Below are positions 1 through 64,000 of a DNA stretch of 64,000 bases, piece after piece. Position numbers and translations under genes: made by a program. The notes below the pieces were generated by a model, which had not been told where the DNA came from, searched no databases, and saw nothing but the letters and a program-made list of their open reading frames with translations. The stretch comes from Natrinema ejinorense (lineage in GTDB: Archaea; Halobacteriota; Halobacteria; Halobacteriales; Natrialbaceae), in assembly GCF_002494345.1 (NCBI RefSeq), contig NZ_NXNI01000001.1, positions 1,798,001 through 1,862,000 on the forward strand, read 5' to 3'. How positions within the stretch are numbered: the stretch's first letter is position 1; every line of letters starts with the position of its first letter.

Positions 1-1437
1 GGCGGTCGTCCTGATGAGTTCGAACTGGGTCTCGGGCGTGAGGATCTCTTCGTCCTCGATCAGGATGGAGCCGAGCATCCGGCCCGTCACCGTCGACAGC
101 GAGAGGACGTACTCGGCTCCGGCCCGGTAGAACTTCGGAATGTTCTCGGTCTCGTTCGCTCGCGCGATGATTTCGACGTCGGGCGCGACCTGCTTGAGGA
201 CCAGCGTCGCGTAGATCGTCGTCGCGTCGTCGTCGAGGGTGAGGATGATCGCTCGGGAGTCGTCGACGTCGGCGGCCTCGAGGACCGATTCGTCGGTGAC
301 GTCACCGACGATGTCGACGCCCGGTTCGTCCGCGAGGTCGACGACGCAGGTCGAGACGCCGCCGGATGCGAGCGTTTCGACCGCGGTCCGTCCGACGACG
401 CCGTAGCCGCCGACGACGACGCGGTCCGGGTTGTGTCGGAACGCCGATACCGTCCGCGATTTCAGCTCCGTGAGGTCGTCGCGACGGCCCGCAACGAGCA
501 GGATCGTGTTCCCGTCGATCACGTTCTCGGAGCCGGGAACGGGGACGAACTCGCCGTTGAACCACGCGCCGATGACGGTGATCCCCATCCGATCGCGGAT
601 GCCCGACTCGGGGATCGTCTGGCCGACGAGGTCGCTGTGGTCCTGGACGAGCAGTTCGGTCACCGCGAGGTCCTCGCTGAGTTCGATCGTGTCCCGGAGT
701 TCGGCCGAGACGGTCGTCGTCGCCTTCGTCGCGAGGCTCTGGCCGAGTACGTGCCGCGGCCGGACGATCTCGTCGGCCCCGGCGTAGCGGTGATAGCTCG
801 CGACCTCGGCGTCTTCGACCACGCTGACGAGTTCGAGGTCGCTCGAGAGTTCCCGCGCCGTGAGGATCACCATCGCGTTGGTCTCGTCGTCGATGTCGGT
901 GACGAGCGCGTCGGCCCGTTCGGCGTTGGCGGCCCGCAGCGTCTCCTCCTGGTCCAGTTCGCCGTAGATGGCGTTCGTCCCCTCGTTGTTGAGGTCGACG
1001 ACGAGTTCGGCGTCGTCGTCGACGAAGACGTAGGGAACGTCCGCCGCCTCGAGTTCCCCCGCGAGGACGTCCGAGCGCGGCGTGTACGAACAGATGACGA
1101 CGTGGTCGGTGAGGTCGGTCGACTCCGGCGGCCGATCCTCGAGGGCCTGCTGAAAGAGCGGGACGACGATGAGCGGCAGGGCCAGAAAGACGAGCAAGAC
1201 GCCCGTGAGGTTCATCGCGACCACCATCAGGTTCATGGGGGTACTCTGCCAGTCGTCCGCGTCGCCGCCGAAGCCGGCCGTGGTCAGCGTCTCGATGACA
1301 GTCTGGATCGCCTGGGCGTACGTCTTCGCTTCACCCTCGAACGTGGCCATTCCCAGTTGGTAGAGCCACGCGTAGACGAGGACGAGGCCGAGAACGGCAA
1401 CCAGTGAGAGGACGATCCGCCGCCACCAGTGATTCAT
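1..1437 (-). CDS. TrkA-type K+ channel / RCK protein, 3' end cut by the window
   Basis: The frame is open from ATG at 1437 to the window edge (479 codons, no stop seen), so the C-terminus is missing. Two hydrophobic helices (about residues 8-28 and 68-95) flank a pore-loop-like segment whose filter reads TLTTAGFGGD at 50-59. Behind them lie two Rossmann RCK/TrkA-N domains, the first from about residue 112 (VVICSY) and the second from about 340 (VVVVGGYGVVG, a GxGxxG nucleotide motif), separated by a TrkA-C-like segment. This fits a two-TM potassium channel or Kef-like protein gated by cytoplasmic nucleotide- or ion-sensing domains. The filter is not the textbook TVGYGD, so the ion selectivity is uncertain. 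The gene is divergent from the aldo/keto reductase. Confidence 0.85.
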   Translation of the reverse strand, partial: MNHWWRRIVLSLVAVLGLVLVYAWLYQLGMATFEGEAKTYAQAIQTVIETLTTAGFGGDADDWQSTPMNLMVVAMNLTGVLLVFLALPLIVVPLFQQALEDRPPESTDLTDHVVICSYTPRSDVLAGELEAADVPYVFVDDDAELVVDLNNEGTNAIYGELDQEETLRAANAERADALVTDIDDETNAMVILTARELSSDLELVSVVEDAEVASYHRYAGADEIVRPRHVLGQSLATKATTTVSAELRDTIELSEDLAVTELLVQDHSDLVGQTIPESGIRDRMGITVIGAWFNGEFVPVPGSENVIDGNTILLVAGRRDDLTELKSRTVSAFRHNPDRVVVGGYGVVGRTAVETLASGGVSTCVVDLADEPGVDIVGDVTDESVLEAADVDDSRAIILTLDDDATTIYATLVLKQVAPDVEIIARANETENIPKFYRAGAEYVLSLSTVTGRMLGSILIEDEEILTPETQFELIRTTA

Positions 1438-1747
1438 CACCGGGTAGTGACTGTCGAGCGGTTTGTAGCTTCGGAAACCGGCTCCTGGATCGCAGGAGAC
1501 ACGGCTGTTCGTCGAGAGAAAAGTATCGCTCGCGGACGTATTCGGCTCTGTGTCTCGTCCGCTCGAGGAGTACTACGGAGCGTGGACCATGGAGAGGATG
1601 GTCGACCTCGAACGGATCGTTTCCGAACGCCGTACGCGCCGGTCGAACGGTCATCGACAACGCGGTCGTCGGATCGTCAACGCGCTCGAGTGACCGCCGT
1701 TCGCCGCTTCCCCATGCGTTTTGCACTCGGGGGGCGAACCCGCGTCC
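1438..1747. other. Divergent intergenic region
   Basis: This 310-bp stretch separates the channel gene from the aldo/keto reductase. It should hold both promoters, but I see no strong TATA-like box, palindrome or short gene that I can defend. The open frames crossing it are arginine-rich and look like shadows. Confidence 0.4.
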
Positions 1748-2764
1748 ATGGAGTACACGACGCTCGGAAATACGGGTACGACAGTATCGAAGCTCTGCTT
1801 CGGAACGTGGCGCTTTGGCAAGCAAAGCGACGGCACCGTCGAGACCGACCGCGAGGAAGCGCACGAACTGCTCGACGCCTGCTGGGAGCACGGCATCAAC
1901 TTCATCGACACCGCGAACGTCTACGGCAATCCCAACGGCAAAAGCGAGCGCTGGATCGGCGAGTGGCTCGAGGACCGGGGCCACCATCGGGAGGACCTCG
2001 TCCTCGCCTCGAAGGTCTATTTCCCCTTCGACGGCCGGGGCGAACCCGGGCCGAACGACTCCGGACTCGGCCGCAAGCACATCCGCGCCCAGATCGAGGG
2101 TACCCTCGAGCGATTGGGGACCGACTACCTCGACCTCTACTACATCCACCGCTGGGACGATGACACGCCGATCGAAGAGACGATGCGAACGCTGACCGAA
2201 CTCGTCCGCGAGGGCAAGGTCCACTACCTGGGGGCCTCGAGCATGGCCGCCTGGAAGCTCACCAAGGCGCTGTGGACCAGCGACGTCGAGGGTCTCGAGC
2301 GCTTCGACGTGACCCAGCCGATGTTCAACGCCGCCGATACGGACGACGTGAGCGACTACCTCGACGTCTGTGCGGAGCAGAATATCGCCGTCTGTCCGTA
2401 CTCGCCGCTCGCTGGCGGCTTCCTTACCGGGAAGTACGAGCGGGCCGACGACGGCACCGTGATCGCGCCGGACGGTGCCCGGGGCAGCCTCACCGATCTG
2501 TTCGAGGATCGCTACACCAGCGACACCGCCTGGGAGGTGCTCGAGGCCGTCGAGTCCGTCGCCGACGAGATCGACGCCACGCCGGCACAGGTGTCGCTGC
2601 GGTGGTTGATGGCGCAGGATCGGTTCACCTGCGTGCCGATCGTCGGCGCACGGACGGCCGACCAGCTCGAGGAGAACCTCGGCGCGGTCGACCTCGAACT
2701 GTCCGCCGAGCAATTCGAGCGGATCGACGCGGCGCGTGGCGCGGACGGCCGCGACTATCGCTAA
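1748..2764 (+). CDS. Aldo/keto reductase
   Basis: The 338-residue protein is an NADPH-dependent aldo/keto reductase of the TIM-barrel family, reducing or oxidising carbonyl compounds in the cytoplasm; the substrate cannot be read from sequence. The AKR catalytic tetrad is visible: D54 and Y59 in FIDTANVYG, K89 in LASKVYFP and H134 in YYIHRWDD. The C-terminal cofactor-binding part (VPIVGARTADQLEENLGA) is also present. ATG 1748 is chosen because MEYTTLGNTG is the usual AKR N-terminus; an upstream in-frame TTG at 1721 only adds nine unlike residues. It is a single gene, followed 85 bp later by the halocyanin-like gene on the same strand. Confidence 0.9.
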   Translation: MEYTTLGNTGTTVSKLCFGTWRFGKQSDGTVETDREEAHELLDACWEHGINFIDTANVYGNPNGKSERWIGEWLEDRGHHREDLVLASKVYFPFDGRGEPGPNDSGLGRKHIRAQIEGTLERLGTDYLDLYYIHRWDDDTPIEETMRTLTELVREGKVHYLGASSMAAWKLTKALWTSDVEGLERFDVTQPMFNAADTDDVSDYLDVCAEQNIAVCPYSPLAGGFLTGKYERADDGTVIAPDGARGSLTDLFEDRYTSDTAWEVLEAVESVADEIDATPAQVSLRWLMAQDRFTCVPIVGARTADQLEENLGAVDLELSAEQFERIDAARGADGRDYR

Positions 2765-2849
2765 CCTCGCCACTCGTCGCTGGAGTGACGTTCCCATTCG
2801 TTCGGATTTCTACAGGCATTTATTGCTGTTTGGACCCCAAGCGAACGTG

Positions 2850-3329
2850 ATGGCACGAGAGAGGGGCATGTCCCGACGACGGATGCTCGAGCTAACAGGT
2901 GTCGCAGGGTCGACAGCGTTCATCGCCGGCTGCGGTGGCAGCGGTAACGGTGGGAATGGCGGTAACGGTGGTACCGACGGCAACGGCGAGAGCGGTGAGG
3001 CGCTCGAGCCCGAGACGCAGATCGAGTTCGACGGGCAGACGTCCGGCTGGCTCGGCATCGAACCGGACTCGATCGCCGACCAGGAAAACCCGACCCTCAC
3101 TCTCCAAGAGGGTGAAACCTACGAGATCGGCTGGACGACCGGCGACGGCGCCCCGCACAACATCGCGATCTACGACGAAAACGACGACGTCGTCGACGAC
3201 CTCCAGACAGAGCAGGTGACTGAGCCCGGCGACGATCAGTGGCTCGAGTTCGAGGCCAGCAGCGAGATGGTCACGTACATCTGCGAGGTCCATCCGACGA
3301 CGATGGTCGCCGATATTCGAGTCCAATAG
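2850..3329 (+). CDS. Halocyanin/plastocyanin-like blue copper lipoprotein
   Basis: This 159-residue protein is a predicted type 1 copper electron carrier held at the outer face of the membrane. The N-terminus has a Tat-type SRRRML motif (residues 8-13), a hydrophobic stretch and a lipobox ending in C28 (IAGC), then a Gly/Asn-rich linker (29-48). The cupredoxin ligands are complete: H103 in APHNI, then C145, H148 and M152 in CEVHPTTM. ATG 2850 keeps the whole signal; ATG 2868 is an alternative that leaves a very short n-region. Family members carry electrons to or between respiratory complexes; the partner here is unknown. It converges with the M24 peptidase gene. Confidence 0.9.
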   Translation: MARERGMSRRRMLELTGVAGSTAFIAGCGGSGNGGNGGNGGTDGNGESGEALEPETQIEFDGQTSGWLGIEPDSIADQENPTLTLQEGETYEIGWTTGDGAPHNIAIYDENDDVVDDLQTEQVTEPGDDQWLEFEASSEMVTYICEVHPTTMVADIRVQ

Positions 3330-3413
3330 CGCAGTCGCGACGCGATAGATCGCGAACGCGAGACGGTTGCGTGCCGCCGAACGACGGGGCCGTTTCGACG
3401 GACCTCGTTCGGG

Positions 3414-3431
3414 GACAGGGCTTGCCCTGTC
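3414..3431. terminator. Perfect hairpin between convergent genes
   Basis: GACAGGGC, a TT loop and GCCCTGTC form a perfect 8-bp stem. It sits between the 3' ends of the convergent halocyanin-like gene (stop 3329) and the M24 peptidase gene (stop 3466). There is no strong T tract on either side, so a role in transcription termination is likely from position but not proven. Confidence 0.5.
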
Positions 3432-3465
3432 TCCAACGGTCCCCGTCTCGCCTGTCCGTCCTTCC

Positions 3466-4662
3466 TTACTGTCGACCGCCAGCCGTCGGCTCGAGCCCGA
3501 TTCGGTACTCCGTCAGGTTCTCGTACCCGTCCGCGGTGACGACCACGAGATCCTCGATGCGGACGCCGCCGACCGCGGGGTCGTAGATGCCGGGTTCGAT
3601 CGAGATCACGTGGCCCGGTTTCAGTTCGCCGCCGGAGGGCGAGACGCTGGGTTGTTCGTGGACGTCGAGGCCGACGCCGTGGCCGGTACTGTGTATGAAT
3701 CCCGTCTCGGTGGTTGGGTCACTCCGCAGCGTCTCGTAGCCCGCCGCTTCGATCACGTCACAGACTGTGTCGTGAACCTCGGCCCCCGTCACACCCGCTG
3801 CGACCGTCTCGAGGGCGGCCTGGTAGGCCCTTCGCGTGACCTCGTAGCGCCGTCGGGCTTCCTCGCCGGGGTCGCCGCGAGCGAACGTCCGGGTCATGTC
3901 GGCGAAGTAGCCCGTCTCCTTGTCCCGCGGGAAGATGTCGATCACGATCAACTCGTCGGACTCGAGCGGGCCGCTGCCCCGATCGTGGGGGTCCGCGCCG
4001 TCGGCCCCGCAGGCGACGATGGTCTCGTCGAGCGCACAGCCGTGTCGGAGCAGTGTGACTTCGATTTCCTCCGTGACGCGCTCGCTGGTGAGTGCCTCGC
4101 CGTCGTGGACGAGGATTCCGTCTTCGACGTCCGCGGTCGCGATCAGTTCCTCGGCGGTCGCCATCGCGGCCTCGTTAGCACGTTGGCTCGCCCGAATCTG
4201 GTCGACCTCCCAGTCGGTTTTCGTCGCGCGGATGTCCGTCACGATGCCCTCGCGTTCGACCGTCACCGTGAGTCCGTCCTCGCGGAGCCCGTCCGCCGTT
4301 CCCGTCGGGAAGTTTCGGGGAACCGCGACCGACGCTACCTCGTGGTCCCCGAGAAAGGCCGCGAGCGTGCGTATTTTCCCCTCGTACTGGCCGTATTCCC
4401 CGACCAGTTGCTGGTAGTCGTACGCGGCTCGCCGAGTCACGGACGCCGCGTTTGCGTCCGCACTCGCGCGACCGTACTCGAGGCCGGAGACGAGCAGGTG
4501 GACGCCGTCCTGGGTCACCAGCGTCTGGTAGGGATCCGGTGCGGTAAAGCCGGAGACGTATCGCTGGTCCGAATCCGAGGCATCGTCATCGATCAGGTAG
4601 CCGTCCAGCCCCTCGGCCGCGAGATACTCGCGAAGCGCGGCGAGATCGACGTCGACGTTCAT
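3466..4662 (-). CDS. M24 family metallopeptidase (Xaa-Pro dipeptidase-like)
   Basis: The 398-residue protein has the two-domain build of Xaa-Pro dipeptidases and aminopeptidases: a creatinase-like N-terminal domain (about 1-150) and a pita-bread catalytic domain. All five metal ligands can be read: Asp in VIDIFPRD, Asp in ADMTRTF, His in STGHGVGLDVHE, Glu in SIEPGIYD and Glu in VRIEDLVVV. Such enzymes bind two divalent metals and cleave peptides at proline in the cytoplasm. The start ATG 4662 gives the usual N-terminus. It is a single gene, divergent from the lipoprotein at 4765. Confidence 0.9.
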   Translation of the reverse strand: MNVDVDLAALREYLAAEGLDGYLIDDDASDSDQRYVSGFTAPDPYQTLVTQDGVHLLVSGLEYGRASADANAASVTRRAAYDYQQLVGEYGQYEGKIRTLAAFLGDHEVASVAVPRNFPTGTADGLREDGLTVTVEREGIVTDIRATKTDWEVDQIRASQRANEAAMATAEELIATADVEDGILVHDGEALTSERVTEEIEVTLLRHGCALDETIVACGADGADPHDRGSGPLESDELIVIDIFPRDKETGYFADMTRTFARGDPGEEARRRYEVTRRAYQAALETVAAGVTGAEVHDTVCDVIEAAGYETLRSDPTTETGFIHSTGHGVGLDVHEQPSVSPSGGELKPGHVISIEPGIYDPAVGGVRIEDLVVVTADGYENLTEYRIGLEPTAGGRQ

Positions 4663-4734
4663 AGACGACCGTGCGAGTGCCGACTACATAATATCGGGGT
4701 TCCGAGCCGTTCCGGACCGATTCGAATCCACAAA

Positions 4735-4742
4735 CTTATCAA
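4735..4742 (+). promoter_or_regulatory. TATA-like box of the LolA-like lipoprotein gene
   Basis: The AT-rich CTTATCAA is centred about 26 bp before ATG 4765 in an otherwise GC-rich sequence. That is the spacing expected of an archaeal TATA box driving a leaderless or nearly leaderless transcript. Confidence 0.5.
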
Positions 4743-4764
4743 TAGAGGATACTGTATCACGCGT

Positions 4765-5919
4765 ATGAAACGTCGCCGGCTCCTGGCAACGGGGGCTGCA
4801 GTCGCACTCGCCGGCTGTGTCAGCTATACGGGCGACACCGATGCATCCCCCTCGAGCGAGACACTCATCCGGGAGGCAATCGAGCAGCGCCGCGGCATGA
4901 CCGATCTCGAAGCGCGCCGAACCATCCGGGTCGAAACCACCGAGGACGCGTTCCAGCGGACCGAGGCAATCGCTCGAGAGCCGCCGGCCAAGCAGCGTAT
5001 CGAGGTCGTCGAGTCGACCGATCCGGACGTTCCAGCCGGCTCGATCATCGTGACGAATCGGACGACGACCTGGGAGTATAACCCGGCGACGAACGTCGCG
5101 GACAGGCAGTATCACCCGAACAAGGTCGACACCGACGGGACGAAACGCGAACTCGAGGAATTGCGGTCGGCGTACCGGCTCGACTACCAGGGGACCGAGA
5201 CCGTCGACGACCGCACGGCCCACGTCATCGAGACGCGACCGCCGGTCGAGGACATCGATCGATCGATCAACCTCGTCGTCGGTGATACGGAGTTCGTCAT
5301 CCCGCTGGACGCGACCGAGAACGGCGAGGACATGTCTGTTAACCGAACAGTCTGGATCGACGATGAGTACCGGTATCCGATCAAGGAGCGAACCTCCATC
5401 GCTGACGACGAGGAGACGCGCTACGAACTGGCCGTCACGTATCAGGACCTCGCGATCGACGAGGGGATCGAGGAGGACACGTTTACGTTCCTGCCGCCGG
5501 CAGACGCGACAGTCGTCACCGACGGTCCCGAACCCGACGGCGTCTTCGACTCCCGGTCGGCCGCCGCGACGGGGCTCCCATACGACTTGCCGGATCCGGA
5601 CGTGCCTGGCCCGTACGTACTCGATCGGATCACCGTCGTCGAGATGGGCGACCAGTACGGTGGACTGACCACGACGCTGTGGTACAACGATCCGAACGTG
5701 ATCGCGCGCGAACTCTACGTGACCGTCCGGGAGTCCCAGCGGTTCAGGCCGACCGCGCCGGCCCTCGAGGAGATCGATCTCGACGGCCGGACCGCATACC
5801 ATCGCGACGAGGGGGTCCGGACCATCTTCTGGAACTGTGCCGACCTGTCCTACGAGGTCTCGAGCCTGCGAGCGGAGACGCCGCTGCTCGAGATCGCATC
5901 GTCGATCGACTGTTCCTGA
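4765..5919 (+). CDS. LolA-like outer-surface lipoprotein
   Basis: This 384-residue protein begins MKRRRLLATGAAVALAGC, a signal with a lipobox whose Cys is residue 18, so it should be lipid-anchored outside the cell. The mature part resembles LolA/LppX-type proteins of the outer-membrane lipoprotein-sorting fold: repeated short beta strands with charged turns, about residues 25-230. Archaea have no outer membrane, so classic lipoprotein carriage does not apply, and a lipid- or ligand-binding role is only inferred. The C-terminal part (about 250-384) looks like a second DUF4367-type domain. It is transcribed alone; a strong hairpin (5955-6000) and an 86-bp palindromic repeat follow. Confidence 0.75.
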   Translation: MKRRRLLATGAAVALAGCVSYTGDTDASPSSETLIREAIEQRRGMTDLEARRTIRVETTEDAFQRTEAIAREPPAKQRIEVVESTDPDVPAGSIIVTNRTTTWEYNPATNVADRQYHPNKVDTDGTKRELEELRSAYRLDYQGTETVDDRTAHVIETRPPVEDIDRSINLVVGDTEFVIPLDATENGEDMSVNRTVWIDDEYRYPIKERTSIADDEETRYELAVTYQDLAIDEGIEEDTFTFLPPADATVVTDGPEPDGVFDSRSAAATGLPYDLPDPDVPGPYVLDRITVVEMGDQYGGLTTTLWYNDPNVIARELYVTVRESQRFRPTAPALEEIDLDGRTAYHRDEGVRTIFWNCADLSYEVSSLRAETPLLEIASSIDCS

Positions 5920-5954
5920 GGCGGGCTATGTGACTAGTGGCGGTCCACGCCTGC

Positions 5955-6000
5955 ACTGCAGGGTCGGCGGGGAGCAGCCCGCCGGATTCGACCCTGCAGT
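5955..6000. terminator. Strong hairpin after the LolA-like gene
   Basis: ACTGCAGGGTCG (5955-5966) and CGACCCTGCAGT (5989-6000) are a perfect 12-bp inverted repeat. An inner GCGGG/CCCGC pair extends the stem with a 6-nt bulge. It lies 35 bp after the lipoprotein stop codon, so it is a good terminator or mRNA 3'-end stabiliser candidate. Confidence 0.55.
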
Positions 6001-6017
6001 CGACGGGTGGAACGGTA

Positions 6018-6103
6018 CTATCGTAGCAACTGAAACGACTCACACACTGATCACAACGCTGTCGTGCGATCAGGTGTACGATGACTTTCGGTTGCTACGA
6101 TAG
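6018..6103. repeat. 86-bp palindromic element, family B, copy 1
   Basis: The ends CTATCGTAGCAACTGAAA and TTTCGGTTGCTACGATAG are inverted repeats (17 of 18 match, the odd pair being G.T). The inside is also an imperfect palindrome (CACTGATC against GATCAGGTG), so the whole element can fold into one long hairpin. A second copy of exactly the same length lies at 56779-56864 with 11 differences. No transposase, and no clear target duplication beside it. It sits between the lipoprotein gene and aroA, ending 108 bp before the aroA start. Confidence 0.85.
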
Positions 6104-6211
6104 GTCCCGGAGCCGGGTTCCGTTCGACACCGGTATCGATCCCGAACCGTCGCGGATCGAGAAACGCCCGCAATCGGTACCGTCATAGGCGGACCGTACG
6201 ACACCTCGAGC

Positions 6212-7510
6212 ATGAACGTCACGATCAGGCCCTCGAGCGTCGAGGGGACGGCGCGGGCACCGCCTTCGAAGAGTTATACCCACCGGGCGATCCTCGCGGC
6301 GGGCTACGCCGACGAGGCGACTGTCCACGACGCGCTCTGGAGCGCGGACACGCAGGCGACCGCCCGGGCGGTGGGACTGTTCGGTGGCGATGTCGACCGA
6401 CACGACGACGGGACCCTCGAGATCGACGGCTTCGACGGCCGTCCCGAGGTGCCGGCGGACGTCATCGACTGCGCGAACAGCGGGACGACGATGCGTCTCG
6501 TCACGGCGGCGGCCGCACTCGCGGACGGGACCTCGGTACTGACCGGCGACGAATCCCTGCGCTCGCGCCCGCAGGGTCCGCTCCTCGAGGCGCTCGCCGA
6601 TCTCGAGGCCGAGGCGTACAGCACCCGCGGGAACGGACAGGCCCCGCTGGTCGTCACCGGCCCCCTCGCGGGCGGCGACGTGTCGATCCCCGGCGACGTC
6701 TCCTCTCAATACATCACCGCCTTGCTGATGGCCGGTGCGGTCACCGAGGAGGGGATCACCATCGACCTCGAGACCGAACTCAAGTCCGCGCCGTACGTCG
6801 ACATCACGCTCGAGGTGCTCGCGGAGTTCGGCGTCGAAGCCGGGAAGACGGAGACGGGCTTCCACGTCGATGGCGGGCAATCGTACGCGCCGGCGGGTGG
6901 CGAGTACGCGGTTCCCGGCGATTTCTCGTCGATTTCCTACCCGCTTGCCGCGGGCGCGATCGCCGGCAATGCGGGTGAGAACGTCCGCATCGAGGGCGCA
7001 CACCCCAGTGCGCAGGGTGACAGCGCCATCGTCGACATCGTCGAGCGGATGGGTGCCGACGTCGACTGGGATCGAGACGCGGGGACGATCGACGTCTCGG
7101 CGGCCCCGCTCTCCGGGATCGAGGTCGACGTCGAGGACACCCCGGATCTGCTGCCGACGATCGCGACGCTGGGCGCGGTCGCGGACGGCGACACGCGGAT
7201 TACGAACGCCGAGCACGTCCGGTACAAGGAGACCGACCGCGTGAGCGCGATGGCCGCCGAGTTAGGAACGATGGGGGTCGAAACGACCGAAGAGCGCGAC
7301 TCGCTGACGGTCCACGGCGGTGCATCGACGCTCGAGGGCGCGACCGTCCAGGGGCGGGCCGACCACCGCATCATCATGGCGCTGGCGCTCGCGGGACTGG
7401 TCGCCGACGGCGAGACCACCATCGAAGGGGCCGACCACGTCGACGTCTCGTTCCCCGGCTTCTTCGGGCTGCTCGAGGAGTTAGGCGTGGAACTGGAGCG
7501 ACGGGACTAG
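6212..7510 (+). CDS. aroA: 3-phosphoshikimate 1-carboxyvinyltransferase (EPSP synthase)
   Basis: The 432-residue enzyme transfers the enolpyruvyl group of PEP to shikimate-3-phosphate, the sixth step of the shikimate pathway. Family motifs are clear: PSKSYTHRA at about 18-26 (substrate-binding Lys and Ser), NSGTTMR near 90, the [11 protein letters not shown] stretch near 170 and the ETDR motif near 346 ([10 protein letters not shown]). Length is normal for the family. ATG 6212 is the first Met and gives the typical N-terminus. It is transcribed alone, downstream of palindromic repeat B. Confidence 0.97.
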
Positions 7511-7750
7511 TCCCGGAGGCGACGGAAAACACGCGACGACGAACCGCTCGATAGTCCATCCGTTCTGGAAGTGGTTGCCAGTGAGACACTCAGAAATCAG
7601 GCAACTCACGTCGTGTCCGTCCGGTCGAGCGATGGTCGTGGGCCACAACTGACACTGGTTGCTCGCTCGCGGATCGTATGCGGTCCTGGGCCCCCACCCG
7701 GACGGCCTCCCTCTCGACGAACGGCACACGTTCTTCCGACAAAGATAGCT

Positions 7751-7757
7751 ATTTATG
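7751..7757 (+). promoter_or_regulatory. TATA-like box of the thiolase gene
   Basis: ATTTATG is centred 27 bp before ATG 7781, in an A/T-rich island (7739-7780) that stands out from the GC-rich background. This suggests a strong leaderless promoter. Confidence 0.6.
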
Positions 7758-7780
7758 TCCACAAAAAATGATGGCATACA

Positions 7781-8923
7781 ATGTCAGCCAATACGCCGGT
7801 AATCGTTAGCGCTGTTAGAACCGCACAGGGGAAAGAAGACGGTGCGCTCTCGGATATCCGCAGCGAGGACCTCTCGATCCCGCTGGTCGACGAGATGCTC
7901 GCCGAGACGGGCGTCGAGGGCGAGGCCGTCGACGACCTGATGTGGGGCTGTGCCCAGCAGCGCTCGGAGCAGCGGACGAACATCGCGCGCCAGATCGCGC
8001 TCTTCTCGGAACTCGGCGAGTCGGTTCCCGCGACGACCATCGACCGACAGTGTGCCTCCTCCGCGCAGGCGATCATCAGCGCCGCGGACTCGATCGCCGC
8101 GGGTCGCCACGACGCGGTCATCGCCGGCGGCGTCGAGAGCATGAGCCGCGTCAAGATGGGCGGCGGTGATAGCGACGACATGTATCCCCCACTCGACGAG
8201 ACGTACGGGATGCGAAACCTCCAGATGGGGATGACCGCCGAGAAGGTCGCCGAGGAGTTCGACATCAGCCGCGAGGAACAGGACGAGTACGGCGCGCGCA
8301 GCCAGCAGCGCGCGGTCGAAGCGACCGAGGAAGGCAAGTTCGACGACGAGATCGTTCCCATCGAGACCGAGGACGGCGTCCACGACGAGGACGAGGGACT
8401 CCGCCCCGGCACGACTCCCGAAAAGCTCGCCGAGTTACCCACGGTGTTCAAGGAGGACGGCACGGTCACGCCCGGCAACGCCTCCCAGATCGCCGACGGC
8501 GCGGCCGGCGTCATGCTCACCAGTCGGGACTTCGCCGACGAGAACGACCTCGAGGTGCTGGCGGAAGTCGGCACCAGCTACGTCGCGGGCGTCGATCCGA
8601 CCATCATGGGCGTCGGCCCCGTGCCGGCGACTGAAGGACTGCTCGAGCGTGCCGGCCGCGAGATCGACGACTACGGACTCGTCGAGATCAACGAGGCGTT
8701 CGCCAGCCAGACGCTGTACTCTCAGCAGGAACTGGGCATTCCGGACGACCAGTTGAACGTCAACGGCGGCGCGATTTCGATCGGGCACCCGCTGGGTTGT
8801 TCCGGCGCGCGACTGCCGGTGACGCTCGTCCACGAGATGAACCGTCAGGGCGTCGACCGCGGTATCGCGACGGAGTGTGTCGGCTTCGGTCAGGGTGCGG
8901 CGATCGAGTTCGAGCTGCCCTGA
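7781..8923 (+). CDS. Thiolase (acetyl-CoA C-acyltransferase)
   Basis: The 380-residue protein is a thiolase, condensing two acyl-CoA molecules or cleaving 3-ketoacyl-CoA. The acylated cysteine is C91 ([10 protein letters not shown]), the catalytic His is H336 ([10 protein letters not shown]) and the second cysteine is C366 (ECVGFGQG; many family members have CxGGG here). Whether it works in beta-oxidation, mevalonate or polyhydroxyalkanoate synthesis is not decided by sequence; a PhaB-like reductase lies at 32.8 kb. A near copy of its last codons lies at 9011-9045. Confidence 0.93.
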
Positions 8924-9010
8924 GACGACCGACCGAGGTATTTTGGTCCAGCTTTTGCGAGGGAGACCGCGAACGACGTGAGCGTGTCGACCGAGACAAA
9001 AGGTGGTCGT

Positions 9011-9045
9011 GTCAGGGTGCGGCAATCGAGTTCGAACTGCCCTGA
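9011..9045 (+). pseudogene. Duplicated 3' end of a thiolase gene
   Basis: The stretch repeats the last eleven codons and stop of the thiolase gene, 122 bp downstream. 34 of 36 bases (8889-8924 against 9011-9046) match, and both differences are synonymous third-position changes. The peptide end GAAIEFELP is kept. A T-rich run follows each stop (8938-8944 and 9060-9066) and a GCTTTTGCGA / GCTTTGCGA motif comes next, so the 3' flank is also related. No thiolase body precedes it. It is either a remnant of a lost tandem paralogue or a small tandem duplication. Confidence 0.75.
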
Positions 9046-9106
9046 GGCGAGTCGACTGGGCTTTTTCGTCCGGGCTTTGCGACCGGGTTCGAACTCCGTC
9101 GTCGGA

Positions 9107-9499
9107 TCACTCGTGTCGCTCTCGAATTCGGGTTTCGACGTACTCCAAGACGTCGAAGAGGACGCCGAGGTGGTGATCGGACTCGAGCGATGAGGGGTCG
9201 ACAGACGACGACGCGTTCGGCGGCGGATGAAAATGCTTGCGAGGGGCGGTCGGTTTCGGATGGCGATCCCACCGACACTGCCAGGTCCGGTCGTCGCTGG
9301 CTTCGAGGTAGTGAATCGTGTAGTCGCCGCCGACGAACCAGCGAACGTCGAGTCGACTGCCGTTCACGCTCGCCGGATACCGTTTCTCGTCGAGTCGGAG
9401 TTCGAGGACTCTCGGAGAGATCGAATCGGGTCGAAACTCCCAGTTCGAAACGAGCGACCGCGTGGTCGCACGCCGTGCGAGTACCTCGAGCGTCGGCAC
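9107..9499 (-). CDS. TumE-like (DUF6516-like) small protein, possible toxin
   Basis: I read a 130-residue protein starting at GTG 9499; there is no ATG in the useful part of the frame. The core reads WEFRPDSISPRVLELRL, then a V-G-G-D-Y-T-I-H-Y strand, a CRWDRHPKP segment, a HFHPPP motif, and a helical C-terminus (HLGVLFDVLEYVETRI). This small beta/alpha shape with conserved Arg and His resembles TumE/DUF6516 proteins, which include toxins of toxin-antitoxin modules; the match is from memory and moderate. It lies 56 bp downstream of the wHTH gene on the same strand, the order expected if that gene is a cognate antitoxin or regulator. Confidence 0.55.
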   Translation of the reverse strand: MPTLEVLARRATTRSLVSNWEFRPDSISPRVLELRLDEKRYPASVNGSRLDVRWFVGGDYTIHYLEASDDRTWQCRWDRHPKPTAPRKHFHPPPNASSSVDPSSLESDHHLGVLFDVLEYVETRIRERHE

Positions 9500-9555
9500 G
9501 TCGAGCGGCCCGCTCGGTCCCTCTCGCTCGGTCCCTCTTCTCGAGCGGTCACGGT

Positions 9556-10080
9556 TCAGACCTGTGCCCGTTCGTCGGCTGACGATTCCGCCCGCTGGAC
9601 GGCTCGTTTCAGGAGCGTGATGTCCCGCCGAATCGTCCGCCACTCCGTGAGATCCTCCCAGCGATCGTGGAGGGTCTCGTGGTCCTCGATCGAGTCGTCC
9701 GGGACGACGGCGTCCGGTTCGGGGACGCCGTATCGTTCCTGTCGCTCTCGATCCGCGTCGATGAGTTCCTCGAGGCGGGTGCGAAGTTCGCTCGCGCTGT
9801 GGTCACGGACGTGCGTTTCGACGCGTTTCCACCGAAAGTACGACTGATTCCGCCGGTACAGCGCTGGCCGCTCGTTCGATCGATCCGCGATCCCCATCTC
9901 GACGAGTTGCTCGAGCGCTCGTCGAGCGCCGTTTTCGGAACAGTCGGCCCGCGACGCGAACTCCTCGGCGGAAGCGGGTTCGGTGGTACCGACGAGGCAG
10001 TCGTAGACTCGTTGGAACGTCGTCCGATCCCCGCTCCGATCCTCAGGCGGGGTCTCAGCGGATTCGAAACGGTCCGACAT
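9556..10080 (-). CDS. Winged-helix DNA-binding protein
   Basis: The 174-residue protein has a winged-helix domain at about residues 20-90. A helix-turn-helix (PASAEEFASRADCSENGARRALEQLVEMGI) is followed by a wing (ADRSNERPALYRRN). After it come charged helices (about 95-165, KRVETHVRDH... ELRTRLEELIDADRE) that may dimerise. The layout matches haloarchaeal DUF7342-type regulators. ATG 10080 is chosen because the longer frame to 10446 is arginine-rich antisense to DoxX. It heads a two-gene unit with the TumE-like gene and may act as its antitoxin; this is inference. Confidence 0.7.
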   Translation of the reverse strand: MSDRFESAETPPEDRSGDRTTFQRVYDCLVGTTEPASAEEFASRADCSENGARRALEQLVEMGIADRSNERPALYRRNQSYFRWKRVETHVRDHSASELRTRLEELIDADRERQERYGVPEPDAVVPDDSIEDHETLHDRWEDLTEWRTIRRDITLLKRAVQRAESSADERAQV

Positions 10081-10166
10081 AGTCCCCCCTTCGAGCGATG
10101 AGCGCATAGATCTTCTCCACAACTCAGATATCTGTTTTACTGGCCGGGAGAAAAGAACGGAGCCGC

Positions 10167-10742
10167 CTACCCGAGGACGTACTCGAGGCGGGGGTAGCGC
10201 TCGAGGAGCGTCTGGCCGCCGAGGTCGTAGTTCTCGATGTACGCGTCGAGGCCGAGGATCCGGCCGGCGCCGAAGGCGGCGACGGCGAGGAAGACGAGCA
10301 TGTACGCGAAGTCCCCGTTGATGACGCCGTGGGCGATGTCCCAGTTCCCGAAGTAGAACATGAGCATCATGAGCGCGCCGAAGAACGCCGCGAGGCGGAC
10401 GAGCGCGCCGACGAGCAGGCCGAGGCCGATCAGGAGTTCGCCCCACGGGACGGCCACGTTCGCGAATTCGACGAACCAGGGCGTCGCGCCCATCCAGGCG
10501 AAGAGGCCCGCGAGCGGGTTGCCGTTGGTCGCTGCGACGTTGGTCAGGTAGCCGCCGGCGCTGAACGGTTCGGCCGCGACGATCTTCGTGAACCCGGAGT
10601 AAGCGAAGGCCCAGCCCATCATGAGCCGGAGCGAGAGGACGAACCAGGCCGAGAGGCTGTGCGCGCGGCCGCCGACCGTGTAGCCGCCGATGGTGCTTTC
10701 GAAGGTGTTACGCGCGTCTGCGGAAATCGTGGATGAAGTCAT
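10167..10742 (-). CDS. DoxX family membrane protein
   Basis: The 191-residue protein has four predicted transmembrane helices (about 30-50, 95-115, 117-133 and 140-158) with the DoxX pattern RLMMGWAFAYSGFTKI in the first and GLGLLVGALVRLAAFFGALMM in the middle. DoxX proteins are linked to thiosulfate:quinone oxidation, thiol-stress complexes or general redox membrane modules; the exact job here is unknown. The promoter (10747-10793) has a striking operator-like repeat, so expression is probably controlled. The gene is transcribed alone. Confidence 0.85.
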   Translation of the reverse strand: MTSSTISADARNTFESTIGGYTVGGRAHSLSAWFVLSLRLMMGWAFAYSGFTKIVAAEPFSAGGYLTNVAATNGNPLAGLFAWMGATPWFVEFANVAVPWGELLIGLGLLVGALVRLAAFFGALMMLMFYFGNWDIAHGVINGDFAYMLVFLAVAAFGAGRILGLDAYIENYDLGGQTLLERYPRLEYVLG

Positions 10743-10746
10743 GATG

Positions 10747-10793
10747 AAGGAAGGAAACTTCCTACTTCCTAGAAGGATAGGATACTATATAAA
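10747..10793 (-). promoter_or_regulatory. doxX promoter with operator-like inverted repeats
   Basis: Read on the minus strand, a TATA-like TTTATATA (about 10793-10786) is followed about 15-40 bp later by TAGGAAG, AGGAAG and CTTCC blocks. On the plus strand AGGAAG (10748-10753) pairs with CTTCCT at 10758-10763 and again at 10765-10770. The repeats cover the likely transcription start, a good site for a repressor. Confidence 0.6.
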
Positions 10794-11022
10794 TCTATTC
10801 CATATTCTCATTCGTGGCTATCAATAAGTTATACGAATATTATCCACCGTCTCGAGATCGACGAACGCGTGGCGGGTGGGGGAGCCGAACGGTCCGCCGC
10901 CGCCGTCCCGGCTGTCACCGACTGTGTGGCTCGTCGTCCCTGAGACGTCGTCACCGGTGAGACGGGGCCTCGGAGGCGACCCTCGAGGATCGGAACTGCG
11001 GTTTTCGAGACGGCCTCCGGGG

Positions 11023-12195
11023 TCAGTATCCGAGATCGAACAGCCAGTTGACCGCGAGCGCGAGGAACGTCACCGAAAACAGTCCGGCGAGGATGAGAAA
11101 CGCCGTCCCCCAGCTGAACAGGTCGGCGAACAGGCCGACGCCGACCGAGCCCGCAGAGCCGACGACAGTGTAACACGTCCGCACGAGTCCGAAGCCGGCA
11201 CCGCGTTCACTGGTGCCGAACTGATCGAGAAACCGGGGATCGATCGCGGCGAAGAAACTCGAGCCCAATCCCGCCAACACCACGGCGACACCGAGTGTCA
11301 CAGGGGCCTGTCCGACGACCAGTCCGAGGAGTCCAATGGCACCGGCGAACATCGATCCGGCGATGGCGAGGTCGCGCCCGTACCGATCGGAGAGTTCGCC
11401 CAGCAGGAGCTGGCCGACGGTGCGGACGACGAAAAACGCCGAAAAGGCCGTGCCGGCGAGGGTCGCCGAGTAGCGGTGGTAGTCGACGAAAAACGTCGGC
11501 AGAAACGTGAGCAACCCCTGGACGACGAACGTACCGAGCATCGCGATCACGAGGGTAAACGCGACTGCCGGCCGCGAGACGAGGTCGAACAGCACGGTGA
11601 GTTCGAACCGGTCGCGCATCGGCTGCTCCGGCCGCCGGGGCTCCGTGGGGTTGATTCGCCAGGCGAAGAGGACGAAAACCGGGAGGCCGACGACCAGCGC
11701 GAGCGCGAGCGCCGGCCGCCAGCCGTACCGGACGCCGACCCAGGCCGACGCGACGGGCGCGACCAGTCCCGCGATCGGAGCACCCATCGAGTGGATCCCC
11801 ACCGCGCGGCCGAGTTCGTCGTACGTCCGCGACAGCAGCGTCGTCGCCACGGAGTAGTGCAGTCCTGCGACCGATCCCAGGAGGAAAGCGACCACGACGA
11901 ACACGGCAAAGACCGGCGCGAACGCGAGCAAGAGGCTCGCGATCGCCGTCCCGCCGACGGCGACGAGGATGATCTGCTTTTCGCCGTACCGATCGCTGAG
12001 GACACCACTCGGGAACTGCGAGAGGCCGTACGCGAGCCACATCCCCGTCAGCGCGAGCCCGATCCGCGTGTTCGAGACGTCGAACTCCGCGATGATGAAC
12101 GGAATGACCGGACTGATCGCCATCCTGGCGAAGTACGTGACGAAAAACGCGAGTAGACAAAGCACGAGAACAGTCGTTCGGTACTGCCAGCGCAT
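11023..12195 (-). CDS. Major facilitator superfamily transporter
   Basis: The 390-residue protein has twelve hydrophobic helices in two halves joined by a charged cytoplasmic loop near residues 190-205 (RRPEQPMRDRF). The MFS loop motif GVLSDRYGEKQ lies between helices 2 and 3 and is repeated as GELSDRYGRD in the second half. It should move a small organic solute by proton or sodium coupling; the substrate is not evident. ATG 12195 is the natural start. A TATA-like CTTATACA lies about 40 bp upstream on its strand. It is a single gene. Confidence 0.9.
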   Translation of the reverse strand: MRWQYRTTVLVLCLLAFFVTYFARMAISPVIPFIIAEFDVSNTRIGLALTGMWLAYGLSQFPSGVLSDRYGEKQIILVAVGGTAIASLLLAFAPVFAVFVVVAFLLGSVAGLHYSVATTLLSRTYDELGRAVGIHSMGAPIAGLVAPVASAWVGVRYGWRPALALALVVGLPVFVLFAWRINPTEPRRPEQPMRDRFELTVLFDLVSRPAVAFTLVIAMLGTFVVQGLLTFLPTFFVDYHRYSATLAGTAFSAFFVVRTVGQLLLGELSDRYGRDLAIAGSMFAGAIGLLGLVVGQAPVTLGVAVVLAGLGSSFFAAIDPRFLDQFGTSERGAGFGLVRTCYTVVGSAGSVGVGLFADLFSWGTAFLILAGLFSVTFLALAVNWLFDLGY

Positions 12196-12523
12196 TCCTG
12201 TCTATTGGGTCCCGGAGTGGCCTGTATAAGTGTAGTGACATCGGAAAGAACGCGTCCACCAGTCGTTCGACCGCTGCGGGTGGCCTCGAGTCGTTCGCAC
12301 ACTATCGACGGGCGGTCTCTCAGCCGCGATGCTCGCGTTCCACGGGAAGGGGGAGACGTCGGGATATTCCAATGCGGTTTTCCTTTGGAGATCGGTACCC
12401 GCCAGCGCAGAAATTTCGGCAGCCAAAGCGGCGTCGCGCGGCGGTTCCGTCCGCCTTCCGATCGCGGTCGCCGCCGTCGACTCCGTTCGCGTCCGCAAGC
12501 CGATATCCGCGCTCGCGACGATC
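12196..12523. other. Intergenic region between trm56 and the MFS gene
   Basis: This 328-bp gap lies between two minus-strand genes. It holds the likely MFS promoter near 12228-12238 and the trm56 3' end. I see no further gene or repeat in it. Confidence 0.4.
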
Positions 12524-13090
12524 TTACTCCCGTTCCGAGTCCGCGTCCGAATCCGGCGATTCGACGCGCTTGCCCGTCTCCATCGGGATCACCCGCCGGT
12601 CGGCGTCGTCCCACTCCCGCTCGAGTTCTCGTCCCTCGAAGAGGCGATCCAGAAAGACCGCGAGCCCGGCGACTTCGGAGTGGGGCTGATTGGTCACGCC
12701 GACGTTCCAGTCGGCTTCCTCGTAGACGTCGAAGGGGACTTTTTCGGAGCCGACGACGAGCAACAGCGCCTCGCCGTCGCTCCCGTGTGCCGTTCGGATC
12801 TCGTCTTCGACGTCCTGGACGCGCTCGCCGTACATCGTGAGATGGACGACTCGTCCCGCCCAGTTGCGGATGAGCCCCTGCGGGGAGCCGGTGAGTTCGG
12901 CCTCGAAGGGGCCGCCGAAGCGGTCGGTGATGTCCGCCACCGTCTCGAGTGACTGGCCGGCGTTGTCGGGAAAGACGACGCGGTCGGCCCCCAGTGCCCG
13001 CGCGGTCAGTCCGACGTGGGTCGTCATCCGGTCGTCCCGACCGGGTCGGTGACCGAGTCGAAGGACGGCGACCTCGCTATCGTCGTGCAT
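12524..13090 (-). CDS. trm56: tRNA (cytidine-56 2'-O)-methyltransferase
   Basis: The 188-residue protein is the archaeal SPOUT-fold enzyme aTrm56, which puts a 2'-O-methyl group on C56 of the tRNA T-loop using S-adenosylmethionine. The family N-terminus VAVLRLGHRPGRDDRMTTHV and the trefoil-knot region LLVVGSEKVPFDVYEEADW, followed by VGVTNQPHSEVAGLAVFLDR, are all present. The tail after about 165 is acidic and haloarchaea-specific. ATG 13090 is preferred to a GTG 12 bp upstream. It is a single gene. Confidence 0.93.
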   Translation of the reverse strand: MHDDSEVAVLRLGHRPGRDDRMTTHVGLTARALGADRVVFPDNAGQSLETVADITDRFGGPFEAELTGSPQGLIRNWAGRVVHLTMYGERVQDVEDEIRTAHGSDGEALLLVVGSEKVPFDVYEEADWNVGVTNQPHSEVAGLAVFLDRLFEGRELEREWDDADRRVIPMETGKRVESPDSDADSERE

Positions 13091-13301
13091 GTCCGACCTC
13101 ACTCTCGGCGGAGGTTAGGGGGTTTCGTTTTGGATGAGGTCGTGGCTGAGCGTGTTCGGAATCGTGGGTGTGCTCAGAATCGGCGGTCTCCGTCTCGCTC
13201 CGGATCGGAGCCAGTCGTTCCGGGCGCATGACGGAACGGTCGGGACGACGCGTTCGAGTGCGACGCGAAATTGTAAGTGATTGACGTGAGTTGGCTATCG
13301 T

Positions 13302-13781
13302 ATGGACAAAACGAACGAAGCCGAGATCGACTGGAAAGAGTACGACCGCGAGGAGACCGCGTTCCGCCGAAAAGAACTCTCGAACGCCGTCGACGCGTCC
13401 GGTCTCGGCTGTAGCCTCTACGAACTTCCCTCCGGAATGCGATCGTGGCCCTACCACTACCACACGGCCAACGAGGAAGCGATCTACGTCCTGGCCGGCG
13501 ACGGCCAACTCAAAACCGAGACCGGCCTCGAGCCGCTGACGCCGGGCGACTACGTGACCCTTCCGGCGGACGAGAGCGGGGGGCACCGCGTCGTCAACGA
13601 CAGCGAGGGCGCGCTCCGCTATCTGGCGATGTCGACGATGAACGAGCCCGACGTCACCGTCTATCCGGAGATGGGGAAGTTCGGCGTGTACGTCGGGTCG
13701 CCCCCGGGCGGTCGCGACGACCGATCGCTCGAGGGCTACTACTACTACATCGACGACGAGACGGCCTACTGGGAGGAGTAG
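13302..13781 (+). CDS. Cupin domain protein
   Basis: The 159-residue protein is one cupin beta-barrel. The first cupin motif is read in WPYHYHTANEEAIYVLAGDG (two His and one Glu metal ligands, about 50-70) and the second in the stretch around GHRVVNDSEGALRYLAMS (His ligand near 100). Such proteins bind a divalent metal and may be isomerases, sugar-modifying enzymes or sensors. The tail ends in a run of tyrosines (GYYYYIDDE). Function is not assigned. It converges with the lipoprotein at 13891. Confidence 0.85.
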   Translation: MDKTNEAEIDWKEYDREETAFRRKELSNAVDASGLGCSLYELPSGMRSWPYHYHTANEEAIYVLAGDGQLKTETGLEPLTPGDYVTLPADESGGHRVVNDSEGALRYLAMSTMNEPDVTVYPEMGKFGVYVGSPPGGRDDRSLEGYYYYIDDETAYWEE

Positions 13782-13800
13782 CGCGGTCGACCGCTCGGCT

Positions 13801-13858
13801 ATCAGGTCCGTACCGACCACCGTTCCGCCATCAAATCCGTGCCGACTACCGGTCCGCC
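13801..13858. repeat. Two 29-bp imperfect direct repeats
   Basis: ATCAGGTCCGTACCGACC... (13801-13829) and ATCAAATCCGTGCCGACT... (13830-13858) are head-to-tail copies with five differences. They fill the gap between the convergent cupin and lipoprotein genes. They may be a local slippage product; no function is visible. Confidence 0.6.
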
Positions 13859-13890
13859 GCTTGCTCCGCGCCCACGACAACCGACGCCGT

Positions 13891-14640
13891 CTAGGTATCG
13901 CTCTCCGTTTGATCGTGCGACGAACTCGCGCTCTCGCTTGCGGACGCGCTCCCGCTCGCCATCCCCATCCCGTGGACCTTGCCGTGTCGATCGACGACGC
14001 TGGCCGAAATCCGCGTCAGGGGCTCGGGCTCGAACGTCGCCCGAACGAGCCGTCCGACGGTCGTTTCCTGGGCGATACAGGCCGCTGCTTCCTCGCCGGT
14101 GGATTCTTGCTCCTGTACTGCCGCCTCGAGCGCGAGCGTGTCGTCGCCGTCGCCGTCGTCGATCTCGATCGACTCGAGGACCAGCTCGTGGCAGGGGTTC
14201 GGTGCGCCGGCTTCGATCGGGACCAGGATCGACGTCTCGAAGTCCGTGTCGTCGATAACGTCGGCGATCTCCTCCGGCGTTGGCTCTCGTTCGGCGAGCC
14301 ACTCTTGGGCACGGTCACGGTTCTGCAACAGCGCCACGTCCGGCGACGTCGACCGTTTCGGATATCGGTAGGCGTGGGTTTCGTGGTCCACCAGTTCGGT
14401 GGGTGTGTCGTCCGAACCGTCGTCGGTTTCGCTCGAGCCGTCAGTCTCGTTGCCCGAACTATCGGTACTGTCGTCCGAGCCGTCGTCGGTTTCGGTACCC
14501 GTCTCGTCGGTATCGGGCGAACCGTTGCCGTCACCGTTACCGTCGGACTCGCTTCCGAGACGGTCGCCGAGACAGCCGGCCGAGATCGCACACAGAGAGG
14601 CGGTCGCACCCAATAACGTTCGTCTGGAGGGACTTGTCAT
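13891..14640 (-). CDS. Tat-type lipoprotein of unknown function
   Basis: The 249-residue protein starts MTSPSRRTLLGATASLCAISAGC: a twin-arginine motif and a lipobox with Cys at 23. A long Asp/Ser/Glu/Thr linker (about 30-82) follows, typical of haloarchaeal surface lipoproteins. The folded part (83-230) has a DHETHAYRYPKR stretch and three other Cys, and the C-terminus is Ser-rich with an HGKVHGMGM segment. I do not recognise the family. It is transcribed toward the cupin gene; upstream lies repeat A1. Confidence 0.75.
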   Translation of the reverse strand: MTSPSRRTLLGATASLCAISAGCLGDRLGSESDGNGDGNGSPDTDETGTETDDGSDDSTDSSGNETDGSSETDDGSDDTPTELVDHETHAYRYPKRSTSPDVALLQNRDRAQEWLAEREPTPEEIADVIDDTDFETSILVPIEAGAPNPCHELVLESIEIDDGDGDDTLALEAAVQEQESTGEEAAACIAQETTVGRLVRATFEPEPLTRISASVVDRHGKVHGMGMASGSASASESASSSHDQTESDT

Positions 14641-14742
14641 CGCTACCTGACCATACGCGAGGGTGACTAAAGGTAGTTCGGCTAGCTAAAACACGCTTTT
14701 TGGTCGTCCCGATCCGCGGTCGAGCGCCCGGCGACGCCGTCT

Positions 14743-14827
14743 CATACGGACTCCTGTCAGTCAGTTCCGGCGCACCCGCGACCCGTCCTGCGGGTGCGCC
14801 GGGAAATCGGGACAGCAGACCGTCTCA
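14743..14827. repeat. Palindromic element family A, copy 1
   Basis: The outer arms TCATACGGACTCCTGTC and GACAGCAGACCGTCTCA match at 13 of 17 positions. Inside is a perfect 13-bp stem, CCGGCGCACCCGC (14767-14779) with GCGGGTGCGCCGG (14790-14802). Related elements are at 33700-33781 and 49967-50051. Read along cysK, the element starts at the cysK stop codon, so it could also form the 3' end of that mRNA. Confidence 0.8.
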
Positions 14828-15808
14828 GTCGAAGAGACCGGTCGAGAGGTAGCGCTCGCCGCTGTCCCAGAAGACGGTGACGACCAGCGGGCAGTCGTCG
14901 GCCGTCGCTCCCCCGTCGGTTTCGGGCGATGGCGGTTCCGTTCCCTCGTCGAACGCCGTCGGTATTTCCGGACACTCGAGGTCGGGTGCTGCGATCTCCC
15001 GTGCGATCCGCTGGGAGACGAGACTCGTCGCACCGCTGGACTGGCCGACGAGGACTCCCTCCTCGCGTGCGAGGCGACGACACTCCTCCTCGGCGTCCTC
15101 GAGCGTCACGGTCTCGACGCGGTCGAGCAGGTCGAGATCGAGGTTGTCGCTGACGAAGCCGGGTCCCATGCCCTGGAACTCGTCCGTGCCGGCCTCGCCG
15201 GTCGAGAGAACGGCGTTTCTGGCCGGTTCGACGGCGACGATCTCGACGTCGGGAAACTCCTCGCGGAGGCGGCGCCCGATCCCCGAGATCGTGCCGCCGG
15301 TCCCGACGCCGGCGACGAAGGCGTCGATCTCGCGGTCGCCGACCTGCTCGAGGATCTCCGGCCCGGTCGTCCGGTAGTGGGCCTCCGGGTTCGCGGGGTT
15401 CTCGAACTGGCCGAGCTGAACCGCGCCCGCTGCCTCGAGTTCGTCGGCGCGAGCGCGAGCGTCCGTCATGTCGCCGTCGACCAGCTCGAGGTCGGCCCCG
15501 TATGCGGCCATGATCTGTTGGCGCTCCTTGGATTTCGAGCCCGGCATGACGATCGTCAGATCGTAGTCGCGGGCGGCAGCGACGAGTGCGAGCCCGATGC
15601 CGGTGTTCCCGCTGGTCGGTTCCACCAGCCAGTCGCCGGGCTCGATCAGTCCGTCGCGCTCGGCCGCTCGTATCATCTCGCGGGCCGGTCGGTCCTTCGC
15701 CGAGCCGCCGGGGTTGAACGATTCGATCTTCGCGGCGACCGTCACGCCCTCCGGCGAGTCGACCTGGACGAGCGGCGAGCCGATAGTGTCCAGGATACTC
15801 CCTTTCAT
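14825..15808 (-). CDS. cysK: Cysteine synthase (O-acetylserine sulfhydrylase family)
   Basis: The 327-residue PLP enzyme makes cysteine from an activated serine and sulfide, or is a close cystathionine-beta-synthase-type relative. K38 in FNPGGSAKDRPA is the Schiff-base lysine, PTSGNTG (64-70) binds the substrate carboxylate, and GVGTGGTISG binds the PLP phosphate. The C-terminal segment about 270-310 carries an acidic insertion (FDEGTEPPSPETDGG) common in halophiles. ATG 15808 is the first Met before the conserved start; the much longer upstream frame is antisense to the ModE-like gene. Its stop codon lies within repeat A1. Confidence 0.92.
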   Translation of the reverse strand: MKGSILDTIGSPLVQVDSPEGVTVAAKIESFNPGGSAKDRPAREMIRAAERDGLIEPGDWLVEPTSGNTGIGLALVAAARDYDLTIVMPGSKSKERQQIMAAYGADLELVDGDMTDARARADELEAAGAVQLGQFENPANPEAHYRTTGPEILEQVGDREIDAFVAGVGTGGTISGIGRRLREEFPDVEIVAVEPARNAVLSTGEAGTDEFQGMGPGFVSDNLDLDLLDRVETVTLEDAEEECRRLAREEGVLVGQSSGATSLVSQRIAREIAAPDLECPEIPTAFDEGTEPPSPETDGGATADDCPLVVTVFWDSGERYLSTGLFD

Positions 15809-15867
15809 GCGGATTTCGTAGGCGTTCCAGCGGTAAACCCGTGTTGGACCTCGACAGGATCTGCCGG

Positions 15868-16578
15868 CTACTCCGTCACGCCGACGCCACGTGCCGCCGT
15901 TGCCTTCACCGAGGCGACGATCGATCGGCCGGGCTCGAGCCCCAGGGCGTCGACGCTGCGCCGGGTGACCAGGGCGACGAGTTCGGTGCCTCCGTCGTCG
16001 TCCACGTCCGCCTCGAGTTCGATTCCCACCCGCGCGACTGCGTCGCCGGCCTCGAGCCACGAGACGGTCCCCGAAAAGCGGTTGCGAACGCTCGTTCCCT
16101 CGGCACGCGGGACGTCGCTCGGCGCGTGGAGACTGACGGCGTCGGACCGAATCGTCACGGCCGCAGTCACGGTATCGGCCGGAACGACCGCCAGAATCGC
16201 TCCGACGTCGGTCTCGACGGTCGCCAGTTCGCCATCGCGGTCGACGACCGGGCCCGTGAGCACCGTCTCGTCGACGCGGGCGACGCCCTCGTAGGCCGCG
16301 ACCAGCCGGTCGAATCGCGACAGGAGATCCTTGGCCGTTCCCGTCAGGGAACTGCCGCCGCCGTCGGCGCCGCCGCGCGTTCGTTCGACCAGCGGCCCGA
16401 TCGCTTCCTCGAGCGCGACCACCCGCTGCTGGAGCCGGGGATAGGACCGCTCGAGGGCGTCGGCGGCACCCGACAGCGAGCCACAGTCGTCGATCGCATG
16501 CAGCATCTCGACGTCGCTGCGGTCGACGGTCACGTCGTCGATCCGCAGATAGGGGTCGAACTCCTTTTCCATGATCAT
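15868..16578 (-). CDS. ModE-like molybdate/tungstate-responsive regulator
   Basis: The 236-residue protein joins a ModE/LysR-type winged helix (about 14-80, DVEMLHAIDDCGSLSGAADA, then RSYPRLQQRVVALEEAIGP) to two TOBE/Mop-type oxyanion-binding units (about 105-155 and 165-235). This is the build of ModE, which binds DNA when loaded with molybdate or tungstate. It sits 67 bp downstream of tupC in the same direction, so it probably senses what the transporter imports and controls this operon; that is inference. ATG 16578 or 16572 can start it. Confidence 0.85.
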   Translation of the reverse strand: MIMEKEFDPYLRIDDVTVDRSDVEMLHAIDDCGSLSGAADALERSYPRLQQRVVALEEAIGPLVERTRGGADGGGSSLTGTAKDLLSRFDRLVAAYEGVARVDETVLTGPVVDRDGELATVETDVGAILAVVPADTVTAAVTIRSDAVSLHAPSDVPRAEGTSVRNRFSGTVSWLEAGDAVARVGIELEADVDDDGGTELVALVTRRSVDALGLEPGRSIVASVKATAARGVGVTE

Positions 16579-16645
16579 CGGTACTCACGGCACTCCCAGC
16601 CGAATCGGGGCCAGTGATCGACGCCGCTCGAGTCCCCGTTCGCGC

Positions 16646-17449
16646 TCAGGCGAGAAGTTCGTTTTCATCGTACAGGAGATCACCGCGAACGAAGCGTGCG
16701 GTTCGTTCGTCGCGAGGGGTATCGAAGACCCGCTCGGGCGGGCCGACCTCGATCAGTTCGCCCTCGAGCAAGAACGCAACGCGATCGGAAATCCGCTCGG
16801 CCTGGTGCATGTCGTGGGTCGCGAGCAAGACGCCGTGATCGTGGTCGCGGACCCGCTCGATCGCGCGCTCGAGAATGGCCGTGTTCCGCGGGTCGAGATC
16901 CGAGGTCGGCTCGTCGAGGACGAGCAGATCGGGTCGCGGGGCGAGCGCGCGAGCGAAGGACACCCGCTGGGCCTCTCCGCCCGACAGCGAACTCGCCGCC
17001 CGATCCCACTCCTCCCGGAGCCCGACGAGTTCGAGGGCCTCGAGCGTTCGGTCGTCGACCGTCGGCGACCCGTGGATCCAGCGACTCGCGAGCCGCTCGG
17101 CGAAGTCACGGATCCGGCTGGACCACGGCCGACGAACCCGCCTGCCGGCATCGACGTTGCGCGCCACCGAGGTCGCGAACAGGCTCGCCTGCTGGAAGAC
17201 GACCCCGATCCGCCGGCGGAGTGTGAGTCGCTCGTCTCGCGGGAGCGACCACGGGTCCGTCCTATCGCTCCGGACCGCGCCGTCGGTTGGCCGTTCGAAT
17301 AGCGACGCCAGCCGCAACAGGGTGGTCTTGCCGGCCCCCGAGGGGCCGATGATCGTCACGACCTCGCCGGGTTCGACGGCGAGCGAGACGTCCGACAGAA
17401 TTCGGGTCCCGTCGACGCCGTAGGAAACGCCCTCGAGTTCGAGATTCAT
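16646..17449 (-). CDS. tupC: Tungstate/molybdate ABC transporter ATP-binding protein
   Basis: The 267-residue ABC ATPase energises oxyanion uptake on the cytoplasmic face. Walker A is GPSGAGKT (35-42), the signature is LSGGEAQR, Walker B is LLVLDEP and the switch His is in LLATHDMHQ. An Arg-rich insertion (about 112-130) after the Q-loop is unusual. No TOBE domain is attached, as in TupC; oxyanion sensing may instead reside in the ModE-like neighbour. Two bases separate it from tupB. Confidence 0.9.
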   Translation of the reverse strand: MNLELEGVSYGVDGTRILSDVSLAVEPGEVVTIIGPSGAGKTTLLRLASLFERPTDGAVRSDRTDPWSLPRDERLTLRRRIGVVFQQASLFATSVARNVDAGRRVRRPWSSRIRDFAERLASRWIHGSPTVDDRTLEALELVGLREEWDRAASSLSGGEAQRVSFARALAPRPDLLVLDEPTSDLDPRNTAILERAIERVRDHDHGVLLATHDMHQAERISDRVAFLLEGELIEVGPPERVFDTPRDERTARFVRGDLLYDENELLA

Positions 17450-17451
17450 TA

Positions 17452-18123
17452 TTATCGACCTCCGAGCCGCAAGACGAGTCCGTTGACGAGCAAGACGAGG
17501 ACGAGCAACACCGCACCGAGTACCAGCGCCGTCTCGAACTCGCCCCGTCTCGTCTCGAACGTGATCGCGGTCGTGATCGTTCGCGTCTTCGAGGTGCCGT
17601 CGGCGTAGGCGATGTTGCCGCCGACGATCAGGACGGAGCCGACCTCGCTGACCGCGCGCCCGAACCCGGCGAGAATACCCGTAATAACGCCGTATCGGGC
17701 CTCTTTGAGCGTGATGAGGGCGACGTCCGTGCGGGTCCCGCCGATCCCGTAGGCCGCGTTCCGGACGGTGTCGTCGACGCTCTCGACGGCCGACAGCGCG
17801 ACGCCGGTGATGACCGGCGCGGCGAGGATGCACTGGGAGATGATCATCGCCTCGGGCGTATAGACGAGATTCAGCGATCCCAGCGGGCCGTTGTTCGAGA
17901 TCGCCAGCAGGACGAGTAGTCCGACGACGACGCTGGGGAACCCCATTCCCGTGTTGATGACGGCCGTGACGAGGCGCTTCCCCCGAAAGTCTGCAAAGCC
18001 AACGAGGAAGGCGATCGGCAGGCTCAACAGCGTACTCAGCGCGACGGCAGTCAGGCTGACCGTCAGCGAGACCCGGATAATACTCCGGAGATAGTTGGGT
18101 TCGACGATGGGCTCGAGTGGCAT
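17452..18123 (-). CDS. tupB: Tungstate/molybdate ABC transporter permease
   Basis: The 223-residue protein has five or six transmembrane helices and the ABC-permease EAA loop, here [20 protein letters not shown], followed by [18 protein letters not shown], the TupB/WtpB-like signature. It forms the membrane channel with TupC and receives the anion from TupA. It is short compared with ModB but normal for TupB. It lies 43 bp after tupA in the same operon. Confidence 0.9.
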
Positions 18124-18166
18124 CTGGTTGTTGTCGGTTCGTGTCGATGGGTTCTGTTCGTACCGA

Positions 18167-19090
18167 TCAGTCCGCGTCGGCGTTCGACTGCCATCCTTCG
18201 GGAACGTACTGCTGGAAGTCCGGATCCTCGGACAGCGCTTCGGGATAGAACAACTGTTGGTCGTTTGCGGTGAACTCCCCGATCACCGCCTGCCCGTCGG
18301 GGCTCGTGACGAAGCCGATGTAGGCCATGGCGAGCTGGTAGTTGACGTTCGAGTGGATCTCGGGGTTGATCGCCATGATGCCGTAGGGGTTCGCGAGGAG
18401 CGACGGCCCGCCCTTGATCGGTCCCTGGAGCAGAAGCTCGAGGTCGACGTTGTCCTGCATCGAGAGATAGGTTCCGCGGTCGGCCAGCGTGTAGGCGCTC
18501 GACTCGCTTGCGACCGTCAACGTGTCTCCCATCCCGTCGCCGGTTTCCTGATACCACTCGCCGCCGGGCTCGAGGCCGGCCTCGCTCCAGATCACGCGCT
18601 CCTTGGTGTGCGTCCCGGAGTCGTCGCCGCGAGACATAAAGGTCGCCCGAGCGCTGGCGATGGCGTCGAACGCGGCGGTCGCCCCTTCGGTTTCGCTTAC
18701 GCCAGCGGGATCGTCGCTCGGACCGACGACCACGAAGTCGTTGAACATCAAATCTCGTCGGTTGACGCCGTAGCCATCTCGCATGAACTCGTCTTCCTGT
18801 GAACGGGCGTGGACGAGGATGACGTCCGCGTTGCCGTTGCGGGCGGATTCGATCGCTTTCCCCGTCCCCTGTGCGTTGGCCGCGACGGGCGTTCCGAACC
18901 GTTCCTGAAACGCCTCGTTGACCTCGTCGAGCAGCCCCGTATCGTACGTACTGGTCGTCGTCGCGAGCGCGAGTTCTTCGCCGGTAATCGACCCGTCGCC
19001 CTCCGCGTTCCGCCCTCCGAGACACCCGGAAACGGCCGCAGCGATCCCGGCCACACCCGCCCCGAGAACCTCCCGCCTTCGATATTCCAT
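18167..19090 (-). CDS. tupA: Tungstate-binding lipoprotein of the ABC transporter
   Basis: The 307-residue binding protein starts [10 protein letters not shown] with a Tat-like and lipobox signal (C23 in VSGC), so it is anchored outside. The TupA signature [10 protein letters not shown] lies at 44-53, with the later motifs [21 protein letters not shown] and [12 protein letters not shown] that line the tungstate site. TupA proteins usually prefer tungstate; molybdate binding cannot be excluded. ATG 19090 gives a clean signal; ATG 19120 would add ten residues. It is the first gene of tupABC plus the ModE-like gene. Confidence 0.92.
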
Positions 19091-19110
19091 ATACGGAATA
19101 ACGATGGAAT
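19084..19110. promoter_or_regulatory. Operator-like inverted repeat before tupA
   Basis: ATTCCAT (19084-19090) and ATGGAAT (19104-19110) are a perfect 7-bp inverted repeat with a 13-bp spacer that holds one more GGAATA. On the minus strand a TATA-like TTTATGATA lies just upstream (about 19123-19115). The repeat overlaps the likely start of transcription and the tupA start codon, a suitable site for the ModE-like regulator. Confidence 0.5.
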
Positions 19111-19202
19111 ACGGTATCATAAACGTACCGCTCGAGGAACCCGTCGGTGGTTACGGATCGCTCTCGAGGACTTACTGCGGGCGAACGCGTAACGATATCC
19201 GG

Positions 19203-19661
19203 TTACGCCGCCACCGCGACCACGACGTTCTGGACGTACCGCATACTCGTCGCGATCGCCATGATCCCGTCCATCAGCGCCTGCTGGGTGGCACCGTCGG
19301 GATAGATCCGATACTCCACCTGTACCGTCTCCGCCTCGCGCAACTGGCAGGACGCGCCGTCCTCGTCGAGGAACGTGTAGAACCCCGGCGTCGCCGCCAG
19401 CATCGGTCCGACGTACTCGAGTAACTCGCCGCGTCGCTGATCGTCGCGAAGCAGGTTCCTGGCTCGTTCGGTGTCGAACCCGCTTTGGCCGACGATTCGA
19501 ACCGGCCCGAACTCGTCTTCCTTGATGACGTGGACCGGAAGCTGTGAGAGTTCGACCTGGAAGTTGAACTCGGTATCCTCGCCGGCGTGGGAAGTCACGT
19601 TCCGGATCGCCGTATCGTCCAGCCAGTGACGGACCTGCGTCTCGCTGATGTGTCTCGCCAT
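19203..19661 (-). CDS. DUF2299-like archaeal protein
   Basis: The 152-residue acidic protein has alternating beta strands and helices with a RIYPDGATQQALMDGIMAIATS motif near the C-terminus. That motif and the VHVIKEDEFGPVRIVGQ strand match what I recall of archaeal DUF2299. Function is unknown; the fold resembles two-layer chaperone-like or YbjN-like domains. The start ATG 19661 is the first Met. It lies between tupA and the acidic four-gene operon, with 98 bp to the latter. Confidence 0.65.
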   Translation of the reverse strand: MARHISETQVRHWLDDTAIRNVTSHAGEDTEFNFQVELSQLPVHVIKEDEFGPVRIVGQSGFDTERARNLLRDDQRRGELLEYVGPMLAATPGFYTFLDEDGASCQLREAETVQVEYRIYPDGATQQALMDGIMAIATSMRYVQNVVVAVAA

Positions 19662-19759
19662 ACACGACTCGCCGACGAGGGTCTGGATAAGGCTTCAGCG
19701 GGCGATGGCCTGTCCGCGGTTCCGGCTGCTTCAGCCTCGCTCGAGACCGAACCGATCCG

Positions 19760-20575
19760 CTAGCCGTGCTTGTCCGGCATCGTCGAGTGACGCGTGACCC
19801 CATGCATGTCCGCCCGCTCGGACGGGGGTGGTGGCATCGTCGAATGGCGGCTCGGACCGCCCGACGTTCCGCGAGTCCGGTCGCCGCCGAGCCCCGATCC
19901 GAGAACTCCCTCGTCTTCCTCTTCGTCCGCCGTTTCTGCCTCGTCAGCCGCTTCTTCGGTACCACCCTCGTCCCCGGACCCGGCGTCGGCAGCCGTCTCG
20001 TCGGCCGCCGACGCGTCGCTGCGGGCGGGTCCCTCACTCGCGGAGTCGAGTCGCTCTCTGAGTTGCGCCACATCGTCGCCGAATTGCTCGAACGAGGACC
20101 GCATCGACGATCGGAGTCGATCCCCGAGGTCGTCGGACGTCTCCTCCGCCGTGTCGCCTCCGGATGCCTCCGTGTCCGCGTCCGTCCTCGCGGATTCCTC
20201 CCGGTCACCGATCGTCTCCCGAAGGCCGTCGGCGGTCGCTTCGAGATCACGTTCGTCCGCTCGGTCGGCGAGTTTCGCGAGGTGGAGCAACCGCTGCAGG
20301 TCCTCGAGGTTCTCCTGGTCGCCCCGTGCGATGGCCTCCGGAATCGACTTCGGTTCGGTTCCGTCCGCGAGCGTGTCCAGCCCCACCGCCGCGAGCAGGT
20401 CGGCGGGGTCGGCGGTCTCGAGTAGCTCGTTCGCTTCCTCGGCGGTCTCGAGCAGGGTCATTTTGGGGGACTCGTCCTCGCCAGCCGAGTCGTCGTCGGC
20501 GACGACCGAGTGGCTCGACGCGGCGGCCCGGTTCAATACCTCGTCCACTCGATCCCGTAGTCGTGAGTCGTTCAT
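19760..20575 (-). CDS. Acidic protein of the glycine-zipper operon, gene 4
   Basis: The 271-residue protein is not of a family I know. Residues 1-110 are helical (LLETAEEANELLETADPADLLAAVGL), including LEDLQRLLHLAKLAD. Residues about 120-225 are an Asp/Glu/Ala/Ser-rich low-complexity tract. The C-terminus is different: it carries two copies of RHSTMP (about 246-251 and 262-267) separated by PPPPSERADMHGVT, a possible short linear motif. No signal peptide is seen. It is the last gene of the run, 69 bp after the SAP-like gene. ATG 20575 is chosen because the eight residues upstream of it look unrelated. Confidence 0.7.
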   Translation of the reverse strand: MNDSRLRDRVDEVLNRAAASSHSVVADDDSAGEDESPKMTLLETAEEANELLETADPADLLAAVGLDTLADGTEPKSIPEAIARGDQENLEDLQRLLHLAKLADRADERDLEATADGLRETIGDREESARTDADTEASGGDTAEETSDDLGDRLRSSMRSSFEQFGDDVAQLRERLDSASEGPARSDASAADETAADAGSGDEGGTEEAADEAETADEEEDEGVLGSGLGGDRTRGTSGGPSRHSTMPPPPSERADMHGVTRHSTMPDKHG

Positions 20576-20644
20576 AGTTGTCTCCTGGTATGACCGCACG
20601 GCGTCGGTCCCGCGATCCGTGATGGGGAGAGACGTGTCGGTCGA

Positions 20645-21415
20645 CTACTCGGCTGTTGCCTCCGCTTCTGACCCCGAGTCGTCGTCGCTCTCCTCGTCGA
20701 TCACTGCCCCGATGATTGCGTCGGTCATCTCCTCCCGGCTGAGGTTCGCCTTCACGCCGACGTCCTTCGCGACCGACTGCAAGTCGCTGTAGGACATCAC
20801 CCCGAGGAAGTCCTCGAGGGTGTCCGTCCTGAGGTCCTCGAGGTCATCCATCGACGGCTCCGCCTCGGGCTCGTCGGGCGTCTCGGCTTCGTCGGACGCC
20901 TCGGCTTCCGTCGCTTCCTGCTCGGCCGCAGCCGTCTCGTCTTCACCGTCGGCGTCGCTCTCGGACACGTCCTCCTCGGGTGCCGCCTGCGCATCGCTCT
21001 CCGACTCGTCTTCGGCAGGCTCGTCACGTCCGTCGCCGCCGATGCTATCGAGAAGTCCCTCGACGCTGCTGCCGTCGGTCACACTCCTGGCTACCGACTC
21101 GAGCGAATCGCGGCCCGTGATCTCCGAGATCGAGTCCCCGAGAGCGTCCCGAATCGCCGCCGATAATTCGGTTCTGATCTCGCCGAGTCCTTTCCCCTCG
21201 TCGACGCCTTCGGCGATCGTCTCGTGGACTTCTCGGCCGACCGCCGCCCCGACCTCGCGGCCGAACTGTTCGCCGAACTGTCGACCGACCGCTGCGCCGA
21301 CCTCGCCGCCGTCGATGCTGTCTTCGATGGGGCCGTCGCCGAGCATATCGGCGACATCGAGTTGATTGCTCACCTCGTTGGCCACCATCCCCTTCAGTCC
21401 GGATCCGTCACTCAC
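20645..21415 (-). CDS. Acidic glycine-zipper protein with SAP-like C-terminus, gene 3
   Basis: The 256-residue protein is read from GTG 21415. Gly occurs at 36, 40, 44, 48, 52, 56 and 60, a perfect i+4 glycine zipper (GEVGAAVGRQFGEQFGREVG), a pattern that packs helices tightly and can insert in membranes. Amphipathic helices follow (70-120). An acidic Glu/Asp/Ala tract (about 130-195) leads to a compact C-terminal helical module (LEDFLGVMSYSDLQSVAKDVG...SREEMTDAIIGAV) resembling SAP or Rho-N domains that bind nucleic acid. Function unknown. It lies 53 bp after gene 2. Confidence 0.7.
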   Translation of the reverse strand: MSDGSGLKGMVANEVSNQLDVADMLGDGPIEDSIDGGEVGAAVGRQFGEQFGREVGAAVGREVHETIAEGVDEGKGLGEIRTELSAAIRDALGDSISEITGRDSLESVARSVTDGSSVEGLLDSIGGDGRDEPAEDESESDAQAAPEEDVSESDADGEDETAAAEQEATEAEASDEAETPDEPEAEPSMDDLEDLRTDTLEDFLGVMSYSDLQSVAKDVGVKANLSREEMTDAIIGAVIDEESDDDSGSEAEATAE

Positions 21416-21468
21416 GGCGACCACCTCGAGCCGGGCCGTCGAGCGGGAGCGTGTGCTGCATCACGGTG

Positions 21469-21906
21469 TTACTCCTCGGCTTCGGTCGCCTGCTCCGATT
21501 CCTCGTCCGCCGATTCCTCGTCCGCCGATGCCTCGCCTTCCTCGCCCGATTCGGAATCGTCTTGGGCCTCGTCTTCGCCGCTCTCGTCGTCCGCTTCGGT
21601 CTCGGGCTCGTCCGCTTCCTCACCCTCCGCAGCCGTTTCCTCGCTTTCCTCGGCGGCCTCCTCGCCTTCCTCCTCGTCGCCGGAACTGAGCAGTTCGTCG
21701 ACGACCATGTTCCCGATCGTTCGTCCGAGGGATTCGCCGATCGCTCGCCCGAGGATCGCGCCGATCTGTCCGCCAAGCGCTTCCCCGAGCGGCTTGTCCC
21801 CGTCGATCTCGTCCTCCCACTGGGTCCCCTCGACCAGTTCGTCGACGTCGACGTTTTCGGTGATCTTCTCGGTATCGATCCGCTGTGTGATTGAATCGTC
21901 GCTCAT
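21469..21906 (-). CDS. Acidic glycine-zipper protein, gene 2
   Basis: The 145-residue protein starts MSDDSITQRIDTEKITENVD. Gly at 41, 45, 49, 53, 57, 61 and 65 forms a seven-step i+4 glycine zipper (GEALGGQIGAILGRAIGESL), the same design as in the neighbouring gene. From residue 76 onward the chain is almost wholly Glu, Asp, Ser and Ala. No family is recognised. ATG 21906 overlaps the stop of gene 1 (ATGA), a sign of translational coupling. The zipper could form a membrane-bound or self-assembling helix bundle with an acidic brush; this is inference. Confidence 0.72.
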   Translation of the reverse strand: MSDDSITQRIDTEKITENVDVDELVEGTQWEDEIDGDKPLGEALGGQIGAILGRAIGESLGRTIGNMVVDELLSSGDEEEGEEAAEESEETAAEGEEADEPETEADDESGEDEAQDDSESGEEGEASADEESADEESEQATEAEE

Positions 21907-22856
21907 GATGATGCTTCCGCCTGTGACGGCTCCGCCTGTCCGCCGGCCTCTTCCTCACGCTCCGGCTCGAGTCGTTCGATTAGCTGTTCGATTACTTCGC
22001 TGACGATCATCGCCACGATCTCCTCGGTCGGGAAGCTGGGAACGAGCCCGGACAGCTTCTCTCTGAGCCAGCTGGCCGCCCTGGAGATGCGACCCGGCGT
22101 CTCGTCGCCCTCGCTCGGTTCCGCTTCCTCGTCGTCGGCTGCTGGTTCCGCTTCCTCGGCGTCCGGTTCGTCAGTCTCCGCCGGTTCGCCAGCGCCACCG
22201 CCAACGAGTCCACTGAGCCACTCCCCGGGCTTGCTGAGTGCGCTATTGAGCCACTCTCTGGGCTTGCCAAGTACGTTGCTGAGCAGCTCTTTTGGCTTGC
22301 TAACCAGGGAACTGAGCAGCTCTTTTGGTTTGCCCAGTAGCGACTGGACCTTGTCAAGCAGGGCGCCGGGGCCGTCGAGAAGTCCCGTGACTGCCGATAG
22401 CAGGTTCCCGAGCAGGTTGTTCCCGCCGGGTCGCGCCGAGACGTCGAGCGTGACCGGATTCAGGTTCACCTCGAGGCCGAGCAGATCCAGGAAGAGGCCG
22501 TCGAGGTCGAGGTGGAGGACGCCGGCCGTTTCGTCGTCCTGGTAGACATCGTCGGCGTCTTCGACGTGGTACTCGTCTTCTTCCTCGTCGTCGGTGTCCT
22601 CCCCGTCCGTTTCAGCTTCTTCTTCGCCCTCCTCCTCGGCTTCCGTTTCGTCTTCTCCTTCCGTGGTCCCGGTTTCTTCCTCGGTCTCTTCTTTTTCGTC
22701 CTCGTCTTCGCTTTCGACTGCGCCTTCGGATTCGTCTTCCCCTCCCTGGGTCTCCTCGCTTTCGGCAGTGTCCGCCTCCCCTTCCTCGGCGTCGGCTTCC
22801 GCTTCCTCGGGCTGGTCGCCGGACTCCTCCATCCCCGCCTGTCCGCCGTCGGTCAT
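21903..22856 (-). CDS. Acidic protein with 11-residue amphipathic repeats, gene 1
   Basis: The 317-residue protein has an acidic N-terminal tract (9-110). Next comes a leucine-rich segment with LHLDLDGLFLDLLGLEVNL and RPGGNNLLGNLL (113-160). Four 11-residue repeats with consensus LSxxLxKPxEL/W span 170-213. A second acidic linker follows, then a helical tail (SWLREKLSGL, IVAMIVSEVIEQLIERL). I place the start at ATG 22856 because the 39 residues before it (to ATG 22973) are Arg-rich and unlike the rest. It heads the four-gene run; no signal peptide is seen. Regular 11-residue repeats are typical of helices that lie on lipid surfaces or granules. Confidence 0.72.
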   Translation of the reverse strand: MTDGGQAGMEESGDQPEEAEADAEEGEADTAESEETQGGEDESEGAVESEDEDEKEETEEETGTTEGEDETEAEEEGEEEAETDGEDTDDEEEDEYHVEDADDVYQDDETAGVLHLDLDGLFLDLLGLEVNLNPVTLDVSARPGGNNLLGNLLSAVTGLLDGPGALLDKVQSLLGKPKELLSSLVSKPKELLSNVLGKPREWLNSALSKPGEWLSGLVGGGAGEPAETDEPDAEEAEPAADDEEAEPSEGDETPGRISRAASWLREKLSGLVPSFPTEEIVAMIVSEVIEQLIERLEPEREEEAGGQAEPSQAEASS

Positions 22857-23081
22857 CACCCGGCATGGCGGTCCCGTCGTCCGCTCAGTTTCGTCGAGAC
22901 GGCTCGAGGAGCGTTCGACCCGCCCGGGATCGGAACGCACCTCGCGACCGTCGCGTGCAGAACTCTCGGTCATTATACGGGAGAGCGGACGCTCGTGAGC
23001 GTTGTGGGGGTTGGCCTTGCGTATGCGACTAGTCAACAGTATCGCCGTGGACCCATCCGAGAAACCGACCGATCGACGGCG

Positions 23082-24383
23082 CTACTCGAGCGAGCCGACC
23101 CAGACTGCGTACTCGCCGCGCGTCTCGCCCTCGTCGTGGTATGCGACGGGTTCCTCGATGGCTGCGACCGTTCCGCCCTCGACAGCGGCCGCGGTCGCGA
23201 TTCCGTCGAGATGCTCGGTGGCGCTCGCGCCGGACTCGAGGTCGAACCAGCGGACGGCGTGGGTGTCCGGGTCGCGAACGCGGAAGTTCTGGGCGCAGGG
23301 AGCGACGAGTCGCCCGCCGTCGGCGGCGAGGCCGTGGACGAAGCCGCGAACCTCGTCGTCCCACAGGAGGGCACCGTCGGCGTCGAACGCGGCGACCCGG
23401 TGTTCGTGCGGATGTCGACGCTCCGTCTCGCGGCTCTCGATCGCGTAGGTGTTGCCGGTCACGAACGCCACACGACCGTCGTTCGCGTAGGCGTGGTTCG
23501 GGTAGGCGTACAGCGTCTCGTCCTCGAGTTCGGTCTCGACTGCGAGGTCGACGCGCCAGCGCTCGGCACCGCCGGGACCCAACAGGTAGCCGCGTTTGTC
23601 GCCGTGACTCGAGACGGCGATCGACTTCCCGTCGAAGGAGACGTCGCCGACGCGGCGGTCGCCTTCCGTTCCGGGATCCCAGTTCCACAGGGTGTCGCCC
23701 GACTCGGCCTCGAGAACGACGAGCCCGGTGTCGTGATCACCCATACAGCGGTTGTAGCCCACGGCGAGGCGCTCGCCGTCGTCGTCGAGGTCGAGCGCGA
23801 TCGGCGACGCGTCGGTCTCGTCGGTCCACCGGACCGACCCGTCGGGATCGAACGCGTAGACAGTGCTGTGCCACCGTCGGGTTTCACCGTCGCGCTCGTA
23901 GCGTCGCGCAGCGGCGTAGAGCCGCTCGTTGCCGTCGGCGTCGGTGCCGGTCTCGAGGGAGACGACATAGGGCAAGTAGAAGACGGTGTCTTTGACCGCC
24001 TCGCCGATGTCGTCGGCGGTGTCGTACCGCCAGCGCCGATCGCCCGTCGCGGCGTCGTAGGCCGCGATCGCCCCGGTATCGCCCCGGCCGGCGACGACGA
24101 CCGTGCCGCCGCGCTCGTCTCCGTCAGCCACGCTCCCCTCCAGCGACGCGATCCCGACCGCGTGATCCGGATGCTCGACCGTCCACCGGACCTCGAGCGA
24201 GTCGGCATCGCGGGCGGTGACGGTCCCGTCCCACTCGCCGGTCACGACGAGATTTCCGGACGCCGCCACCTCGACCGCGGATCGGGTCCACATATGGCGG
24301 CTCCGGGCCGTCTCGATCTCGCCGAGCGGGACCGACCGGAACTCGAGGGACCGGTCGCGTTCGGTATCGGCAGTGTCGGCCAT
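23082..24383 (-). CDS. Beta-propeller protein of the cobalamin operon (PQQ/WD-like)
   Basis: The 433-residue protein contains about seven repeats of the PQQ/BamB propeller type, each with a GxxxAxDAxxGxxxW-like core (for example AIAAYDAATGDRRWRYD, LVVLEAESGDTLWNWD). There is no signal peptide, so it is probably cytoplasmic. It may be a scaffold for the corrin enzymes; no enzyme motif is present. It ends the cbi operon, 2 bp after the DUF3209 gene, and its co-transcription is the only clue to function. Confidence 0.8.
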   Translation of the reverse strand: MADTADTERDRSLEFRSVPLGEIETARSRHMWTRSAVEVAASGNLVVTGEWDGTVTARDADSLEVRWTVEHPDHAVGIASLEGSVADGDERGGTVVVAGRGDTGAIAAYDAATGDRRWRYDTADDIGEAVKDTVFYLPYVVSLETGTDADGNERLYAAARRYERDGETRRWHSTVYAFDPDGSVRWTDETDASPIALDLDDDGERLAVGYNRCMGDHDTGLVVLEAESGDTLWNWDPGTEGDRRVGDVSFDGKSIAVSSHGDKRGYLLGPGGAERWRVDLAVETELEDETLYAYPNHAYANDGRVAFVTGNTYAIESRETERRHPHEHRVAAFDADGALLWDDEVRGFVHGLAADGGRLVAPCAQNFRVRDPDTHAVRWFDLESGASATEHLDGIATAAAVEGGTVAAIEEPVAYHDEGETRGEYAVWVGSLE

Positions 24384-24385
24384 GA

Positions 24386-24757
24386 TTACTCCTCTACGGG
24401 GAACGTCTCGTGGAGGGTGTCGTGGGCGTCGCCGAGCCCGTCGACGATGCTCTCGCCTTGCGCACTCAATCGCTGGACCGCTCGCTCGGCGTCACGGACC
24501 GCCAGCAGCCGCCCCCGCGTGTAGTCGTACTCGGGGTCGTCGCTGTCCATCGCGGCGACCTCCTCTTCGAGGTCGACCAGCGCCGCGTCGAGATGGCGCT
24601 CGATCGCCGCGAGGCTGTCGGCCTCCGCGAGGCCCTTGATGGGGCCGTCGAGATGGCCCTCGAGTTCTTTCTCCGCGTGATCGCGGGTGCTGTCGTCCCC
24701 GACGCCGAGGACGGTCATCAATCCGAGTCGTAGCGCTTCGATTTCGTAGCAGCTCAT
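24386..24757 (-). CDS. DUF3209 protein of the cobalamin operon
   Basis: The 123-residue acidic helical protein begins MSCYEIEALRLGLM and has conserved pairs of Glu and Asp along four helices. It matches DUF3209, a family I associate with haloarchaeal cobalamin gene clusters. Its biochemical role is not known. ATG 24757 is chosen; longer upstream frames are arginine-rich shadows. It lies 41 bp after cbiX and 2 bp before the propeller gene. Confidence 0.8.
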   Translation of the reverse strand: MSCYEIEALRLGLMTVLGVGDDSTRDHAEKELEGHLDGPIKGLAEADSLAAIERHLDAALVDLEEEVAAMDSDDPEYDYTRGRLLAVRDAERAVQRLSAQGESIVDGLGDAHDTLHETFPVEE

Positions 24758-24798
24758 GGGTGGATAGTGATTTTCGCGTGCGTGTGTTTCGAACGGCG

Positions 24799-26031
24799 TT
24801 ACAGCGTCTGATCGACGAGTTCGCTGACGATACGGTCGCGATCGAGGTGGTCGCCGACGATCCGTTCCGCGTCGTCGTCCTCGACGCCGCCGTACCAGAC
24901 CCCATCGGGGTAGACCGCGACCATCGGCCCGTCGCCACAGCGACCCAGACAGGACGACCGCGTGATGCGGGCATCGCAGTGCTCGGAGTCCCGCACCTCC
25001 TGGCGCAGGCGCTCGAGGACCGCCGGCGACCCCATCTTGGCGCAGGTCTGGTTGGTACAGACCGCGACGTGCTTTTCCGGCGCGTCGTGGCTGTCGGGTT
25101 CCTCGTCGATGTCGTCGCGGTCGGCGTGGGCCTCCTGGTGGGCCAGCGCGCGGAGCATGGCCCGCGCGCCGCCGACGTCTTCCTCGTAGCCCTCGAGGTC
25201 GACTTTGTACTTGCACGTGTCACAGGACATCTCGACGCTCTCGGTCCGCGCCTCTTCCCAGCGGTCGGCGAAGACGTCGAGCAGTCGGGAGTCGGTCCCG
25301 AGCGGATCCCCGGCCAGCGCGTCGACGTACGGATACTCGTCGTCGAATTCGGCCGTCCAGTCTCGAACCCGCTGGGTGAGGACGCCGTCGCCGAGCATGT
25401 ACGGCAGGACGACGACCGCGTCGGGGCGGTGCTTCGAGAGCCCGTGTAAGGTGTCTTCGAGCGTCGGCTCCGTGACGCCGATAAAGGAAGCCTCGACGCG
25501 GTCGAACTCGCGACCCTCGAACAGCAGGCGGGCCAGCTTGTGCACGTCGCCGTTGGCGTCCGGGTCGCTCGAGCCGCGGCCACAGACCACGACCGCGACC
25601 TCATCGGCCTCGCGGTCGACGCCCAGTTCGCGCTCGATGGCTGCGGCGCGGTCGTCGAGCAACTCGAGGATCGCCGGGTGGACACCGAGGTGTGCGCCGT
25701 TGTTGATCTCGAGGTCGTGCTCGACGCGGGCCTGCTCGATGGCGAGTGGCACGTCGTTCTTGACGTGGCTCGCGGCGAACAGCGAACAGTGGACGACCGT
25801 TACCTGCGAGGTGACGGGTGCGAGCTGGGCGAACGCCTCGTCGATCGCCGGCTCCGCGAGCTCGAGGAACGCGGCGTCGACGGGGATCCCCAGCCGCGAC
25901 TCGAGGTCGGCGGCCAGTTCGCGGACCTGTTCGTTGGACTTCTCGCGCCGGGAGCCGTGGCCGATCAGGAGGACGGCCTCGTCGTCGAACCCGGCTGTAG
26001 ATGCGTGTATTGTCTGGTCGGGTGTGCTCAT
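24799..26031 (-). CDS. cbiX: Sirohydrochlorin cobaltochelatase fused to a 2Fe-2S ferredoxin domain
   Basis: The 410-residue protein joins two CbiX chelatase lobes to a thioredoxin-like [2Fe-2S] domain. The first lobe has LLIGHGSRREKSN, the second VVVCGRGSSDPDANGDVHKL. Residues about 310-400 hold the ferredoxin with CTNQTC and CLGRCGDGPM as cluster ligands. A CDTCKY motif (about 270) adds two more cysteines between the parts. CbiX inserts cobalt into sirohydrochlorin to start corrin assembly. The attached Fe-S domain may deliver electrons or sense redox state; this is inference. It is an early-pathway gene of the cbi operon. Confidence 0.9.
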   Translation of the reverse strand: MSTPDQTIHASTAGFDDEAVLLIGHGSRREKSNEQVRELAADLESRLGIPVDAAFLELAEPAIDEAFAQLAPVTSQVTVVHCSLFAASHVKNDVPLAIEQARVEHDLEINNGAHLGVHPAILELLDDRAAAIERELGVDREADEVAVVVCGRGSSDPDANGDVHKLARLLFEGREFDRVEASFIGVTEPTLEDTLHGLSKHRPDAVVVLPYMLGDGVLTQRVRDWTAEFDDEYPYVDALAGDPLGTDSRLLDVFADRWEEARTESVEMSCDTCKYKVDLEGYEEDVGGARAMLRALAHQEAHADRDDIDEEPDSHDAPEKHVAVCTNQTCAKMGSPAVLERLRQEVRDSEHCDARITRSSCLGRCGDGPMVAVYPDGVWYGGVEDDDAERIVGDHLDRDRIVSELVDQTL

Positions 26032-26061
26032 CAGTATCGGATGTCTCGATCGTTCAGCTGG

Positions 26062-26769
26062 CTACTCGTCGTACGCCTCGGCCTGCTCGAGGCTCCGCTC
26101 GAGTTTGCGGCGGCGACTCGGCGCGAACAGGCCCGTCTCCTCGCAGTTCTCGTAGAGCCACGTGCCGAAGTCGGGTGCGGCGTCGTCGTCGACGCCGAAC
26201 CAGTAGCCACCCGAGGACGTCTCCGAGAGGTCGTCGACGGGAGCCGTCACGGGACAGTCGGCGATGAGGTCCTGTGCGAACTCGAGCAGGTCCGCGTCGT
26301 CGTGGACGAAGGAGATGCCGACGGTGCCACTCGAGGACTTGAAGCAGATCGTGCCACAGCCCTCGAGCAGTCCCCGGAGCAGTTCCCGGTCGTAGTTCGA
26401 GAACGCGCCGAAGCGGTAGTTGCCGCGGCCGTCGACGGGGAGTCCGAGCGCGCCGCTGCGACCCAGCAGCCCGGAATCGCCGTTCTCGCTGCTTCCGCCT
26501 CCGTCACCGCCGATCGAGAGCGTGTACTCGTCTTCGGTTCGCGTAATGGACGTGTCGTGGGCGTAGTCGCGAGTGGTCGTGTCGTGCTCGAGGTCGCCGC
26601 CCGCGATCGCGGCGAGCACCTGCGCGGACGCCTCGTCGTTGGTGACGACCTCGATACGGTCGTCTGAGACGTCGCCGCTCCCGGCGACGTGGCCCCAGAA
26701 GTACGCCGTCGCGGCGTGGCCGGCGAGCGGATCGGACGGAACCTCGATTTTACTACGGGGTTCGCTCAT
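26062..26769 (-). CDS. LAGLIDADG-like protein in the cobalamin operon
   Basis: The 235-residue protein has two segments shaped like LAGLIDADG motifs: TAYFWGHVAGSGD (21-33) and LRGLLEGCGT (131-140). Each is followed by beta strands with the spacing of a homing-endonuclease half (DDRIEVVTNDEASAQVLAAI; SGTVGISFVHDDADLLEFAQ). The first acidic motif residue is present, but the second copy has Cys instead of the usual Asp. It is a resident operon gene, with start codon overlapping the ferredoxin stop, and no intron or intein is seen, so it may be a domesticated fold. The likeness is my own reading; the operon context says cobalamin synthesis. Confidence 0.6.
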   Translation of the reverse strand: MSEPRSKIEVPSDPLAGHAATAYFWGHVAGSGDVSDDRIEVVTNDEASAQVLAAIAGGDLEHDTTTRDYAHDTSITRTEDEYTLSIGGDGGGSSENGDSGLLGRSGALGLPVDGRGNYRFGAFSNYDRELLRGLLEGCGTICFKSSSGTVGISFVHDDADLLEFAQDLIADCPVTAPVDDLSETSSGGYWFGVDDDAAPDFGTWLYENCEETGLFAPSRRRKLERSLEQAEAYDE

Positions 26770-27032
26770 TCGCCAACCTCCTCGACGACGATCGCATCGG
26801 TCGGGCACGCCGCGGCGGCCTGCTGGGCTTCGTCGATGCGGTCGTCGTCGAACGTCGCGACGACCCGGTCTTCGTTGTCGGTGACCTCGCCTTCGCAGTC
26901 GTAGACCGGATCCGCGCCGGGATCGATCGTCGCGAGGCCGTCCTCGCCCTCGACGAACCGCGGATCGCGGGTCAGGCAGGCGAAGATGCCGTCGCAGGCG
27001 TCTTTCTCGATGGTGACTTCGTATCGTGACAT
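26766..27032 (-). CDS. Small ferredoxin of the cobalamin operon
   Basis: The 88-residue protein has a CDGIFACLTRD motif near the N-terminus and a CPTDAI motif near the C-terminus, with the third cysteine in VYDCEGE. These give the ligands of one 3Fe-4S or 4Fe-4S cluster; the standard four-cysteine run is not complete. It could supply electrons for ring contraction or cobalt reduction. The stop overlaps the next start (ATGA), so it is co-translated with the LAGLIDADG-like gene. Confidence 0.82.
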   Translation of the reverse strand: MSRYEVTIEKDACDGIFACLTRDPRFVEGEDGLATIDPGADPVYDCEGEVTDNEDRVVATFDDDRIDEAQQAAAACPTDAIVVEEVGE

Positions 27033-27041
27033 GGTGTGCTC

Positions 27042-28082
27042 TCAGTAGTCGTACTTCGTCTCGTAGCCACGCGGGGTGACCATCCGGTCGTCCCAGACGT
27101 AGGTGTCCTCGTTGCCGACGACGATCGTCGTCGTCATGTCGATGATCTCGCTCTCGCCGAGCTCCTCGAGTTCGCCGAGTTCGGTGATCATCACCTGCTC
27201 GTCCTCGCGGCCGGCACCGTGAACGATGCCGACGGGCGTGTCCTCGTCGCGGTGGGCCAGCAGGATCTCACAGGCCTTCTCGAAGTTCTCCCGGCGCTTG
27301 CGGCTCCAGGGGTTGTAGATCGTGATCGTAAAGGACTCCTTGGCCGCGGAGTGGAGTCGCGACTCGATCTCGGGCATCGGGACGAGGTGGTCCGACAGCG
27401 AGATCGAGACGGTGTCGTTGACCAGCGGCGCACCCAGCCGGGCCGCACAGGACTGGGCCGCCGGGACGCCCGGCACGGCCTCGAAATCGACCATCGACGC
27501 CGTCGCGCCCTTGGACTCGAGAATCTCGAGTGCGAGCCCGCCCAGCGCGTAGACGTTGGGGTCGCCGCTGCCGACGATGGCGACGTCGTTGCCCGCCAGC
27601 GCGCGGTCGATGGCTTCCTCCGTTCGCGACACTTCGCCACACATCGGCGTGTCGTACAGCTCGTCGGCCTCCTCGGTGATCTCGTCCGGAATGAGGTCGA
27701 TGTAAGTCGTGTAGCCGACGATGTGCTCGGCCTCGAGCAGCGCCGTCTTCGCGCGGTCGGTCATCCCTTCCGGATGGCCGGGACCGAGGCCGACGGCGCT
27801 CAGTTTGCCGGGGTCGGCGTCGAAGTCGTCGACGGTGGAGCCGACCTCCTTCTCGTTCGAACTGTCGTCGTCGGAACTCGAGGCCCCGCAGCTACTCGAG
27901 GACGAGGAGGAACTCGACGAACTCGCACCGCACTTGGAACTGCTGGAGTCGTCGGTACTGCTCGAGGCACCGCAGCTACTCGAGCTATCGGTGCTCGCCC
28001 CGCTGGCACTGCTCTCCGTGCTCGAGGCTCCGCATTTGGAAGTCGATTCGTCGTCAGCGTCCGCGTTGGTGTCCGTACTCAT
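27042..28082 (-). CDS. cbiH: Precorrin-3B C17-methyltransferase (CbiH/CobJ) with Cys-rich N-terminal tail
   Basis: The 346-residue enzyme is a tetrapyrrole methyltransferase that adds the C17 methyl group and contracts the corrin ring, using S-adenosylmethionine. LSAVGLGPGHPEGM binds SAM, VAIVGSGDPNVYALGG is the second family motif, and TIYNPWSRKRR the third. The first about 85 residues are a Ser/Asp tail with CGAS at Cys 17, 37, 51 and 65, which is not part of the family fold. The tail could bind metal or a cluster. A second CbiH paralogue is the next gene upstream. Confidence 0.9.
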   Translation of the reverse strand: MSTDTNADADDESTSKCGASSTESSASGASTDSSSSCGASSSTDDSSSSKCGASSSSSSSSSSSCGASSSDDDSSNEKEVGSTVDDFDADPGKLSAVGLGPGHPEGMTDRAKTALLEAEHIVGYTTYIDLIPDEITEEADELYDTPMCGEVSRTEEAIDRALAGNDVAIVGSGDPNVYALGGLALEILESKGATASMVDFEAVPGVPAAQSCAARLGAPLVNDTVSISLSDHLVPMPEIESRLHSAAKESFTITIYNPWSRKRRENFEKACEILLAHRDEDTPVGIVHGAGREDEQVMITELGELEELGESEIIDMTTTIVVGNEDTYVWDDRMVTPRGYETKYDY

Positions 28083-28100
28083 GGTTGTCTGGTGTTGGAT

Positions 28101-28994
28101 TCAGAAGTCGTCGACGTCACGCCCGCCGCGCGGGGTGACGAGGTACGTTCGGTCGTCGTTGCGCCAGGTTTCGGTCTCGTGGTTGCCGATGATCAGCGAG
28201 GTGCCCATCCCGGAGACCTTGTCGTCGTGATCGGCGGCCTCGCCGAGGGTGGTGATGAACTGACTCTCGCCGTTTCGGCCGGCGTCCGCGCGGCCGGCAT
28301 CGTTGACGATGGCCACGTAGGCGTCGTCGGTCCGCTCCTCGCGGACGATCTCGACCGCTTTCTCGTAATTTCGCCAGCAGTTATAGAGGACGATCACGAA
28401 GTCCGAAACCGCGGCCGCCCGCAGCTTCTCCTCGATCTCGTCCCAGCCGCGCCACTTGTCCGACAGCGAGACCGTACAGAAGTCGTTGCACAGCGGCGCG
28501 CCGACGTTCGCCGACCCGCCCAGTGCTGCCGTCAAGCCGGGGACGATCTCGATCGGAATATCCGTCGCGTCGTCCTCCTCGGCCATCTTGAAGATGAGGT
28601 CGGACTTGCCGTAGACCGACGGATCGCCGCCGGAGACGTGGGCCACGTCCTTTCCCTCCCGAACGTGGTCGAACGCCGCGCGGGCGAGTTCGATCTGGCG
28701 GCCCATCGTCGAGCGGACGATTTCCTGCTCGAAGCCGTCCTCGCGGATTGCAATGCCGTCCTCGTCGGTTTCCTCCTCCGGCAGCAGGGTGCCGTCGTCG
28801 CGAAGGAACTCCTGATAGAGGCTCGAGGCGATGACGACCTCCGAGGATTCGATGACCTCCTTGGCTCGCTTGGTCATGTGTTCTGGCAGTCCGGGGCCGA
28901 TGCCGACGACGTAGAGGGTGCCGTGGTCGTCGGGGGTACCGCCGGCGGCGTCCGCGTTCGCATCCATCTCGGTGGCGTCTGCGTCCGAACTCAT
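28101..28994 (-). CDS. cbiH: Precorrin-3B C17-methyltransferase paralogue (CbiH/CobJ)
   Basis: The 297-residue protein is a second CbiH-type methyltransferase with LYVVGIGPGLPEHM for SAM, VAHVSGGDPSVYGK, and VIVLYNCWRNYEKAVE near the active site. A short acidic tail (1-25) precedes it but has no cysteines. Its presence beside the other CbiH suggests a split of roles, perhaps methylation against ring contraction; the sequence does not settle this. Its start overlaps the cbiG stop by 4 bp. ATG 28994 is chosen over a longer Arg-rich upstream frame. Confidence 0.9.
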   Translation of the reverse strand: MSSDADATEMDANADAAGGTPDDHGTLYVVGIGPGLPEHMTKRAKEVIESSEVVIASSLYQEFLRDDGTLLPEEETDEDGIAIREDGFEQEIVRSTMGRQIELARAAFDHVREGKDVAHVSGGDPSVYGKSDLIFKMAEEDDATDIPIEIVPGLTAALGGSANVGAPLCNDFCTVSLSDKWRGWDEIEEKLRAAAVSDFVIVLYNCWRNYEKAVEIVREERTDDAYVAIVNDAGRADAGRNGESQFITTLGEAADHDDKVSGMGTSLIIGNHETETWRNDDRTYLVTPRGGRDVDDF

Positions 28995-29989
28995 CGACCG
29001 ATCGCCACCGTAACCTCGTTTTCGTAGCTGATCTTTTCGAGGACCAGTTCCTGCTCGGCCCCGCCGGCGATCGCCGAAGCCTCGGAGACGCCCGGCCAGC
29101 CGATCAGCTCCTTCGACTTCGAGGGCGTCGGCCCCTCGTGTTCGAGTAGCGTCTCCTTGTCGAAGGCGACCACGCCGAGGTCGAGTTCCTGTGCGGCCTC
29201 GAGCAGCCCTTCTTCGTCTTCCTTCCGAGTCGCAGTCCCGACGAACTCGACGTCGTCGACGTCGTAGTCGGTCTGCTCGAGGGCCGCCTCCCAGGCTGCG
29301 AGGAAGGCCTCTTTGCTCGCACCGGAGACGCTGCCGGTACCGAGCACGACGCCGTCCCCTTTGTTGCGCTTGAGAACCGTCACGTCGTCGCCGACGAGGA
29401 CCGCTTTCGGCCCGTCGAGTCTGGCGACGGGGCCGAGGTTTTCGTCGAGGACGGCGAGGTTCGTCTTGACCGTCGAGTCGCCGTTGACGACGTGGGTGTC
29501 CATCGCCTTCGCGCGGGACTCGACGCCCTGCTTGCCCGCGGCCTCGCTCGCGGTGGTCATCGCCGGCACGGCACCCATCGTCGCGAGGTCCTGTGCGACC
29601 TGATTCGCGCCGTGGTGGCCGCCCGTGATCGGAATGGCCCACGTCAGTTCCTCGTCGACGACGCAGATCGCGGGGTCCTCCCACTTGTCGTCGAGCAGGT
29701 GGGCCGTCTTCCGCATCGCGATGCCCGACGCCATCAGGCCGATGAAGCAGTCGTACTCGCCCCAGTGCTCCTCGAAGACATCGCCGTGGTACTCGATGAT
29801 GTCGATCGACTCGTAGCGATCGCCGATCTCGGCTTTGATCTCCTCGGCGGTATCCATCTTCCGCCCGAAGGAGATGATCGCGATCTCCTCGGCGACTTCG
29901 CCGTCCGAATCCGCCGTCGAACAGTGTCCGCCGCCGGAGTCCGATCCCGAATCGTCCATCGTATCCGCGTTCTCAGTTCCTGAACTCAT
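28991..29989 (-). CDS. cbiG: Cobalt-precorrin-5A hydrolase CbiG
   Basis: The 332-residue enzyme opens the delta-lactone ring of cobalt-precorrin-5A, releasing acetaldehyde, in the anaerobic cobalamin route. The family marks are FIGLMASGIAMRKTAHLL, VVDEELTWAIPITGGHHGAN and the C-terminal VGTATRKEDEEGLLEAAQ. The N-terminal tail (1-33) is Gly/Ser-rich and contains HCS (22-24). It is translated together with the CbiH gene below (4-bp overlap); above it lies the 105-bp palindromic repeat D. Confidence 0.9.
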   Translation of the reverse strand: MSSGTENADTMDDSGSDSGGGHCSTADSDGEVAEEIAIISFGRKMDTAEEIKAEIGDRYESIDIIEYHGDVFEEHWGEYDCFIGLMASGIAMRKTAHLLDDKWEDPAICVVDEELTWAIPITGGHHGANQVAQDLATMGAVPAMTTASEAAGKQGVESRAKAMDTHVVNGDSTVKTNLAVLDENLGPVARLDGPKAVLVGDDVTVLKRNKGDGVVLGTGSVSGASKEAFLAAWEAALEQTDYDVDDVEFVGTATRKEDEEGLLEAAQELDLGVVAFDKETLLEHEGPTPSKSKELIGWPGVSEASAIAGGAEQELVLEKISYENEVTVAIGR

Positions 29990-30064
29990 TGTGTAACCTC
30001 CATCGAATCGAAATCGTCCGCTCCGCGTTCCACGACCCCGTCCAATCCACCGTTCGGGTGGGAC

Positions 30065-30169
30065 TGAAAGGGGCCAGCCCGCTCGAGGAAGGCGGACGAC
30101 GCAAGGACCGCAGGCCGACGGCCGAGGACCGCAGCGAGTCCTCCGACTCGAGCGGGCTGGGGGCTTTCA
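30065..30169. repeat. 105-bp palindromic element D inside the cbi operon
   Basis: TGAAAG (30065-30070) pairs with CTTTCA (30164-30169). After a GGG/GGG bulge, CCAGCCCGCTCGAG (30074-30087) pairs perfectly with CTCGAGCGGGCTGG (30147-30160). The inner about 59 bp is only partly paired. The element fills half of the 210-bp gap between cbiF and cbiG, the only large gap in the operon. No coding frame is likely in it. Confidence 0.75.
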
Positions 30170-30199
30170 CCGTGTTCGCGGTAGTGACTCCGAGTCATC

Positions 30200-31096
30200 T
30201 CAGTCGTCACCCGCCTCGGTCTCGCCGGACTCTCCCGACGAGCCTCGATTGGCCCAGTCGCCGTAGAGGAACGAGCGCTCGTAGCCCGCCCCCGTAACCG
30301 CATCGCCGATGACGACCAGCGCCGACGCCCGGTATCCGGCCTCTTCCACTTTATCCGCAATATCACCGATCGAGCCGATGATCACGTCCTCGTCCGGCCA
30401 CGAGGCGTGGTAGATCACCGCAACCGGCGTCTCGGGGTCGTGATCGTCCTCGAGCAACCGGTCCATCGTGTCCCGAACCGCGTGGGTTCCGAGGTAGATA
30501 CAGGTCGTCACGTCGCCCATCTCGACGAAGTCGGAGATGTGGTCCTCCTCCGGCGTCAGGGTCTTGCCCTGGGGCCGGGTAAAGGCGACGTGGTTCGAGA
30601 CCTCGTTGAGCGTCAACTGGGTCCGAAGCGTTGCGCTGGCCGCGAAGGCCGACGTGACGCCGGGCACGAAGTGAGTCGGCACGCCCTCGTGTTCCAAGGC
30701 GTCCATCTGCTCGAGCGCGGCTCCGTAGATCGCCGGATCACCGCTGTGCAGCCTGACGACGTTGTCGCCGTCCTCGTAGGCGTCTCTCATCAGCGGGATC
30801 AGCTCCTCGAGGTCCTTCCCGACGGAGTTTACCAGTTCGGCGTGGGCACAGTATTCCTCGAGGAGTTCGCTGTTGACCAGCGAACCCGCGTGGACGACGA
30901 GGTCGGCCTCCTCGAGCAGTTCCTTCCCCGCGACGGTCAGCAGGCGCGGGTTGCCGGGGCCGGCACCGACGAAGGGAATCCCCTCCTGTTCGTCGCCCGC
31001 GCTGTGCTCGAAGATCCGGTCGTCCAGTTCCTCGCGGCGGCGCTCGCCTTGGGAATCGATCGCGTCCTGCGGGTCGTTTTGTGCGTCGTCAGTCAT
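30200..31096 (-). CDS. cbiF: Cobalt-precorrin-4 C11-methyltransferase CbiF
   Basis: The 298-residue tetrapyrrole methyltransferase adds the C11 methyl group. The SAM site is VGAGPGNPRLLT, LVVHAGSLVNSELL follows, then VRLHSGDPAIYGA (GDP motif) and AFTRPQGKTLTPEEDH, which are diagnostic of CbiF/CobM. The first about 40 residues and last about 20 are acidic extensions. Its start overlaps the cbiL stop by 4 bp. A repeat-bearing gap separates its stop from cbiG. Confidence 0.93.
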   Translation of the reverse strand: MTDDAQNDPQDAIDSQGERRREELDDRIFEHSAGDEQEGIPFVGAGPGNPRLLTVAGKELLEEADLVVHAGSLVNSELLEEYCAHAELVNSVGKDLEELIPLMRDAYEDGDNVVRLHSGDPAIYGAALEQMDALEHEGVPTHFVPGVTSAFAASATLRTQLTLNEVSNHVAFTRPQGKTLTPEEDHISDFVEMGDVTTCIYLGTHAVRDTMDRLLEDDHDPETPVAVIYHASWPDEDVIIGSIGDIADKVEEAGYRASALVVIGDAVTGAGYERSFLYGDWANRGSSGESGETEAGDD

Positions 31097-32013
31097 CGGT
31101 GGCCTCCACAGTCGCCGCCTTCGCAGCCCTCGGCGTGCTCGAGGTCGACCAGCCTGCCTACGTCGGAGGGTACCTCCGACGAGGATCGCGAACCTTCCTC
31201 GGAACGCTTCGCGTTCCGATGTGGATCGCGCTCGCTTCGCTCGCGCTCACCTTCGATTCGCTCACCGCCATCGGTCACTGGCTCACCGCTCGTCGTCGAG
31301 TCGTCCTCGCTCGAGTCGTCGGAGCCCTCAGTCTGGAAGGCTGCCGTCGCCTGCTCGACCTCGAGGCCCGCCTTTTCGGCGTAGGCGAGCGTGTAGTAGT
31401 CCCGCTCGTCGATGTCCGCGGGATCGTCGGTGACGATCGTCTCGCCCTGTTCCATGAACAGCCGGCGGCCGTAGGTCACGTCGTAGCCGGCCTCGACGAG
31501 TCCCTCGTGGGTCGCCGGTGCGTCGGTGACTTTGAACAGGATCATCCGATCCGGCCCCGTGGGGCTGTGGCCGGCGGCGGCTTCCCGCAAGGAGAGGCCC
31601 GCGCCGGCTTCGATCTCGACCCCCATCGCGGTCGCGAACGCCGTCACCGCGCTCACGCCCGGGACGATCTCCAATTCGACGTCCGAGTGGAAGGCGTCGA
31701 TCGTCCGGCGCAGGTGGCCGAACGTCGAGTAGACGTTGGGATCGCCCAGCGTGACGAAGGCGACGTCACCCTCGCGGGCGTTCGGGGCGATCTCCGCCGC
31801 GGCTTCCTTCCACGCCGCACGGAGCTTCTCCTCGTCTTTCGTCATCGGGAAGTCGAGATCCCCGATCTTCGACTCGTCGACGTGTTTCAGTGCGACCGTC
31901 CGCGACAGGCGGCCGGGCGAGTAAACCACGTCGGCGTTCTCGAGGACCTCCTTCCCGCGAACGGTCACGAGGTCGGCCTCGCCGGGACCGAGCCCGACGC
32001 CGTAGAGAGTCAT
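31093..32013 (-). CDS. cbiL: Cobalt-precorrin-2 C20-methyltransferase CbiL with odd C-terminal tail
   Basis: The 306-residue enzyme methylates C20 of cobalt-precorrin-2. YGVGLGPGEADLVTVRG binds SAM and VAFVTLGDPNVYSTF is the GDP motif, both CbiL-like. The catalytic body ends near residue 235. The tail is unusual: an Asp/Ser/Thr part, an Arg/Glu-rich segment (about 250-284) encoded by hairpin-forming DNA (31161-31218), and a Cys/His end, GCEGGDCGGHR, with C297, C302 and H305. The tail could bind metal, and the Arg-rich segment looks like an insertion. Confidence 0.9.
   Translation of the reverse strand: MTLYGVGLGPGEADLVTVRGKEVLENADVVYSPGRLSRTVALKHVDESKIGDLDFPMTKDEEKLRAAWKEAAAEIAPNAREGDVAFVTLGDPNVYSTFGHLRRTIDAFHSDVELEIVPGVSAVTAFATAMGVEIEAGAGLSLREAAAGHSPTGPDRMILFKVTDAPATHEGLVEAGYDVTYGRRLFMEQGETIVTDDPADIDERDYYTLAYAEKAGLEVEQATAAFQTEGSDDSSEDDSTTSGEPVTDGGERIEGERERSERDPHRNAKRSEEGSRSSSEVPSDVGRLVDLEHAEGCEGGDCGGHR
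31161..31218. repeat. Two hairpins inside the cbiL 3' end
   Basis: CGTCGGAGG (31161-31169) pairs with CCTCCGACG (31173-31181) with a 3-nt loop, and CGGAACGC (31200-31207) pairs with GCGTTCCG (31211-31218). They encode the Arg/Ser/Glu-rich part of the CbiL tail. Such short-loop palindromes inside a coding region suggest an inserted REP-like sequence. Confidence 0.6.
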
Positions 32014-32621
32014 CGGTGATTCCCCCCGCTCCCGTCGGTGGCACCTCTCTCGCCATCATCCTCGTCGTCGGCCGTCGCGCTCCCGACCAGCATGTACACC
32101 GGGTTGTCCGAGTTGAAACTCGTCGCGCCGGCGAGTTCGTAGCCGTGGCTCACCTGGAACTGGACGACCTCCTCGAGCAGGCCCCGTTCGCGGAAGGCCT
32201 CCGTCGCCTTGCCCGCGACCTCGAGGCGCGAGACGTTCATCACGACGCGGTCGATTTCGGTTTCGACGGCGTGATCGAGTACTGCCTCGAAGTTCCGACT
32301 CCCGCCCAGAAAGAGGGCGTCGGCGTCGGCGGGCAGCCCCTCGGGCGCTTCCGCGTTTCGCAGTTCGACATCGGCGCGCACCGACTCCTCGTTGACCGCG
32401 AGGTTCTTTTCCGTCGTCTCGAGTCGCTCGGGTTTCCGTTCGAGGGCGGTCACCCGCCCGGCTCGCTGTGCGGCTTCGATCGTGATGGCCCCTGTACAGG
32501 AGCCGACCTCCGCGAAGTGATCGTCCGGCTCGAGTGCGAGTTTCGAACCGACGACGGCGCGGACCTCCGATTTGGTCGGTCCGGCCTTCGCGTCGTGTGG
32601 AAGCGCGATGGGTGGCATCAT
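32010..32621 (-). CDS. cbiT: Cobalt-precorrin-6B C15-methyltransferase (decarboxylating) CbiT
   Basis: The 203-residue class I methyltransferase methylates C15 and decarboxylates the acetate side chain of ring C. The family opening ALPHDAKAGPTKSEVRA is followed by the SAM motif VGSCTGAITIEAAQRAG. ATG 32621 or the next ATG 32618 is used; ATG 32651 would add ten unlike residues. It is the first gene of an eleven-gene operon that runs to 23082, and its stop overlaps cbiL. The acidic tail is a haloarchaeal extension. Confidence 0.92.
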   Translation of the reverse strand: MMPPIALPHDAKAGPTKSEVRAVVGSKLALEPDDHFAEVGSCTGAITIEAAQRAGRVTALERKPERLETTEKNLAVNEESVRADVELRNAEAPEGLPADADALFLGGSRNFEAVLDHAVETEIDRVVMNVSRLEVAGKATEAFRERGLLEEVVQFQVSHGYELAGATSFNSDNPVYMLVGSATADDEDDGERGATDGSGGNHR

Positions 32622-32645
32622 CCGGTGGAACAGATCCCGGCCGTA

Positions 32646-32659
32646 AAACAATTTTGTTT
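32646..32659. promoter_or_regulatory. Palindromic AT-rich promoter box of the cbi operon
   Basis: AAACAATTTTGTTT is a perfect 6-bp inverted repeat around a TT centre, lying 25-38 bp before the cbiT start on the minus strand, exactly where the TATA box should be. A second small repeat, CAAC-TGTG-GTTG (about 32670-32681), lies just upstream of it. The palindrome may be TATA box and operator at once. Confidence 0.5.
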
Positions 32660-32819
32660 GGGGTAGAACAACTGTGGTTGCTCGAGGTGCGTGACCGCGG
32701 CCGGACGGACAGTCACGGCCCCGAAATCGGAGTTAGCGGGTCCCGGCTGCTTCGGGATTCGGCGGATACCGGCTGCTCGAGGCTGCCTGCCGAATCGGAT
32801 CGCCTGGCTCGGCGACTCG

Positions 32820-33602
32820 TCACCACTCGATGCCGCCGTTGATCCCGACGACCTGGCCGGTCATGTACTCGGCCCGGTCGCCGACGAGGAACCGGACCAT
32901 CCCGACGATATCTTCGGGTCGGGCGAACCGATCCAGCGGAATGTCCTCGCGGATCTTCTCTCGAACCCGATCGGGAACCGTCTCGAGCATGTCCGTCTCG
33001 GTAAAGCCCGGCGCGACGCAGTTCGCCGTCGAGCCGTGACTCGCCAACTCCAGAGCGAGCGTCCGAGTGAACGCGAACAGGCCCCCCTTCGAGGTCGCGT
33101 AGTTGGCCTGTCCGTAGTTGCCCTGCTGGCCGACCACGCTCGAGATATTGATCAGTCGCCCGTGGTCGGAGGTTTTGATGTCCTCGTAGAACGCCTTCGT
33201 GCAGTTGAACGTTCCGTGGAGGTTGACGTCGATGACCGCCTGCCAGTCCTCGTAGGTCATTTCCTCGAACGTTCGATCGACGGTGATTCCTGCGTTGTTG
33301 ACGAGGACGTCGATCGCGCCGAACTCCTCGCGGATGTCCGCGGCCATCCGTTCGACCTCCGTCGGGTCGGAGACGTCGGCCTGGACGGGGATCGCCGACT
33401 CACCGTTTTCTTCGATCCGCTCGGTCACGTCGCGTGCCTTCGCGTCGGACGAGCGGTAGTTCACTGCCACGTTCGCACCACAGCGGGCGAGTTCGAACGC
33501 GATTTCGCGACCGATTCCACGCGAGGAGCCGGTGACGAGACAGGTACGGTCGGTCAGCGGTCGACGCTCGAGCGGTTCGAGTCGGTGAACCGTTTCAGCC
33601 AT
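32820..33602 (-). CDS. Short-chain dehydrogenase, PhaB/FabG-type acetoacetyl-CoA reductase
   Basis: The 260-residue SDR carries CLVTGSSRGIG for NADPH (TGxxxGIG), VNNAGIT, the catalytic Ser of NISSVVGQQGNYG and the YATSK Tyr/Lys pair. SRGIG and NYRSSDAKA suit NADP(H). Haloarchaeal homologues reduce acetoacetyl-CoA to 3-hydroxybutyryl-CoA for polyhydroxyalkanoate, so this is likely such a reductase, with FabG-like alternatives. ATG 33602 is chosen. It is a single gene with a TATA-like box about 33 bp upstream. Confidence 0.88.
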   Translation of the reverse strand: MAETVHRLEPLERRPLTDRTCLVTGSSRGIGREIAFELARCGANVAVNYRSSDAKARDVTERIEENGESAIPVQADVSDPTEVERMAADIREEFGAIDVLVNNAGITVDRTFEEMTYEDWQAVIDVNLHGTFNCTKAFYEDIKTSDHGRLINISSVVGQQGNYGQANYATSKGGLFAFTRTLALELASHGSTANCVAPGFTETDMLETVPDRVREKIREDIPLDRFARPEDIVGMVRFLVGDRAEYMTGQVVGINGGIEW

Positions 33603-33630
33603 ATCTGCACCCACACCGTTGTTTGCATTA

Positions 33631-33640
33631 ACTATTTAAT
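33631..33640 (-). promoter_or_regulatory. TATA-like box of the SDR gene
   Basis: On the minus strand ATTAAATAGT is centred about 33 bp before ATG 33602, in an A/T-rich island between 33625 and 33660. Confidence 0.5.
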
Positions 33641-33699
33641 CCGTTTTCAGAATGATTGAATGGCAGTTTGAGTGGTTCTCTTCTCCACTGTCGTACGTC

Positions 33700-33781
33700 T
33701 GATACGGTCCTCCGTCCGAGTGACCTGACCCTACGGACGAGTCGTGGGGTCGCCGGCACTGCCTGACAGCGGTCCGTATGA
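33700..33781. repeat. Palindromic element family A, copy 2
   Basis: The arms TGATACGGTCCTCCGTC and GACAGCGGTCCGTATGA fold back on each other with a few mismatches. The right half (GCCGGCACTGCCTGACAG) closely matches copy 3 at 49967 (ACCGGCACTGGCGGACAG), so the copies are in the same orientation. It lies between the divergent SDR and DCC genes, so here it is not at a gene's 3' end. Confidence 0.75.
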
Positions 33782-33892
33782 GGACGTGGTGTGGAAGTCG
33801 TCGGTTCCCGCTGCCGTCGCAGTGTCGATCCGGACCGCTACTGCGACGACCGGAATCGTGAATTGGCAGGAGTCCCAACGGACAGCTACCCC

Positions 33893-34312
33893 ATGAGTAC
33901 GGACATCCCGGACGACCCGATCATCCTCTTCGACGGCGTCTGTAACCTCTGTAACGGGTTCGTCCAGTTCATCCTGCCGCGGGATACGGACGGGCAATTT
34001 CGGTTCGCCTCGCTCCAGTCCGATGTCGGCAAACAGTTGCTCGCCGAACACGACCTCCCGACGGACGAACTCGAGTCGATCGTCCTGATCGAGGGCGACG
34101 ACTGCTACGTGAAGTCCGCGGCGGTCATCCGAATCGCGAGGCTCCTCGGTGGGGTCTACGCGCTGCTCGGCCCGTTTCGGTTCCTGCCGCGGTCGATTCG
34201 GGATCGGGCGTACGACTTCGTCGCGGCTCGCCGGTATCGCTGGTTCGGCAAGAAAGACCAGTGTGCGATGCCGCCGGCCGACGTCGACGTCGGTGCGCGA
34301 TTCCTCGAGTGA
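33893..34312 (+). CDS. DCC family thiol-disulfide oxidoreductase
   Basis: The 139-residue protein belongs to DUF393 (DCC family). It has the DGVCNLCN motif near residue 16 (C-N-L-C active site), the FASLQSDVG stretch, SAAVIRIARLLGG and a basic YRWFGKKDQC end. These small thioredoxin-like proteins carry out thiol-disulfide exchange in the cytoplasm. Start ATG 33893 is preferred because the upstream frame is arginine-rich. It is a single gene, convergent with the membrane protein gene at 34351. Confidence 0.88.
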   Translation: MSTDIPDDPIILFDGVCNLCNGFVQFILPRDTDGQFRFASLQSDVGKQLLAEHDLPTDELESIVLIEGDDCYVKSAAVIRIARLLGGVYALLGPFRFLPRSIRDRAYDFVAARRYRWFGKKDQCAMPPADVDVGARFLE

Positions 34313-34350
34313 CGACGCGGCGGCTCCGTCGCTCGTCGATGTCGCGCAGG

Positions 34351-35664
34351 TCAGTCGTCGCCGAGCGCGAGTTGTCGGCCCAGAAGCGCGAGCGGGTAGC
34401 CGAACACGGCGACGCTTACGACCCACGGCAACAACAGGAGCCCGTATATCGTCGGCCCGTATCCGAACACCGTGACCGGAGCGATGGCCCCGATCGCGGC
34501 GATCGGCGTGAGTCCAGCGATTGCCACGACCACGAGCGCGATCGGCGTTCGGCCGCGTTCGAACGCGTGTCCGATCGGTAGCCAGAGTGCGGTTGCCAGT
34601 CCGAACCACATCGGGAACGCGTACAGCGGCGGTCCGGCGAGCAGAAGAGTGACTCCCCCGGCGGTCGTCGTCGCGAGCAGCGACAGGCCCGCCAGCCCGC
34701 GCGTTTCGAAGCGTCTGCCGAACCGGCGTGCCACGCTTCCCAGCAGGGCGTAGCCGATCCCGAGCGACGCCAGCGCGACGGCACCCGGCGCGAGGCCGGG
34801 ACCGGCCGCGGTCGACCCGACGACGAGGAAGCCCACTGCTCCGATACTCCCTACTGCCACGATCAGTCGCTCGAGCGTCGCGTCGTCGACGGCGGCGACT
34901 CCCAGGCCGATCCGCCCGGCTGCGACCCCGGCGAGTGCGATCAACGCCCCCGGAATGGCGCCGCCGCTCACGCCGTGTGCGAGCGCCGTCGGTCCGGTCT
35001 CGAGGGCGAGCGTCGCGTAGCCCCTCGCGGCGTCGAGAACGCCGCCGCTGCCGTAGGTGACGTACGTCTGCTCGCCGAAGTCGTCGCCCGGATCGCGGTC
35101 GGTCCCGCCGGTCCACGTCACGGCGTTGCCATCGACGTCGGCGGCGCGGACGTGGTTCGTGACCCTCGTCCCCGCGGGAGTATGTAGCGTGACTCGCTGC
35201 GCAACGATCTCGTAGCGAGTGGACGCGGTTCCGACCGCGAAGTAGTCGACGATCCAGGTGTCTCCGACCCCGGATCGGGCGATGTCGTCGACCGTATAAT
35301 TCACGACGACGGTATCGTCCTCGAGCGACGGCTCGACCTCGCGGACGTCGTCGTCGGCGGCGTGGTATCGTGCCCAGGCGTCGTCGACCGCGGCCTCGAG
35401 TGCGGTCGCGTTGGTGCGGTAGCGCTCGGCGGCGGCCTCGGTGACCGGCACGCGGGCGTGCCAGCGCGAATCCCCGGTTTCGTCGACGTAGATGTCGAGC
35501 GTTCCCTGCTCCGTCGCGCCCGCGATCTCGGCATCGTTGGCGGTGCCGGGGCCACAAACCCCACAGAGTTGCGTCGGCGGTGGTGCGCCGGCGACGGCGG
35601 CGACACCGGTCGCTCCGACGAGGCTACAACAGAGGAGGGCGATAGCGAGGCGTGCGAGGCGCAT
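34351..35664 (-). CDS. Exported multi-pass membrane protein
   Basis: The 437-residue protein has a signal-like N-terminus (MRLARLAIALLCCSLVGATG). An extracellular domain (about 25-215) with a CGVCGPG motif and Tyr/Thr-rich strands follows. Seven or eight transmembrane helices occupy about 220-435. I do not recognise the family; CGVCGPG could be a redox or metal site. ATG 35664 gives the signal. It is a single gene, whose 3' end faces the DCC thiol oxidoreductase; the pairing could be functional but is not proven. Confidence 0.7.
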   Translation of the reverse strand: MRLARLAIALLCCSLVGATGVAAVAGAPPPTQLCGVCGPGTANDAEIAGATEQGTLDIYVDETGDSRWHARVPVTEAAAERYRTNATALEAAVDDAWARYHAADDDVREVEPSLEDDTVVVNYTVDDIARSGVGDTWIVDYFAVGTASTRYEIVAQRVTLHTPAGTRVTNHVRAADVDGNAVTWTGGTDRDPGDDFGEQTYVTYGSGGVLDAARGYATLALETGPTALAHGVSGGAIPGALIALAGVAAGRIGLGVAAVDDATLERLIVAVGSIGAVGFLVVGSTAAGPGLAPGAVALASLGIGYALLGSVARRFGRRFETRGLAGLSLLATTTAGGVTLLLAGPPLYAFPMWFGLATALWLPIGHAFERGRTPIALVVVAIAGLTPIAAIGAIAPVTVFGYGPTIYGLLLLPWVVSVAVFGYPLALLGRQLALGDD

Positions 35665-35756
35665 CGTTTCCCGCAACGAGTGTCAGCGTGAAATACTTTA
35701 TCGGAAACTGAATCGAATCGCAACCGATCGCGGTGCCGTCGCCGCGACGCCGACGA

Positions 35757-36611
35757 TCACTCGTACTCGTAGAACCCGGTTCCGGTCTTCTTGCCGAGGT
35801 CGCCGGCCTCGACCTTCCGTTTGAGGAGGTACGCGGGCTTGTAGCGGTCGCCCAGCTCCTCGTGAAGCGTTTCGGAGGCGTGGAGACAGACGTCGAGACC
35901 GATGTGATCCGCCAGCGTCAGCGGCCCCATCGGGACGTTGGTCCCCAGTTCCATGCCGGTATCGATGTCCTCCTTCGTGGCGACGCCCTCGTCGTACGCC
36001 CGAATGCCTTCGTTGATCCAGGGCATCAGGATACGGTTGGTGACGAAGCCGGGCTTATCGTCGGCCTCCCAGGTCGTCTTCCCGAGGTCGTCGGCGAGTT
36101 CGTGTGCCAGCTCCGTCGCCTCCGCGGTCGTCTTCTCGCCGACGACGACCTCGACGCCCTCCATAATCGGGACCGGGTTCATGAAGTGCAGCCCGATCAC
36201 GCGCTCGGGGGTCTCGAGGTCCGACGCGATCGAGGTGATCGAAATCGTGCTCGTGTTCGTCGCGAGCAGGACGTCGTCGGCACAGATCCGCTCGAGGTCG
36301 GCGAAAATCTCCTGTTTGACGCTCAGTTCCTCGAGGGCGGCCTCGACGACGAGGTCGCAGTCGGCGAGGTCGTCGAGCAGTGTCGTTCCCTCGATCCGGT
36401 CGCGGATGGTCGCCGGGGATTCCGCGAGATCGTCTCGCGCGTCCAGCCGTGAGAGGCTATCGTCGATGGTGTCGAACCCGTTCTCGACGAACGTCGACTC
36501 GATGTCGCGCATCACGACCTCGTAGCCGGCCGCCGCTGCGACCTGTGCGATCCCGCTGCCCATCGTCCCCGCACCGACGACGCCGACACTGTCGATCTGC
36601 TGGCGAACCAT
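35757..36611 (-). CDS. 3-hydroxyacyl-CoA dehydrogenase
   Basis: The 284-residue enzyme oxidises 3-hydroxyacyl-CoA to 3-ketoacyl-CoA with NAD, in beta-oxidation or hydroxybutyrate use. The NAD motif is VGVVGAGTMGSGIAQVAAA. The substrate motif GLHFMNPVPIMEGVEVV and its catalytic His are followed by the Asn-containing DKPGFVTNRILMPW. Length fits single-domain PaaH/HBD-type enzymes. The start ATG 36611 is the family start. Repeat C lies upstream of it. Confidence 0.93.
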   Translation of the reverse strand: MVRQQIDSVGVVGAGTMGSGIAQVAAAAGYEVVMRDIESTFVENGFDTIDDSLSRLDARDDLAESPATIRDRIEGTTLLDDLADCDLVVEAALEELSVKQEIFADLERICADDVLLATNTSTISITSIASDLETPERVIGLHFMNPVPIMEGVEVVVGEKTTAEATELAHELADDLGKTTWEADDKPGFVTNRILMPWINEGIRAYDEGVATKEDIDTGMELGTNVPMGPLTLADHIGLDVCLHASETLHEELGDRYKPAYLLKRKVEAGDLGKKTGTGFYEYE

Positions 36612-36683
36612 ACGCCCTATATGCCCGGAGACCGGCGTAAGCCTGGCGGTAGTCGCCGTCGGCCGCGAACGTGGGGTCGATTC

Positions 36684-36793
36684 ATACTGCCGGACAGAAC
36701 GACGTGAAGATCGGTCGCTCTGCTGTGGCCGTCACCGGTGGGGACGGCCACGAATTCGCGACCGACTTCGTATTGACTTCTGTCCGACAGTAT
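36684..36793. repeat. 110-bp palindromic element C
   Basis: ATACTGCCGGACAGAA at the left and TTCTGTCCGACAGTAT at the right are inverted copies (15 of 16 match). Further in, GATCGGTCGC pairs with GCGACCGACT, and the centre is a perfect 9-bp stem, GTGGCCGTC (36725-36733) with GACGGCCAC (36743-36751). The whole element can fold as one hairpin. It lies between the divergent hydroxyacyl-CoA dehydrogenase and wHTH genes. I see no second copy in the window. Confidence 0.8.
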
Positions 36794-36855
36794 CACGAAC
36801 GGACCTGGACGTTCTCGTCAGAAACTATAACACCGTCCCCTGTGACGTACGCGTC

Positions 36856-37149
36856 ATGTGTCGGGAGACGAAGCGCGAACCTGCGTGGGTGTCGGCGATC
36901 CGGCTGGCATTCCTCCGGGGGCAGGTCGACGTCGACGGCGTGATGGAAGAAGCGAATCTGATTCCCGGCCGCGAGGGGACGGTTCGGGACGTCCTCTCGA
37001 CGATGGCGGACCGGAACCTCCTCGAGTCGGTCGATAGCTCCGAGGACACGTACGTTCCGGGACCGGTTCTCGTCGAATCCGACCGATACGACCTCGACTT
37101 CACCAAGGCGTCCGACGGCGGCGCACACCGATGGCGCTCGAGCGGGTGA
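36856..37149 (+). CDS. Small winged-helix-like protein
   Basis: The 97-residue protein has three helices and a wing-like hairpin (WVSAIRLAFLRGQVDVDGVMEEANL, then GTVRDVLSTMADRNLL and VLVESDRYDL), as in small haloarchaeal wHTH regulators. It has no cofactor motif. ATG 36856 gives a plausible length. It sits between repeat C and the AbrB-like gene on the same strand. The three may form a small regulatory locus, but that is inference. Confidence 0.6.
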   Translation: MCRETKREPAWVSAIRLAFLRGQVDVDGVMEEANLIPGREGTVRDVLSTMADRNLLESVDSSEDTYVPGPVLVESDRYDLDFTKASDGGAHRWRSSG

Positions 37150-37183
37150 CCCCGCTCCGGCCGTCGGTGACCGCGTTCCCTCC

Positions 37184-37201
37184 ACATAGCGTAAACTATG
37201 T
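37184..37201. promoter_or_regulatory. Palindromic site before the AbrB-like gene
   Basis: ACATAG (37184-37189) and CTATGT (37196-37201) are a perfect inverted repeat with a 6-bp spacer, centred about 36 bp before ATG 37229. The TATA-like CTATGTATT overlaps the right arm. The AbrB-like protein may bind here itself. Confidence 0.5.
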
Positions 37202-37228
37202 ATTGACTAGGGCTGTACCCCACGTAGA

Positions 37229-37381
37229 ATGGGTATACTCACCGATACGAAGGTTTCCGAAAAGAACCTGACAACAGTGCCGAAACCGGTTCGCAATTTC
37301 CTCGATGTCGGCGAGGGCGATCGGGTCGAGTGGCACGTCGAGGACGGACAGATCGTCGTGAGGAAACTCGAGTCCGAGTAG
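37229..37381 (+). CDS. AbrB/SpoVT-type DNA-binding protein (50 residues)
   Basis: The short frame reads MGILTDTKVSEKNLTTVPKPVRNFL..., 50 residues to TAG at 37381. The pattern of a swapped-hairpin AbrB domain is clear: the strand VSEKNLTTVPKPVRNFLDV, then GEGDRVEWHVEDGQIVVRKL. Such proteins dimerise and bind DNA, as antitoxins or transition regulators. No toxin gene follows; the next gene is mocA on the other strand. A palindrome lies just upstream. Confidence 0.82.
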   Translation: MGILTDTKVSEKNLTTVPKPVRNFLDVGEGDRVEWHVEDGQIVVRKLESE

Positions 37382-37456
37382 TACGGCCGGACCGCGCCGG
37401 GGTCGAACGCCCGCTTCGACGAGCGGAGAACTCACGAGACGCATTCGGCGGGTCGG

Positions 37457-38056
37457 TCACAGATCGTTGGGGCTGTCGATGTCGCGGCGCACGCCCGGAT
37501 CGTCGACGAGGACCAGCGCGCTCGCGTCGCTCTCGCGAAGGATTTCGCGGCCGCCGATATCGCCGTCGACGTCGGCGAGCGCGTCGAAGAACCGCTCGTC
37601 GAACAACACCGGGTTTCCCCGCTCCCCGTCGAACGCCGCCGCGAGCGCGTCACCGGCGTCCGCGGCGTACGCCGAGACCAGCGAATCGACCGTCGACGGA
37701 TCGACGAACGGCATGTCCCCGAGCGCGATGACGGCCGCGTCGTACTCGCGATCGCGTCCGCGAATCGCCCGGATCCCGGTTCGGAGCGAGGACGCCTGTC
37801 CGGTGTCGTAGGCCTCGTTGACGGCGGTTTCGACGGGAAGGCCCTCGAGCGCGTCACCGACCCGGTCGGCCTCGTAACCGAGGACGACGACGACCGGGTC
37901 GACGCCGCTGCGGACGAGCGTTCGCGCGGCCTGGCGGACGATCGGCTCCCCCTCGAGCGTCGCCAGCAGTTTGTTTTCGTTCCCGAAGCGGCTGCTCGTC
38001 CCGGCGGCGAGCAGGAGGCCCGCCACGGCCGGCGAATCGGACGCGTCCGTCGTCAT
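37457..38056 (-). CDS. mocA: Molybdenum cofactor cytidylyltransferase-like nucleotidyltransferase
   Basis: The 199-residue protein has the NTP-transferase fold. LLLAAGTSSRFGNENKLL is the nucleotide-binding loop, followed by DPVVVVLGYEADRV and the ALGDMPFVDP metal site, with GERGNPVLF near the C-terminus. MocA joins CMP to molybdopterin to make the cofactor used by xanthine-oxidase-family enzymes, including CO dehydrogenases. ATG 38056 overlaps the moeA stop (ATGA). It is divergent from the cox operon, which is the best support for the MocA reading over a generic NTP transferase. Confidence 0.85.
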   Translation of the reverse strand: MTTDASDSPAVAGLLLAAGTSSRFGNENKLLATLEGEPIVRQAARTLVRSGVDPVVVVLGYEADRVGDALEGLPVETAVNEAYDTGQASSLRTGIRAIRGRDREYDAAVIALGDMPFVDPSTVDSLVSAYAADAGDALAAAFDGERGNPVLFDERFFDALADVDGDIGGREILRESDASALVLVDDPGVRRDIDSPNDL

Positions 38057-39282
38057 CGCTCCAGCGCCGTCGCCGGAACGACGTCGACCGGCTCGTCGGC
38101 GGCGACGCCGTTCGTCGTCAGCACGAACCCGTCGGCTCGGCTCGCGCGCGTACTCGAGGAGAGGACGCTCGGATCGAACGTCTCCTCGTAGATCGGGAGC
38201 GGTGAGTCGACGTGGCCGAGTCCCGTCGCGGTCCCGTCCTCGAGCGTGACGGGAATCGCGTAGGTGAAGCCGGCCGTACCGATCCCCACGTCGTGGGCCA
38301 TCCGAGCGGACACCGTCGGTAGGGACGCGTCGCCAGTAAAGAACGGGCGGGCGACGAGTGCCGTTACGAGGTATGCACCTACCGGTTTCCCCGGGACGGC
38401 GACCGCCACCGCGTCGTGGTCGGGCAGCCGTGCGACGCCGATCGGTTTCCCCGGTCGGAGCCGAACGCGGTGGAACAGGACGTCTCCGAGCGCGTCGAGC
38501 GTCCGGATCACGTAGTCCTTGTCGCCGACGCTCGTCCCGCCGGTCGTGACGACGACGTCGTGCTTGCGGGCCAGTTCGTCGATTCGGGATTCGACCCGGT
38601 CGTTTTCGTCGGGGACCGACCCCTCGTAGGTCGCCTCGTGTCCCCACGAGCGAACGAGTCCGGCCAGCATCGGCGAGTCGAGGTCCCGGTGGCGTCCCTC
38701 GTGGATCTCCGTGCCGGTCGCCAGCAGGCCGACGGAGATGCGCTCGCGGACGGCGACATCGTCGATCCCGAGGTCGCCAAGTAGCAACGCGTCCTTCGCG
38801 CCGAGTCGCTCGCCCGCATCGAACAACTTCTCCCCCTCGCTGACGTTGCTGCCGCGTTGGTAGACGTAGGTTCCGGGTTCGATCGCCGTCCCCGTAAGTT
38901 GGCCGTCGTCGACGGTGGCCTCCTCGCGCTTGAGCACCGCGTTCGCCGACGGTGGCAGCGGCGCACCGGTCGCGATCCGGATCGCCGTGCCCGACTCGAG
39001 GGCGGGTGGCTCGTCCTCCGGGCAGACCGGGTCGTCGACGACCGCCAGCGGATACTCGTCGGTCGCGTCGAACGCGAAACCGTCCATCGTCGCGTGACTG
39101 TGTGCGGGGACGTCGACCGGCGCGTGGATCGGTTCCGCGAGCGTCCGGCCGGCCAGTTCGTCCAGGGAGACGCGTTCCGTCTCGAGGGCCGGCAGCAACT
39201 CCGTGCGGAGCGTCCGAACGTGGTCGACGGCCGCATCGAGGTCGATCAGATCGTCGCCGTCGTGGGGATTGTCGGTCGTCAT
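38053..39282 (-). CDS. moeA: Molybdopterin molybdenumtransferase MoeA
   Basis: The 409-residue protein inserts molybdate into adenylylated molybdopterin. Domains can be followed: a linker at 1-50, the HSHATMDGFAFD motif near 65, SNVSEGEKLFDAGERLG, and the MoaB/Mog fold with VVTTGGTSVGDKDYV, LRPGKPIGVARL, and VPGKPVGAYLVTALVARPFF. The length is normal. ATG 39282 is chosen; the longer frame crosses the divergent promoter. It is co-translated with mocA. Function with the neighbouring CO dehydrogenase is likely. Confidence 0.92.
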   Translation of the reverse strand: MTTDNPHDGDDLIDLDAAVDHVRTLRTELLPALETERVSLDELAGRTLAEPIHAPVDVPAHSHATMDGFAFDATDEYPLAVVDDPVCPEDEPPALESGTAIRIATGAPLPPSANAVLKREEATVDDGQLTGTAIEPGTYVYQRGSNVSEGEKLFDAGERLGAKDALLLGDLGIDDVAVRERISVGLLATGTEIHEGRHRDLDSPMLAGLVRSWGHEATYEGSVPDENDRVESRIDELARKHDVVVTTGGTSVGDKDYVIRTLDALGDVLFHRVRLRPGKPIGVARLPDHDAVAVAVPGKPVGAYLVTALVARPFFTGDASLPTVSARMAHDVGIGTAGFTYAIPVTLEDGTATGLGHVDSPLPIYEETFDPSVLSSSTRASRADGFVLTTNGVAADEPVDVVPATALER

Positions 39283-39447
39283 CGGTCTAACTGAACGGTC
39301 GAACCTGTTTGTCGGCAAACACTCATGTTTATTTGTGTGGTACGGGATATCATATACTGTGGTAAATAGTATGCACATAGTGCAGGGTTATAAAAGATGA
39401 CGGCGACCGACACACGACCATCGCGGTTCGGACGGAGGGGGATATAA
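39283..39447. promoter_or_regulatory. Divergent promoter region of moeA-mocA and the cox operon
   Basis: Toward moeA, an AAATAAAC box (39334-39327, minus strand) is followed by GTTTG-TCGG-CAAAC (39307-39320), an inverted repeat near the likely start of transcription. Toward coxG, TTATAAAA (39388-39395) lies about 60 bp before ATG 39448. Between them ATACT (about 39352) and AGTAT (about 39368) form another small inverted repeat in an A/T-rich stretch. A GGAGG at 39434-39438 is a ribosome-binding site, 9 bp before ATG 39448, so the cox mRNA is leadered. Confidence 0.65.
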
Positions 39448-40041
39448 ATGGAGTTCGATGGGGAGTTCGAACTCGAGGACGTCCCGCCGGAGAAGGCGTG
39501 GGTCGTCCTTTCGGATCCGATCGCGGTACGAAATTCGCTGAAGGGCTGTCAGTACATCACGCCGATGGACGACGACTTCAGCTACGACGACTACGAGGCC
39601 GACGAGGACGCGGAGACGCTGCCCGATGCCGATCCGGAGGCCGTCGCCGCGCGGGCGTTCGTCGAGGGCCAGGAGTACGCCGCGCTGATGCAGGTCGGCG
39701 TCGGAAGCGTCAAGCCCCGCTTCGAGACGTCGGTGACGATTCAGGAACGCGACGAGGAGGAGTTCATCATGACCGCGACCGGTACCGGGACCGCAAGCGG
39801 GAGTAGCTTCAGCATGGATTCGGGAATGCATATCCACCCCCTCGAGGACGGGGCGGGGTCCCGTATCGAGTGGTGGACCGAGGCCGACATTTCGGGCCGG
39901 ATCGCCCAGCTCGGCTCGCGAGTCATCAACCCCGTTGCCAACAAGATCGTGAACAACTTCTTCAGCGACATCGAGAAGCAGATGAGCGACGTCGACGAGA
40001 CGGATTCGGGCATCACGGACCGGATCCGTGGCATGTTATGA
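39448..40041 (+). CDS. coxG: CoxG-type membrane-recruiting SRPBCC protein
   Basis: The 197-residue protein has the CoxG fold: [24 protein letters not shown], then [14 protein letters not shown], and the helix [17 protein letters not shown] near the end. CoxG proteins bind lipids or quinones and hold CO dehydrogenase at the membrane. The extra acidic stretch (about 44-62) is halophilic. A GGAGG site supports this start. It is the first gene of the cox operon; the stop overlaps coxM. Confidence 0.85.
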
Positions 40042-40925
40042 AAGCGGCACAGTTCGAGACTCACGAGCCCGATACCGTCGAGGAAGCCGTGAGCTTGCTC
40101 GAGAGCCTGGACGACCGGGCGATCCTGGCGGGCGGACAGAGCATGGTGCCGATGCTCCGGTTCCGACTCGCGGTTCCGGAGACCGTCATCGACATCAATT
40201 GCATCGACGGACTCGACTACCTCGAGGAAGCGGACGGCTGGCTCCGGATCGGTGCGCTCGCACGCCACGCCGACGTCGAGGAGTCGGCGCTGATCGACGA
40301 GAAGTACGGCAGCTTCGCCGACACGGCACCGTTGGTCGCGGATCCACAGATTCGGAACCGCGGCACGGTCGCCGGCGCGATCGCACAGGCGGATCCGAAA
40401 GGCGACTGGGGAAGCGTGTTGCTCGCACACGAGGGCGAGGTCGTCGCGCAGGGTCCGGACGGCGAGCGAGTCATCCCCGCCGAGGACTTCTTCCTGCTGC
40501 CCTACGATACGACCCTCGACGAGAACGAACTCATCACCGAGGTCCGGGTCCCGACGCCGGCCCCACGCGAGGGCAGCGCCTACCACAAGCTCAAACGGAA
40601 GGTCGGCGACTACGCGATGGCTGGCTCGGCGGCACGGCTCGTTCTCGACGAGGACGGCCGGATCGAGAACGCCGCCATCGGGCTCACGGCCGTCGACATC
40701 ACGAACGTCCGGGCGACCGACGCCGAGGACCACCTCGAGGGCGAGCAGCCCGGCAGCGAGGTGTTCAAACGCGCCGGGGAGCTGGCGGCCGAGCAGTCCA
40801 ACCCCGAATCGGACGAGCACGGCGACGCGGGCTACAAGGAACGCATGGTAAACGTCCTCACCCAGCGCGCGCTCGGCGACGCGGCCGAACGCGCAGGACT
40901 GGTCAAACGGAGGGTATCACAGTGA
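40038..40925 (+). CDS. coxM: CO dehydrogenase medium (FAD-binding) subunit
   Basis: The 295-residue subunit binds FAD and passes electrons from the iron-sulfur subunit to the quinone side. [14 protein letters not shown] (31-44) is the first FAD motif and [20 protein letters not shown] is the second (the usual TIGG is TVAG here). The C-terminal FAD_binding_5 and CO_deh_flav_C parts are complete. Start ATG 40038 overlaps the coxG stop (ATGA). Its stop overlaps the GTG of coxS. Confidence 0.92.
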
Positions 40926-41581
40926 CAGACACGCGCGAAATCACGCTGACGGTTAACGGCACCGAACACACGATCGACGTCGAGCCGCGACAGCTGCTCG
41001 TCCACGCGATCAGGGAGGAACTGGACCTGACCGGTACTCACATCGGCTGTGACACCGGGAACTGCGGGGCCTGTACCGTCCTCAAGGACGGCGAACCGAT
41101 CAAGTCCTGTCTCATGTTCGCGACGCAGGCCGACGGGAGCGAACTCATGACCGTCGAGGGAATGGAGGACCTCCCGGAAGCCGGCGCGGACCTCCACCCG
41201 CTGCAAGAAGGGTTCCGCGAGGAACACGGCCTGCAGTGTGGCTACTGTACGCCCGGGATGATCATGTCCGGGAAAGCACTACTCGACGAGAACCCGGACC
41301 CGAGCGAGGAGGAGATCCGCGAGGCGATCAGCGGCAACCTCTGTCGGTGTACCGGCTACCAGAACATCGTCCGCTCGATCGAGTACGCCGCCGAGGAACT
41401 CGAGGCGGGAGAGATCGCGGCCGCGGACGGCGGGGTCGTCACGGATGCCGACGGCTCGACGATCACGCCCGCCGAGATGACCGACGCGGACGGCGAGTTC
41501 GACTGCGGCGTCGAGAACTGCTGTGGCGGGCCGACGACCGATCGCGATCACGACTCGATTGCCGGAGGTGAGAGCGAATGA
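40922..41581 (+). CDS. coxS: CO dehydrogenase small (2Fe-2S) subunit with Cys-rich tail
   Basis: The 219-residue subunit starts with GTG 40922. It carries the plant-type [2Fe-2S] cluster (C43, C48, C51, C63, from [14 protein letters not shown]) and the second, alpha-helical cluster (C106, C109, C141, C143, from CGYC and CRC). The usual protein ends near 160; this one has about 55 more residues. These include C195, C200 and C201 ([11 protein letters not shown]), whose purpose is unknown. It is the middle subunit of the operon, overlapping coxM and coxL by 4 bp each. Confidence 0.92.
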
Positions 41582-44061
41582 GCAGCGACTCCGAACGGTT
41601 CGCTGAGGCAGAAGACGGCGGCCCACAGCCCGAGAAACACTGCGGCCACGGCCGCGGCGGGATGGGCGAGGAGGTCAAACGAAAGGAAGACCAGCGCTTC
41701 ATCACCGGCCGGGGCAACTACGTCGACGACATCAAGAAGCCGGGGATGCTTCACTGCGAGATCGTCCGCAGTCCCCACGCACACGCACGGATCGAGGACA
41801 TCGACAAGTCGCGAGCGCTTTCCGTCGACGGCGTCGTCGCCGTCCTCACCGCCGAGGACCTGCTCGAGCACGACCTCGCGACGATGCCGACGCTGATGGA
41901 CGACACCCAGGACGTCCTGGTCAACGACAAGGTCAAGTTCCAGTCCCAGGAGGTCGCCGCCGTCATCGCGACCGACCGGTACACGGCCAAAGACGGGGCC
42001 GAGAAGGTCGTCGTCGACTACGACGTCCTCGACCCGGTCATCGGCGCGGAGAACGCACTCGAGGACGACGCGCCGGTGATCAGGGACGACATCGAGGGCA
42101 AGGAGGACAACCACTGTCTCGACTGGGAGACCGGCGACGAGGAAGCGACGGCCGAGGCCTTCGAGGAGGCCGACGTCACCGTCAAAGAGGACATGCTCTA
42201 CCAGCGACTCCATCCCGCGCCGATCGAGACCTGCGGCGCGGTCGGGGACTACGATCCCGGCAAGGACAAGCTGACGGTCCACATGACCTCGCAGGCCCCT
42301 CACATCCACCGGACGCTGTTCGCGCAGGTCTCGGGGATCCCCGAACACAAGATCCGGATCGTCAGCCCGGACGTCGGGGGCGGCTTCGGCAACAAAGTGC
42401 CGATCTACCCGGGTTACGTCGTCGCCGCGGCAGCGTCGTACGTCTTAGAGGAGCCCGTCAAGTGGGTCGAGGAGCGCTCGGAGAACATCCAGTCGACCGG
42501 GTTCGCCCGGGACTACGACATGACCGGCGAGCTCGCCGCCACCGAGGACGGCGAGATCCAGGCGGTCCGGACCGACGTGCTGGCCGACCACGGCGCGTTC
42601 AACGCCGTCGCCCAGCCCTCGAAGTTCCCCGCCGGGTTCTTCAACATCTTCACCGGGTCCTACGACATCGACACGGCCTACGGCACGCTGACGGCGGCCT
42701 ACACCAACACCGCGCCGGGCGGGGTGGCCTATCGCTGCTCGTTCCGCGTAACGGAGGCGGTCTACCTCATCGAGCGGATGGTGAAAGTCCTCGCGGACGA
42801 ACTCGACATGGACCCCGCCGAGATCCGGCGGAAGAACTTCATCCAGCCCGAGCAGTTCCCCTACGAGAGCGCGACCGGGTGGAACTACGACTCCGGCGAC
42901 TACGAGAAGGCCCTGGACAAGGCCCTCGAGATGGCCGACTACGAGGACTACCGCGAGGAACAACAGCGTCGGATCGAGGAGGACGCCGACAAACTGCTGG
43001 GTATCGGGGTCTCCTCGTTCACCGAAGTGGTCGGGGCCGGCCCCGGCAAGTCCTGTGACATCGCGGGCGTCGAGATGTTCGACTCCGCGGAGATCCGGGT
43101 CCACCCGACCGGGAACGCCACCGTCCGGGTGGGCGTCCAGACGCAGGGACAGGGCCACGAGACGACGTTCGCACAGATCGTCGCCGAGGAACTCGGGATG
43201 GACGTCGACGACATCACCGTCGAACACGGCGACACCGACACCGATCCCTACGGCCTCGGGACCTACGGCTCCCGGAGTACGCCGGTCGCCGGCGCGGCAG
43301 CCGCCGTCGCATCCCGGAAGGTCCGCGAAAAGGCGAAAGCCATCGCGGCCAACGAACTCGAGGCCGCCGAGGAGGACATCGACTGGGACCGCGAGAGCGG
43401 GGAATTCCACGTCGCCGGCGCGCCCGATCGTTCGATCACGATCACCGAGATCGCCGCCGGCGCGTACATGAACCACCCCTCGAGCGAGGAGCCCGGCCTC
43501 GAGGCGATCAACTACTACGATCCACCGGAAATGACGTACCCCTTCGGCTCGTACATCGTGATCGTCGAAGTCGACCGCGAGACCGGCGAGGTCGAGTTCG
43601 AGAAGTTCGTGGCCGTCGACGACTGTGGCAACCGCATCAACCCGATGATCATCGAGGGCCAGATCCACGGGGGGCTCGCCCAGGGGATCGGGACGGCGAT
43701 GCTCGAACACGTCACGTTCGACGACAACGGCAACGTCACCGGCGGCGACTTCATGAACTACCTGCTGCCGACGTCCATGGAGATCCCCGAGTTCGAGACG
43801 GGACACACCGTCACGCCGTCGCCCCATCACCCGATCGGGGCGAAAGGGGTCGGGGAGTCGCCGACGGTCGGCTCGCCGCCGGCGATCGTCAACGCCGTCG
43901 TCGACGCGATGTCCCACGGCGGGATCAGCCACGTCGAGATGCCGATGACGCCCGACACGGTCTGGGAGAAACTCGACGAAGCGGGGCTCGCGATGGACCC
44001 CGCCGACAACATCGCACTCGAGTTCGATGGACAGCGAAGCGACGGAACGGCGGACGACTGA
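41578..44061 (+). CDS. coxL: Form I aerobic CO dehydrogenase large (Mo) subunit
   Basis: The 827-residue catalytic subunit holds the Mo cofactor of xanthine-oxidase-family CO dehydrogenase. The active-site loop reads AYRCSFR at residues 384-390 with C387 as the copper-binding Cys, which matches AYxCSFR of form I enzymes known to oxidise CO. Other Moco motifs are [18 protein letters not shown] and [12 protein letters not shown]. The N-terminus has HCGHGRGG at 21-28, another Cys/His tail. ATG 41578 overlaps the coxS stop. Confidence 0.95.
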
Positions 44062-44084
44062 GCGTCGTCCGACCGCGACCCGGC

Positions 44085-44162
44085 GTGTCGAACGACACCT
44101 GTGCCGATCGACCGGGACGCTGCGTGTCGGACGACGACCGCGCGGATCGACCGCGAACGGGA
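44085..44162 (+). repeat. Two 39-bp imperfect repeats upstream of xdhC-YHS
   Basis: Units 44085-44123 and 44124-44162 match at about 30 of 39 positions. Both start GTGTCG and share GATCGACCG. If translated they give SNDTCADRPGRC and SDDDRADRPRTG, so they might be a repeat within an extended N-terminus of the next gene rather than noncoding. They lie in the only long gap (182 bp) of the cox operon. Confidence 0.55.
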
Positions 44163-44243
44163 CCGTCTCGCGTCCCCCCGATCGGACCCGGGCGCATCTC
44201 AGGCCCGCTGGAGGAGAGCGAACGCGGATATGATTTCACCGAA

Positions 44244-45380
44244 ATGACCGCAGACACACCAGTAGACGGCGACGAGACCGAGACGTCCGATCGATCAGCG
44301 ACGGCGACCGACGGGGAGTTCGCCGAGCGAGAGCGAGCCCTGCAGGCCCGTGAGGAGCCGTACGCTCGAGCGACCGTCGTTCGGCGCGAACCGCCGGTTT
44401 CCGCCACCGTCGGCGATCGCGCGCTCGTCACTGCCGACGGCGACATTCACGGCTGGATCGGCGGCGTCTCCTGTGCACAGTCCCGCGTCGTCAGCGAGGC
44501 CCAGGCCGCGATCGCCGACGGCGACCCGCGGTTGATCGGTCTCGCACCCGATCCCGACGCGGTCGATCGACCCGGGCTCGCGGCGTTCCCGATGCTGTGC
44601 CACAGCGAGGGGACTCTCGAGGTGTTCATCGAGCCGGTCCTCCCGACGAGGGAGCTCCTCGTGGTCGGCGGGTCGCCGATCGCCCACTCGCTGGTCAGGC
44701 TGGCGAGCGAACTCGCCGTCGACGTGACGATCGTCGACCCCGACGGCGCGGACGCCGACCTCCCGGACGGGACGACCGTCGTCGCCACGCTCGAGCCGGA
44801 CGAGATCGCCGATGCGGTCGGTGCGGGGCCGTTCGTCGTCGTGGCCTCGATGGGCGAGTACGACGCTCGGGGCGTCGCCGCCGGGATGCTGTCGGACGCG
44901 CCGTACGTCGGGCTCGTCGCGAGCGAGACCCGCGCCGACGAGGTCGTCGAGCGGGCCGCAGGACTGCTCGAGCGCGATCCGGCAGTCGTCCGTGAGGGGG
45001 TCACGAACCCGGCAGGCGTCGACATCTCGGCCGATACCGCGGCCGAGCTGGCGACGAGTCTGCTCGCCGAACTGGTCGAGGTGCGCGCCGCTACCGGACG
45101 GGCCACAGCAGGAGCCGATTCGACGGCCGAATCGGGGGCTGGGACGGAGACGACGGACACCACCGAACCCGATCCGGAGACCGAATCGTCGGCCGAACCC
45201 GACGACGAATCGGTCGTCGACCCCGTATGCGGCATGACCGTCGATCCGGACGGGGCTCCGAGCGTCGCCCACGACGGGACGACCTACTACTTCTGTTGTC
45301 CCGGCTGTGCGGACTCGTTTCGGAACGACCCGGACGACTATCTCGCGTCGACTGATAACGGGGTACTAGAGTCTACATGA
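44244..45380 (+). CDS. XdhC/CoxI protein fused to a YHS domain
   Basis: The 378-residue protein has an XdhC/CoxI N-terminal part (about 25-135, with HGWIGGVSCAQSRVV), a Rossmann domain (about 140-275, LLVVGGSPIAHSLVRLA) and an acidic linker. A C-terminal YHS domain starts at 326: DPVCGMTVDPDG, then YYFCCPGCADSF. XdhC proteins sulfurate and protect the Mo cofactor; YHS domains often bind metals such as copper or mercury. The pairing may link Mo and Cu insertion of CoxL. ATG 44244 is my start, but GTG 44085 (431 residues) is a serious alternative. Confidence 0.85.
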   Translation: MTADTPVDGDETETSDRSATATDGEFAERERALQAREEPYARATVVRREPPVSATVGDRALVTADGDIHGWIGGVSCAQSRVVSEAQAAIADGDPRLIGLAPDPDAVDRPGLAAFPMLCHSEGTLEVFIEPVLPTRELLVVGGSPIAHSLVRLASELAVDVTIVDPDGADADLPDGTTVVATLEPDEIADAVGAGPFVVVASMGEYDARGVAAGMLSDAPYVGLVASETRADEVVERAAGLLERDPAVVREGVTNPAGVDISADTAAELATSLLAELVEVRAATGRATAGADSTAESGAGTETTDTTEPDPETESSAEPDDESVVDPVCGMTVDPDGAPSVAHDGTTYYFCCPGCADSFRNDPDDYLASTDNGVLEST

Positions 45381-46396
45381 CGAGAGAGAATCCGGTCCTC
45401 CCGGTCGATGCGATATCCGAGTCGGGGATCAGGGAGCGATTCGAGCGGCAAAACTACGTCGCGGACGACCGCGTGATCACGACCGTCCAACTCGCGCTTC
45501 AGCTGGGCCGGCCGCTACTGGTCGAAGGGCCGCCCGGCAGCGGCAAGACCGAACTTGGCAAGGTACTCGCTGAGGGGTTCGACACGGAGCTGATTCGGCT
45601 CCAGTGTTACGAGGGGCTCACCGCCGAGAACGCACTGTACGAGTGGAACTACACGAAACAGCTGCTCGCGGTCCAATCGAACGAAGGGACCGTCGCCGGT
45701 GGATCCGGCGCGGGCTCCGGATCTGTATCTACGGGCGGGGTGACCCCGTCGGAAACCGACGCCGAAACCGACGGTCCGCGGTCCGTGTTCGACGACGAGT
45801 TCCTGCTCGAGCGACCGCTCTTGCGGGCGCTCACCGCCGGCGAGGACCGGTCGCCGGTGTTGCTGATCGACGAGATCGACCGGGCGGACGAGGCGTTTGA
45901 GGCGTTCCTGCTCGAACTCCTCTCGGACTATCAGGTGTCGATTCCGGAACTGGGGACGATCAGCGCGGACAACCCGCCGATCGTCGTCCTCACGTCGAAT
46001 CGGACCCGCGGGCTCAGCGACGCACTCAAGCGGCGGTGTCTGTACCTGCACGTCGAACCGCCGTCGTTCGAGACGGAGTACAGGATCGTCTCCCGCAAAG
46101 TTCCCGAACTCGACGCGGCGATCGCGGCCGAGGTGTGCGCGGTCGTCGAACGCCTCCGGGAGGAGTCGTTCCTCAAGCAACCGGGCGTCGCCGAGACGCT
46201 CGACTGGGCGCGAGCGATCGCGGCGCTCCGATCCGAAGGCGAGGTGGACTCGCTCTCGACGGCCGAGATCGAACGGACGATCGGCTGTCTCCTCAAGGAA
46301 GTCCAAGACGTCACCCGCGTCGACACCGCCTTGCTGGAACAGCTCGAGGCGGCCGCGGCCGCTGCCGACGAACGAGTCGATTCGACCGACACATGA
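45377..46396 (+). CDS. coxD: MoxR-type AAA+ ATPase CoxD
   Basis: The 339-residue AAA+ protein has Walker A GPPGSGKTE (51-59), Walker B VLLIDEIDRAD, sensor VVLTSNRTRGLSD and an Arg finger near ALKRRC. CoxD is needed for the [CuSMoO2] active-site build in known CO dehydrogenases. An inserted Gly/Ser/Thr/Asp-rich loop follows the Walker A region (about 105-138, VAGGSGAGSGSVSTGG), not typical of MoxR. ATG 45377 overlaps xdhC; the stop overlaps coxE. Confidence 0.92.
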   Translation: MTRENPVLPVDAISESGIRERFERQNYVADDRVITTVQLALQLGRPLLVEGPPGSGKTELGKVLAEGFDTELIRLQCYEGLTAENALYEWNYTKQLLAVQSNEGTVAGGSGAGSGSVSTGGVTPSETDAETDGPRSVFDDEFLLERPLLRALTAGEDRSPVLLIDEIDRADEAFEAFLLELLSDYQVSIPELGTISADNPPIVVLTSNRTRGLSDALKRRCLYLHVEPPSFETEYRIVSRKVPELDAAIAAEVCAVVERLREESFLKQPGVAETLDWARAIAALRSEGEVDSLSTAEIERTIGCLLKEVQDVTRVDTALLEQLEAAAAAADERVDSTDT

Positions 46397-47820
46397 CCCC
46401 CGACCGGCCACCCTCCGGACCCGCCGACGAGCCCGACCGAGCCGAGGCCGGGGCTGCCGAACGGGGCGGACTCGAGCGGGCGACCGGGACCGGCGTGCCC
46501 GACTTCGAGGCGGCCCGCAACCACGTGTTGACGGAACTCGTCCGCTTCGTCGGGCGACTCCGGCGTGAGGGCGCGACGGTCCCGGCCGACGGCACCCTCG
46601 AGGCGGGGCGAGCGCTCGCCGTGGTCGGACTCGGGGACCGAAAGCCCGCCGGAGACGCGCTTCGGGCGACGCTGCTCACCGAGCCGGACGACCGCGAGAT
46701 CTTCGACGAGGCGTTTCCCACCTTCTGGCACCGGTTGCGGACCGGACTCGATCGAATCGCGACCCACGAGGGAGGCGAATCGCCGGACGGCGACGCAGGG
46801 TCGAAGCCGGAGGTCTCCCTCGAGACGGAGCAGCCGGAGGCCGAACTCCCCGCCGACGCGGAACTGCCATCGCCCGACTCGGACGATGGGCCGGCGGACG
46901 TCGACGTCCGGATCTCGACGGGCCGCCGGCACGCGACCGGTGAGCGGGCGAGCGACACTGGCGGCGACGACGCACGGCGGTACAGCCCGGTCGGTGGGCG
47001 CGAACCCGTGGCGGTCGAGGGGGTCTCGTTGACCGACGACGAGGTCACGGCGATCGATCGGTTCGTCGATGCGCTGGCGACGATTCCCGGTCGACGGACC
47101 CGGCTGGCTGCGAGCGGTGATCGCATCGACGCTCGGCGAGCACTCCGATCGAGTCTCGGGACCGGCGGGACGGCGATCGAACTGCCGACACGCGAACCCG
47201 TTCCGAGCGAACTTCACTGCTGTCTGTTGATCGACGTCAGCGGCTCCGTTCTCGATACGATCGACCGCGACACGCTGTTGGCCGTCGCGGACCGACTGCA
47301 GGACACCGCACGATCGGGGTCGGTGTTTCTGTTCGACACGGACCTCGTCGACGCGACCGAACAGTTCGAGCGGGCGGCCGGCGATCCGGCCGCGGCCCTG
47401 CACGATGCCGAAATCGAGTGGGGCGGTGGGACACGGATCGGTAATGCGTTCGACACCCTCCGGCGAAACTACCCCAACGCGGTGGACCGCCGGACCGTCG
47501 TCGTCGTGGTCAGCGACGGCCTCGACGTCGGTGACCGGGAAACCCTGGAAACGGGCATCACCTGGCTCGCACGCCGGGCCGACGCGATCCTCTGGCTCAA
47601 TCCGCTGGCGGTCTCGTCGGCGTACGAACCCCGTTCGCGGGGGATGGCGACGTGTCTCCCCCACGTCGACGGCCTGTTCGGCTTCGCGGAACCTGCCGAT
47701 CTCGACGAAGCGGCTCGCCAACTCGAGCGCCACGGGATCGACGGACCGATCGGCTACGAACACGATCGCCGCCGCATCGGGACCGAAAACGACGCGCCGA
47801 CCGACGGAGGGGACCGATGA
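46393..47820 (+). CDS. coxE: von Willebrand factor A protein CoxE
   Basis: The 475-residue protein has an N-terminal CoxE-like helical part (about 35-120), a variable acidic middle, and a vWA domain from about 275: LIDVSGSVLDTID (MIDAS), GGGTRIGNAF and VVVVSDGLDVGD. CoxE works with CoxD in maturing CO dehydrogenase. The long upstream frame (46036) is antisense-like coding; ATG 46393 overlaps the coxD stop. The last residues run into the DUF364 gene by 4 bp. Confidence 0.9.
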   Translation: MTPDRPPSGPADEPDRAEAGAAERGGLERATGTGVPDFEAARNHVLTELVRFVGRLRREGATVPADGTLEAGRALAVVGLGDRKPAGDALRATLLTEPDDREIFDEAFPTFWHRLRTGLDRIATHEGGESPDGDAGSKPEVSLETEQPEAELPADAELPSPDSDDGPADVDVRISTGRRHATGERASDTGGDDARRYSPVGGREPVAVEGVSLTDDEVTAIDRFVDALATIPGRRTRLAASGDRIDARRALRSSLGTGGTAIELPTREPVPSELHCCLLIDVSGSVLDTIDRDTLLAVADRLQDTARSGSVFLFDTDLVDATEQFERAAGDPAAALHDAEIEWGGGTRIGNAFDTLRRNYPNAVDRRTVVVVVSDGLDVGDRETLETGITWLARRADAILWLNPLAVSSAYEPRSRGMATCLPHVDGLFGFAEPADLDEAARQLERHGIDGPIGYEHDRRRIGTENDAPTDGGDR

Positions 47821-48773
47821 TCGAGCCGATCCTCCCCGCGGTCGTCGACCGCCTCCGGTCGATCGGCACCCTCGAGGCGGCGACGGTCGAGGACGTAACG
47901 ATCGGCGACGCCGCGGTCATGGTCGAAGTCGGGGGCGTGGCGGCGCGATCCGGTGCCAAAGCGCGGGCCGCTACCGGTTCGGAAGCGACTCGAGGAAGCC
48001 AGCCGACCGCTGGTCTCGCTCACCGACCCTCGGGACCCACGCGACCGGAAGACGATCTCGATATCGACACGCTCGTCGGCTGGGCGACGCGGACGAGCCG
48101 CGAGTCGTCGATCGACGGACAGGACCGACATGGCGGGGCCGGCGATGGGGCGACGTCCGCCGACGGACTGCTCGAGAACGCACTCGGCGTCGCGGCGATC
48201 AACGCCCTCTCGGCCCCGTATATCGACTGGCAGACGGGCGATCCGATGGCGTTGCTGGACCCGAGCGTCGACACGATCGCGACGGTCGGCCTCTTCCGGC
48301 CCGCGTTCCGGAAGTTCGACGACGTCGACGTTCGCGTCATCGAACGGACCGACGTCGGGTCGGTGACGGCACCTGCGGGCGTCCGCGTCGCGACGTTTCA
48401 ACCGGACGCGGCGAGCGCAGCGATGGCGGGCGCGGACGTCGTCTTCGTCACCGGCTCGACGTTCGTTTACGGCGGTCTCGAGCGCTATCTCGCGGCTGCA
48501 CCGGCGGCGGCGACGGTCGTCCTGATCGGTGCGACCGCGTCCGTCCTCCCCGACCCTGTCTTCGACGCCGGCGTGGACGTCGTCGCCGGAGCGTCGGTGG
48601 CCGATCGGGCTCGCGTCCGCGAGGCCGTCGCAAGCGGTGCCTGCGGGACGGACCTGCACGACGCCGGCGTTCGGAAAGTATACGTGGCTGCCGACCGATC
48701 GACTGATCCGAGCCAGGGACTAACACACACGCGGAGCGGGGGATCCAACCGAGATGAGACGACAGACGACTGA
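47817..48773 (+). CDS. DUF364 (heavy-metal chelation-like) protein in the cox operon
   Basis: The 318-residue protein has an N-terminal DUF4213-like part (about 1-120, with an Ala/Gly/Ser/Thr insertion) and a Rossmann DUF364 domain (about 140-290, IATVGLFRPAFRKFDDVDVRVIE, then DVVFVTGSTFVYGGLE). Family members were proposed to handle metals; the active residue set is not clear. Its place between coxE and coxF suggests a step in Mo or Cu delivery. ATG 47817 overlaps the coxE stop (ATGA). Confidence 0.82.
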   Translation: MIEPILPAVVDRLRSIGTLEAATVEDVTIGDAAVMVEVGGVAARSGAKARAATGSEATRGSQPTAGLAHRPSGPTRPEDDLDIDTLVGWATRTSRESSIDGQDRHGGAGDGATSADGLLENALGVAAINALSAPYIDWQTGDPMALLDPSVDTIATVGLFRPAFRKFDDVDVRVIERTDVGSVTAPAGVRVATFQPDAASAAMAGADVVFVTGSTFVYGGLERYLAAAPAAATVVLIGATASVLPDPVFDAGVDVVAGASVADRARVREAVASGACGTDLHDAGVRKVYVAADRSTDPSQGLTHTRSGGSNRDETTDD

Positions 48774-48791
48774 CCGACAGCGGACCGACCA

Positions 48792-49958
48792 ATGACACGA
48801 AGCAACTGGAGCCTACCGGAGACCGAGGTGGTACAGCGCATTCACGAGCGACTCGACGCGGCGGGAACGGACGTCTTAGCGACGATCGTCGATGTCGAGG
48901 GGAACGCCTACCGGCGGCCGGGCGCGAAGATGCTCCTCGACGACGCCGGCGAGGGCGTCGGCAGCATTACGGCCGGCTGCCTCGAGGACGACCTGCTCGC
49001 GGCAGCCGAGTCAGTTCGCGAACGCGGCCGTCCGGAGCTGGTGACCTACGACCTGATGGAGGACGACGAAGACGTCTGGGGGCTCGGCGTCGGCTGCAAC
49101 GGGATCATCGACGTCCTGCTGGAGCCGTTGACCGAGACCTATCGTCCCGCCGTCGAGGCCTTCGCCGACGGACGGAACGTCGCCGTTCTCACCGTTCTCG
49201 AGGGAGCGGACGGCCCCCTCGGCCGTGGCGACCGCGCGTACTACCATCCCAAAGAGGGGCGGCTCGCGACCCCGGACGGCGAGCCGGCGACGGACTGGCC
49301 CGCCGCGCTGTCGGGACCCGCGGCGGATCTCGCCGAGCGCGGCCGAGCCGACGTCGTCGAACTCGAGTCGGACGGAGAACTCGAGGTGTTCATCGACGGG
49401 CTCGCAGCGCCCTCGGAGCTGGTCGTGTTCGGAACCGGCCACGACGTGGGGCCGGTCACCGAACTGGCCGCGAAAAACGACTTCCGCGTGACCGTCGTCG
49501 GGTTCCGCGGTGGCGTCGACCTCGCGGACCGGTTTCCGGACGCCGACGAAACGATAACGACCTCGCCGGCGGCCGTCGACGACGAGCTCGACCTCGACGA
49601 CCGCACCTACGCGGTCGTCATGACTCACAACTTCGTCGACGATCGGTTGACGGTCGAGCAGTTACTGGAGTCGCCGGTTCCCTACATCGGTCTGATGGGG
49701 CCCCGCGAGCGGTTCGAGGAGATGCTCGAGGCGTTCGAGGACGAGGGACGGTCGTTCGAGGAAGGGGAGTTGTCGCCGCTGTACACGCCGATCGGGCTCG
49801 ACCTCGGCGGCGGCTCCCCCTACCAGATCGCACACAGTATCGTCGCGGAGATGCTGGCGGTGTCCAACGATCGGACGCCCCGACACCTGAAACGCCGCGA
49901 GGGACACATTCACGACAGAGTGACGGTCGATTCGAAGGAGGGTGCCCCCTCGCAGTAG
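48792..49958 (+). CDS. coxF: XdhC family Mo-cofactor maturation protein (CoxF-like)
   Basis: The 388-residue protein has the full XdhC layout: an N-terminal XdhC_CoxI domain (DVLATIVDVEGNAYRRPGAKML, SITAGCLEDDLL) and a Rossmann domain (LVVFGTGHDVGPVTELA), followed by the CoxF signature LMGPRERFEEMLE, then GGGSPYQIAHSIVAEMLAV. It should bind the Mo cofactor and assist sulfuration. It closes the operon, and its 3' end is followed 8 bp later by repeat A3. Confidence 0.9.
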   Translation: MTRSNWSLPETEVVQRIHERLDAAGTDVLATIVDVEGNAYRRPGAKMLLDDAGEGVGSITAGCLEDDLLAAAESVRERGRPELVTYDLMEDDEDVWGLGVGCNGIIDVLLEPLTETYRPAVEAFADGRNVAVLTVLEGADGPLGRGDRAYYHPKEGRLATPDGEPATDWPAALSGPAADLAERGRADVVELESDGELEVFIDGLAAPSELVVFGTGHDVGPVTELAAKNDFRVTVVGFRGGVDLADRFPDADETITTSPAAVDDELDLDDRTYAVVMTHNFVDDRLTVEQLLESPVPYIGLMGPRERFEEMLEAFEDEGRSFEEGELSPLYTPIGLDLGGGSPYQIAHSIVAEMLAVSNDRTPRHLKRREGHIHDRVTVDSKEGAPSQ

Positions 49959-49966
49959 CCCGCGTT

Positions 49967-50051
49967 TCATACGGTTTGCTGTCCCGATTTCACGGTGGGA
50001 CCGCAGGGTGGTCCCGGTCCCACCGGCACTGGCGGACAGGAGACCGTATCA
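49967..50051. repeat. Palindromic element family A, copy 3
   Basis: TCATACGGTTTGCTGTC pairs with GACAGGAGACCGTATCA, and GGTGGGACC (49994-50002) with GGTCCCACC (50016-50024). It begins 8 bp after the coxF stop in the same orientation relative to that gene as copy 1 has relative to cysK (both then read CTGTCCCGATTTC). This may mark the 3' end of the cox mRNA. Confidence 0.8.
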
Positions 50052-50261
50052 CGCGCCGATCGCGGACGGTCGGCAGGGACGGGCCAGTACCGCCTGTCCG
50101 ATGAGGTCGTTCCCCTGGCGGGCAGCGTTCTGTGACGATCGGATACCTGGACATCGCTGTTCCTCGCGTGGTGACGCCCGTCCACGAGCGGGGACGAACG
50201 CCGCTGATCCGCGGCCAGAGAAACTTTCAAGGTCGACGCCCGAGAGTTCGAGACAGAGTTG

Positions 50262-51011
50262 ATGAATCGCGTGAGTGAAAGAAACAGCGCGAACAACACG
50301 GGTTCGGGGGCCGCAGGTGAGACGGAGACCAGCGAGAGCGCGGTCGTCGACATCGGCATCTCCGTCGACGTCAGCGACGACAGGAATCCGGCTGCGGATC
50401 TCAGTGGGGCCGAACCCGAACTCGAGGAGGGGGAACTGCTCGAGGCGATCGAGGGGGAACGGACGACCGACACGGCGGCCACCACAGGGAGGGATACGGG
50501 TATCGGTACCGACGAGCGCCAGGCCCTCGAGGCTGCCGATATCGATCCCGACGCGGTCGCGGGCAAGGAATACTCCTATCGCATGCTGCTGGATGCGGGT
50601 CTCGACGAAGGGATCGCGGCCAGCCTCCGCAGACGGTACTCGCTGCCGTGGTCGTTCGAGGGAGAGGGCGATCTCGACCGGCGCTCGAGCGAGGTCCGGG
50701 GGCTGGGCGACGCCGAACGCGAGTGGATCGCCGTCAGCGCCGACGAGGAGTGGCAAGCCTTCGAGTACGATCACTCGGGGCTCGTCTCGGTCGGGCGGGA
50801 CCGCCCCTCGGAGCGTCCCTATCCCAGACCGACCCCGGTCACGGCGGTCACTGGGGTCGGCCCCGACGACGCCGACGCGCTGGCCGAGGCCGGGGTGCGA
50901 TCGGCGGAGCGACTCGCGACCATCGACGCGATGACGGTCGCGGCGGTCCTCGATCTGAACGTGTTGCACGTCCGGACGTGGCGACACAACGCGCGCGAAC
51001 TACTCGAGTGA
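50262..51011 (+). CDS. Helix-hairpin-helix protein of unknown role
   Basis: The 249-residue protein has an acidic N-terminal tract (1-85) with a VVDIGISVDVS segment, and a middle helical part (AGKEYSYRMLLDAGLDEGIAASLRRRYSLPWSF). A C-terminal HhH motif (TAVTGVGPDDADALAEAGVRSAERLATI) is the type that binds DNA backbone or helps assemble DNA-repair proteins. Its exact function is unknown. ATG 50262 follows a TTG by 3 bp; either could be used. Confidence 0.72.
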   Translation: MNRVSERNSANNTGSGAAGETETSESAVVDIGISVDVSDDRNPAADLSGAEPELEEGELLEAIEGERTTDTAATTGRDTGIGTDERQALEAADIDPDAVAGKEYSYRMLLDAGLDEGIAASLRRRYSLPWSFEGEGDLDRRSSEVRGLGDAEREWIAVSADEEWQAFEYDHSGLVSVGRDRPSERPYPRPTPVTAVTGVGPDDADALAEAGVRSAERLATIDAMTVAAVLDLNVLHVRTWRHNARELLE

Positions 51012-51164
51012 AACCGCGACGACGACCGAAACCCATCGAACCGATGTCACGCGGGGGCGGTTCGATCCGCAACGGCTGTTCCCGAAAGTATTCGACGACC
51101 GTTTCCGCGAAAACAGGCACGTTTACTACAGTTGTACGTAATTTCGATAACTCGGACCATCAGA

Positions 51165-51173
51165 GATTTATAG
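51165..51173 (+). promoter_or_regulatory. TATA-like box of fba
   Basis: GATTTATAG is centred 28 bp before ATG 51197 in an A/T-rich patch. This fits a leaderless fba-fbp transcript. Confidence 0.6.
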
Positions 51174-51196
51174 CGGCCTGTTGGACCGTCTAACAG

Positions 51197-51991
51197 ATGA
51201 TTCCGATCGACGACTCTCCGATCGTTCGCGACGGCAAGTCACTGATTCTGGCGATGGACCACGGGCTCGAGCACGGCCCTGTCGACTTCGAAGCAGTTCC
51301 GGAGAAACTCGATCCAGCGACGGTCTTCGAGACGGCGACCCACGACGCCGTCACGTCGATGGCCGTTCAGAAGGGGATCGCGGAGGGGTACTATCCGAGC
51401 TACGAGGACGACGTCAACCTCCTCCTGAAGCTCAACGGGACGTCGAACATGTGGATGGGAGAGCCCGACTCCGCGATCAACTGCTCGGTCGACTACGCGG
51501 CCGAGTTGGGTGCCGACGCGGTCGGCTTCACCGTCTACAGCGGCTCGAACCACGAGGTCGAGATGTACGAGGAGTTCCGTCGGGTACAGGAGAAAGCCCG
51601 CGAGTACGACCTCCCGGTCGTCATGTGGTCCTACCCCCGCGGCCAGGGGCTCAAGAACGACACCAAGCCGAGCACGATTTCCTATGCCACCCGTATCGCC
51701 CTCGAGGTCGGTGCCGACATCGCGAAGGTCAAGTACCCCGGCAGCGCCGACGCCATGGAGCACGCGTGCAAGGCCGCAGGCGACATGAAAGTCGTCATGA
51801 GCGGCGGCTCGAAGACCTCCGACTACGACTTCTGCTCGACCGTCGAGGCCGCCGTCACCGCCGGCGCGAGCGGGCTCGCGGTCGGCCGCAACATCTGGCA
51901 GCGCGAGGACCCGACCCGGATCCTCGACGCCTTAGAGGAGGTCATCTACGAGGAAGCGACCGCCGACGCGGCACTCGAGGCCACCGAATAG
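51197..51991 (+). CDS. fba: Class I fructose-bisphosphate aldolase (archaeal DhnA type)
   Basis: The 264-residue enzyme cleaves or forms fructose-1,6-bisphosphate through a Schiff base. The barrel strands LAMDHGLEHGPVDF, VVMWSYPRGQG and ADIAKVKYPG (K177 and K179, one of which carries the Schiff base) match the archaeal type. GGSKTSDYDF and AVGRNIWQRED form the phosphate site. Its stop is 1 bp before the fbp start, so the two are an operon. Confidence 0.93.
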   Translation: MIPIDDSPIVRDGKSLILAMDHGLEHGPVDFEAVPEKLDPATVFETATHDAVTSMAVQKGIAEGYYPSYEDDVNLLLKLNGTSNMWMGEPDSAINCSVDYAAELGADAVGFTVYSGSNHEVEMYEEFRRVQEKAREYDLPVVMWSYPRGQGLKNDTKPSTISYATRIALEVGADIAKVKYPGSADAMEHACKAAGDMKVVMSGGSKTSDYDFCSTVEAAVTAGASGLAVGRNIWQREDPTRILDALEEVIYEEATADAALEATE

Positions 51992-51992
51992 G

Positions 51993-52862
51993 ATGACGGT
52001 GTCCGATCCAGTCGTCGAGGACGTAGTGACGACGATCAGCCGCTCGGCGACCGAGATTCGACAGGGGCTGATCGGCCGCCGCGGGACGGTCGAGGGGGAA
52101 AACCCAAGCGGCGATACCCAAGCCGAGGCCGACGTCTGGGCCGACGAGTTACTCGGCGATCGAATCGCCGGGATCGACGGCGTCGGCCAGTACGCCAGCG
52201 AGGAGCGAGCCGATATCGTCGACTGCGGCGACGATCCCGCGGCGTCGGCGGCGTACGCCGTCGCAGTGGACCCACTCGACGGCTCGTCGAACCTCAAATC
52301 CAACAACACGATGGGGACGATCTTCGGGGTCTACGACGCCGCGCTCCCCGCCCGCGGTGACACCCTCGTCGCCGCCGGCTACGTCCTCTACGGCCCGATC
52401 ACGACGATGGTGATCGCCACCGACGATACCGTCTCGGAGTACGAACTCACCGGCGGCGAGCGAACGATCGTCGAGCGCGACGTCACGTTGCCCGCGGAGC
52501 CGGTCGTCTACGGCTTCGGCGGTCGCGTCCCCGACTGGCCCGCGGACTTCCGCGAGTACGCCCGCGAGATCGAGCGGGAACTCAAGCTCCGGTACGGCGG
52601 CGCACTGATCGGCGACGTCAACCAGGTACTCACCTACGGCGGCACCTTCGGCTACCCCGCACTCGAGTCCCGACCCGAGGGTAAACTCCGGCTCCAGTTC
52701 GAAGGGAATCCGATCGGCTACGTCGTCGAGCAGGCCGGCGGTCGCTCCTCGAACGGCACGCAGTCGTTGCTGACCGTCGACCCCGACGAACTGCACGACC
52801 GAACGCCGTTACACGTCGGCAACGACGATCTGATCGACCGGCTCGAGTCGACGGTCGCGTAG
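51993..52862 (+). CDS. fbp: Fructose-1,6-bisphosphatase
   Basis: The 289-residue phosphatase removes the 1-phosphate from fructose-1,6-bisphosphate, the committed step of gluconeogenesis. It has the class I metal motif VDPLDGSSNLKSN, YASEERAD (Glu ligand) and GGTFGYPALESRPEGKLRL for the sugar site. Adjacent fba and fbp on one transcript suggests coordinated gluconeogenic flux. Confidence 0.93.
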   Translation: MTVSDPVVEDVVTTISRSATEIRQGLIGRRGTVEGENPSGDTQAEADVWADELLGDRIAGIDGVGQYASEERADIVDCGDDPAASAAYAVAVDPLDGSSNLKSNNTMGTIFGVYDAALPARGDTLVAAGYVLYGPITTMVIATDDTVSEYELTGGERTIVERDVTLPAEPVVYGFGGRVPDWPADFREYAREIERELKLRYGGALIGDVNQVLTYGGTFGYPALESRPEGKLRLQFEGNPIGYVVEQAGGRSSNGTQSLLTVDPDELHDRTPLHVGNDDLIDRLESTVA

Positions 52863-52892
52863 CGCCGTCTCGAGGGCTCGTCGCCGCCGGTT

Positions 52893-53153
52893 TCAGGGCT
52901 CGTCGTCGCCGCTCACCCAGGCTGCCGTCACGGTGACGTAGAGAGCGACGCCCCCCACGAGCATGGCGTAGAACGCCCAGCGGGGCCAGGCGTTCTCGAG
53001 GAAGAGGAGCGTCAGCAAGAGGACCCACAGCGAGACGGCGAGCAGGTCGCCGAGGAGTCGGAGGACACCGCTCGCGACGCTTCGGACGCGACTCCGGTCG
53101 GATCGCGAGTTACGGGCGGTATCGTTGCTCATATTCGAGTCGGTGTTCGCCAT
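52893..53153 (-). CDS. Small membrane protein with two helices
   Basis: The 86-residue protein has a basic N-terminus (residues 1-30), two hydrophobic helices (about 33-52 and 57-78) and an acidic end. I do not recognise the family. It lies downstream of the trypsin-like gene on the same strand, 36 bp away, and could be co-transcribed with it. Confidence 0.65.
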   Translation of the reverse strand: MANTDSNMSNDTARNSRSDRSRVRSVASGVLRLLGDLLAVSLWVLLLTLLFLENAWPRWAFYAMLVGGVALYVTVTAAWVSGDDEP

Positions 53154-53189
53154 CGGACGGTCAGCCGGAAGCGAGCCAGTGGGCGGTAG

Positions 53190-54362
53190 TCAGAAGTGAT
53201 AGCCATGGTTCTCCGTCAGTCGGTAGGCACCGACGCCCCAGACGTAGCTCTGTCCGGGCCACCAGGTCCGGGCGTTGTTGAAACCCGCGACGAGCACCTC
53301 GCCGTCGTCGCCCTCGGGGTCGGTGTGATAGCTCACCGAGCCGCTGTCGCCGTCGGTCAGATCCATCTCGCCGCCCCAACGGATCTGCCCGCGCCGACAG
53401 AACTCGTCGGTAAAGCAGGTAACCGCATCGACCCCCTGGATCTTCCCCGTCGTGTGCCCGCTCAGGGCGCCGACCTTCTCGAGTTCCTCGTCGCGAGCGG
53501 CGAGGTCGGCGAGGCCGAACCTGGTGAACTGGCCTCGAATGCGAGGCTGCGACGGCGCGTCGATCCTGCTTGCGGGTTCGACCCAGCCGCTTGGTTCGAC
53601 GGCCGCGACGTCCTCGATGGGATGGTAGTGGACGACCCGTCCCAGTTCGATGGGGTCGGCCTCCTCGCGGGGCAACAGCAAGGCGTCGTCCGCGGAGTCG
53701 TGATTCTCACGAAACGCATGCTCGGCCGTCACGAAGAGCCGTCGCTGGCCGTCGGGATGATACAGCGCCGGTCCGAGCGTCGCGATACTCGAGGGCGTTT
53801 CACAGGCGACGCCGCTCGGGACGGTTCCGTCCGAGGGCGCCTCCGCGAACCGTGGTTCGCTGAATTCGGGATCGTCCTTGATCGCTTCGATATCGATGAT
53901 CGTCTCCGTATCGATACTGATCCCGTCGGCGAGTTCACTGAACAGTTCTCGCAGGGAGTGGCTGTCGCTCGAGAGACCGACGGAGACGGTGGCGGTTCCG
54001 CTCGAGTAGTCGCCCGGGACGACGGCGCTACCGAGATAGCCGGTGAAGGCGAGACTGGCGAGTCGCTCGTTCAGTTCGAGGGCTTTCTTGACAGCGGCGT
54101 ACCACTCCGCAGGGACGTATCTGGTCCGTTCCTGGAGCGACCACGGATCGTCGGGGACCTCCCTGACGAGTGCGGTGACGATGGGGACGTCGCCGTCGTC
54201 GGCTGCCAGGAAGTCGTCGACGCCGAGCCACTGTGCCATCCCGACTGCGAAGCCGCCGCTGACGATGGTTCGCAGGAACTCCCGCCGATCCATTCCCGAC
54301 TCGAGTCGATCGCGAAGCGATGCGAGCTGGGAGCCGAGATGTTCGATGTTTGCTGACGGCAT
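53190..54362 (-). CDS. Tat-exported trypsin-like serine protease
   Basis: The 390-residue protein has a Tat-type motif, MDRREFLRTIVSGGFAVGMA (24-43), after a 23-residue lead, so it should be exported folded; ATG 54293 is a second possible start. The catalytic triad of a chymotrypsin-fold protease is read as H215 (VTAEHAF), D251 (IEDVAAVE) and S340 (GDSGS, 338-342). There is a long domain in front of the triad (60-200) with no known match. A secreted protease, or a binding relative of one, is likely. Confidence 0.8.
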   Translation of the reverse strand: MPSANIEHLGSQLASLRDRLESGMDRREFLRTIVSGGFAVGMAQWLGVDDFLAADDGDVPIVTALVREVPDDPWSLQERTRYVPAEWYAAVKKALELNERLASLAFTGYLGSAVVPGDYSSGTATVSVGLSSDSHSLRELFSELADGISIDTETIIDIEAIKDDPEFSEPRFAEAPSDGTVPSGVACETPSSIATLGPALYHPDGQRRLFVTAEHAFRENHDSADDALLLPREEADPIELGRVVHYHPIEDVAAVEPSGWVEPASRIDAPSQPRIRGQFTRFGLADLAARDEELEKVGALSGHTTGKIQGVDAVTCFTDEFCRRGQIRWGGEMDLTDGDSGSVSYHTDPEGDDGEVLVAGFNNARTWWPGQSYVWGVGAYRLTENHGYHF

Positions 54363-54819
54363 GCGGCAATGCTGGTCTTCAGTCGCTATGCGCCCCGCTC
54401 CGCCGAACCCTCCGTATACGGACACGGAATCGATAACCGATACAACGAACGACAAACGCGATAAAATCGGTTCTGCCTGCAGTTGCCGCCGACGATATCG
54501 TCGCCACGAGCCGACGAACGATCGACCGGACCGAAGGGCTGGGCAACTGAATGCGGCGTTCGTCCCACCGTCCGTTCAGTACGTGGAGTCGCCGCGCTGA
54601 CGATCACGGAGACGGCACGCGTTCCGTCGGCTCCTGTCGTGACTGCGAGCGTGCGTCCGCCGCTCGCGGCGACCGCCGGCCGTTGGGGGTGATCGACTGG
54701 GCACGAGCCCCTTTTCTCTCGGTTCCGTCTCTGACGCCCGGAATCCAGCGGGAGTCCGAACGACTGTGCGACCGGGGATCGGGGAAAACGGTATTTGGTC
54801 CCCCGACACAGCACGTAGC
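54363..54819. other. Divergent intergenic region before the carboxyltransferase
   Basis: The 457-bp stretch holds the promoter of the trypsin-like gene, an A/T-rich patch around 54420-54475, and that of the acyl-CoA carboxylase gene, with an AACGGTATTTGG patch before ATG 54820. I see no gene or repeat in it that I can support. Confidence 0.4.
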
Positions 54820-56613
54820 ATGCGAGTTCGTATCGCGGCCGGTGCCGACGACGACGAGGCTGCGGCGATCGCGGCCGCGCTGGCAGGGCACGTCGGCGAG
54901 ACGGTCGAGCTGTTCCTCGGCGACGAGACGGAGCCGACGGTGGTCCACGAAATCGAGTCACCAGCCGACGGCGAATCGGCAGCCGATCCCGAGACGGAGC
55001 CCACCGAGGCCGAGCGCGATCTCGGCCCCACCGAGCGCGAAGCGCGTCTGTGGGACGAGATCGAAGACATCCTCGAGGGTGGCCCCGAGAAGTACAAAAC
55101 GCAACTCTCCGAGGAGGGCAAGCTGTTCGTCCGCGATCGACTCGAGTTGTGGTTTGCCGGCGACGACAGCGAGATACACTTCGAGGACGGTCGGTTCGCG
55201 GCGTTCGACGACTGGCACCCAAGCGGTGCAAACACCGACGAAGACGACGGTGACGGCGACCGCCTCCCGGCGGACGGCCTCATCACGGCCGCAGCCACGT
55301 TCGAGGGCCGGGACCTCCACGTGATGGCCAACGACTACACGGTCAAGCGCGGCAGCATGGCCGCGAAAGGCGTCGAGAAGTTCCTCCGAATGCAACAGCG
55401 CGCGCTCAAGACCGGCAATCCGGTGCTGTACCTGATGGACTCCTCGGGCGGGCGGATCGACCAGCAGACGGGCTTTTTCGCCAACCGCGAGGGGATCGGG
55501 AAGTACTACTACAACCACTCGATGCTCTCCGGACGGGTGCCCCAGATCTGTGTCCTCTATGGGCCGAGCATCGCCGGGGCGGCCTACACACCTGTCTTCG
55601 CGGACTTCACGATCATGGTCGAGGGGATGTCCGCGATGGCGATCGCCTCCCCGCGGATGGTGCAGATGGTCACCGGCGAGGACATCGATCTCCAGGAACT
55701 CGGCGGGCCGGCAGTCCACATGCAGGAGTCGGGGTCGGCGGACCTGATCGCCGACGACGAGGAACACGCCCGCGAACTCGTGGCACGACTGATAACGTAT
55801 CTGCCGGACAACGCCGACGAGAAACCGCCACAGCGGGAGCCGGCCGAGCCAGCCGGGTCCCCCGACGGAATCGACGCCATCGTCCCCCAGCAACCGAACA
55901 AGGGGTACGACATGACCGACGTCATCGACCGAATCGTCGATGCGGGGTCGTACTTCGAGTTACGGCCCGATTACGGTCCGGAGATACTCACCGCGTACGC
56001 CCGGATCGACGGTCGTCCGATCGGCATCGTCGCCAACCAGCCAGCCCACCGTGCCGGCGCGATCTTCCCGGACGCGGCCGAGAAAGCTGCGGAGTTCATC
56101 TGGAAATCGGACGCGTTCAATATCCCCTTACTCTATCTCTGCGACACGCCCGGTTTCATGGCCGGCTCGCAGGTCGAGAGAGACGGCATCTTGGAGCAGG
56201 GCAAGAAGATGATCTACGCGACTTCCTCAGCCACGGTTCCCAAACAGACCGTCGTCGTCCGGAAAGCCTACGGCGCGGGGATCTACGCGATGGGCGGGCC
56301 CGCCTACGACCCCGAGAGCGTCATCAGTCTTCCCTCGGGCGAAATCGCCATCATGGGGCCCGAAGCGGCGATCAACGCCGTCTACGCGCGCAAGCTCTCC
56401 GAGATCGACGATCCAGACGAACGCGAACGGATGGAACAGGAACTCCGCGAGGAGTACCGCGAGGACATCGACGTTCATCGAATGGCGAGCGAGGTCGTCA
56501 TCGACGAGATCGTTCCGCCGAGCACGCTGCGCGCGGAACTGGCCGCCCGGTTCGACTTCTACGAAGGCGTCGAGAAGTCCCTGCCGGACAAGAAACACGG
56601 GACGATACTCTGA
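54820..56613 (+). CDS. Acyl-CoA carboxylase carboxyltransferase subunit with extra N-terminal part
   Basis: The 597-residue protein is a biotin-dependent carboxyltransferase (propionyl/acetyl-CoA carboxylase beta type, one chain with N and C halves). Core motifs are LYLMDSSGGRIDQQTGFF, GPSIAGAAYTPVFADF and LPSGEIAIMGPEAAINAVY. The oxyanion holes of both halves are present (GGR and GGPA-like). The first about 60 residues, with an acidic Glu/Thr linker, precede the usual start and are unlike the family. The biotin carboxylase and carrier subunits are not in the window. Confidence 0.9.
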   Translation: MRVRIAAGADDDEAAAIAAALAGHVGETVELFLGDETEPTVVHEIESPADGESAADPETEPTEAERDLGPTEREARLWDEIEDILEGGPEKYKTQLSEEGKLFVRDRLELWFAGDDSEIHFEDGRFAAFDDWHPSGANTDEDDGDGDRLPADGLITAAATFEGRDLHVMANDYTVKRGSMAAKGVEKFLRMQQRALKTGNPVLYLMDSSGGRIDQQTGFFANREGIGKYYYNHSMLSGRVPQICVLYGPSIAGAAYTPVFADFTIMVEGMSAMAIASPRMVQMVTGEDIDLQELGGPAVHMQESGSADLIADDEEHARELVARLITYLPDNADEKPPQREPAEPAGSPDGIDAIVPQQPNKGYDMTDVIDRIVDAGSYFELRPDYGPEILTAYARIDGRPIGIVANQPAHRAGAIFPDAAEKAAEFIWKSDAFNIPLLYLCDTPGFMAGSQVERDGILEQGKKMIYATSSATVPKQTVVVRKAYGAGIYAMGGPAYDPESVISLPSGEIAIMGPEAAINAVYARKLSEIDDPDERERMEQELREEYREDIDVHRMASEVVIDEIVPPSTLRAELAARFDFYEGVEKSLPDKKHGTIL

Positions 56614-56778
56614 ACGCGCCCGGAATCCCCCCTGTTCGGCGTCCCAGTGGGCCTTTCTGTCGACCCGACTTCCGTCCCAGCGGCCCCCTCCGCGACCTGC
56701 TTCTCGACCGTCTCGAGACCCTGCTACGAGACCGGGTCCGTCGAGCAGGTATGCACACCCACGAGATCGGTCCCATCG

Positions 56779-56864
56779 CTATCGTCGCAACTGAAACGAT
56801 TTCCACACTGATCGCAACGCTGTCGTGTGATCAGGTGTGCAATGACTTTCAGTTGCGACTATAG
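56779..56864. repeat. 86-bp palindromic element, family B, copy 2
   Basis: CTATCGTCGCAACTGAAA and TTTCAGTTGCGACTATAG are inverted repeats (17 of 18). The element has the same 86-bp length as copy 1 (6018-6103) and 75 of 86 identical bases. At position 8 the base changes from A to C while its partner at 79 changes from T to G, so the pair is kept. It lies in the 371-bp gap (56614-56984) between the carboxyltransferase gene and the small membrane protein; I see nothing else in that gap. Confidence 0.85.
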
Positions 56865-56984
56865 TTATGATCGCTTACCGACGACGGAACTCCCCCTACG
56901 CCTGGCATAACAATAGCCCGCGTGGTAGAATCGGCGCGTGCTCCCGACGGCACGACGAGCCGGTTCGACCCCGGCGGGGGGCCT

Positions 56985-57335
56985 ATGAGTTCCGAGGGCG
57001 CGTCCCTGCACCACCGTCTCCCCGGCGATCTGACGCCCGTCGATCTCGAGCGACTGCTCTGGGGAGCCGTCGTCCTTGCTTTGGCCGCCGACGTCGCGAC
57101 GACGTTCGTCGGCCTCCATCTGGGGCTGTCCGAGTCGAACCCGGCTGCTCGCGGGGCGATCGAGGGATACGGGGTGGGCGGTATGCTCGCGCTGAAGGCG
57201 TTCGCGGTCGGTGTTGGGCTCGTCTGTCGGCTCCTCCTCGAGCAGGTTTACCGGCCGATCGTCCCGGCTGGGCTCGCAGTACCGTGGCTGGCCGCCGCGC
57301 TCCTGAACGTCTATACGATCGCGACCGTCCTGTAA
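56985..57335 (+). CDS. DUF5658-like small membrane protein
   Basis: The 116-residue protein has three or four membrane helices, with the pattern ADVATTFVGLHLGLSESNPAA at the first helix pair, and SNPAARGAIE following; this matches my memory of DUF5658. Its role is unknown. ATG 56985 gives a short charged start; a longer frame from 56922 adds 21 unlike residues. The gene faces the PH-domain genes. Confidence 0.72.
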   Translation: MSSEGASLHHRLPGDLTPVDLERLLWGAVVLALAADVATTFVGLHLGLSESNPAARGAIEGYGVGGMLALKAFAVGVGLVCRLLLEQVYRPIVPAGLAVPWLAAALLNVYTIATVL

Positions 57336-57345
57336 ACGACCGGCG

Positions 57346-57927
57346 TTATGGCTTCCCCTCGAGGTCGCGTCGCCACGCTCGAACCTCGGCGAGGACGCCC
57401 TCCCACTGATCGCGCCGCCCCGGAATCTCGGCGTCCGTCAGCCCCTCGCGTTGGGCCTCCAGCCGGTCGTGAATCGCGTTGGGGTCTTCGACGTTCCAGA
57501 ACGCGAGTTCCAGGCCGCCCGCGGTTTCGATCGTGACGGTCCCGTAGCCGACGAACCGGCCGATCGCATCCTGCTCGACGGTGGTGTTCTGGATCCGCTC
57601 GAGCGAGACGGTTCGAACGGTTCGCCCGAGGACGCCGTGGCGCGTCGCGGCTCTCGCGTTCGTGACGACGAACGCCGTTCGCGAGACGCGAGCGTACTGC
57701 CACAGCGCGGGTGTGACGAGGATCGGAATCCCGACGGCGGCGAAGACCGGCACGACATCGATGGCGACTGCAACCAGGAGGCCGATCGTCCCCACGACCG
57801 CGAAGACGGCCCACGGAAGGACGGTCTGGATCCGCGGGCGCTCCTGCCAGCGGACCTGCTCGCCGGCCTCCATCGGGAGCCAGGGTGGGCCATCCGTGAC
57901 GGCGTCAGATCGATCGGTCTTCGTCAT
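57346..57927 (-). CDS. Membrane protein with bacterial PH (DUF304/bPH_2) domain, second of pair
   Basis: The 193-residue protein has two membrane helices (about 37-70) in front of a bacterial PH domain (about 75-165, FVVTNARAATRHGVLGRTVR, then LERIQNTTVEQDAIGRFVGYG). YdbS/YdbT-type pairs of such proteins are linked to envelope tasks in bacteria; in archaea the role is unknown. It overlaps the gene upstream by 23 bp, so the two are a coupled pair. Confidence 0.85.
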   Translation of the reverse strand: MTKTDRSDAVTDGPPWLPMEAGEQVRWQERPRIQTVLPWAVFAVVGTIGLLVAVAIDVVPVFAAVGIPILVTPALWQYARVSRTAFVVTNARAATRHGVLGRTVRTVSLERIQNTTVEQDAIGRFVGYGTVTIETAGGLELAFWNVEDPNAIHDRLEAQREGLTDAEIPGRRDQWEGVLAEVRAWRRDLEGKP

Positions 57928-58528
57928 ACTCGTAGGACTGGTCGTCGGTTCGTCGGGTCCCAGTACTCGTCCCGGCGTCGGATCGGCCCGCGGCTCCCCC
58001 CTCGACGGCCGTCCGAATCGCGCGGAGTTCGGCGAGGATCTCCTCGAGGATCTCGTCTTTCGTGCGCTCGTCGGCGGAGTCGCCGCGTTCGCGTTTGATC
58101 CGTTCGCCGATCCGCTGTTGGATGGCTCTGGGATCGGGAACCGAGTCGAACGACATCTCGACGCCGGAGCCGCCGGCGGTGCTGATCTCGACGGAGCCGT
58201 AGCCGAAGTGAGTTCCCAGCGCGCTCTGACTGTAGGAGATATCCTGTACCTTCCCGTGTTCGATCCGCTTGACGTCCCGCGAGAACACGCCGGTTTTCTT
58301 GTAGAGCGCTCGCGTCGTCACGACGTAGTGGGTGTTCGTCACGCGGAGGTACTCGCTGGCGATGATGAGGAGTCCGATCAGGACGATCGTGAGCGGGATT
58401 CCGATCACGAACGCCGGAACGAGCGTTCGCCGATCCGGGCCGCCGGCCCAGAGGATCTCCTCGTCGTCGTCCAGCGAGAGCCACTCGAGGTCGACCCCCG
58501 CATCGACGGCTGACGTCTCGGTACTCAT
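57905..58528 (-). CDS. Membrane protein with bacterial PH (DUF304/bPH_2) domain, first of pair
   Basis: The 207-residue protein has the same layout: two helices (about 40-62), then a PH domain (about 65-145, YVVTTRALYKKTGVFSRDVKRIEHG, then SYSQSALGTHFGYGSVEI), with a charged helical tail at the end. ATG 58528 is chosen over a GTG 9 bp upstream. It probably forms a heterocomplex with the downstream paralogue. Confidence 0.85.
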   Translation of the reverse strand: MSTETSAVDAGVDLEWLSLDDDEEILWAGGPDRRTLVPAFVIGIPLTIVLIGLLIIASEYLRVTNTHYVVTTRALYKKTGVFSRDVKRIEHGKVQDISYSQSALGTHFGYGSVEISTAGGSGVEMSFDSVPDPRAIQQRIGERIKRERGDSADERTKDEILEEILAELRAIRTAVEGGAAGRSDAGTSTGTRRTDDQSYEYDEDRSI

Positions 58529-58533
58529 TCTGG

Positions 58534-59016
58534 TCACTCCTCCGCTCCGTTCCCGTTAGTATGCTCCTGTTTCAGCGAGAGTGCGGTTCGGTCGAACTCG
58601 CAGACGAGCGGTTCCTCCGAGTCGTTCACTTTGAACGCCTCGACGTGCAGAGTGACGATCCCGCGCTCGCCGTCGCTGGTCTCGCGCTTGTCGGTGACCG
58701 TCGACTGGACGCGAATCGTGTCCCCGTGGAAGACCGGATTCGGGTGTTCGACGTTGTCGTAGGAGAGGTTCGCGACGATGGTCCCGTCGGTGGTTTCGGG
58801 AATCGAGACGCCGACCGCCAGCGACATCGTGTAGAGCCCGTTGACCAGCCGCTCGCCGAACTCCGTGTCGGCTGCGAACTCAGAATCGAGGTGCAGCGGT
58901 TGTTGGTTCATCGTCATGTCACAAAAGCGCTGGTTGTCACTTTCGGAGATCGTCCGCCGGCGTTCGTGTTCGATGGTCTCGCCGACCGTGAACTCCTCGT
59001 AGTACAGTCCGGTCAT
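58534..59016 (-). CDS. MaoC-family hot-dog hydratase
   Basis: The 160-residue protein is a single hot-dog domain with the MaoC pattern YYEEFTVGETIEHERRRTI, then DMTMNQQPLHLDSEFA and ERLVNGLYTMSLAVG. The hydratase Asp/His pair of true (R)-specific enoyl-CoA hydratases is represented by the NQQPLHLD segment. It should hydrate an unsaturated acyl-CoA; the exact substrate, for example enoyl-CoA or mesaconyl-CoA, is not settled. It is a single gene 5 bp from the PH-domain genes. Confidence 0.85.
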   Translation of the reverse strand: MTGLYYEEFTVGETIEHERRRTISESDNQRFCDMTMNQQPLHLDSEFAADTEFGERLVNGLYTMSLAVGVSIPETTDGTIVANLSYDNVEHPNPVFHGDTIRVQSTVTDKRETSDGERGIVTLHVEAFKVNDSEEPLVCEFDRTALSLKQEHTNGNGAEE

Positions 59017-59335
59017 AGGTTCGGAATCGCGCAGTACGCACAAAAACGTGTCGACACTTCGAAAGGTATGTGGGTCCGGTCCGCGTTCGTCCGGTGCTCG
59101 AGGACGACGACTATTCGATCGGTTCCCGGCCGATCCGACGGCGTTCCCGGCGGAGTTCGACCGAGACCGCTCCGCGGTCGGATATCGGTCGCTCGGACCC
59201 GCCGCGATTCCCCCAGCGGCTCTCGAGTGAAGCGCCAGTAGCGCCGGTAGCAGTCGTATGCGGGACGGTCCGACCACGGGCGATCCCGATCGGAATCGAT
59301 TACATGATCGAGTTCCTGTATAGATTCAAGAACGT
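59017..59335. other. Intergenic region of 319 bp
   Basis: The region lies between the divergent MaoC gene and the small unknown gene at 59336. I see no clear promoter box, repeat or further gene in it. Confidence 0.4.
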
Positions 59336-59797
59336 ATGCCCGACGAGAATTCCGACATCGCCGCTGCCATCGCTACCGTACGGAACGGCGACCGCTACGA
59401 ACTGGAACCTGCCTGCGACGACGAACGCGTACTGTTCGTCAACGTCTCGGAAACGGGGTTCGAGCGGTTCGAGATAGCTGTTACGGTGTCCGTGAGAGAG
59501 ACGGACGTGCCCGACGATATCGTCCCAGTCACCGCCGTCGACGACCGCGGGGAAGCAACCCCACTGGTCGAAGCCCTCGGCCGTGAGGGAGTGTTCGCCG
59601 AGCTAGTCGATGCCGTTTCGAACGCCTACAACTTGCCCGAAGAAACAGTCTCCGAGCGCCTCGAAACCGACCTTCACTGTACACGATCGTGGCCCGATCA
59701 ACCGACGGTATCGAACGTGGTCTTCCAAACGCGCCTCGCCGGTGGTCCTGGCGGGATGCGCTCCGAACGGTTCCACGCCGACGACCTCGTCTATTAA
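59336..59797 (+). CDS. Hypothetical haloarchaeal protein
   Basis: The 153-residue acidic protein has no motif I know. Visible parts are a beta-rich first half (RYELEPACDDERVLFVNVSET, FEIAVTVSVRETDV), a helical middle (LVDAVSNAYNLPEETVSERLE) and a C-terminal part with HCTRSW and GGPGGM. It might be a small haloarchaeal regulator or stress protein; that is a guess. ATG 59336 is the first Met. It converges with the aldehyde dehydrogenase gene. Confidence 0.6.
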   Translation: MPDENSDIAAAIATVRNGDRYELEPACDDERVLFVNVSETGFERFEIAVTVSVRETDVPDDIVPVTAVDDRGEATPLVEALGREGVFAELVDAVSNAYNLPEETVSERLETDLHCTRSWPDQPTVSNVVFQTRLAGGPGGMRSERFHADDLVY

Positions 59798-59884
59798 CCG
59801 CGCTACCGTTCGGCAGCGGTCGTCCGAATGGAGCGTGACGGACCGTCCGGTGTAAGTTTTGCGTGATATTTTATTATGGCGGAG

Positions 59885-61285
59885 TCACTCGACCACGTCG
59901 GTTTCCTCGCCGGCGTCCTGCTGGACCCAGATCGTCTTCGTGTTCACGAACTCCCGGATTCCGTGTCGCGAGAGTTCCCGGCCATACCCCGAGTCCTTCA
60001 CGCCGCCGAAGGGCACCCGCGGATCGGACTTGACGAGTTCGTTGACGAACGCGAGCCCGGACTCGAACTGGCGGGCGACCCGCTCGCCGCGCTCGAGGTC
60101 ATCCGTCCAGACGCTCGCGCCGAGCCCGAAGCGCGTGTCGTTGGCCTTCTCGATCGCGGCCTCCTCGTCGGGGACCCGGAAGACCGTCGCCACGGGGCCG
60201 AACAGTTCTTCCTGGTCCGCGGGCGCGTTTTCGGGAACGTCCGTGAGCACCGTCGGCGGGTAGAACGCGCCGTCGCGGTCCATCGGCTCGCCGCCGAGTT
60301 CGATCTCGCCGCCCTGTTCGACCGTCTCTTCGACCTGCTCGTGGAGGTCCTCCATGAGGTCCTCGCGAGCCTGCGGGCCGATATCGGTGTCCTCATCCGT
60401 CGGGTCGCCGACCGTTTGGGCCGCCATCTCGTCGACGAACCGGTCGACGAACTCGTCGTAGACGTCCTCGACCACGACGAACCGCTTGGCTGCGATACAG
60501 GACTGGCCGTTGTTGATGAGCCGCGCCTGCACCGCCGTCTCGACCGTCTCGTCCATCGGCGCATCCTCGAGGACGACGAACGGATCGCTCCCGCCGAGCT
60601 CGAGGACGGTCTTCTTGAGCTGGCTCCCGGCGGTCTCGGCGACGGATCGGCCCGCACCGTCGCTGCCGGTGATGGTGACGGCCCGAACCCGGTCGTCCTC
60701 GATCACCGCGTCGATCTCGCTGGAGCTGATCAGGAGGGAGGTAAACGCACCCTCGGGGAACCCCGCCTGCTCGAAGATGTCCTCGATGGCCCGGGCACAG
60801 CCGGGGACGTTCGAGGCGTGTTTCAGCAGACCGACGTTGCCCGCGGCGAGATTGGGTGCGGCGAAGCGAAAGACCTGCCAGAAGGGGAAATTCCAGGGCA
60901 TGATCGCGAGTACCGGGCCGATCGGCTGGTAGGCGACGACCGTCCGTGCCTGCTCCGTGCTCGCGACGACCTCGTCCTGCAGGTGTTCGGCCGCGGTTTC
61001 GGCGTAGTAGTCACAGACCCACGCGCATTTCTCGACCTCGTCGTGGGCCTGTCCGATCGGTTTCCCCATCTCCTCGGCCATCAACTCGGCGTACTCGTCC
61101 TCGTTCTCCCGGAGGACGTCGGCCGCCTTCGCCAGCAGTCGTTGGCGCGTCTCGATCGGCGTCTCGCTCCACTCCGCGAACGTCTCGGTCGCCCGCGCGA
61201 TGTGTTCGTCTCGCTCCTCGTCGGAGGTCTCCTCGAAGCTGTCGACTACGTCTCCCGTCGCCGGATTGGTACTCTCGATAGACAT
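59885..61285 (-). CDS. NAD(P)-dependent aldehyde dehydrogenase
   Basis: The 466-residue enzyme oxidises an aldehyde to an acid. PWNFPFWQVFRFAAPNLAAGN binds the cofactor, the general base Glu is in LELGGSDPFVVL, and the catalytic Cys in NNGQSCIAAKR. GPVATVFRVPDEEAAIEKAND and GGVKDSGYGRE complete the family. The pattern is closest to succinate-semialdehyde dehydrogenases, but the substrate is not proven. ATG 61285 is chosen over a GTG 15 bp upstream. It is a single gene. Confidence 0.93.
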   Translation of the reverse strand: MSIESTNPATGDVVDSFEETSDEERDEHIARATETFAEWSETPIETRQRLLAKAADVLRENEDEYAELMAEEMGKPIGQAHDEVEKCAWVCDYYAETAAEHLQDEVVASTEQARTVVAYQPIGPVLAIMPWNFPFWQVFRFAAPNLAAGNVGLLKHASNVPGCARAIEDIFEQAGFPEGAFTSLLISSSEIDAVIEDDRVRAVTITGSDGAGRSVAETAGSQLKKTVLELGGSDPFVVLEDAPMDETVETAVQARLINNGQSCIAAKRFVVVEDVYDEFVDRFVDEMAAQTVGDPTDEDTDIGPQAREDLMEDLHEQVEETVEQGGEIELGGEPMDRDGAFYPPTVLTDVPENAPADQEELFGPVATVFRVPDEEAAIEKANDTRFGLGASVWTDDLERGERVARQFESGLAFVNELVKSDPRVPFGGVKDSGYGRELSRHGIREFVNTKTIWVQQDAGEETDVVE

Positions 61286-61421
61286 GGCGCGACCGACCAC
61301 GACGAACTGCTTAGTACATGGGGCCGGGGACTGCCAGGTCCGCGCCGGGAGTGGCCCGATCCCTGCCGGGCAGTTGTCGTCCGGCGACGCGAATCGACGC
61401 CGCCACTGTACGGATCAGGGC

Positions 61422-62357
61422 CTAGTCCTCTCCCTCGAACTGCTCGAACCGTTCGATGGTGATGGCGATCGCGTCTCGATCCGGGACGTCGCGAACTGCG
61501 TATGCCGTCGGATAGCTGCCGGCTCTGGCATACGTCTCGGGTTGTGCGATCGGTCGGCGATCGGTATCGGCATGCCCTCGAAGGAACGCCCGCGTGATCA
61601 TCGGTTCGACGAACGTCAGTTCCGCAGTGCCGTCGCCGTCCGGATCGGACGCCCCCCAGATGAGCGTATTCGTGAACGTCCCACCGGTCATCTCGGGGAC
61701 CGTGGGGTCGACCATGTGCTCGCCCATGTCGGTGATGACCCGTTCGTCGACGATCGGCCCTCGAGCGTACCCCTCGGGAACGAAGCTGTCGGGGAGGTCG
61801 TAGGTCGGTGCGGCCGGCCCGGTGATCGCGTCGACGGTGTCGGTCGACAGCATGTGGAAGTGGATGTCGAAGTGGGGCACCGTCCAGACGCCCGCCGGCG
61901 GGTGACCGCCGGGGTTCCAGTTCAGTCCGAGGAACGTAAACGGCGTCGCGTCCGTCGACGGGAACGGGATGAAAAACTCCTGGGACCACTCGTGGTGGAT
62001 GATCACCGACTCACCGGTGGACCCGTATTTGTCCGCGTACTCGTCGCCGGAACTCGCGAGTTCGTCGGCCGACGGGAGCCCCTCGAGTGCGTCCCGCTCC
62101 AGCAAGAGGCCGTGGTATTTCGGGATCCCTGCCGGCGTCACCGTCGTGAACGCCGTCGCGTCGCCGTTTCCAAGCGCGACGGGATCACTCCACTCGGTTA
62201 CGCCGGCCGGTGGGAATTCGGTGTTCGTGTCCGCACTCGCCAGCCCACTCGTCCCGATGGCTGTGCCGGTCGCAGCTACGGTCGCGATGAACCGGCGTCT
62301 CCCGACGCGGTGCCGGTCGGCGTCACACGTTCGCTTCCTGCTTGTTTCTCGTGGCAT
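61422..62357 (-). CDS. Tat-exported TTHB210-like (DUF5602) protein
   Basis: The 311-residue protein starts with a Tat motif (GRRRFIATVAATGTAIGTSG). The folded part contains several His-rich stretches: VPHFDIHFHML, MGEHMVDP and HHEWSQEFF. These match my memory of the TTHB210-like family (DUF5602), thought to bind metal or a small ligand outside the cell. The exact function is unknown. ATG 62357 is chosen. An A/T-rich promoter patch lies upstream, near 62420-62450. Confidence 0.78.
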   Translation of the reverse strand: MPRETSRKRTCDADRHRVGRRRFIATVAATGTAIGTSGLASADTNTEFPPAGVTEWSDPVALGNGDATAFTTVTPAGIPKYHGLLLERDALEGLPSADELASSGDEYADKYGSTGESVIIHHEWSQEFFIPFPSTDATPFTFLGLNWNPGGHPPAGVWTVPHFDIHFHMLSTDTVDAITGPAAPTYDLPDSFVPEGYARGPIVDERVITDMGEHMVDPTVPEMTGGTFTNTLIWGASDPDGDGTAELTFVEPMITRAFLRGHADTDRRPIAQPETYARAGSYPTAYAVRDVPDRDAIAITIERFEQFEGED

Positions 62358-62793
62358 TGGTGAACGGAATCTGTCGGAACGACTACGTCCGCTTCAAACT
62401 CCGACGATGGACATGTTTGCAGAGATAATAATAGTATCGTATAATTCCGGAACCCGATTACGTCCGGCCGTCCGACCGAACCCGACGGGACATCTCCCCG
62501 GGAACGGCGAGTGACGGAGGGACTGGTTCCCCAACACGACGAGGCGAACGTCAGCCGTTTGCCACATAAATCCCGGGACTCGATTCGTCCGTTACGGTGT
62601 CGGTTTCGATGTCGTATGGGAACCATACGGTGGCCTTCGCTGGACGTGGCCTCCCGATTCGATCCCGACGGGGGACGGACACGTGCTTCCACCGGTGTCG
62701 CGGGACCGATCACCAGTCGGAACGCGTCACGGATGACTACCACCCAGACCGTTCGAGGAAAATTTTTGGTTGTAGAGATGAGAATTAGACCCA
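62358..62793. other. Divergent intergenic region before htpX
   Basis: This 436-bp stretch holds an A/T-rich patch (about 62415-62455) that should be the promoter of the TTHB210-like gene, and another (about 62759-62788) before the GTG of htpX. I see no gene or repeat in it. Confidence 0.4.
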
Positions 62794-63894
62794 GTGCCCT
62801 CCACGAAGCTTCGCGTTCGGATCTGTGCCGTTCTCGGCGTGTTCGTCGCCATTACCGCCGTGTTCGTCCTCGCGTTGCTGTGGGCGTACGGCGTCTTGCT
62901 GCCGGGGGTCGTCGGCGGAACGATCGTCTTTCTACAGCACGGTGCCGTCGAGTTCGACCTCTTCCAGTTGCCGGTCTCGTGGGGGACGGCGCTGGTGGTG
63001 ATCGCCGGCTTCCTCGCCGCACAGACGTATTACGGCTACCAGCGCGTACTCTCCGGGACGAGCGGTACCGACGGCGAGGGGAACCACGCCGTCGCCCGGA
63101 CGGTCCGCCGACTGGCGATGAGTGCCGACATCCCGGAGCCCGACGTTCGCGTCGTCGCCGACGAGACGGCGAGTTGTTACACCGTCGGTCGACTCACCGA
63201 CGCGACGATCGTCGTCACGACGGGGCTCGTCGCGTCGCTCGACGCCGACGAACTCGAGGCGGTCCTCGCCCACGAGATCGCCCACGTCGCCAACCGCGAC
63301 GTGACGCTGATGACGATCACGACGTTATTCCTCGAGATCGCCGATCGAGCGTACCACGCGGCGCGGCTCGCCCGGCGCGCCCTGGTCGACCCCGACGCGC
63401 TCTCGGACGGCGGACGGCTCGCGCTCTACTGGTTCCTGCCGCTGGTCGCGCTCACGTACGTCTTCGTCGCCCCGATTCTGTGGGTGTTCCCGACGATCGC
63501 CGATTGGGCGACGCGAACGCTGTCGCAGTCCCGGGAGTTCGCCGCGGACGCTGGAGCCGCCCGGATCACCGGGAAGCCGATGGCGCTCGCGAGCGCGCTG
63601 GTGAGCCTCGCCGGGACGACGGAAACGCCGGCGATGGACCTTCGGGCCACACGGACCCGCGCACTGTGTATCGTGCCGACCGATCCCGTAACTGGCGAGG
63701 ACACGACGTCGCTGCCCGCAATCGGGCGACCGATGGATGCGACGCGACGGCGCGAGCACGTCCGCTCGTGGCTCGAGGGGGAGACACCATCGGGACCCCG
63801 CGACCCCGGCGACTCGGCCCCGACCCACCCGTCGGTCGAGGCTCGCGTCCGCCAACTAACCGAGCTGGCTGCCCAACTGGAGGTGAACTCGTGA
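62794..63894 (+). CDS. htpX: M48 family membrane metalloprotease (HtpX-like)
   Basis: The 366-residue protein has two membrane helices at the start (about 9-45 and 60-78) and two more near 208-240. The zinc site is H160 E161 xx H164 in LAHEIAHVANRD, with third ligand E248 in SREFAADAGA. HtpX degrades damaged membrane proteins. The last about 60 residues are charged. The GTG 62794 start is used; the stop overlaps the next gene's GTG by 4 bp. Confidence 0.9.
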   Translation: MPSTKLRVRICAVLGVFVAITAVFVLALLWAYGVLLPGVVGGTIVFLQHGAVEFDLFQLPVSWGTALVVIAGFLAAQTYYGYQRVLSGTSGTDGEGNHAVARTVRRLAMSADIPEPDVRVVADETASCYTVGRLTDATIVVTTGLVASLDADELEAVLAHEIAHVANRDVTLMTITTLFLEIADRAYHAARLARRALVDPDALSDGGRLALYWFLPLVALTYVFVAPILWVFPTIADWATRTLSQSREFAADAGAARITGKPMALASALVSLAGTTETPAMDLRATRTRALCIVPTDPVTGEDTTSLPAIGRPMDATRRREHVRSWLEGETPSGPRDPGDSAPTHPSVEARVRQLTELAAQLEVNS

Positions 63895-64000
63895 CGGGGA
63901 CGCGCCGGTTTCTGTTCGTCGTCGGCTGTCTGTGCTGTCTGCTCGCGGTCGCGAGCGCGCTTCCGGCGGCCGATCCGCGGATCGAGGGTCCCGGCGAAGC
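63891..64000 (+). CDS. Exported or membrane protein following htpX, cut by the window
   Basis: The frame opens at GTG 63891, which overlaps the htpX stop (GTGA), and runs to the window edge. Only 36 residues are visible: a basic start, a hydrophobic stretch (FLFVVGCLCCLLAVASA) like a signal peptide or membrane anchor, then ADPRIEGPGEA. Nothing more can be said about its function; operon position suggests a partner of the protease. Confidence 0.7.
   Translation, partial: MTGTRRFLFVVGCLCCLLAVASALPAADPRIEGPGE

Follow-up and report, generated by a model that had tools for sequence, protein, structure and literature searches.

A four-gene operon of Natrinema ejinorense as a probable second, unlinked gas-vesicle locus of haloarchaea without GvpC

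The locus and its genes

The window analyzed in this work is a stretch of 64,000 nucleotides from the haloarchaeon Natrinema ejinorense, in which four tandem genes, called here A to D, lie on the minus strand. The open reading frames are found where the original prediction had placed them (22856-21903, 21906-21469, 21415-20645, and 20575-19760), and A and B overlap by the ATGA at 21903-21906, as it had described. While the proposed end of gene A stands, its start is probably the ATG at 22973 rather than position 22856, since an N-terminal motif of its relatives, ending in R[VL]x[TP]DGG, maps upstream of 22856; the protein would then have 356 residues. The features of the locus, and the gas-vesicle (gvp) cluster of the same genome, are listed below.

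19760..20575, minus strand: gene D, encoding a GvpI-like protein (hhalign against long GvpI)
19775..19849, minus strand: doubled RHSTMP tail of D, a GvpI hallmark ([x]STMP...[x]STVP)
20645..21415, minus strand: gene C, with a glycine-zipper helical hairpin, an acidic linker, and a SAP/Rho-N-like end
20672..20851, minus strand: SAP/Rho-N-like C-terminal domain of C, residues 189-248; pLDDT 91-95 over residues 191-240
21236..21310, minus strand: glycine zipper of C, residues 36-60; G44/48/52/56 invariant in 32 sequences
21469..21906, minus strand: gene B, with a glycine-zipper helix and an acidic tail; paralogue of C
21712..21786, minus strand: glycine zipper of B, residues 41-65; G49/G53/G57 invariant in 29 sequences
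21903..22973, minus strand: gene A (start inferred), with an acidic tract, an invariant core, 11-residue repeats, and a C-terminal amphipathic helix; new family
22200..22331, minus strand: four 11-residue repeats of A (KPxE[LW]L...), seen as self-identity at lag 11
22374..22520, minus strand: core of A, VLHLDLDGLFLDLLGLEVNLNPVTLDVSARPGGNNLLGNLLSAVTGLLD, common to all relatives; 12 invariant columns in 52 sequences
23001..23026, minus strand: 26-bp element CGCAYACGCAAGGNNAANNNCCACAAC, 27 nt before the inferred start of A
23082-24383, minus strand: PQQ propeller gene, upstream of the operon
G000:C1:2260000-2279900, strand not given: own gvp cluster (L093), gvpA-N-O and gvpF-G-H-[304-aa protein]-J-K-L-M, about 450 kb from the operon

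A GTDB search with one genome per species returned 38 operon loci, all of them from Natrialbaceae (Natrinema, Natronorubrum, Natrialba, Halopiger, Natronococcus, and others), one of which is cut by a contig end. With heuristic gene calls in the compared loci, A-B-C-D stand in this order and on one strand in 37 of the 37 complete ones, which bears out the proposal of a single operon. Plasmid records searched for the operon gave no match. B and C are paralogues, as a B query retrieves C, and in two loci (L071 and L073) a single protein fuses the zipper of B to the end of C.

The neighboring genes were considered as further members of the operon and rejected. The upstream PQQ-propeller gene is a common neighbor, but it remains where the operon has been lost; an ARAGORN tRNA-Arg call at 24006-24093 (minus strand) falls within this gene on the same strand and is probably a false positive. 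The downstream genes, tupA and one for a DUF2299-like protein (19203-19661, minus strand, between D and tupA), are variable neighbors across loci.

The element CGCAYACGCAAGGNNAANNNCCACAAC was absent from the original prediction. The core is matched exactly in 25 of the 38 Natrialbaceae loci and with 1-3 mismatches in the other 13, while the genome of N. ejinorense has no second site at up to 2 mismatches. It lacks a recognizable TATA box and is probably a promoter or activator site or a 5' UTR element. Because its conservation extends to would-be third codon positions, a DNA or RNA element is favored over an extended protein, although this argument is informal. When sought at the genome's own gvp cluster as a shared cis element, CGCAYACGCAAGGNNAANNNCCACAAC was not found; the operon is therefore probably controlled on its own.

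Architecture of the four proteins

No family had been recognized for any of the four proteins. This holds for A, B, and C, which have no match to any curated family in profile searches, but not for D, which hhalign relates to GvpI; the curated libraries searched with A-D gave nothing above cut-off.

All relatives of A share a 49-residue core and a C-terminal helix. The predicted 11-residue repeats are genuine, with a self-identity of 49% at lag 11 and 46% at lag 22 that was reached by 0 of 20,000 shuffles. Their count differs among relatives, and the most distant ones have no repeat, so the repeat is not the defining part of A. The protein was detected in 65 of 194 Halobacteria genomes, every one of them GvpA-positive; no diverged A was found at E 0.05 in the GvpA-positive genomes that lack it, and none occurred outside Halobacteria among the matches listed for 295 genomes drawn from the phylum. 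A resemblance between LLGLEV and LVGIEI gave rise to the idea that the core is a GvpA-like hairpin, which was rejected: the hhalign probability was 0.05 per cent, and the core has no detectable similarity to the hairpin of the GvpA/J/M shell family. Against solved structures, the A profile gave only helical, chance-like matches, including apolipoprotein A-I (E 0.024). AlphaFold2 modeled A too poorly for a structure search (pLDDT 58.7), and a coat role of this protein is for that reason guesswork.

In B and C, the runs of seven glycines at i+4 spacing are exactly as originally described. The longest run obtained by chance in 20,000 residue shuffles per protein was 6, against 7 observed, and runs of at least 5 arose 20 and 79 times in the two sets of shuffles. 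Since the central glycines are invariant within each family, the zipper is maintained by selection. The Pfam family Gly-zipper_Omp matches 5 of 29 B members at E <= 0.01 (best 3.7e-5); B and C of the window score below the Pfam cut-offs. In the AlphaFold2 model of C, the glycine zipper forms a 37-residue helix that pairs with another one; the acidic linker is disordered, and the end of the protein is compact and made of three helices. The proposed SAP-like character of this end has tentative support as a fold resemblance of the predicted model, though not from a Pfam SAP match: its superposition on SAP and Rho structures spans 42-54 residues at 1.7-2.6 A, with Z values of 5-6.5, a range that is not conclusive, and that on the Rho RNA-binding domain spans 45 residues at 1.7 A (Z 6.0).

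The D family aligns with 10 long GvpI-type proteins at an hhalign probability of 99.4 (E 3.7e-21). The doubled RHSTMP end reported for D is real and conserved across its family, and the same doubled motif, as STMP/STVP, recurs in the GvpI proteins encoded by classical and long-GvpI clusters; in one GvpC-type cluster, the GvpI sequence is NPTAHSTMPPQ...NSHSTVPKTPKYS...RLYGQRL. D has neither the RxYGxR end nor a place between gvpH and gvpJ, while its paralogue L093_7 has both. D is therefore a GvpI-like protein and not a GvpI orthologue.

Association with gas-vesicle genes

The gvp cluster of N. ejinorense itself contains neither gvpC nor gvpDE, and a GvpC query against this genome found nothing. 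Its gvpI slot is taken by a 304-aa relative (paralogue) of D. Clusters of this GvpC-less kind have the standard accessory set and a GvpA highly similar to that of gas vesicles.

In a survey of 194 Halobacteria genomes for A, B, GvpA, PhaC, and GvpC, A or B was found in 66, and GvpA in 66 of these 66; 13 GvpA-positive genomes lack both A and B. Within Natrialbaceae, 47 of 50 genomes have the operon together with GvpA, and A and B are missing from just three, which are also the only GvpA-negative ones. Outside this family, GvpA occurs in 19 of 19 operon-positive genomes and in 13 of 125 others (Fisher p 1e-15, a value that overstates independence because the genomes are related). Support independent of kinship comes from at least two or three losses and from the spread of these 19 genomes over 11 genera of 6 other families.

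Physical linkage is seen as well. In eight non-Natrialbaceae genomes, homologues lie about 5 kb or less from gvpA, inside or beside the gvp cluster (linked loci L071-L073, L076, L080, L081, and L086), while the operon is unlinked in N. ejinorense and many others. One linked locus (L073) has the order D'-GvpH-GvpG-GvpF / GvpA-GvpO-Zn-ribbon-A'-B/C', where Pfam confirms GvpA, O, F, G, and H beside A', B/C', and D'; another (L076) reads C' / GvpO GvpA / GvpF GvpG GvpH A' B' D' GvpK GvpL GvpJ/M. A zinc-ribbon protein of about 112 residues is encoded between gvpO and A' in linked clusters (L071_6, L072_6, and L073_7).

Where the system is being lost, both parts are affected. One genome (G092) lacks GvpA and GvpF/L and retains only pieces of A, B, and C between the PQQ and tupA genes, and two others (G028 and G046) lack both the operon and GvpA. 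A further genome (G193) has kept GvpA, but its gvpN (L096) has an internal deletion of residues 50-275, the core of A is lost, and D is frameshifted near its end. That unlinked loci decay together argues strongly for a single function. Taken with the homology described above, the operon almost certainly belongs to the gas-vesicle system.

GvpC is distributed in nearly the opposite way. Among GvpA-positive genomes, it was counted in 1 and was missing from 65 of those with the operon, against 8 and 5 of those without it (p 4e-7, again overstating independence); weak GvpC matches in G137 (E 9e-4) and G147 (E 2e-4) were counted as chance. None of the eight genomes with a clear GvpC adjoining GvpA has A or B. 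Only G005 carries both the operon and GvpC, and it contains two gvp clusters (L094 and L095), of which one lacks GvpC and the other has it. This genome is a close relative, and its GvpC (L095_16) ends in a SAP-like segment. Five GvpA-positive genomes lack GvpC and have no detectable A or B either, although a B/C-like gene lies by the cluster of one of them (G157).

Proposed role and alternatives

We consider it likely that the operon is a second, unlinked gvp locus, which contributes three new accessory families (A-C) and the GvpI-like D to clusters devoid of GvpC and GvpD/E. This reading is founded on the observed co-occurrence with GvpA, linkage to gvp genes, homology of D to GvpI, joint decay, and near-exclusion with GvpC.

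In Halobacterium, vesicle length is limited by GvpI, which forms a pair with GvpH and also binds GvpL, GvpF, and GvpC, and the vesicle shell is strengthened by GvpC (PMC7688916, PMC9501494). Because D is GvpI-like and A and B avoid GvpC, the operon probably serves in assembly, shape, or coat formation rather than in regulation, albeit with less assurance than its assignment as a gvp locus. The original prediction that the proteins are built to assemble or to coat fits this role, to which their build would lend itself. D might bind the accessory complex, as GvpI does in Halobacterium; A might pack onto the surface of the shell by means of its amphipathic repeats and the helix at its C-terminus; and B and C might oligomerize by their glycine-zipper helices. 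Jointly, the four proteins would act on the GvpA shell by nucleating, limiting, or reinforcing it, a task performed elsewhere by GvpC, with expression probably set apart from that of the main cluster by the dedicated upstream element. That A-D replace GvpC specifically is conceivable, though we lean slightly against it. More tentative still is a broader proposal, in which A-D would serve a second haloarchaeal vesicle type as its alternative module for coat and shape, replacing GvpC, governed by their own promoter element, and representing the missing condition behind Natrialbaceae that are Vac-minus in culture.

The main rival, which we find improbable, gives the operon a regulatory function: it would stand in for GvpD/GvpE in controlling gvp transcription, with the SAP/Rho-N-like end of C binding nucleic acid. 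GvpDE are indeed missing from these clusters (PMC4390858, PMC3403918, and the gene content of L093), the fold of the C end is predicted to be of the appropriate kind, and a dedicated upstream element is present; however, this element does not recur at the gvp cluster, and A-D, all very acidic and mostly disordered or of the glycine-zipper type, are unlike regulators. Moreover, D is a relative of a structural accessory, and the SAP-like segment of the GvpC in G005 places this module in structural Gvp proteins.

A somewhat less probable alternative is that GvpA, GvpN, and A-D build a different GvpA-based structure and not a gas-filled buoyancy vesicle. Several operon-bearing lineages are reported to be vesicle-free in culture, five carriers of GvpC-less gvp clusters are listed as making no vesicles, and every carrier on Pfeifer's list is Vac- in culture with 11 gvp genes intact (PMC4390858); a vesicle phenotype is on record for few of the surveyed species. 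The operon is also unlike every characterized gvp set. Nevertheless, the close similarity of GvpA to its gas-vesicle counterparts and the standard accessory set speak for true vesicles, and the failure to form them in culture may merely reflect a lack of induction.

The earlier suggestion that A-D coat polyhydroxyalkanoate granules is very improbable: although 11-residue amphipathic repeats resemble lipid- or granule-binding helices (with a weak apolipoprotein A-I match) and A or B shows a weak overall association with PhaC (p 0.004), which is expected because both are common in Natrialbaceae, the operon does not track PhaC across the 194 genomes, since 11 operon-positive Natrialbaceae lack PhaC, G028, G046, and G092 have PhaC and no operon, PhaC is frequent beyond Natrialbaceae in genomes without the operon, most PhaC-positive genomes of family f3 among them, and the genome's own phaC lies about 220 kb away.

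Many haloarchaeal genera carry GvpC-less gvp clusters, and the operon is the obvious missing part of them, as GvpA accompanies it in every case and GvpC almost never. The haloarchaeal vesicle genetics reported in PMC7688916 and PMC9501494 rests on the GvpC-type cluster of Halobacterium; a GvpC-less type with accessory genes of its own would thus add a second vesicle system, one that could be tuned independently. A-D are prime candidates for the building and shaping of vesicles in 'non-floating' species. The question of why gvp carriers lack vesicles thus becomes testable, and three new protein families as well as a paralogous GvpI gain a testable function.

Comparison with known systems

The long GvpI and the cluster without GvpC/D/E of Natrialba magadii have been described (PMC3403918), and the GvpC-less clusters of this species, Natrinema pellirubrum, Halopiger, and others (PMC4390858, PMC3403918) have the same gvp content as that of N. 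ejinorense. These two reports describe the main cluster alone; no mention of the unlinked A-D operon was found in them or in the gas-vesicle reviews consulted.

The glycine-zipper proteins of Pfam (Gly-zipper_Omp and Rick_17kDa_Anti) share the GxxxGxxxG helix with B and C, which differ from them in having no evident signal peptide and in carrying charged residues between the glycines. The surface protein GvpC resembles A in its amphipathic helical repeats and acidic stretches and, in the case of L095_16, C in its SAP-like end, and it occurs in gvp clusters without A/B. In contrast to GvpC, with which it has no sequence match, A has repeats of 11 residues instead of 32-40 and no C-terminal zinc finger.

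D is related to GvpI of haloarchaeal gas-vesicle clusters, including that of Hbt. salinarum and long forms such as Nmag_0338 (PMC3403918). D differs from it in stopping after the second STMP, in being acidic (pI 4.15, against 10.8 for Hbt. GvpI; PMC9501494), and in its place in a separate operon, with the gvpI slot occupied by a paralogue; what the two share is an N-terminal region, as found in long GvpI, and the tail with its doubled STMP/STVP motif.

Follow-up and report, generated by a model that had tools for sequence, protein, structure and literature searches.

Two neighboring genes for glycine-zipper proteins in Natrinema ejinorense are very probably the middle genes of a four-gene accessory operon for the gas vesicles of haloarchaea. 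We call these genes g1 to g4, and we refer to the entire 64,000-nucleotide stretch of DNA in which they were analyzed as the window. Comparisons among sequenced genomes indicate that the four genes are conserved together and that g1 and g2 are confined to genomes that encode GvpA, and they make a strong case for a link between the operon and gas vesicles. On the best reading of these sequences, the operon would be a gas-vesicle accessory module that combines new protein families with a single known one. No description of it was found in the open-access literature on glycine zippers, SAP domains, haloarchaea, and gas vesicles. The accessible portion of a paper on Natrialba describes a divergent gvpI and one extra gene in the gvp cluster of that organism, and mentions no second locus (PMC3403918).

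Organization and conservation of the operon

The four genes are encoded on the same strand (Table 1), and the 3′ end of g1 overlaps the start of g2 by four bases. For the length and residue numbering of g3, the GTG codon at position 21415 was taken as the start; the longest open reading frame (ORF) begins three codons earlier, at 21424. The order g1-g2-g3-g4 is kept in 21 of 21 named loci from relatives that include Natrinema, Natronorubrum, Natrialba, Halopiger, and others. Genes in the genomes other than those of the named loci were called by a composition-based caller, and start codons for the named-locus comparison were picked by script, such that a few N-termini are possibly misplaced. 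Two sequences were left out, namely that of L074 from the g3 alignment (a late start was chosen) and that of L073 from the g1 alignment (it contains N).

Table 1. Operon genes and sequence features, with positions numbered from the first nucleotide of the window
Feature	Position	Strand	Description
g1	21903..22856	-	Heads the operon; acidic, with 317 aa when translated from position 22856
g2	21469..21906	-	Gene 2 of the original prediction; 145 aa; helical N-terminal region followed by a glycine-zipper helix and an acidic tail
g3	20645..21415	-	Gene 3 of the original prediction; 256 aa; helix at the N-terminus, then a glycine-zipper helix and an acidic linker, with a SAP/Rho-N-like domain at the C-terminus
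g4	19760..20575	-	GvpI-like paralog of 271 aa; helical, acidic N-terminal domain joined by a disordered linker to a conserved C-terminal tail
g2 glycine zipper	21712..21786	-	Residues 41-65; seven Gly at i+4
g3 glycine zipper	21236..21310	-	Residues 36-60; predicted to lie within one long helix (36-72)
g3 C-terminal domain	20684..20851	-	Residues 189-244; predicted three-helix, SAP/Rho-N-like fold; pLDDT about 90
g4 tail motifs	19775..19849	-	RHSTMP pair (residues 243-248 and 262-267) with a spacing of 19 residues

The surroundings of the operon vary among relatives, where its flanks include genes for a PQQ propeller, CbiX, DUF3209, a tungstate transporter, and DUF2299. At L076-L079, the four-gene order is retained and the flanking genes of the window were not found. 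Downstream of the operon, the window carries genes for a tungstate-type ABC transporter (TupA/TupB-like, with its ATPase) and a ModE/Mop-type regulator (15868-19120); this transporter has apparently been swapped for another in L065 and G006. A DUF2299-like gene (19203-19661) directly follows g4. It is present in only some relatives, and a remnant of it persists in G027, from which the operon is gone.

Existing protein libraries offer no names for these proteins. None of g1-g4 is named by Pfam, NCBIfam, or PHROGs, in which g1-g3 had no match above the curated cut-offs, and comparison of g1-g3 with PDB sequences returned nothing convincing. Homologs of g1-g4 in a plasmid record of Haladaptatus halobius are annotated as hypothetical proteins. 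The first protein, g1, is encoded at all 21 named loci and has a mostly invariant core, LDLDGLFLDLLGLEVNLNPVTLDVSARPG..NLLGNLL, plus K-P-x-E-x-L repeats; its AlphaFold model is unusable (pLDDT 51). Across 196 genomes drawn from the whole phylum, a search for g1 gave 11 matches, every one of them within the taxonomic order to which the window belongs. A tblastn search of plasmids with g1 gave no match, which reflects a limit of tblastn because a homolog does occur on a plasmid there. Some haloarchaea encode much longer versions of g1, with 620-780 amino acids (L116:5985-8303, L117:5539-7887, and L115:7134-8999), and the inserts in L115 and L116 contain repeats that resemble carboxypeptidase-regulatory/Ig-type beta domains. 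Scans for a promoter detected nothing, either with a bacterial-type model or with an archaeal BRE/TATA pattern.

Glycine zippers of g2 and g3

The original prediction, which did not place the two genes in an operon linked to gas vesicles, held that g2 and g3 each have a strictly i+4-spaced run of seven glycines, and this is the case: the glycines fall at residues 41, 45, 49, 53, 57, 61, and 65 of g2 and at residues 36, 40, 44, 48, 52, 56, and 60 of g3. Whole-protein shuffling produced a run of seven once in 20,000 trials for g3 and never in 20,000 for g2. When only the glycine-rich 40-residue segment was shuffled, the counts were 9 (g3) and 5 (g2) in 200,000. Among the 49 ORFs called in the window, g2 and g3 alone have a run longer than four.

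It was also proposed that the prediction should be abandoned if the glycines were not conserved in homologs. It stands because the zipper glycines are near-invariant across the 21 homologous loci. When the window and the named loci, all from the same family, are considered together, all seven glycines of g2 are kept in 22 of 22 sequences. In g3, Gly44, Gly48, Gly52, and Gly56 are likewise present in 22/22, Gly60 in 21/22, Gly40 in 21/21, and Gly36 in 17/21. At loci from other haloarchaea (L112-L192), a run of at least five occurs in 37 of 54 zipper-family ORFs versus 8 of 1,341 other called ORFs, and one of these eight, from Haladaptatus halobius (L151), is itself a zipper protein. The gene for this hypothetical protein (L151:22514-23131) lies in the gvp cluster of H. 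halobius, between gvpO and gvpF.

The repeat unit of the zippers is hydrophobic-Gly-x-x. In 47 distinct segments from the more distant loci, L, V, I, A, F, or M precedes 250 of 259 zipper glycines, and such a repeat would therefore place the glycines and hydrophobic residues on one side of the helix and the charges on the other. The hydrophobic moment of both zippers reaches its maximum at 90 degrees per residue rather than 100. This value suggests that the glycine face turns slowly around a 3.6-residue helix, as would fit right-handed crossing helices. Thus, the glycine face that had been predicted is borne out by the near-invariant glycines, the hydrophobic residues before them, and the moment maximum, with the amendment that the face is hydrophobic as well.

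The suggestion that the helices insert into membranes is not supported. The best 19-residue Kyte-Doolittle mean is only 0.82 for g2 and 0.63 for g3, the latter located outside the zipper, and Arg, Glu, or Gln recurs every turn or two. A transmembrane zipper helix is strongly disfavored by this low hydropathy and by the charged residues found throughout the zipper. The Pfam glycine-zipper families are membrane-linked bacterial proteins, and several of them (PF13488 Gly-zipper_Omp, PF13441, and PF05433) have an i+4 glycine run in common with g2 and g3. However, g2 and g3 score only 10.3-13.9 bits against gathering cut-offs of 24.2-28.9, and they appear charged and cytosolic, unlike the members of those families.

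Relationship between g2 and g3, and the C-terminal domain of g3

A profile-profile comparison of g2 with g3 gave a strong match (probability 97.3, E 1.7e-11) that spans the N-terminal 65 residues. With the zipper removed, the preceding 35-39 residues still match (probability 87, E 3.8e-6), whereas two control segments gave probabilities of 0.2 and 0.8. We conclude that g2 and g3 are paralogs, as was originally proposed for their helices, because their N-terminal regions align even without the zipper and the controls do not.

The predicted model of g3 consists of one long helix and a separate C-terminal domain (Table 1). The structural matches to the latter found with VIA-align include the SAP domain of 3′hExo (Z 6.8, 1.9 Å over 54 residues), the Rho N-terminal domain (Z 5.9, 17% identity), and Tho1, SIZ1, FAN1, and DEK. 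A viral fold search returned only weak matches, many of them SAP-type. The matches consistently point to SAP and Rho N-terminal domains and thus to a possible helix-extended-helix fold, at Z scores of 6.8 or less, and g3 has no sequence-family match to these domains (Pfam SAP was not hit). We treat the SAP/Rho-N-like assignment of the model as a lead rather than proof because the best Z score is below 8.

Two GvpC proteins from the family to which the window belongs, in G100 (L201:8554-9576) and G033 (L139:11683-12933), have a short, SAP-looking helical end where GvpC of Halobacterium carries its zinc finger. A possible equivalence of this end and the g3 C-terminal domain was considered and set aside: a BLAST match in a tiny set (E 0.001) found no support in a profile search. 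Specifically, a profile of 46 g3-type C-termini, run at E 5 against 1,471 ORFs, did not list these GvpC proteins, in a set that may not hold both of the GvpC ORFs.

g4 is a paralog of GvpI

The profile of g4 matches a GvpI-type profile over 231 columns (probability 98.8, E 9.1e-17). The GvpI-type profile represents nine proteins, of which eight are from gvp clusters and one (Halalkalicoccus, L152) has no annotated gvp gene nearby. A paired STMP/STVP motif in the tail is also common to g4 and GvpI. With slight variants allowed, the RHSTMP pair of g4 is present in 22 of 22 sequences, and GvpI of H. salinarum (WP_010890525.1, from pNRC100) has a paired HSTMP...HSTVP near its end. The acidic N-terminal domain of g4 has a counterpart in the long GvpI encoded by gvp clusters of the Natrinema type. 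However, GvpI has a C-terminal YS..RxYGxRF block that is absent from g4, which ends just past its second STMP. Moreover, GvpI is encoded between gvpH and gvpJ, whereas g4 lies outside the gvp cluster, and in the genome of the window the gvpH-gvpJ slot is occupied by another GvpI-type gene (L138:8398-9312). Because the YS..RxYGxRF block is missing and a second GvpI-type gene resides in the gvp cluster, we name g4 a GvpI-like paralog and not GvpI. By these profile and motif comparisons, g4 is a paralog of GvpI. One study reports that GvpH, GvpL, and GvpF are binding partners of GvpI and that very long vesicles form when GvpI is lost; it also describes the laboratory host Haloferax volcanii as devoid of gvp genes (PMC7688916).

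Co-inheritance with GvpA

In a class-wide draw of 292 haloarchaeal genomes, g1 is present in 95 of 119 GvpA-positive genomes versus none of 173 that lack GvpA. Among 100 relatives, g2 is found in 57 of 62 GvpA-positive and 0 of 38 GvpA-negative genomes, and the corresponding counts for g3 are 57/62 and 4/38. The four exceptional g3 matches are in G014, whose operon is ruined, and in G068, G070, and G094 (C-terminal-only matches). In the genome of the window, gvpA (at 2.269 Mb) is about 440 kb away from the operon (at 1.82 Mb) on the same contig, and so physical linkage does not account for their co-occurrence.

Three searched species from the genus of the window lack GvpA, and each preserves the site from which the operon has gone. 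In G027, what follows the PQQ gene is the DUF2299 remnant with TupA; G006 has different transporter genes there, and G014 retains only pieces of g1 and g3. The PQQ gene and other genes of the flanks remain intact in each of these genomes. The sequences thus document three losses of the operon from a preserved site within one genus, all in GvpA-negative genomes.

In several other families, the operon is located in or next to gvp clusters. In both L120 and L121, g1, zipper genes, and a GvpI-like gene share a single region with genes for GvpA/J/M-type proteins and for GvpF, G, H, K, L, and O. The operon adjoins the gvp cluster in L145, L178, L179, and L118, and in Haladaptatus halobius (L151) its genes are carried by the plasmid that also bears the gvp genes. 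In L116 and L131, gvpO is followed by a zinc-ribbon gene and then g1. This gene (CPSC...CLDC or CIDC), which encodes 111-117 amino acids and lies between gvpO and g1 (L116:5592-5933, L118:8339-8692, and L131:6695-7030), is possibly one more gas-vesicle accessory gene. GvpO itself carries an N-terminal Cys/His-rich, DUF5763-like segment in L138:12431-13108 (a Pfam match) and, as judged by eye, in L118:8718-9176.

Near-exclusion with GvpC

The gvp cluster in the genome of the window reads M L K J I H G F / A N O, in which gvpN begins seven bases past gvpA and gvpC, gvpD, and gvpE are absent. The relevant parts of published accounts likewise give gvp clusters without gvpC, D, and E for Natrialba magadii (PMC3403918) and for Natrinema pellirubrum and others (a 2015 review; PMC4390858), whereas a table in a 2022 review gives gvpACNO for the same species and so conflicts with both (PMC9501494).

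A GvpC profile gave 13 strong matches in the 292 genomes, all of which are GvpA-positive. GvpC is encoded by 12 of the 24 GvpA-positive genomes that lack g1 versus only 1 of the 95 that carry it (3 of 95 if weak matches are included). The associated Fisher p-value (3e-9), like others of its kind, is too strong because the genomes are phylogenetically clumped rather than independent. Reading the gvp regions gene by gene gave GvpC in 10 of 19 operon-negative genomes versus 0 of 36 operon-positive genomes, for some of which the region read covers only part of the cluster. At the genus level, the operon is found in 2 of 9 genera with GvpC versus 32 of 38 others (p 7e-4), and within genus g52 GvpC is in G108 and the operon is in G103. 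The single genome with both g1 and a strong GvpC match, G100, has two gvp loci, of which one includes GvpC and the other is the usual GvpC-less cluster. G100 is from the same species as the window, and its loci L201, L202, and L203, which together comprise the gvp loci with and without GvpC and the operon, constitute a natural side-by-side case.

The remaining 12 GvpA-positive genomes without g1 include G005, which has kept g2, g3, and g4 and lost the g1 core, and G204, G289, and G292, in which zipper genes are near gvp genes. The other eight (G081, G182, G225, G295, G308, G313, G272, and G230) have neither GvpC nor a clear operon, with one weak g3 match (5e-4) in G230. Therefore, neither GvpC nor the operon is indispensable. 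Three genomes (G105, G277, and G033) have GvpC clusters that lack GvpD and GvpE and are also without the operon, and for this reason the operon tracks GvpC better than it tracks GvpD/E.

Comparisons of g1 and g3 with GvpC by hhalign each gave a probability of 0.1, and thus no detectable homology. What the operon proteins and GvpC have in common is that they are accessory, acidic, and largely helical, but GvpC-type repeats and a zinc finger were not seen by eye in g1-g4, and the operon is not located between gvpA and gvpN as gvpC is. The available text of one report places GvpC on the outer vesicle surface, where it strengthens the vesicle, and describes weaker, deformed vesicles in its absence (PMC9372576). 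According to the accessible part of the 2015 review, species without GvpC are Vac-, and their 11 gvp genes should suffice (PMC4390858).

Possible functions of the operon

We propose that the glycine/hydrophobic faces of g2 and g3 would pack together as tightly crossing helices, in a putative heterodimer of the kind suggested in the original prediction, or alternatively that each might pack against itself or against a shell protein. The charged outer face and the long, acidic, salt-tolerant tails would remain in the salty cytoplasm. The GvpI-type domain and tail of g4 might dock the set onto the accessory complex, namely the GvpF/L/H machinery. In the least certain step, which we offer only tentatively, the set would stabilize or shape vesicles where GvpC is missing. 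A role at the vesicle surface like the stabilizing and shape-setting one of GvpC in Halobacterium is proposed because GvpC and the operon rarely coexist, and we regard it as somewhat less likely than not. A bolder and somewhat more doubtful idea is that haloarchaeal gas vesicles have two alternative finishes: a GvpC coat, or an unrelated coat made of paired g2/g3 zipper helices with g1 as the anchor and g4 as a dedicated GvpI paralog. If so, species without GvpC would not be defective, and part of their vesicle equipment would have been overlooked because the second, unlinked locus is annotated as hypothetical.

Perhaps the operon instead serves to position or cluster vesicles. The zipper helices would then attach to vesicles or vesicle precursors, or gather them into bundles, while the C-terminal domain of g3, with its SAP/Rho-N-like fold, would bind nucleic acid or another partner. 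Vesicles would thereby be spaced, partitioned, or tethered rather than strengthened. The confidently modeled g3 domain with its closest resemblance to SAP/Rho-N folds, the long acidic linkers, and the similar C-terminal segments in which several in-cluster zipper proteins end are all consistent with such an adaptor. However, the fold call is moderate, Pfam SAP gives no match, a common fold proves no function, and the near-exclusion with GvpC would be left unexplained. We consider an adaptor to be rather unlikely. The fold of g3, if it binds nucleic acid, could also belong to a regulator that replaces GvpD/GvpE in the control of gvp expression, particularly as the GvpC-less clusters of this family are reported in the accessible parts of two papers (PMC4390858, PMC3403918), and were read here, to lack gvpD/gvpE as well. 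Yet the three genomes without D/E that also lack the operon speak against this, and four co-conserved, acidic, largely disordered proteins that include a GvpI paralog look structural or assembly-related, which makes a regulator improbable.

It is also conceivable that the operon and the gvp cluster are both old and that the same lineages happened to lose both, each for a reason of its own. The clumped sampling favors this explanation, as does the fact that the genus-level GvpC test is much weaker than the genome-level test. Nevertheless, the three losses at an otherwise intact site in one genus, the presence of the operon inside gvp clusters of other families, and the GvpI paralog within the operon render shared ancestry very improbable as the whole explanation. 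Even less credible is a membrane-inserting helical bundle or pore with no tie to gas vesicles, an alternative raised in the original prediction. GxxxG repeats are common in membrane helices, and the sub-threshold matches to Pfam glycine-zipper families would be in keeping with such a bundle, but the far too low hydropathy, the charges throughout the zipper, and the strict co-occurrence with GvpA weigh heavily against it.

Implications for gas-vesicle biology

Gas vesicles are studied as buoyancy organelles, as ultrasound tools, and as tools for antigen display. The haloarchaeal gvp set is taken to comprise 14 genes, and an unnamed module that tracks GvpA across many genera would lengthen this parts list. 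The compact, charged glycine-zipper helix is a possible new assembly element. Furthermore, the accessory module favored here would give species without GvpC a testable explanation, and it makes testable the question of why species with complete-looking gvp clusters have been reported as Vac-.
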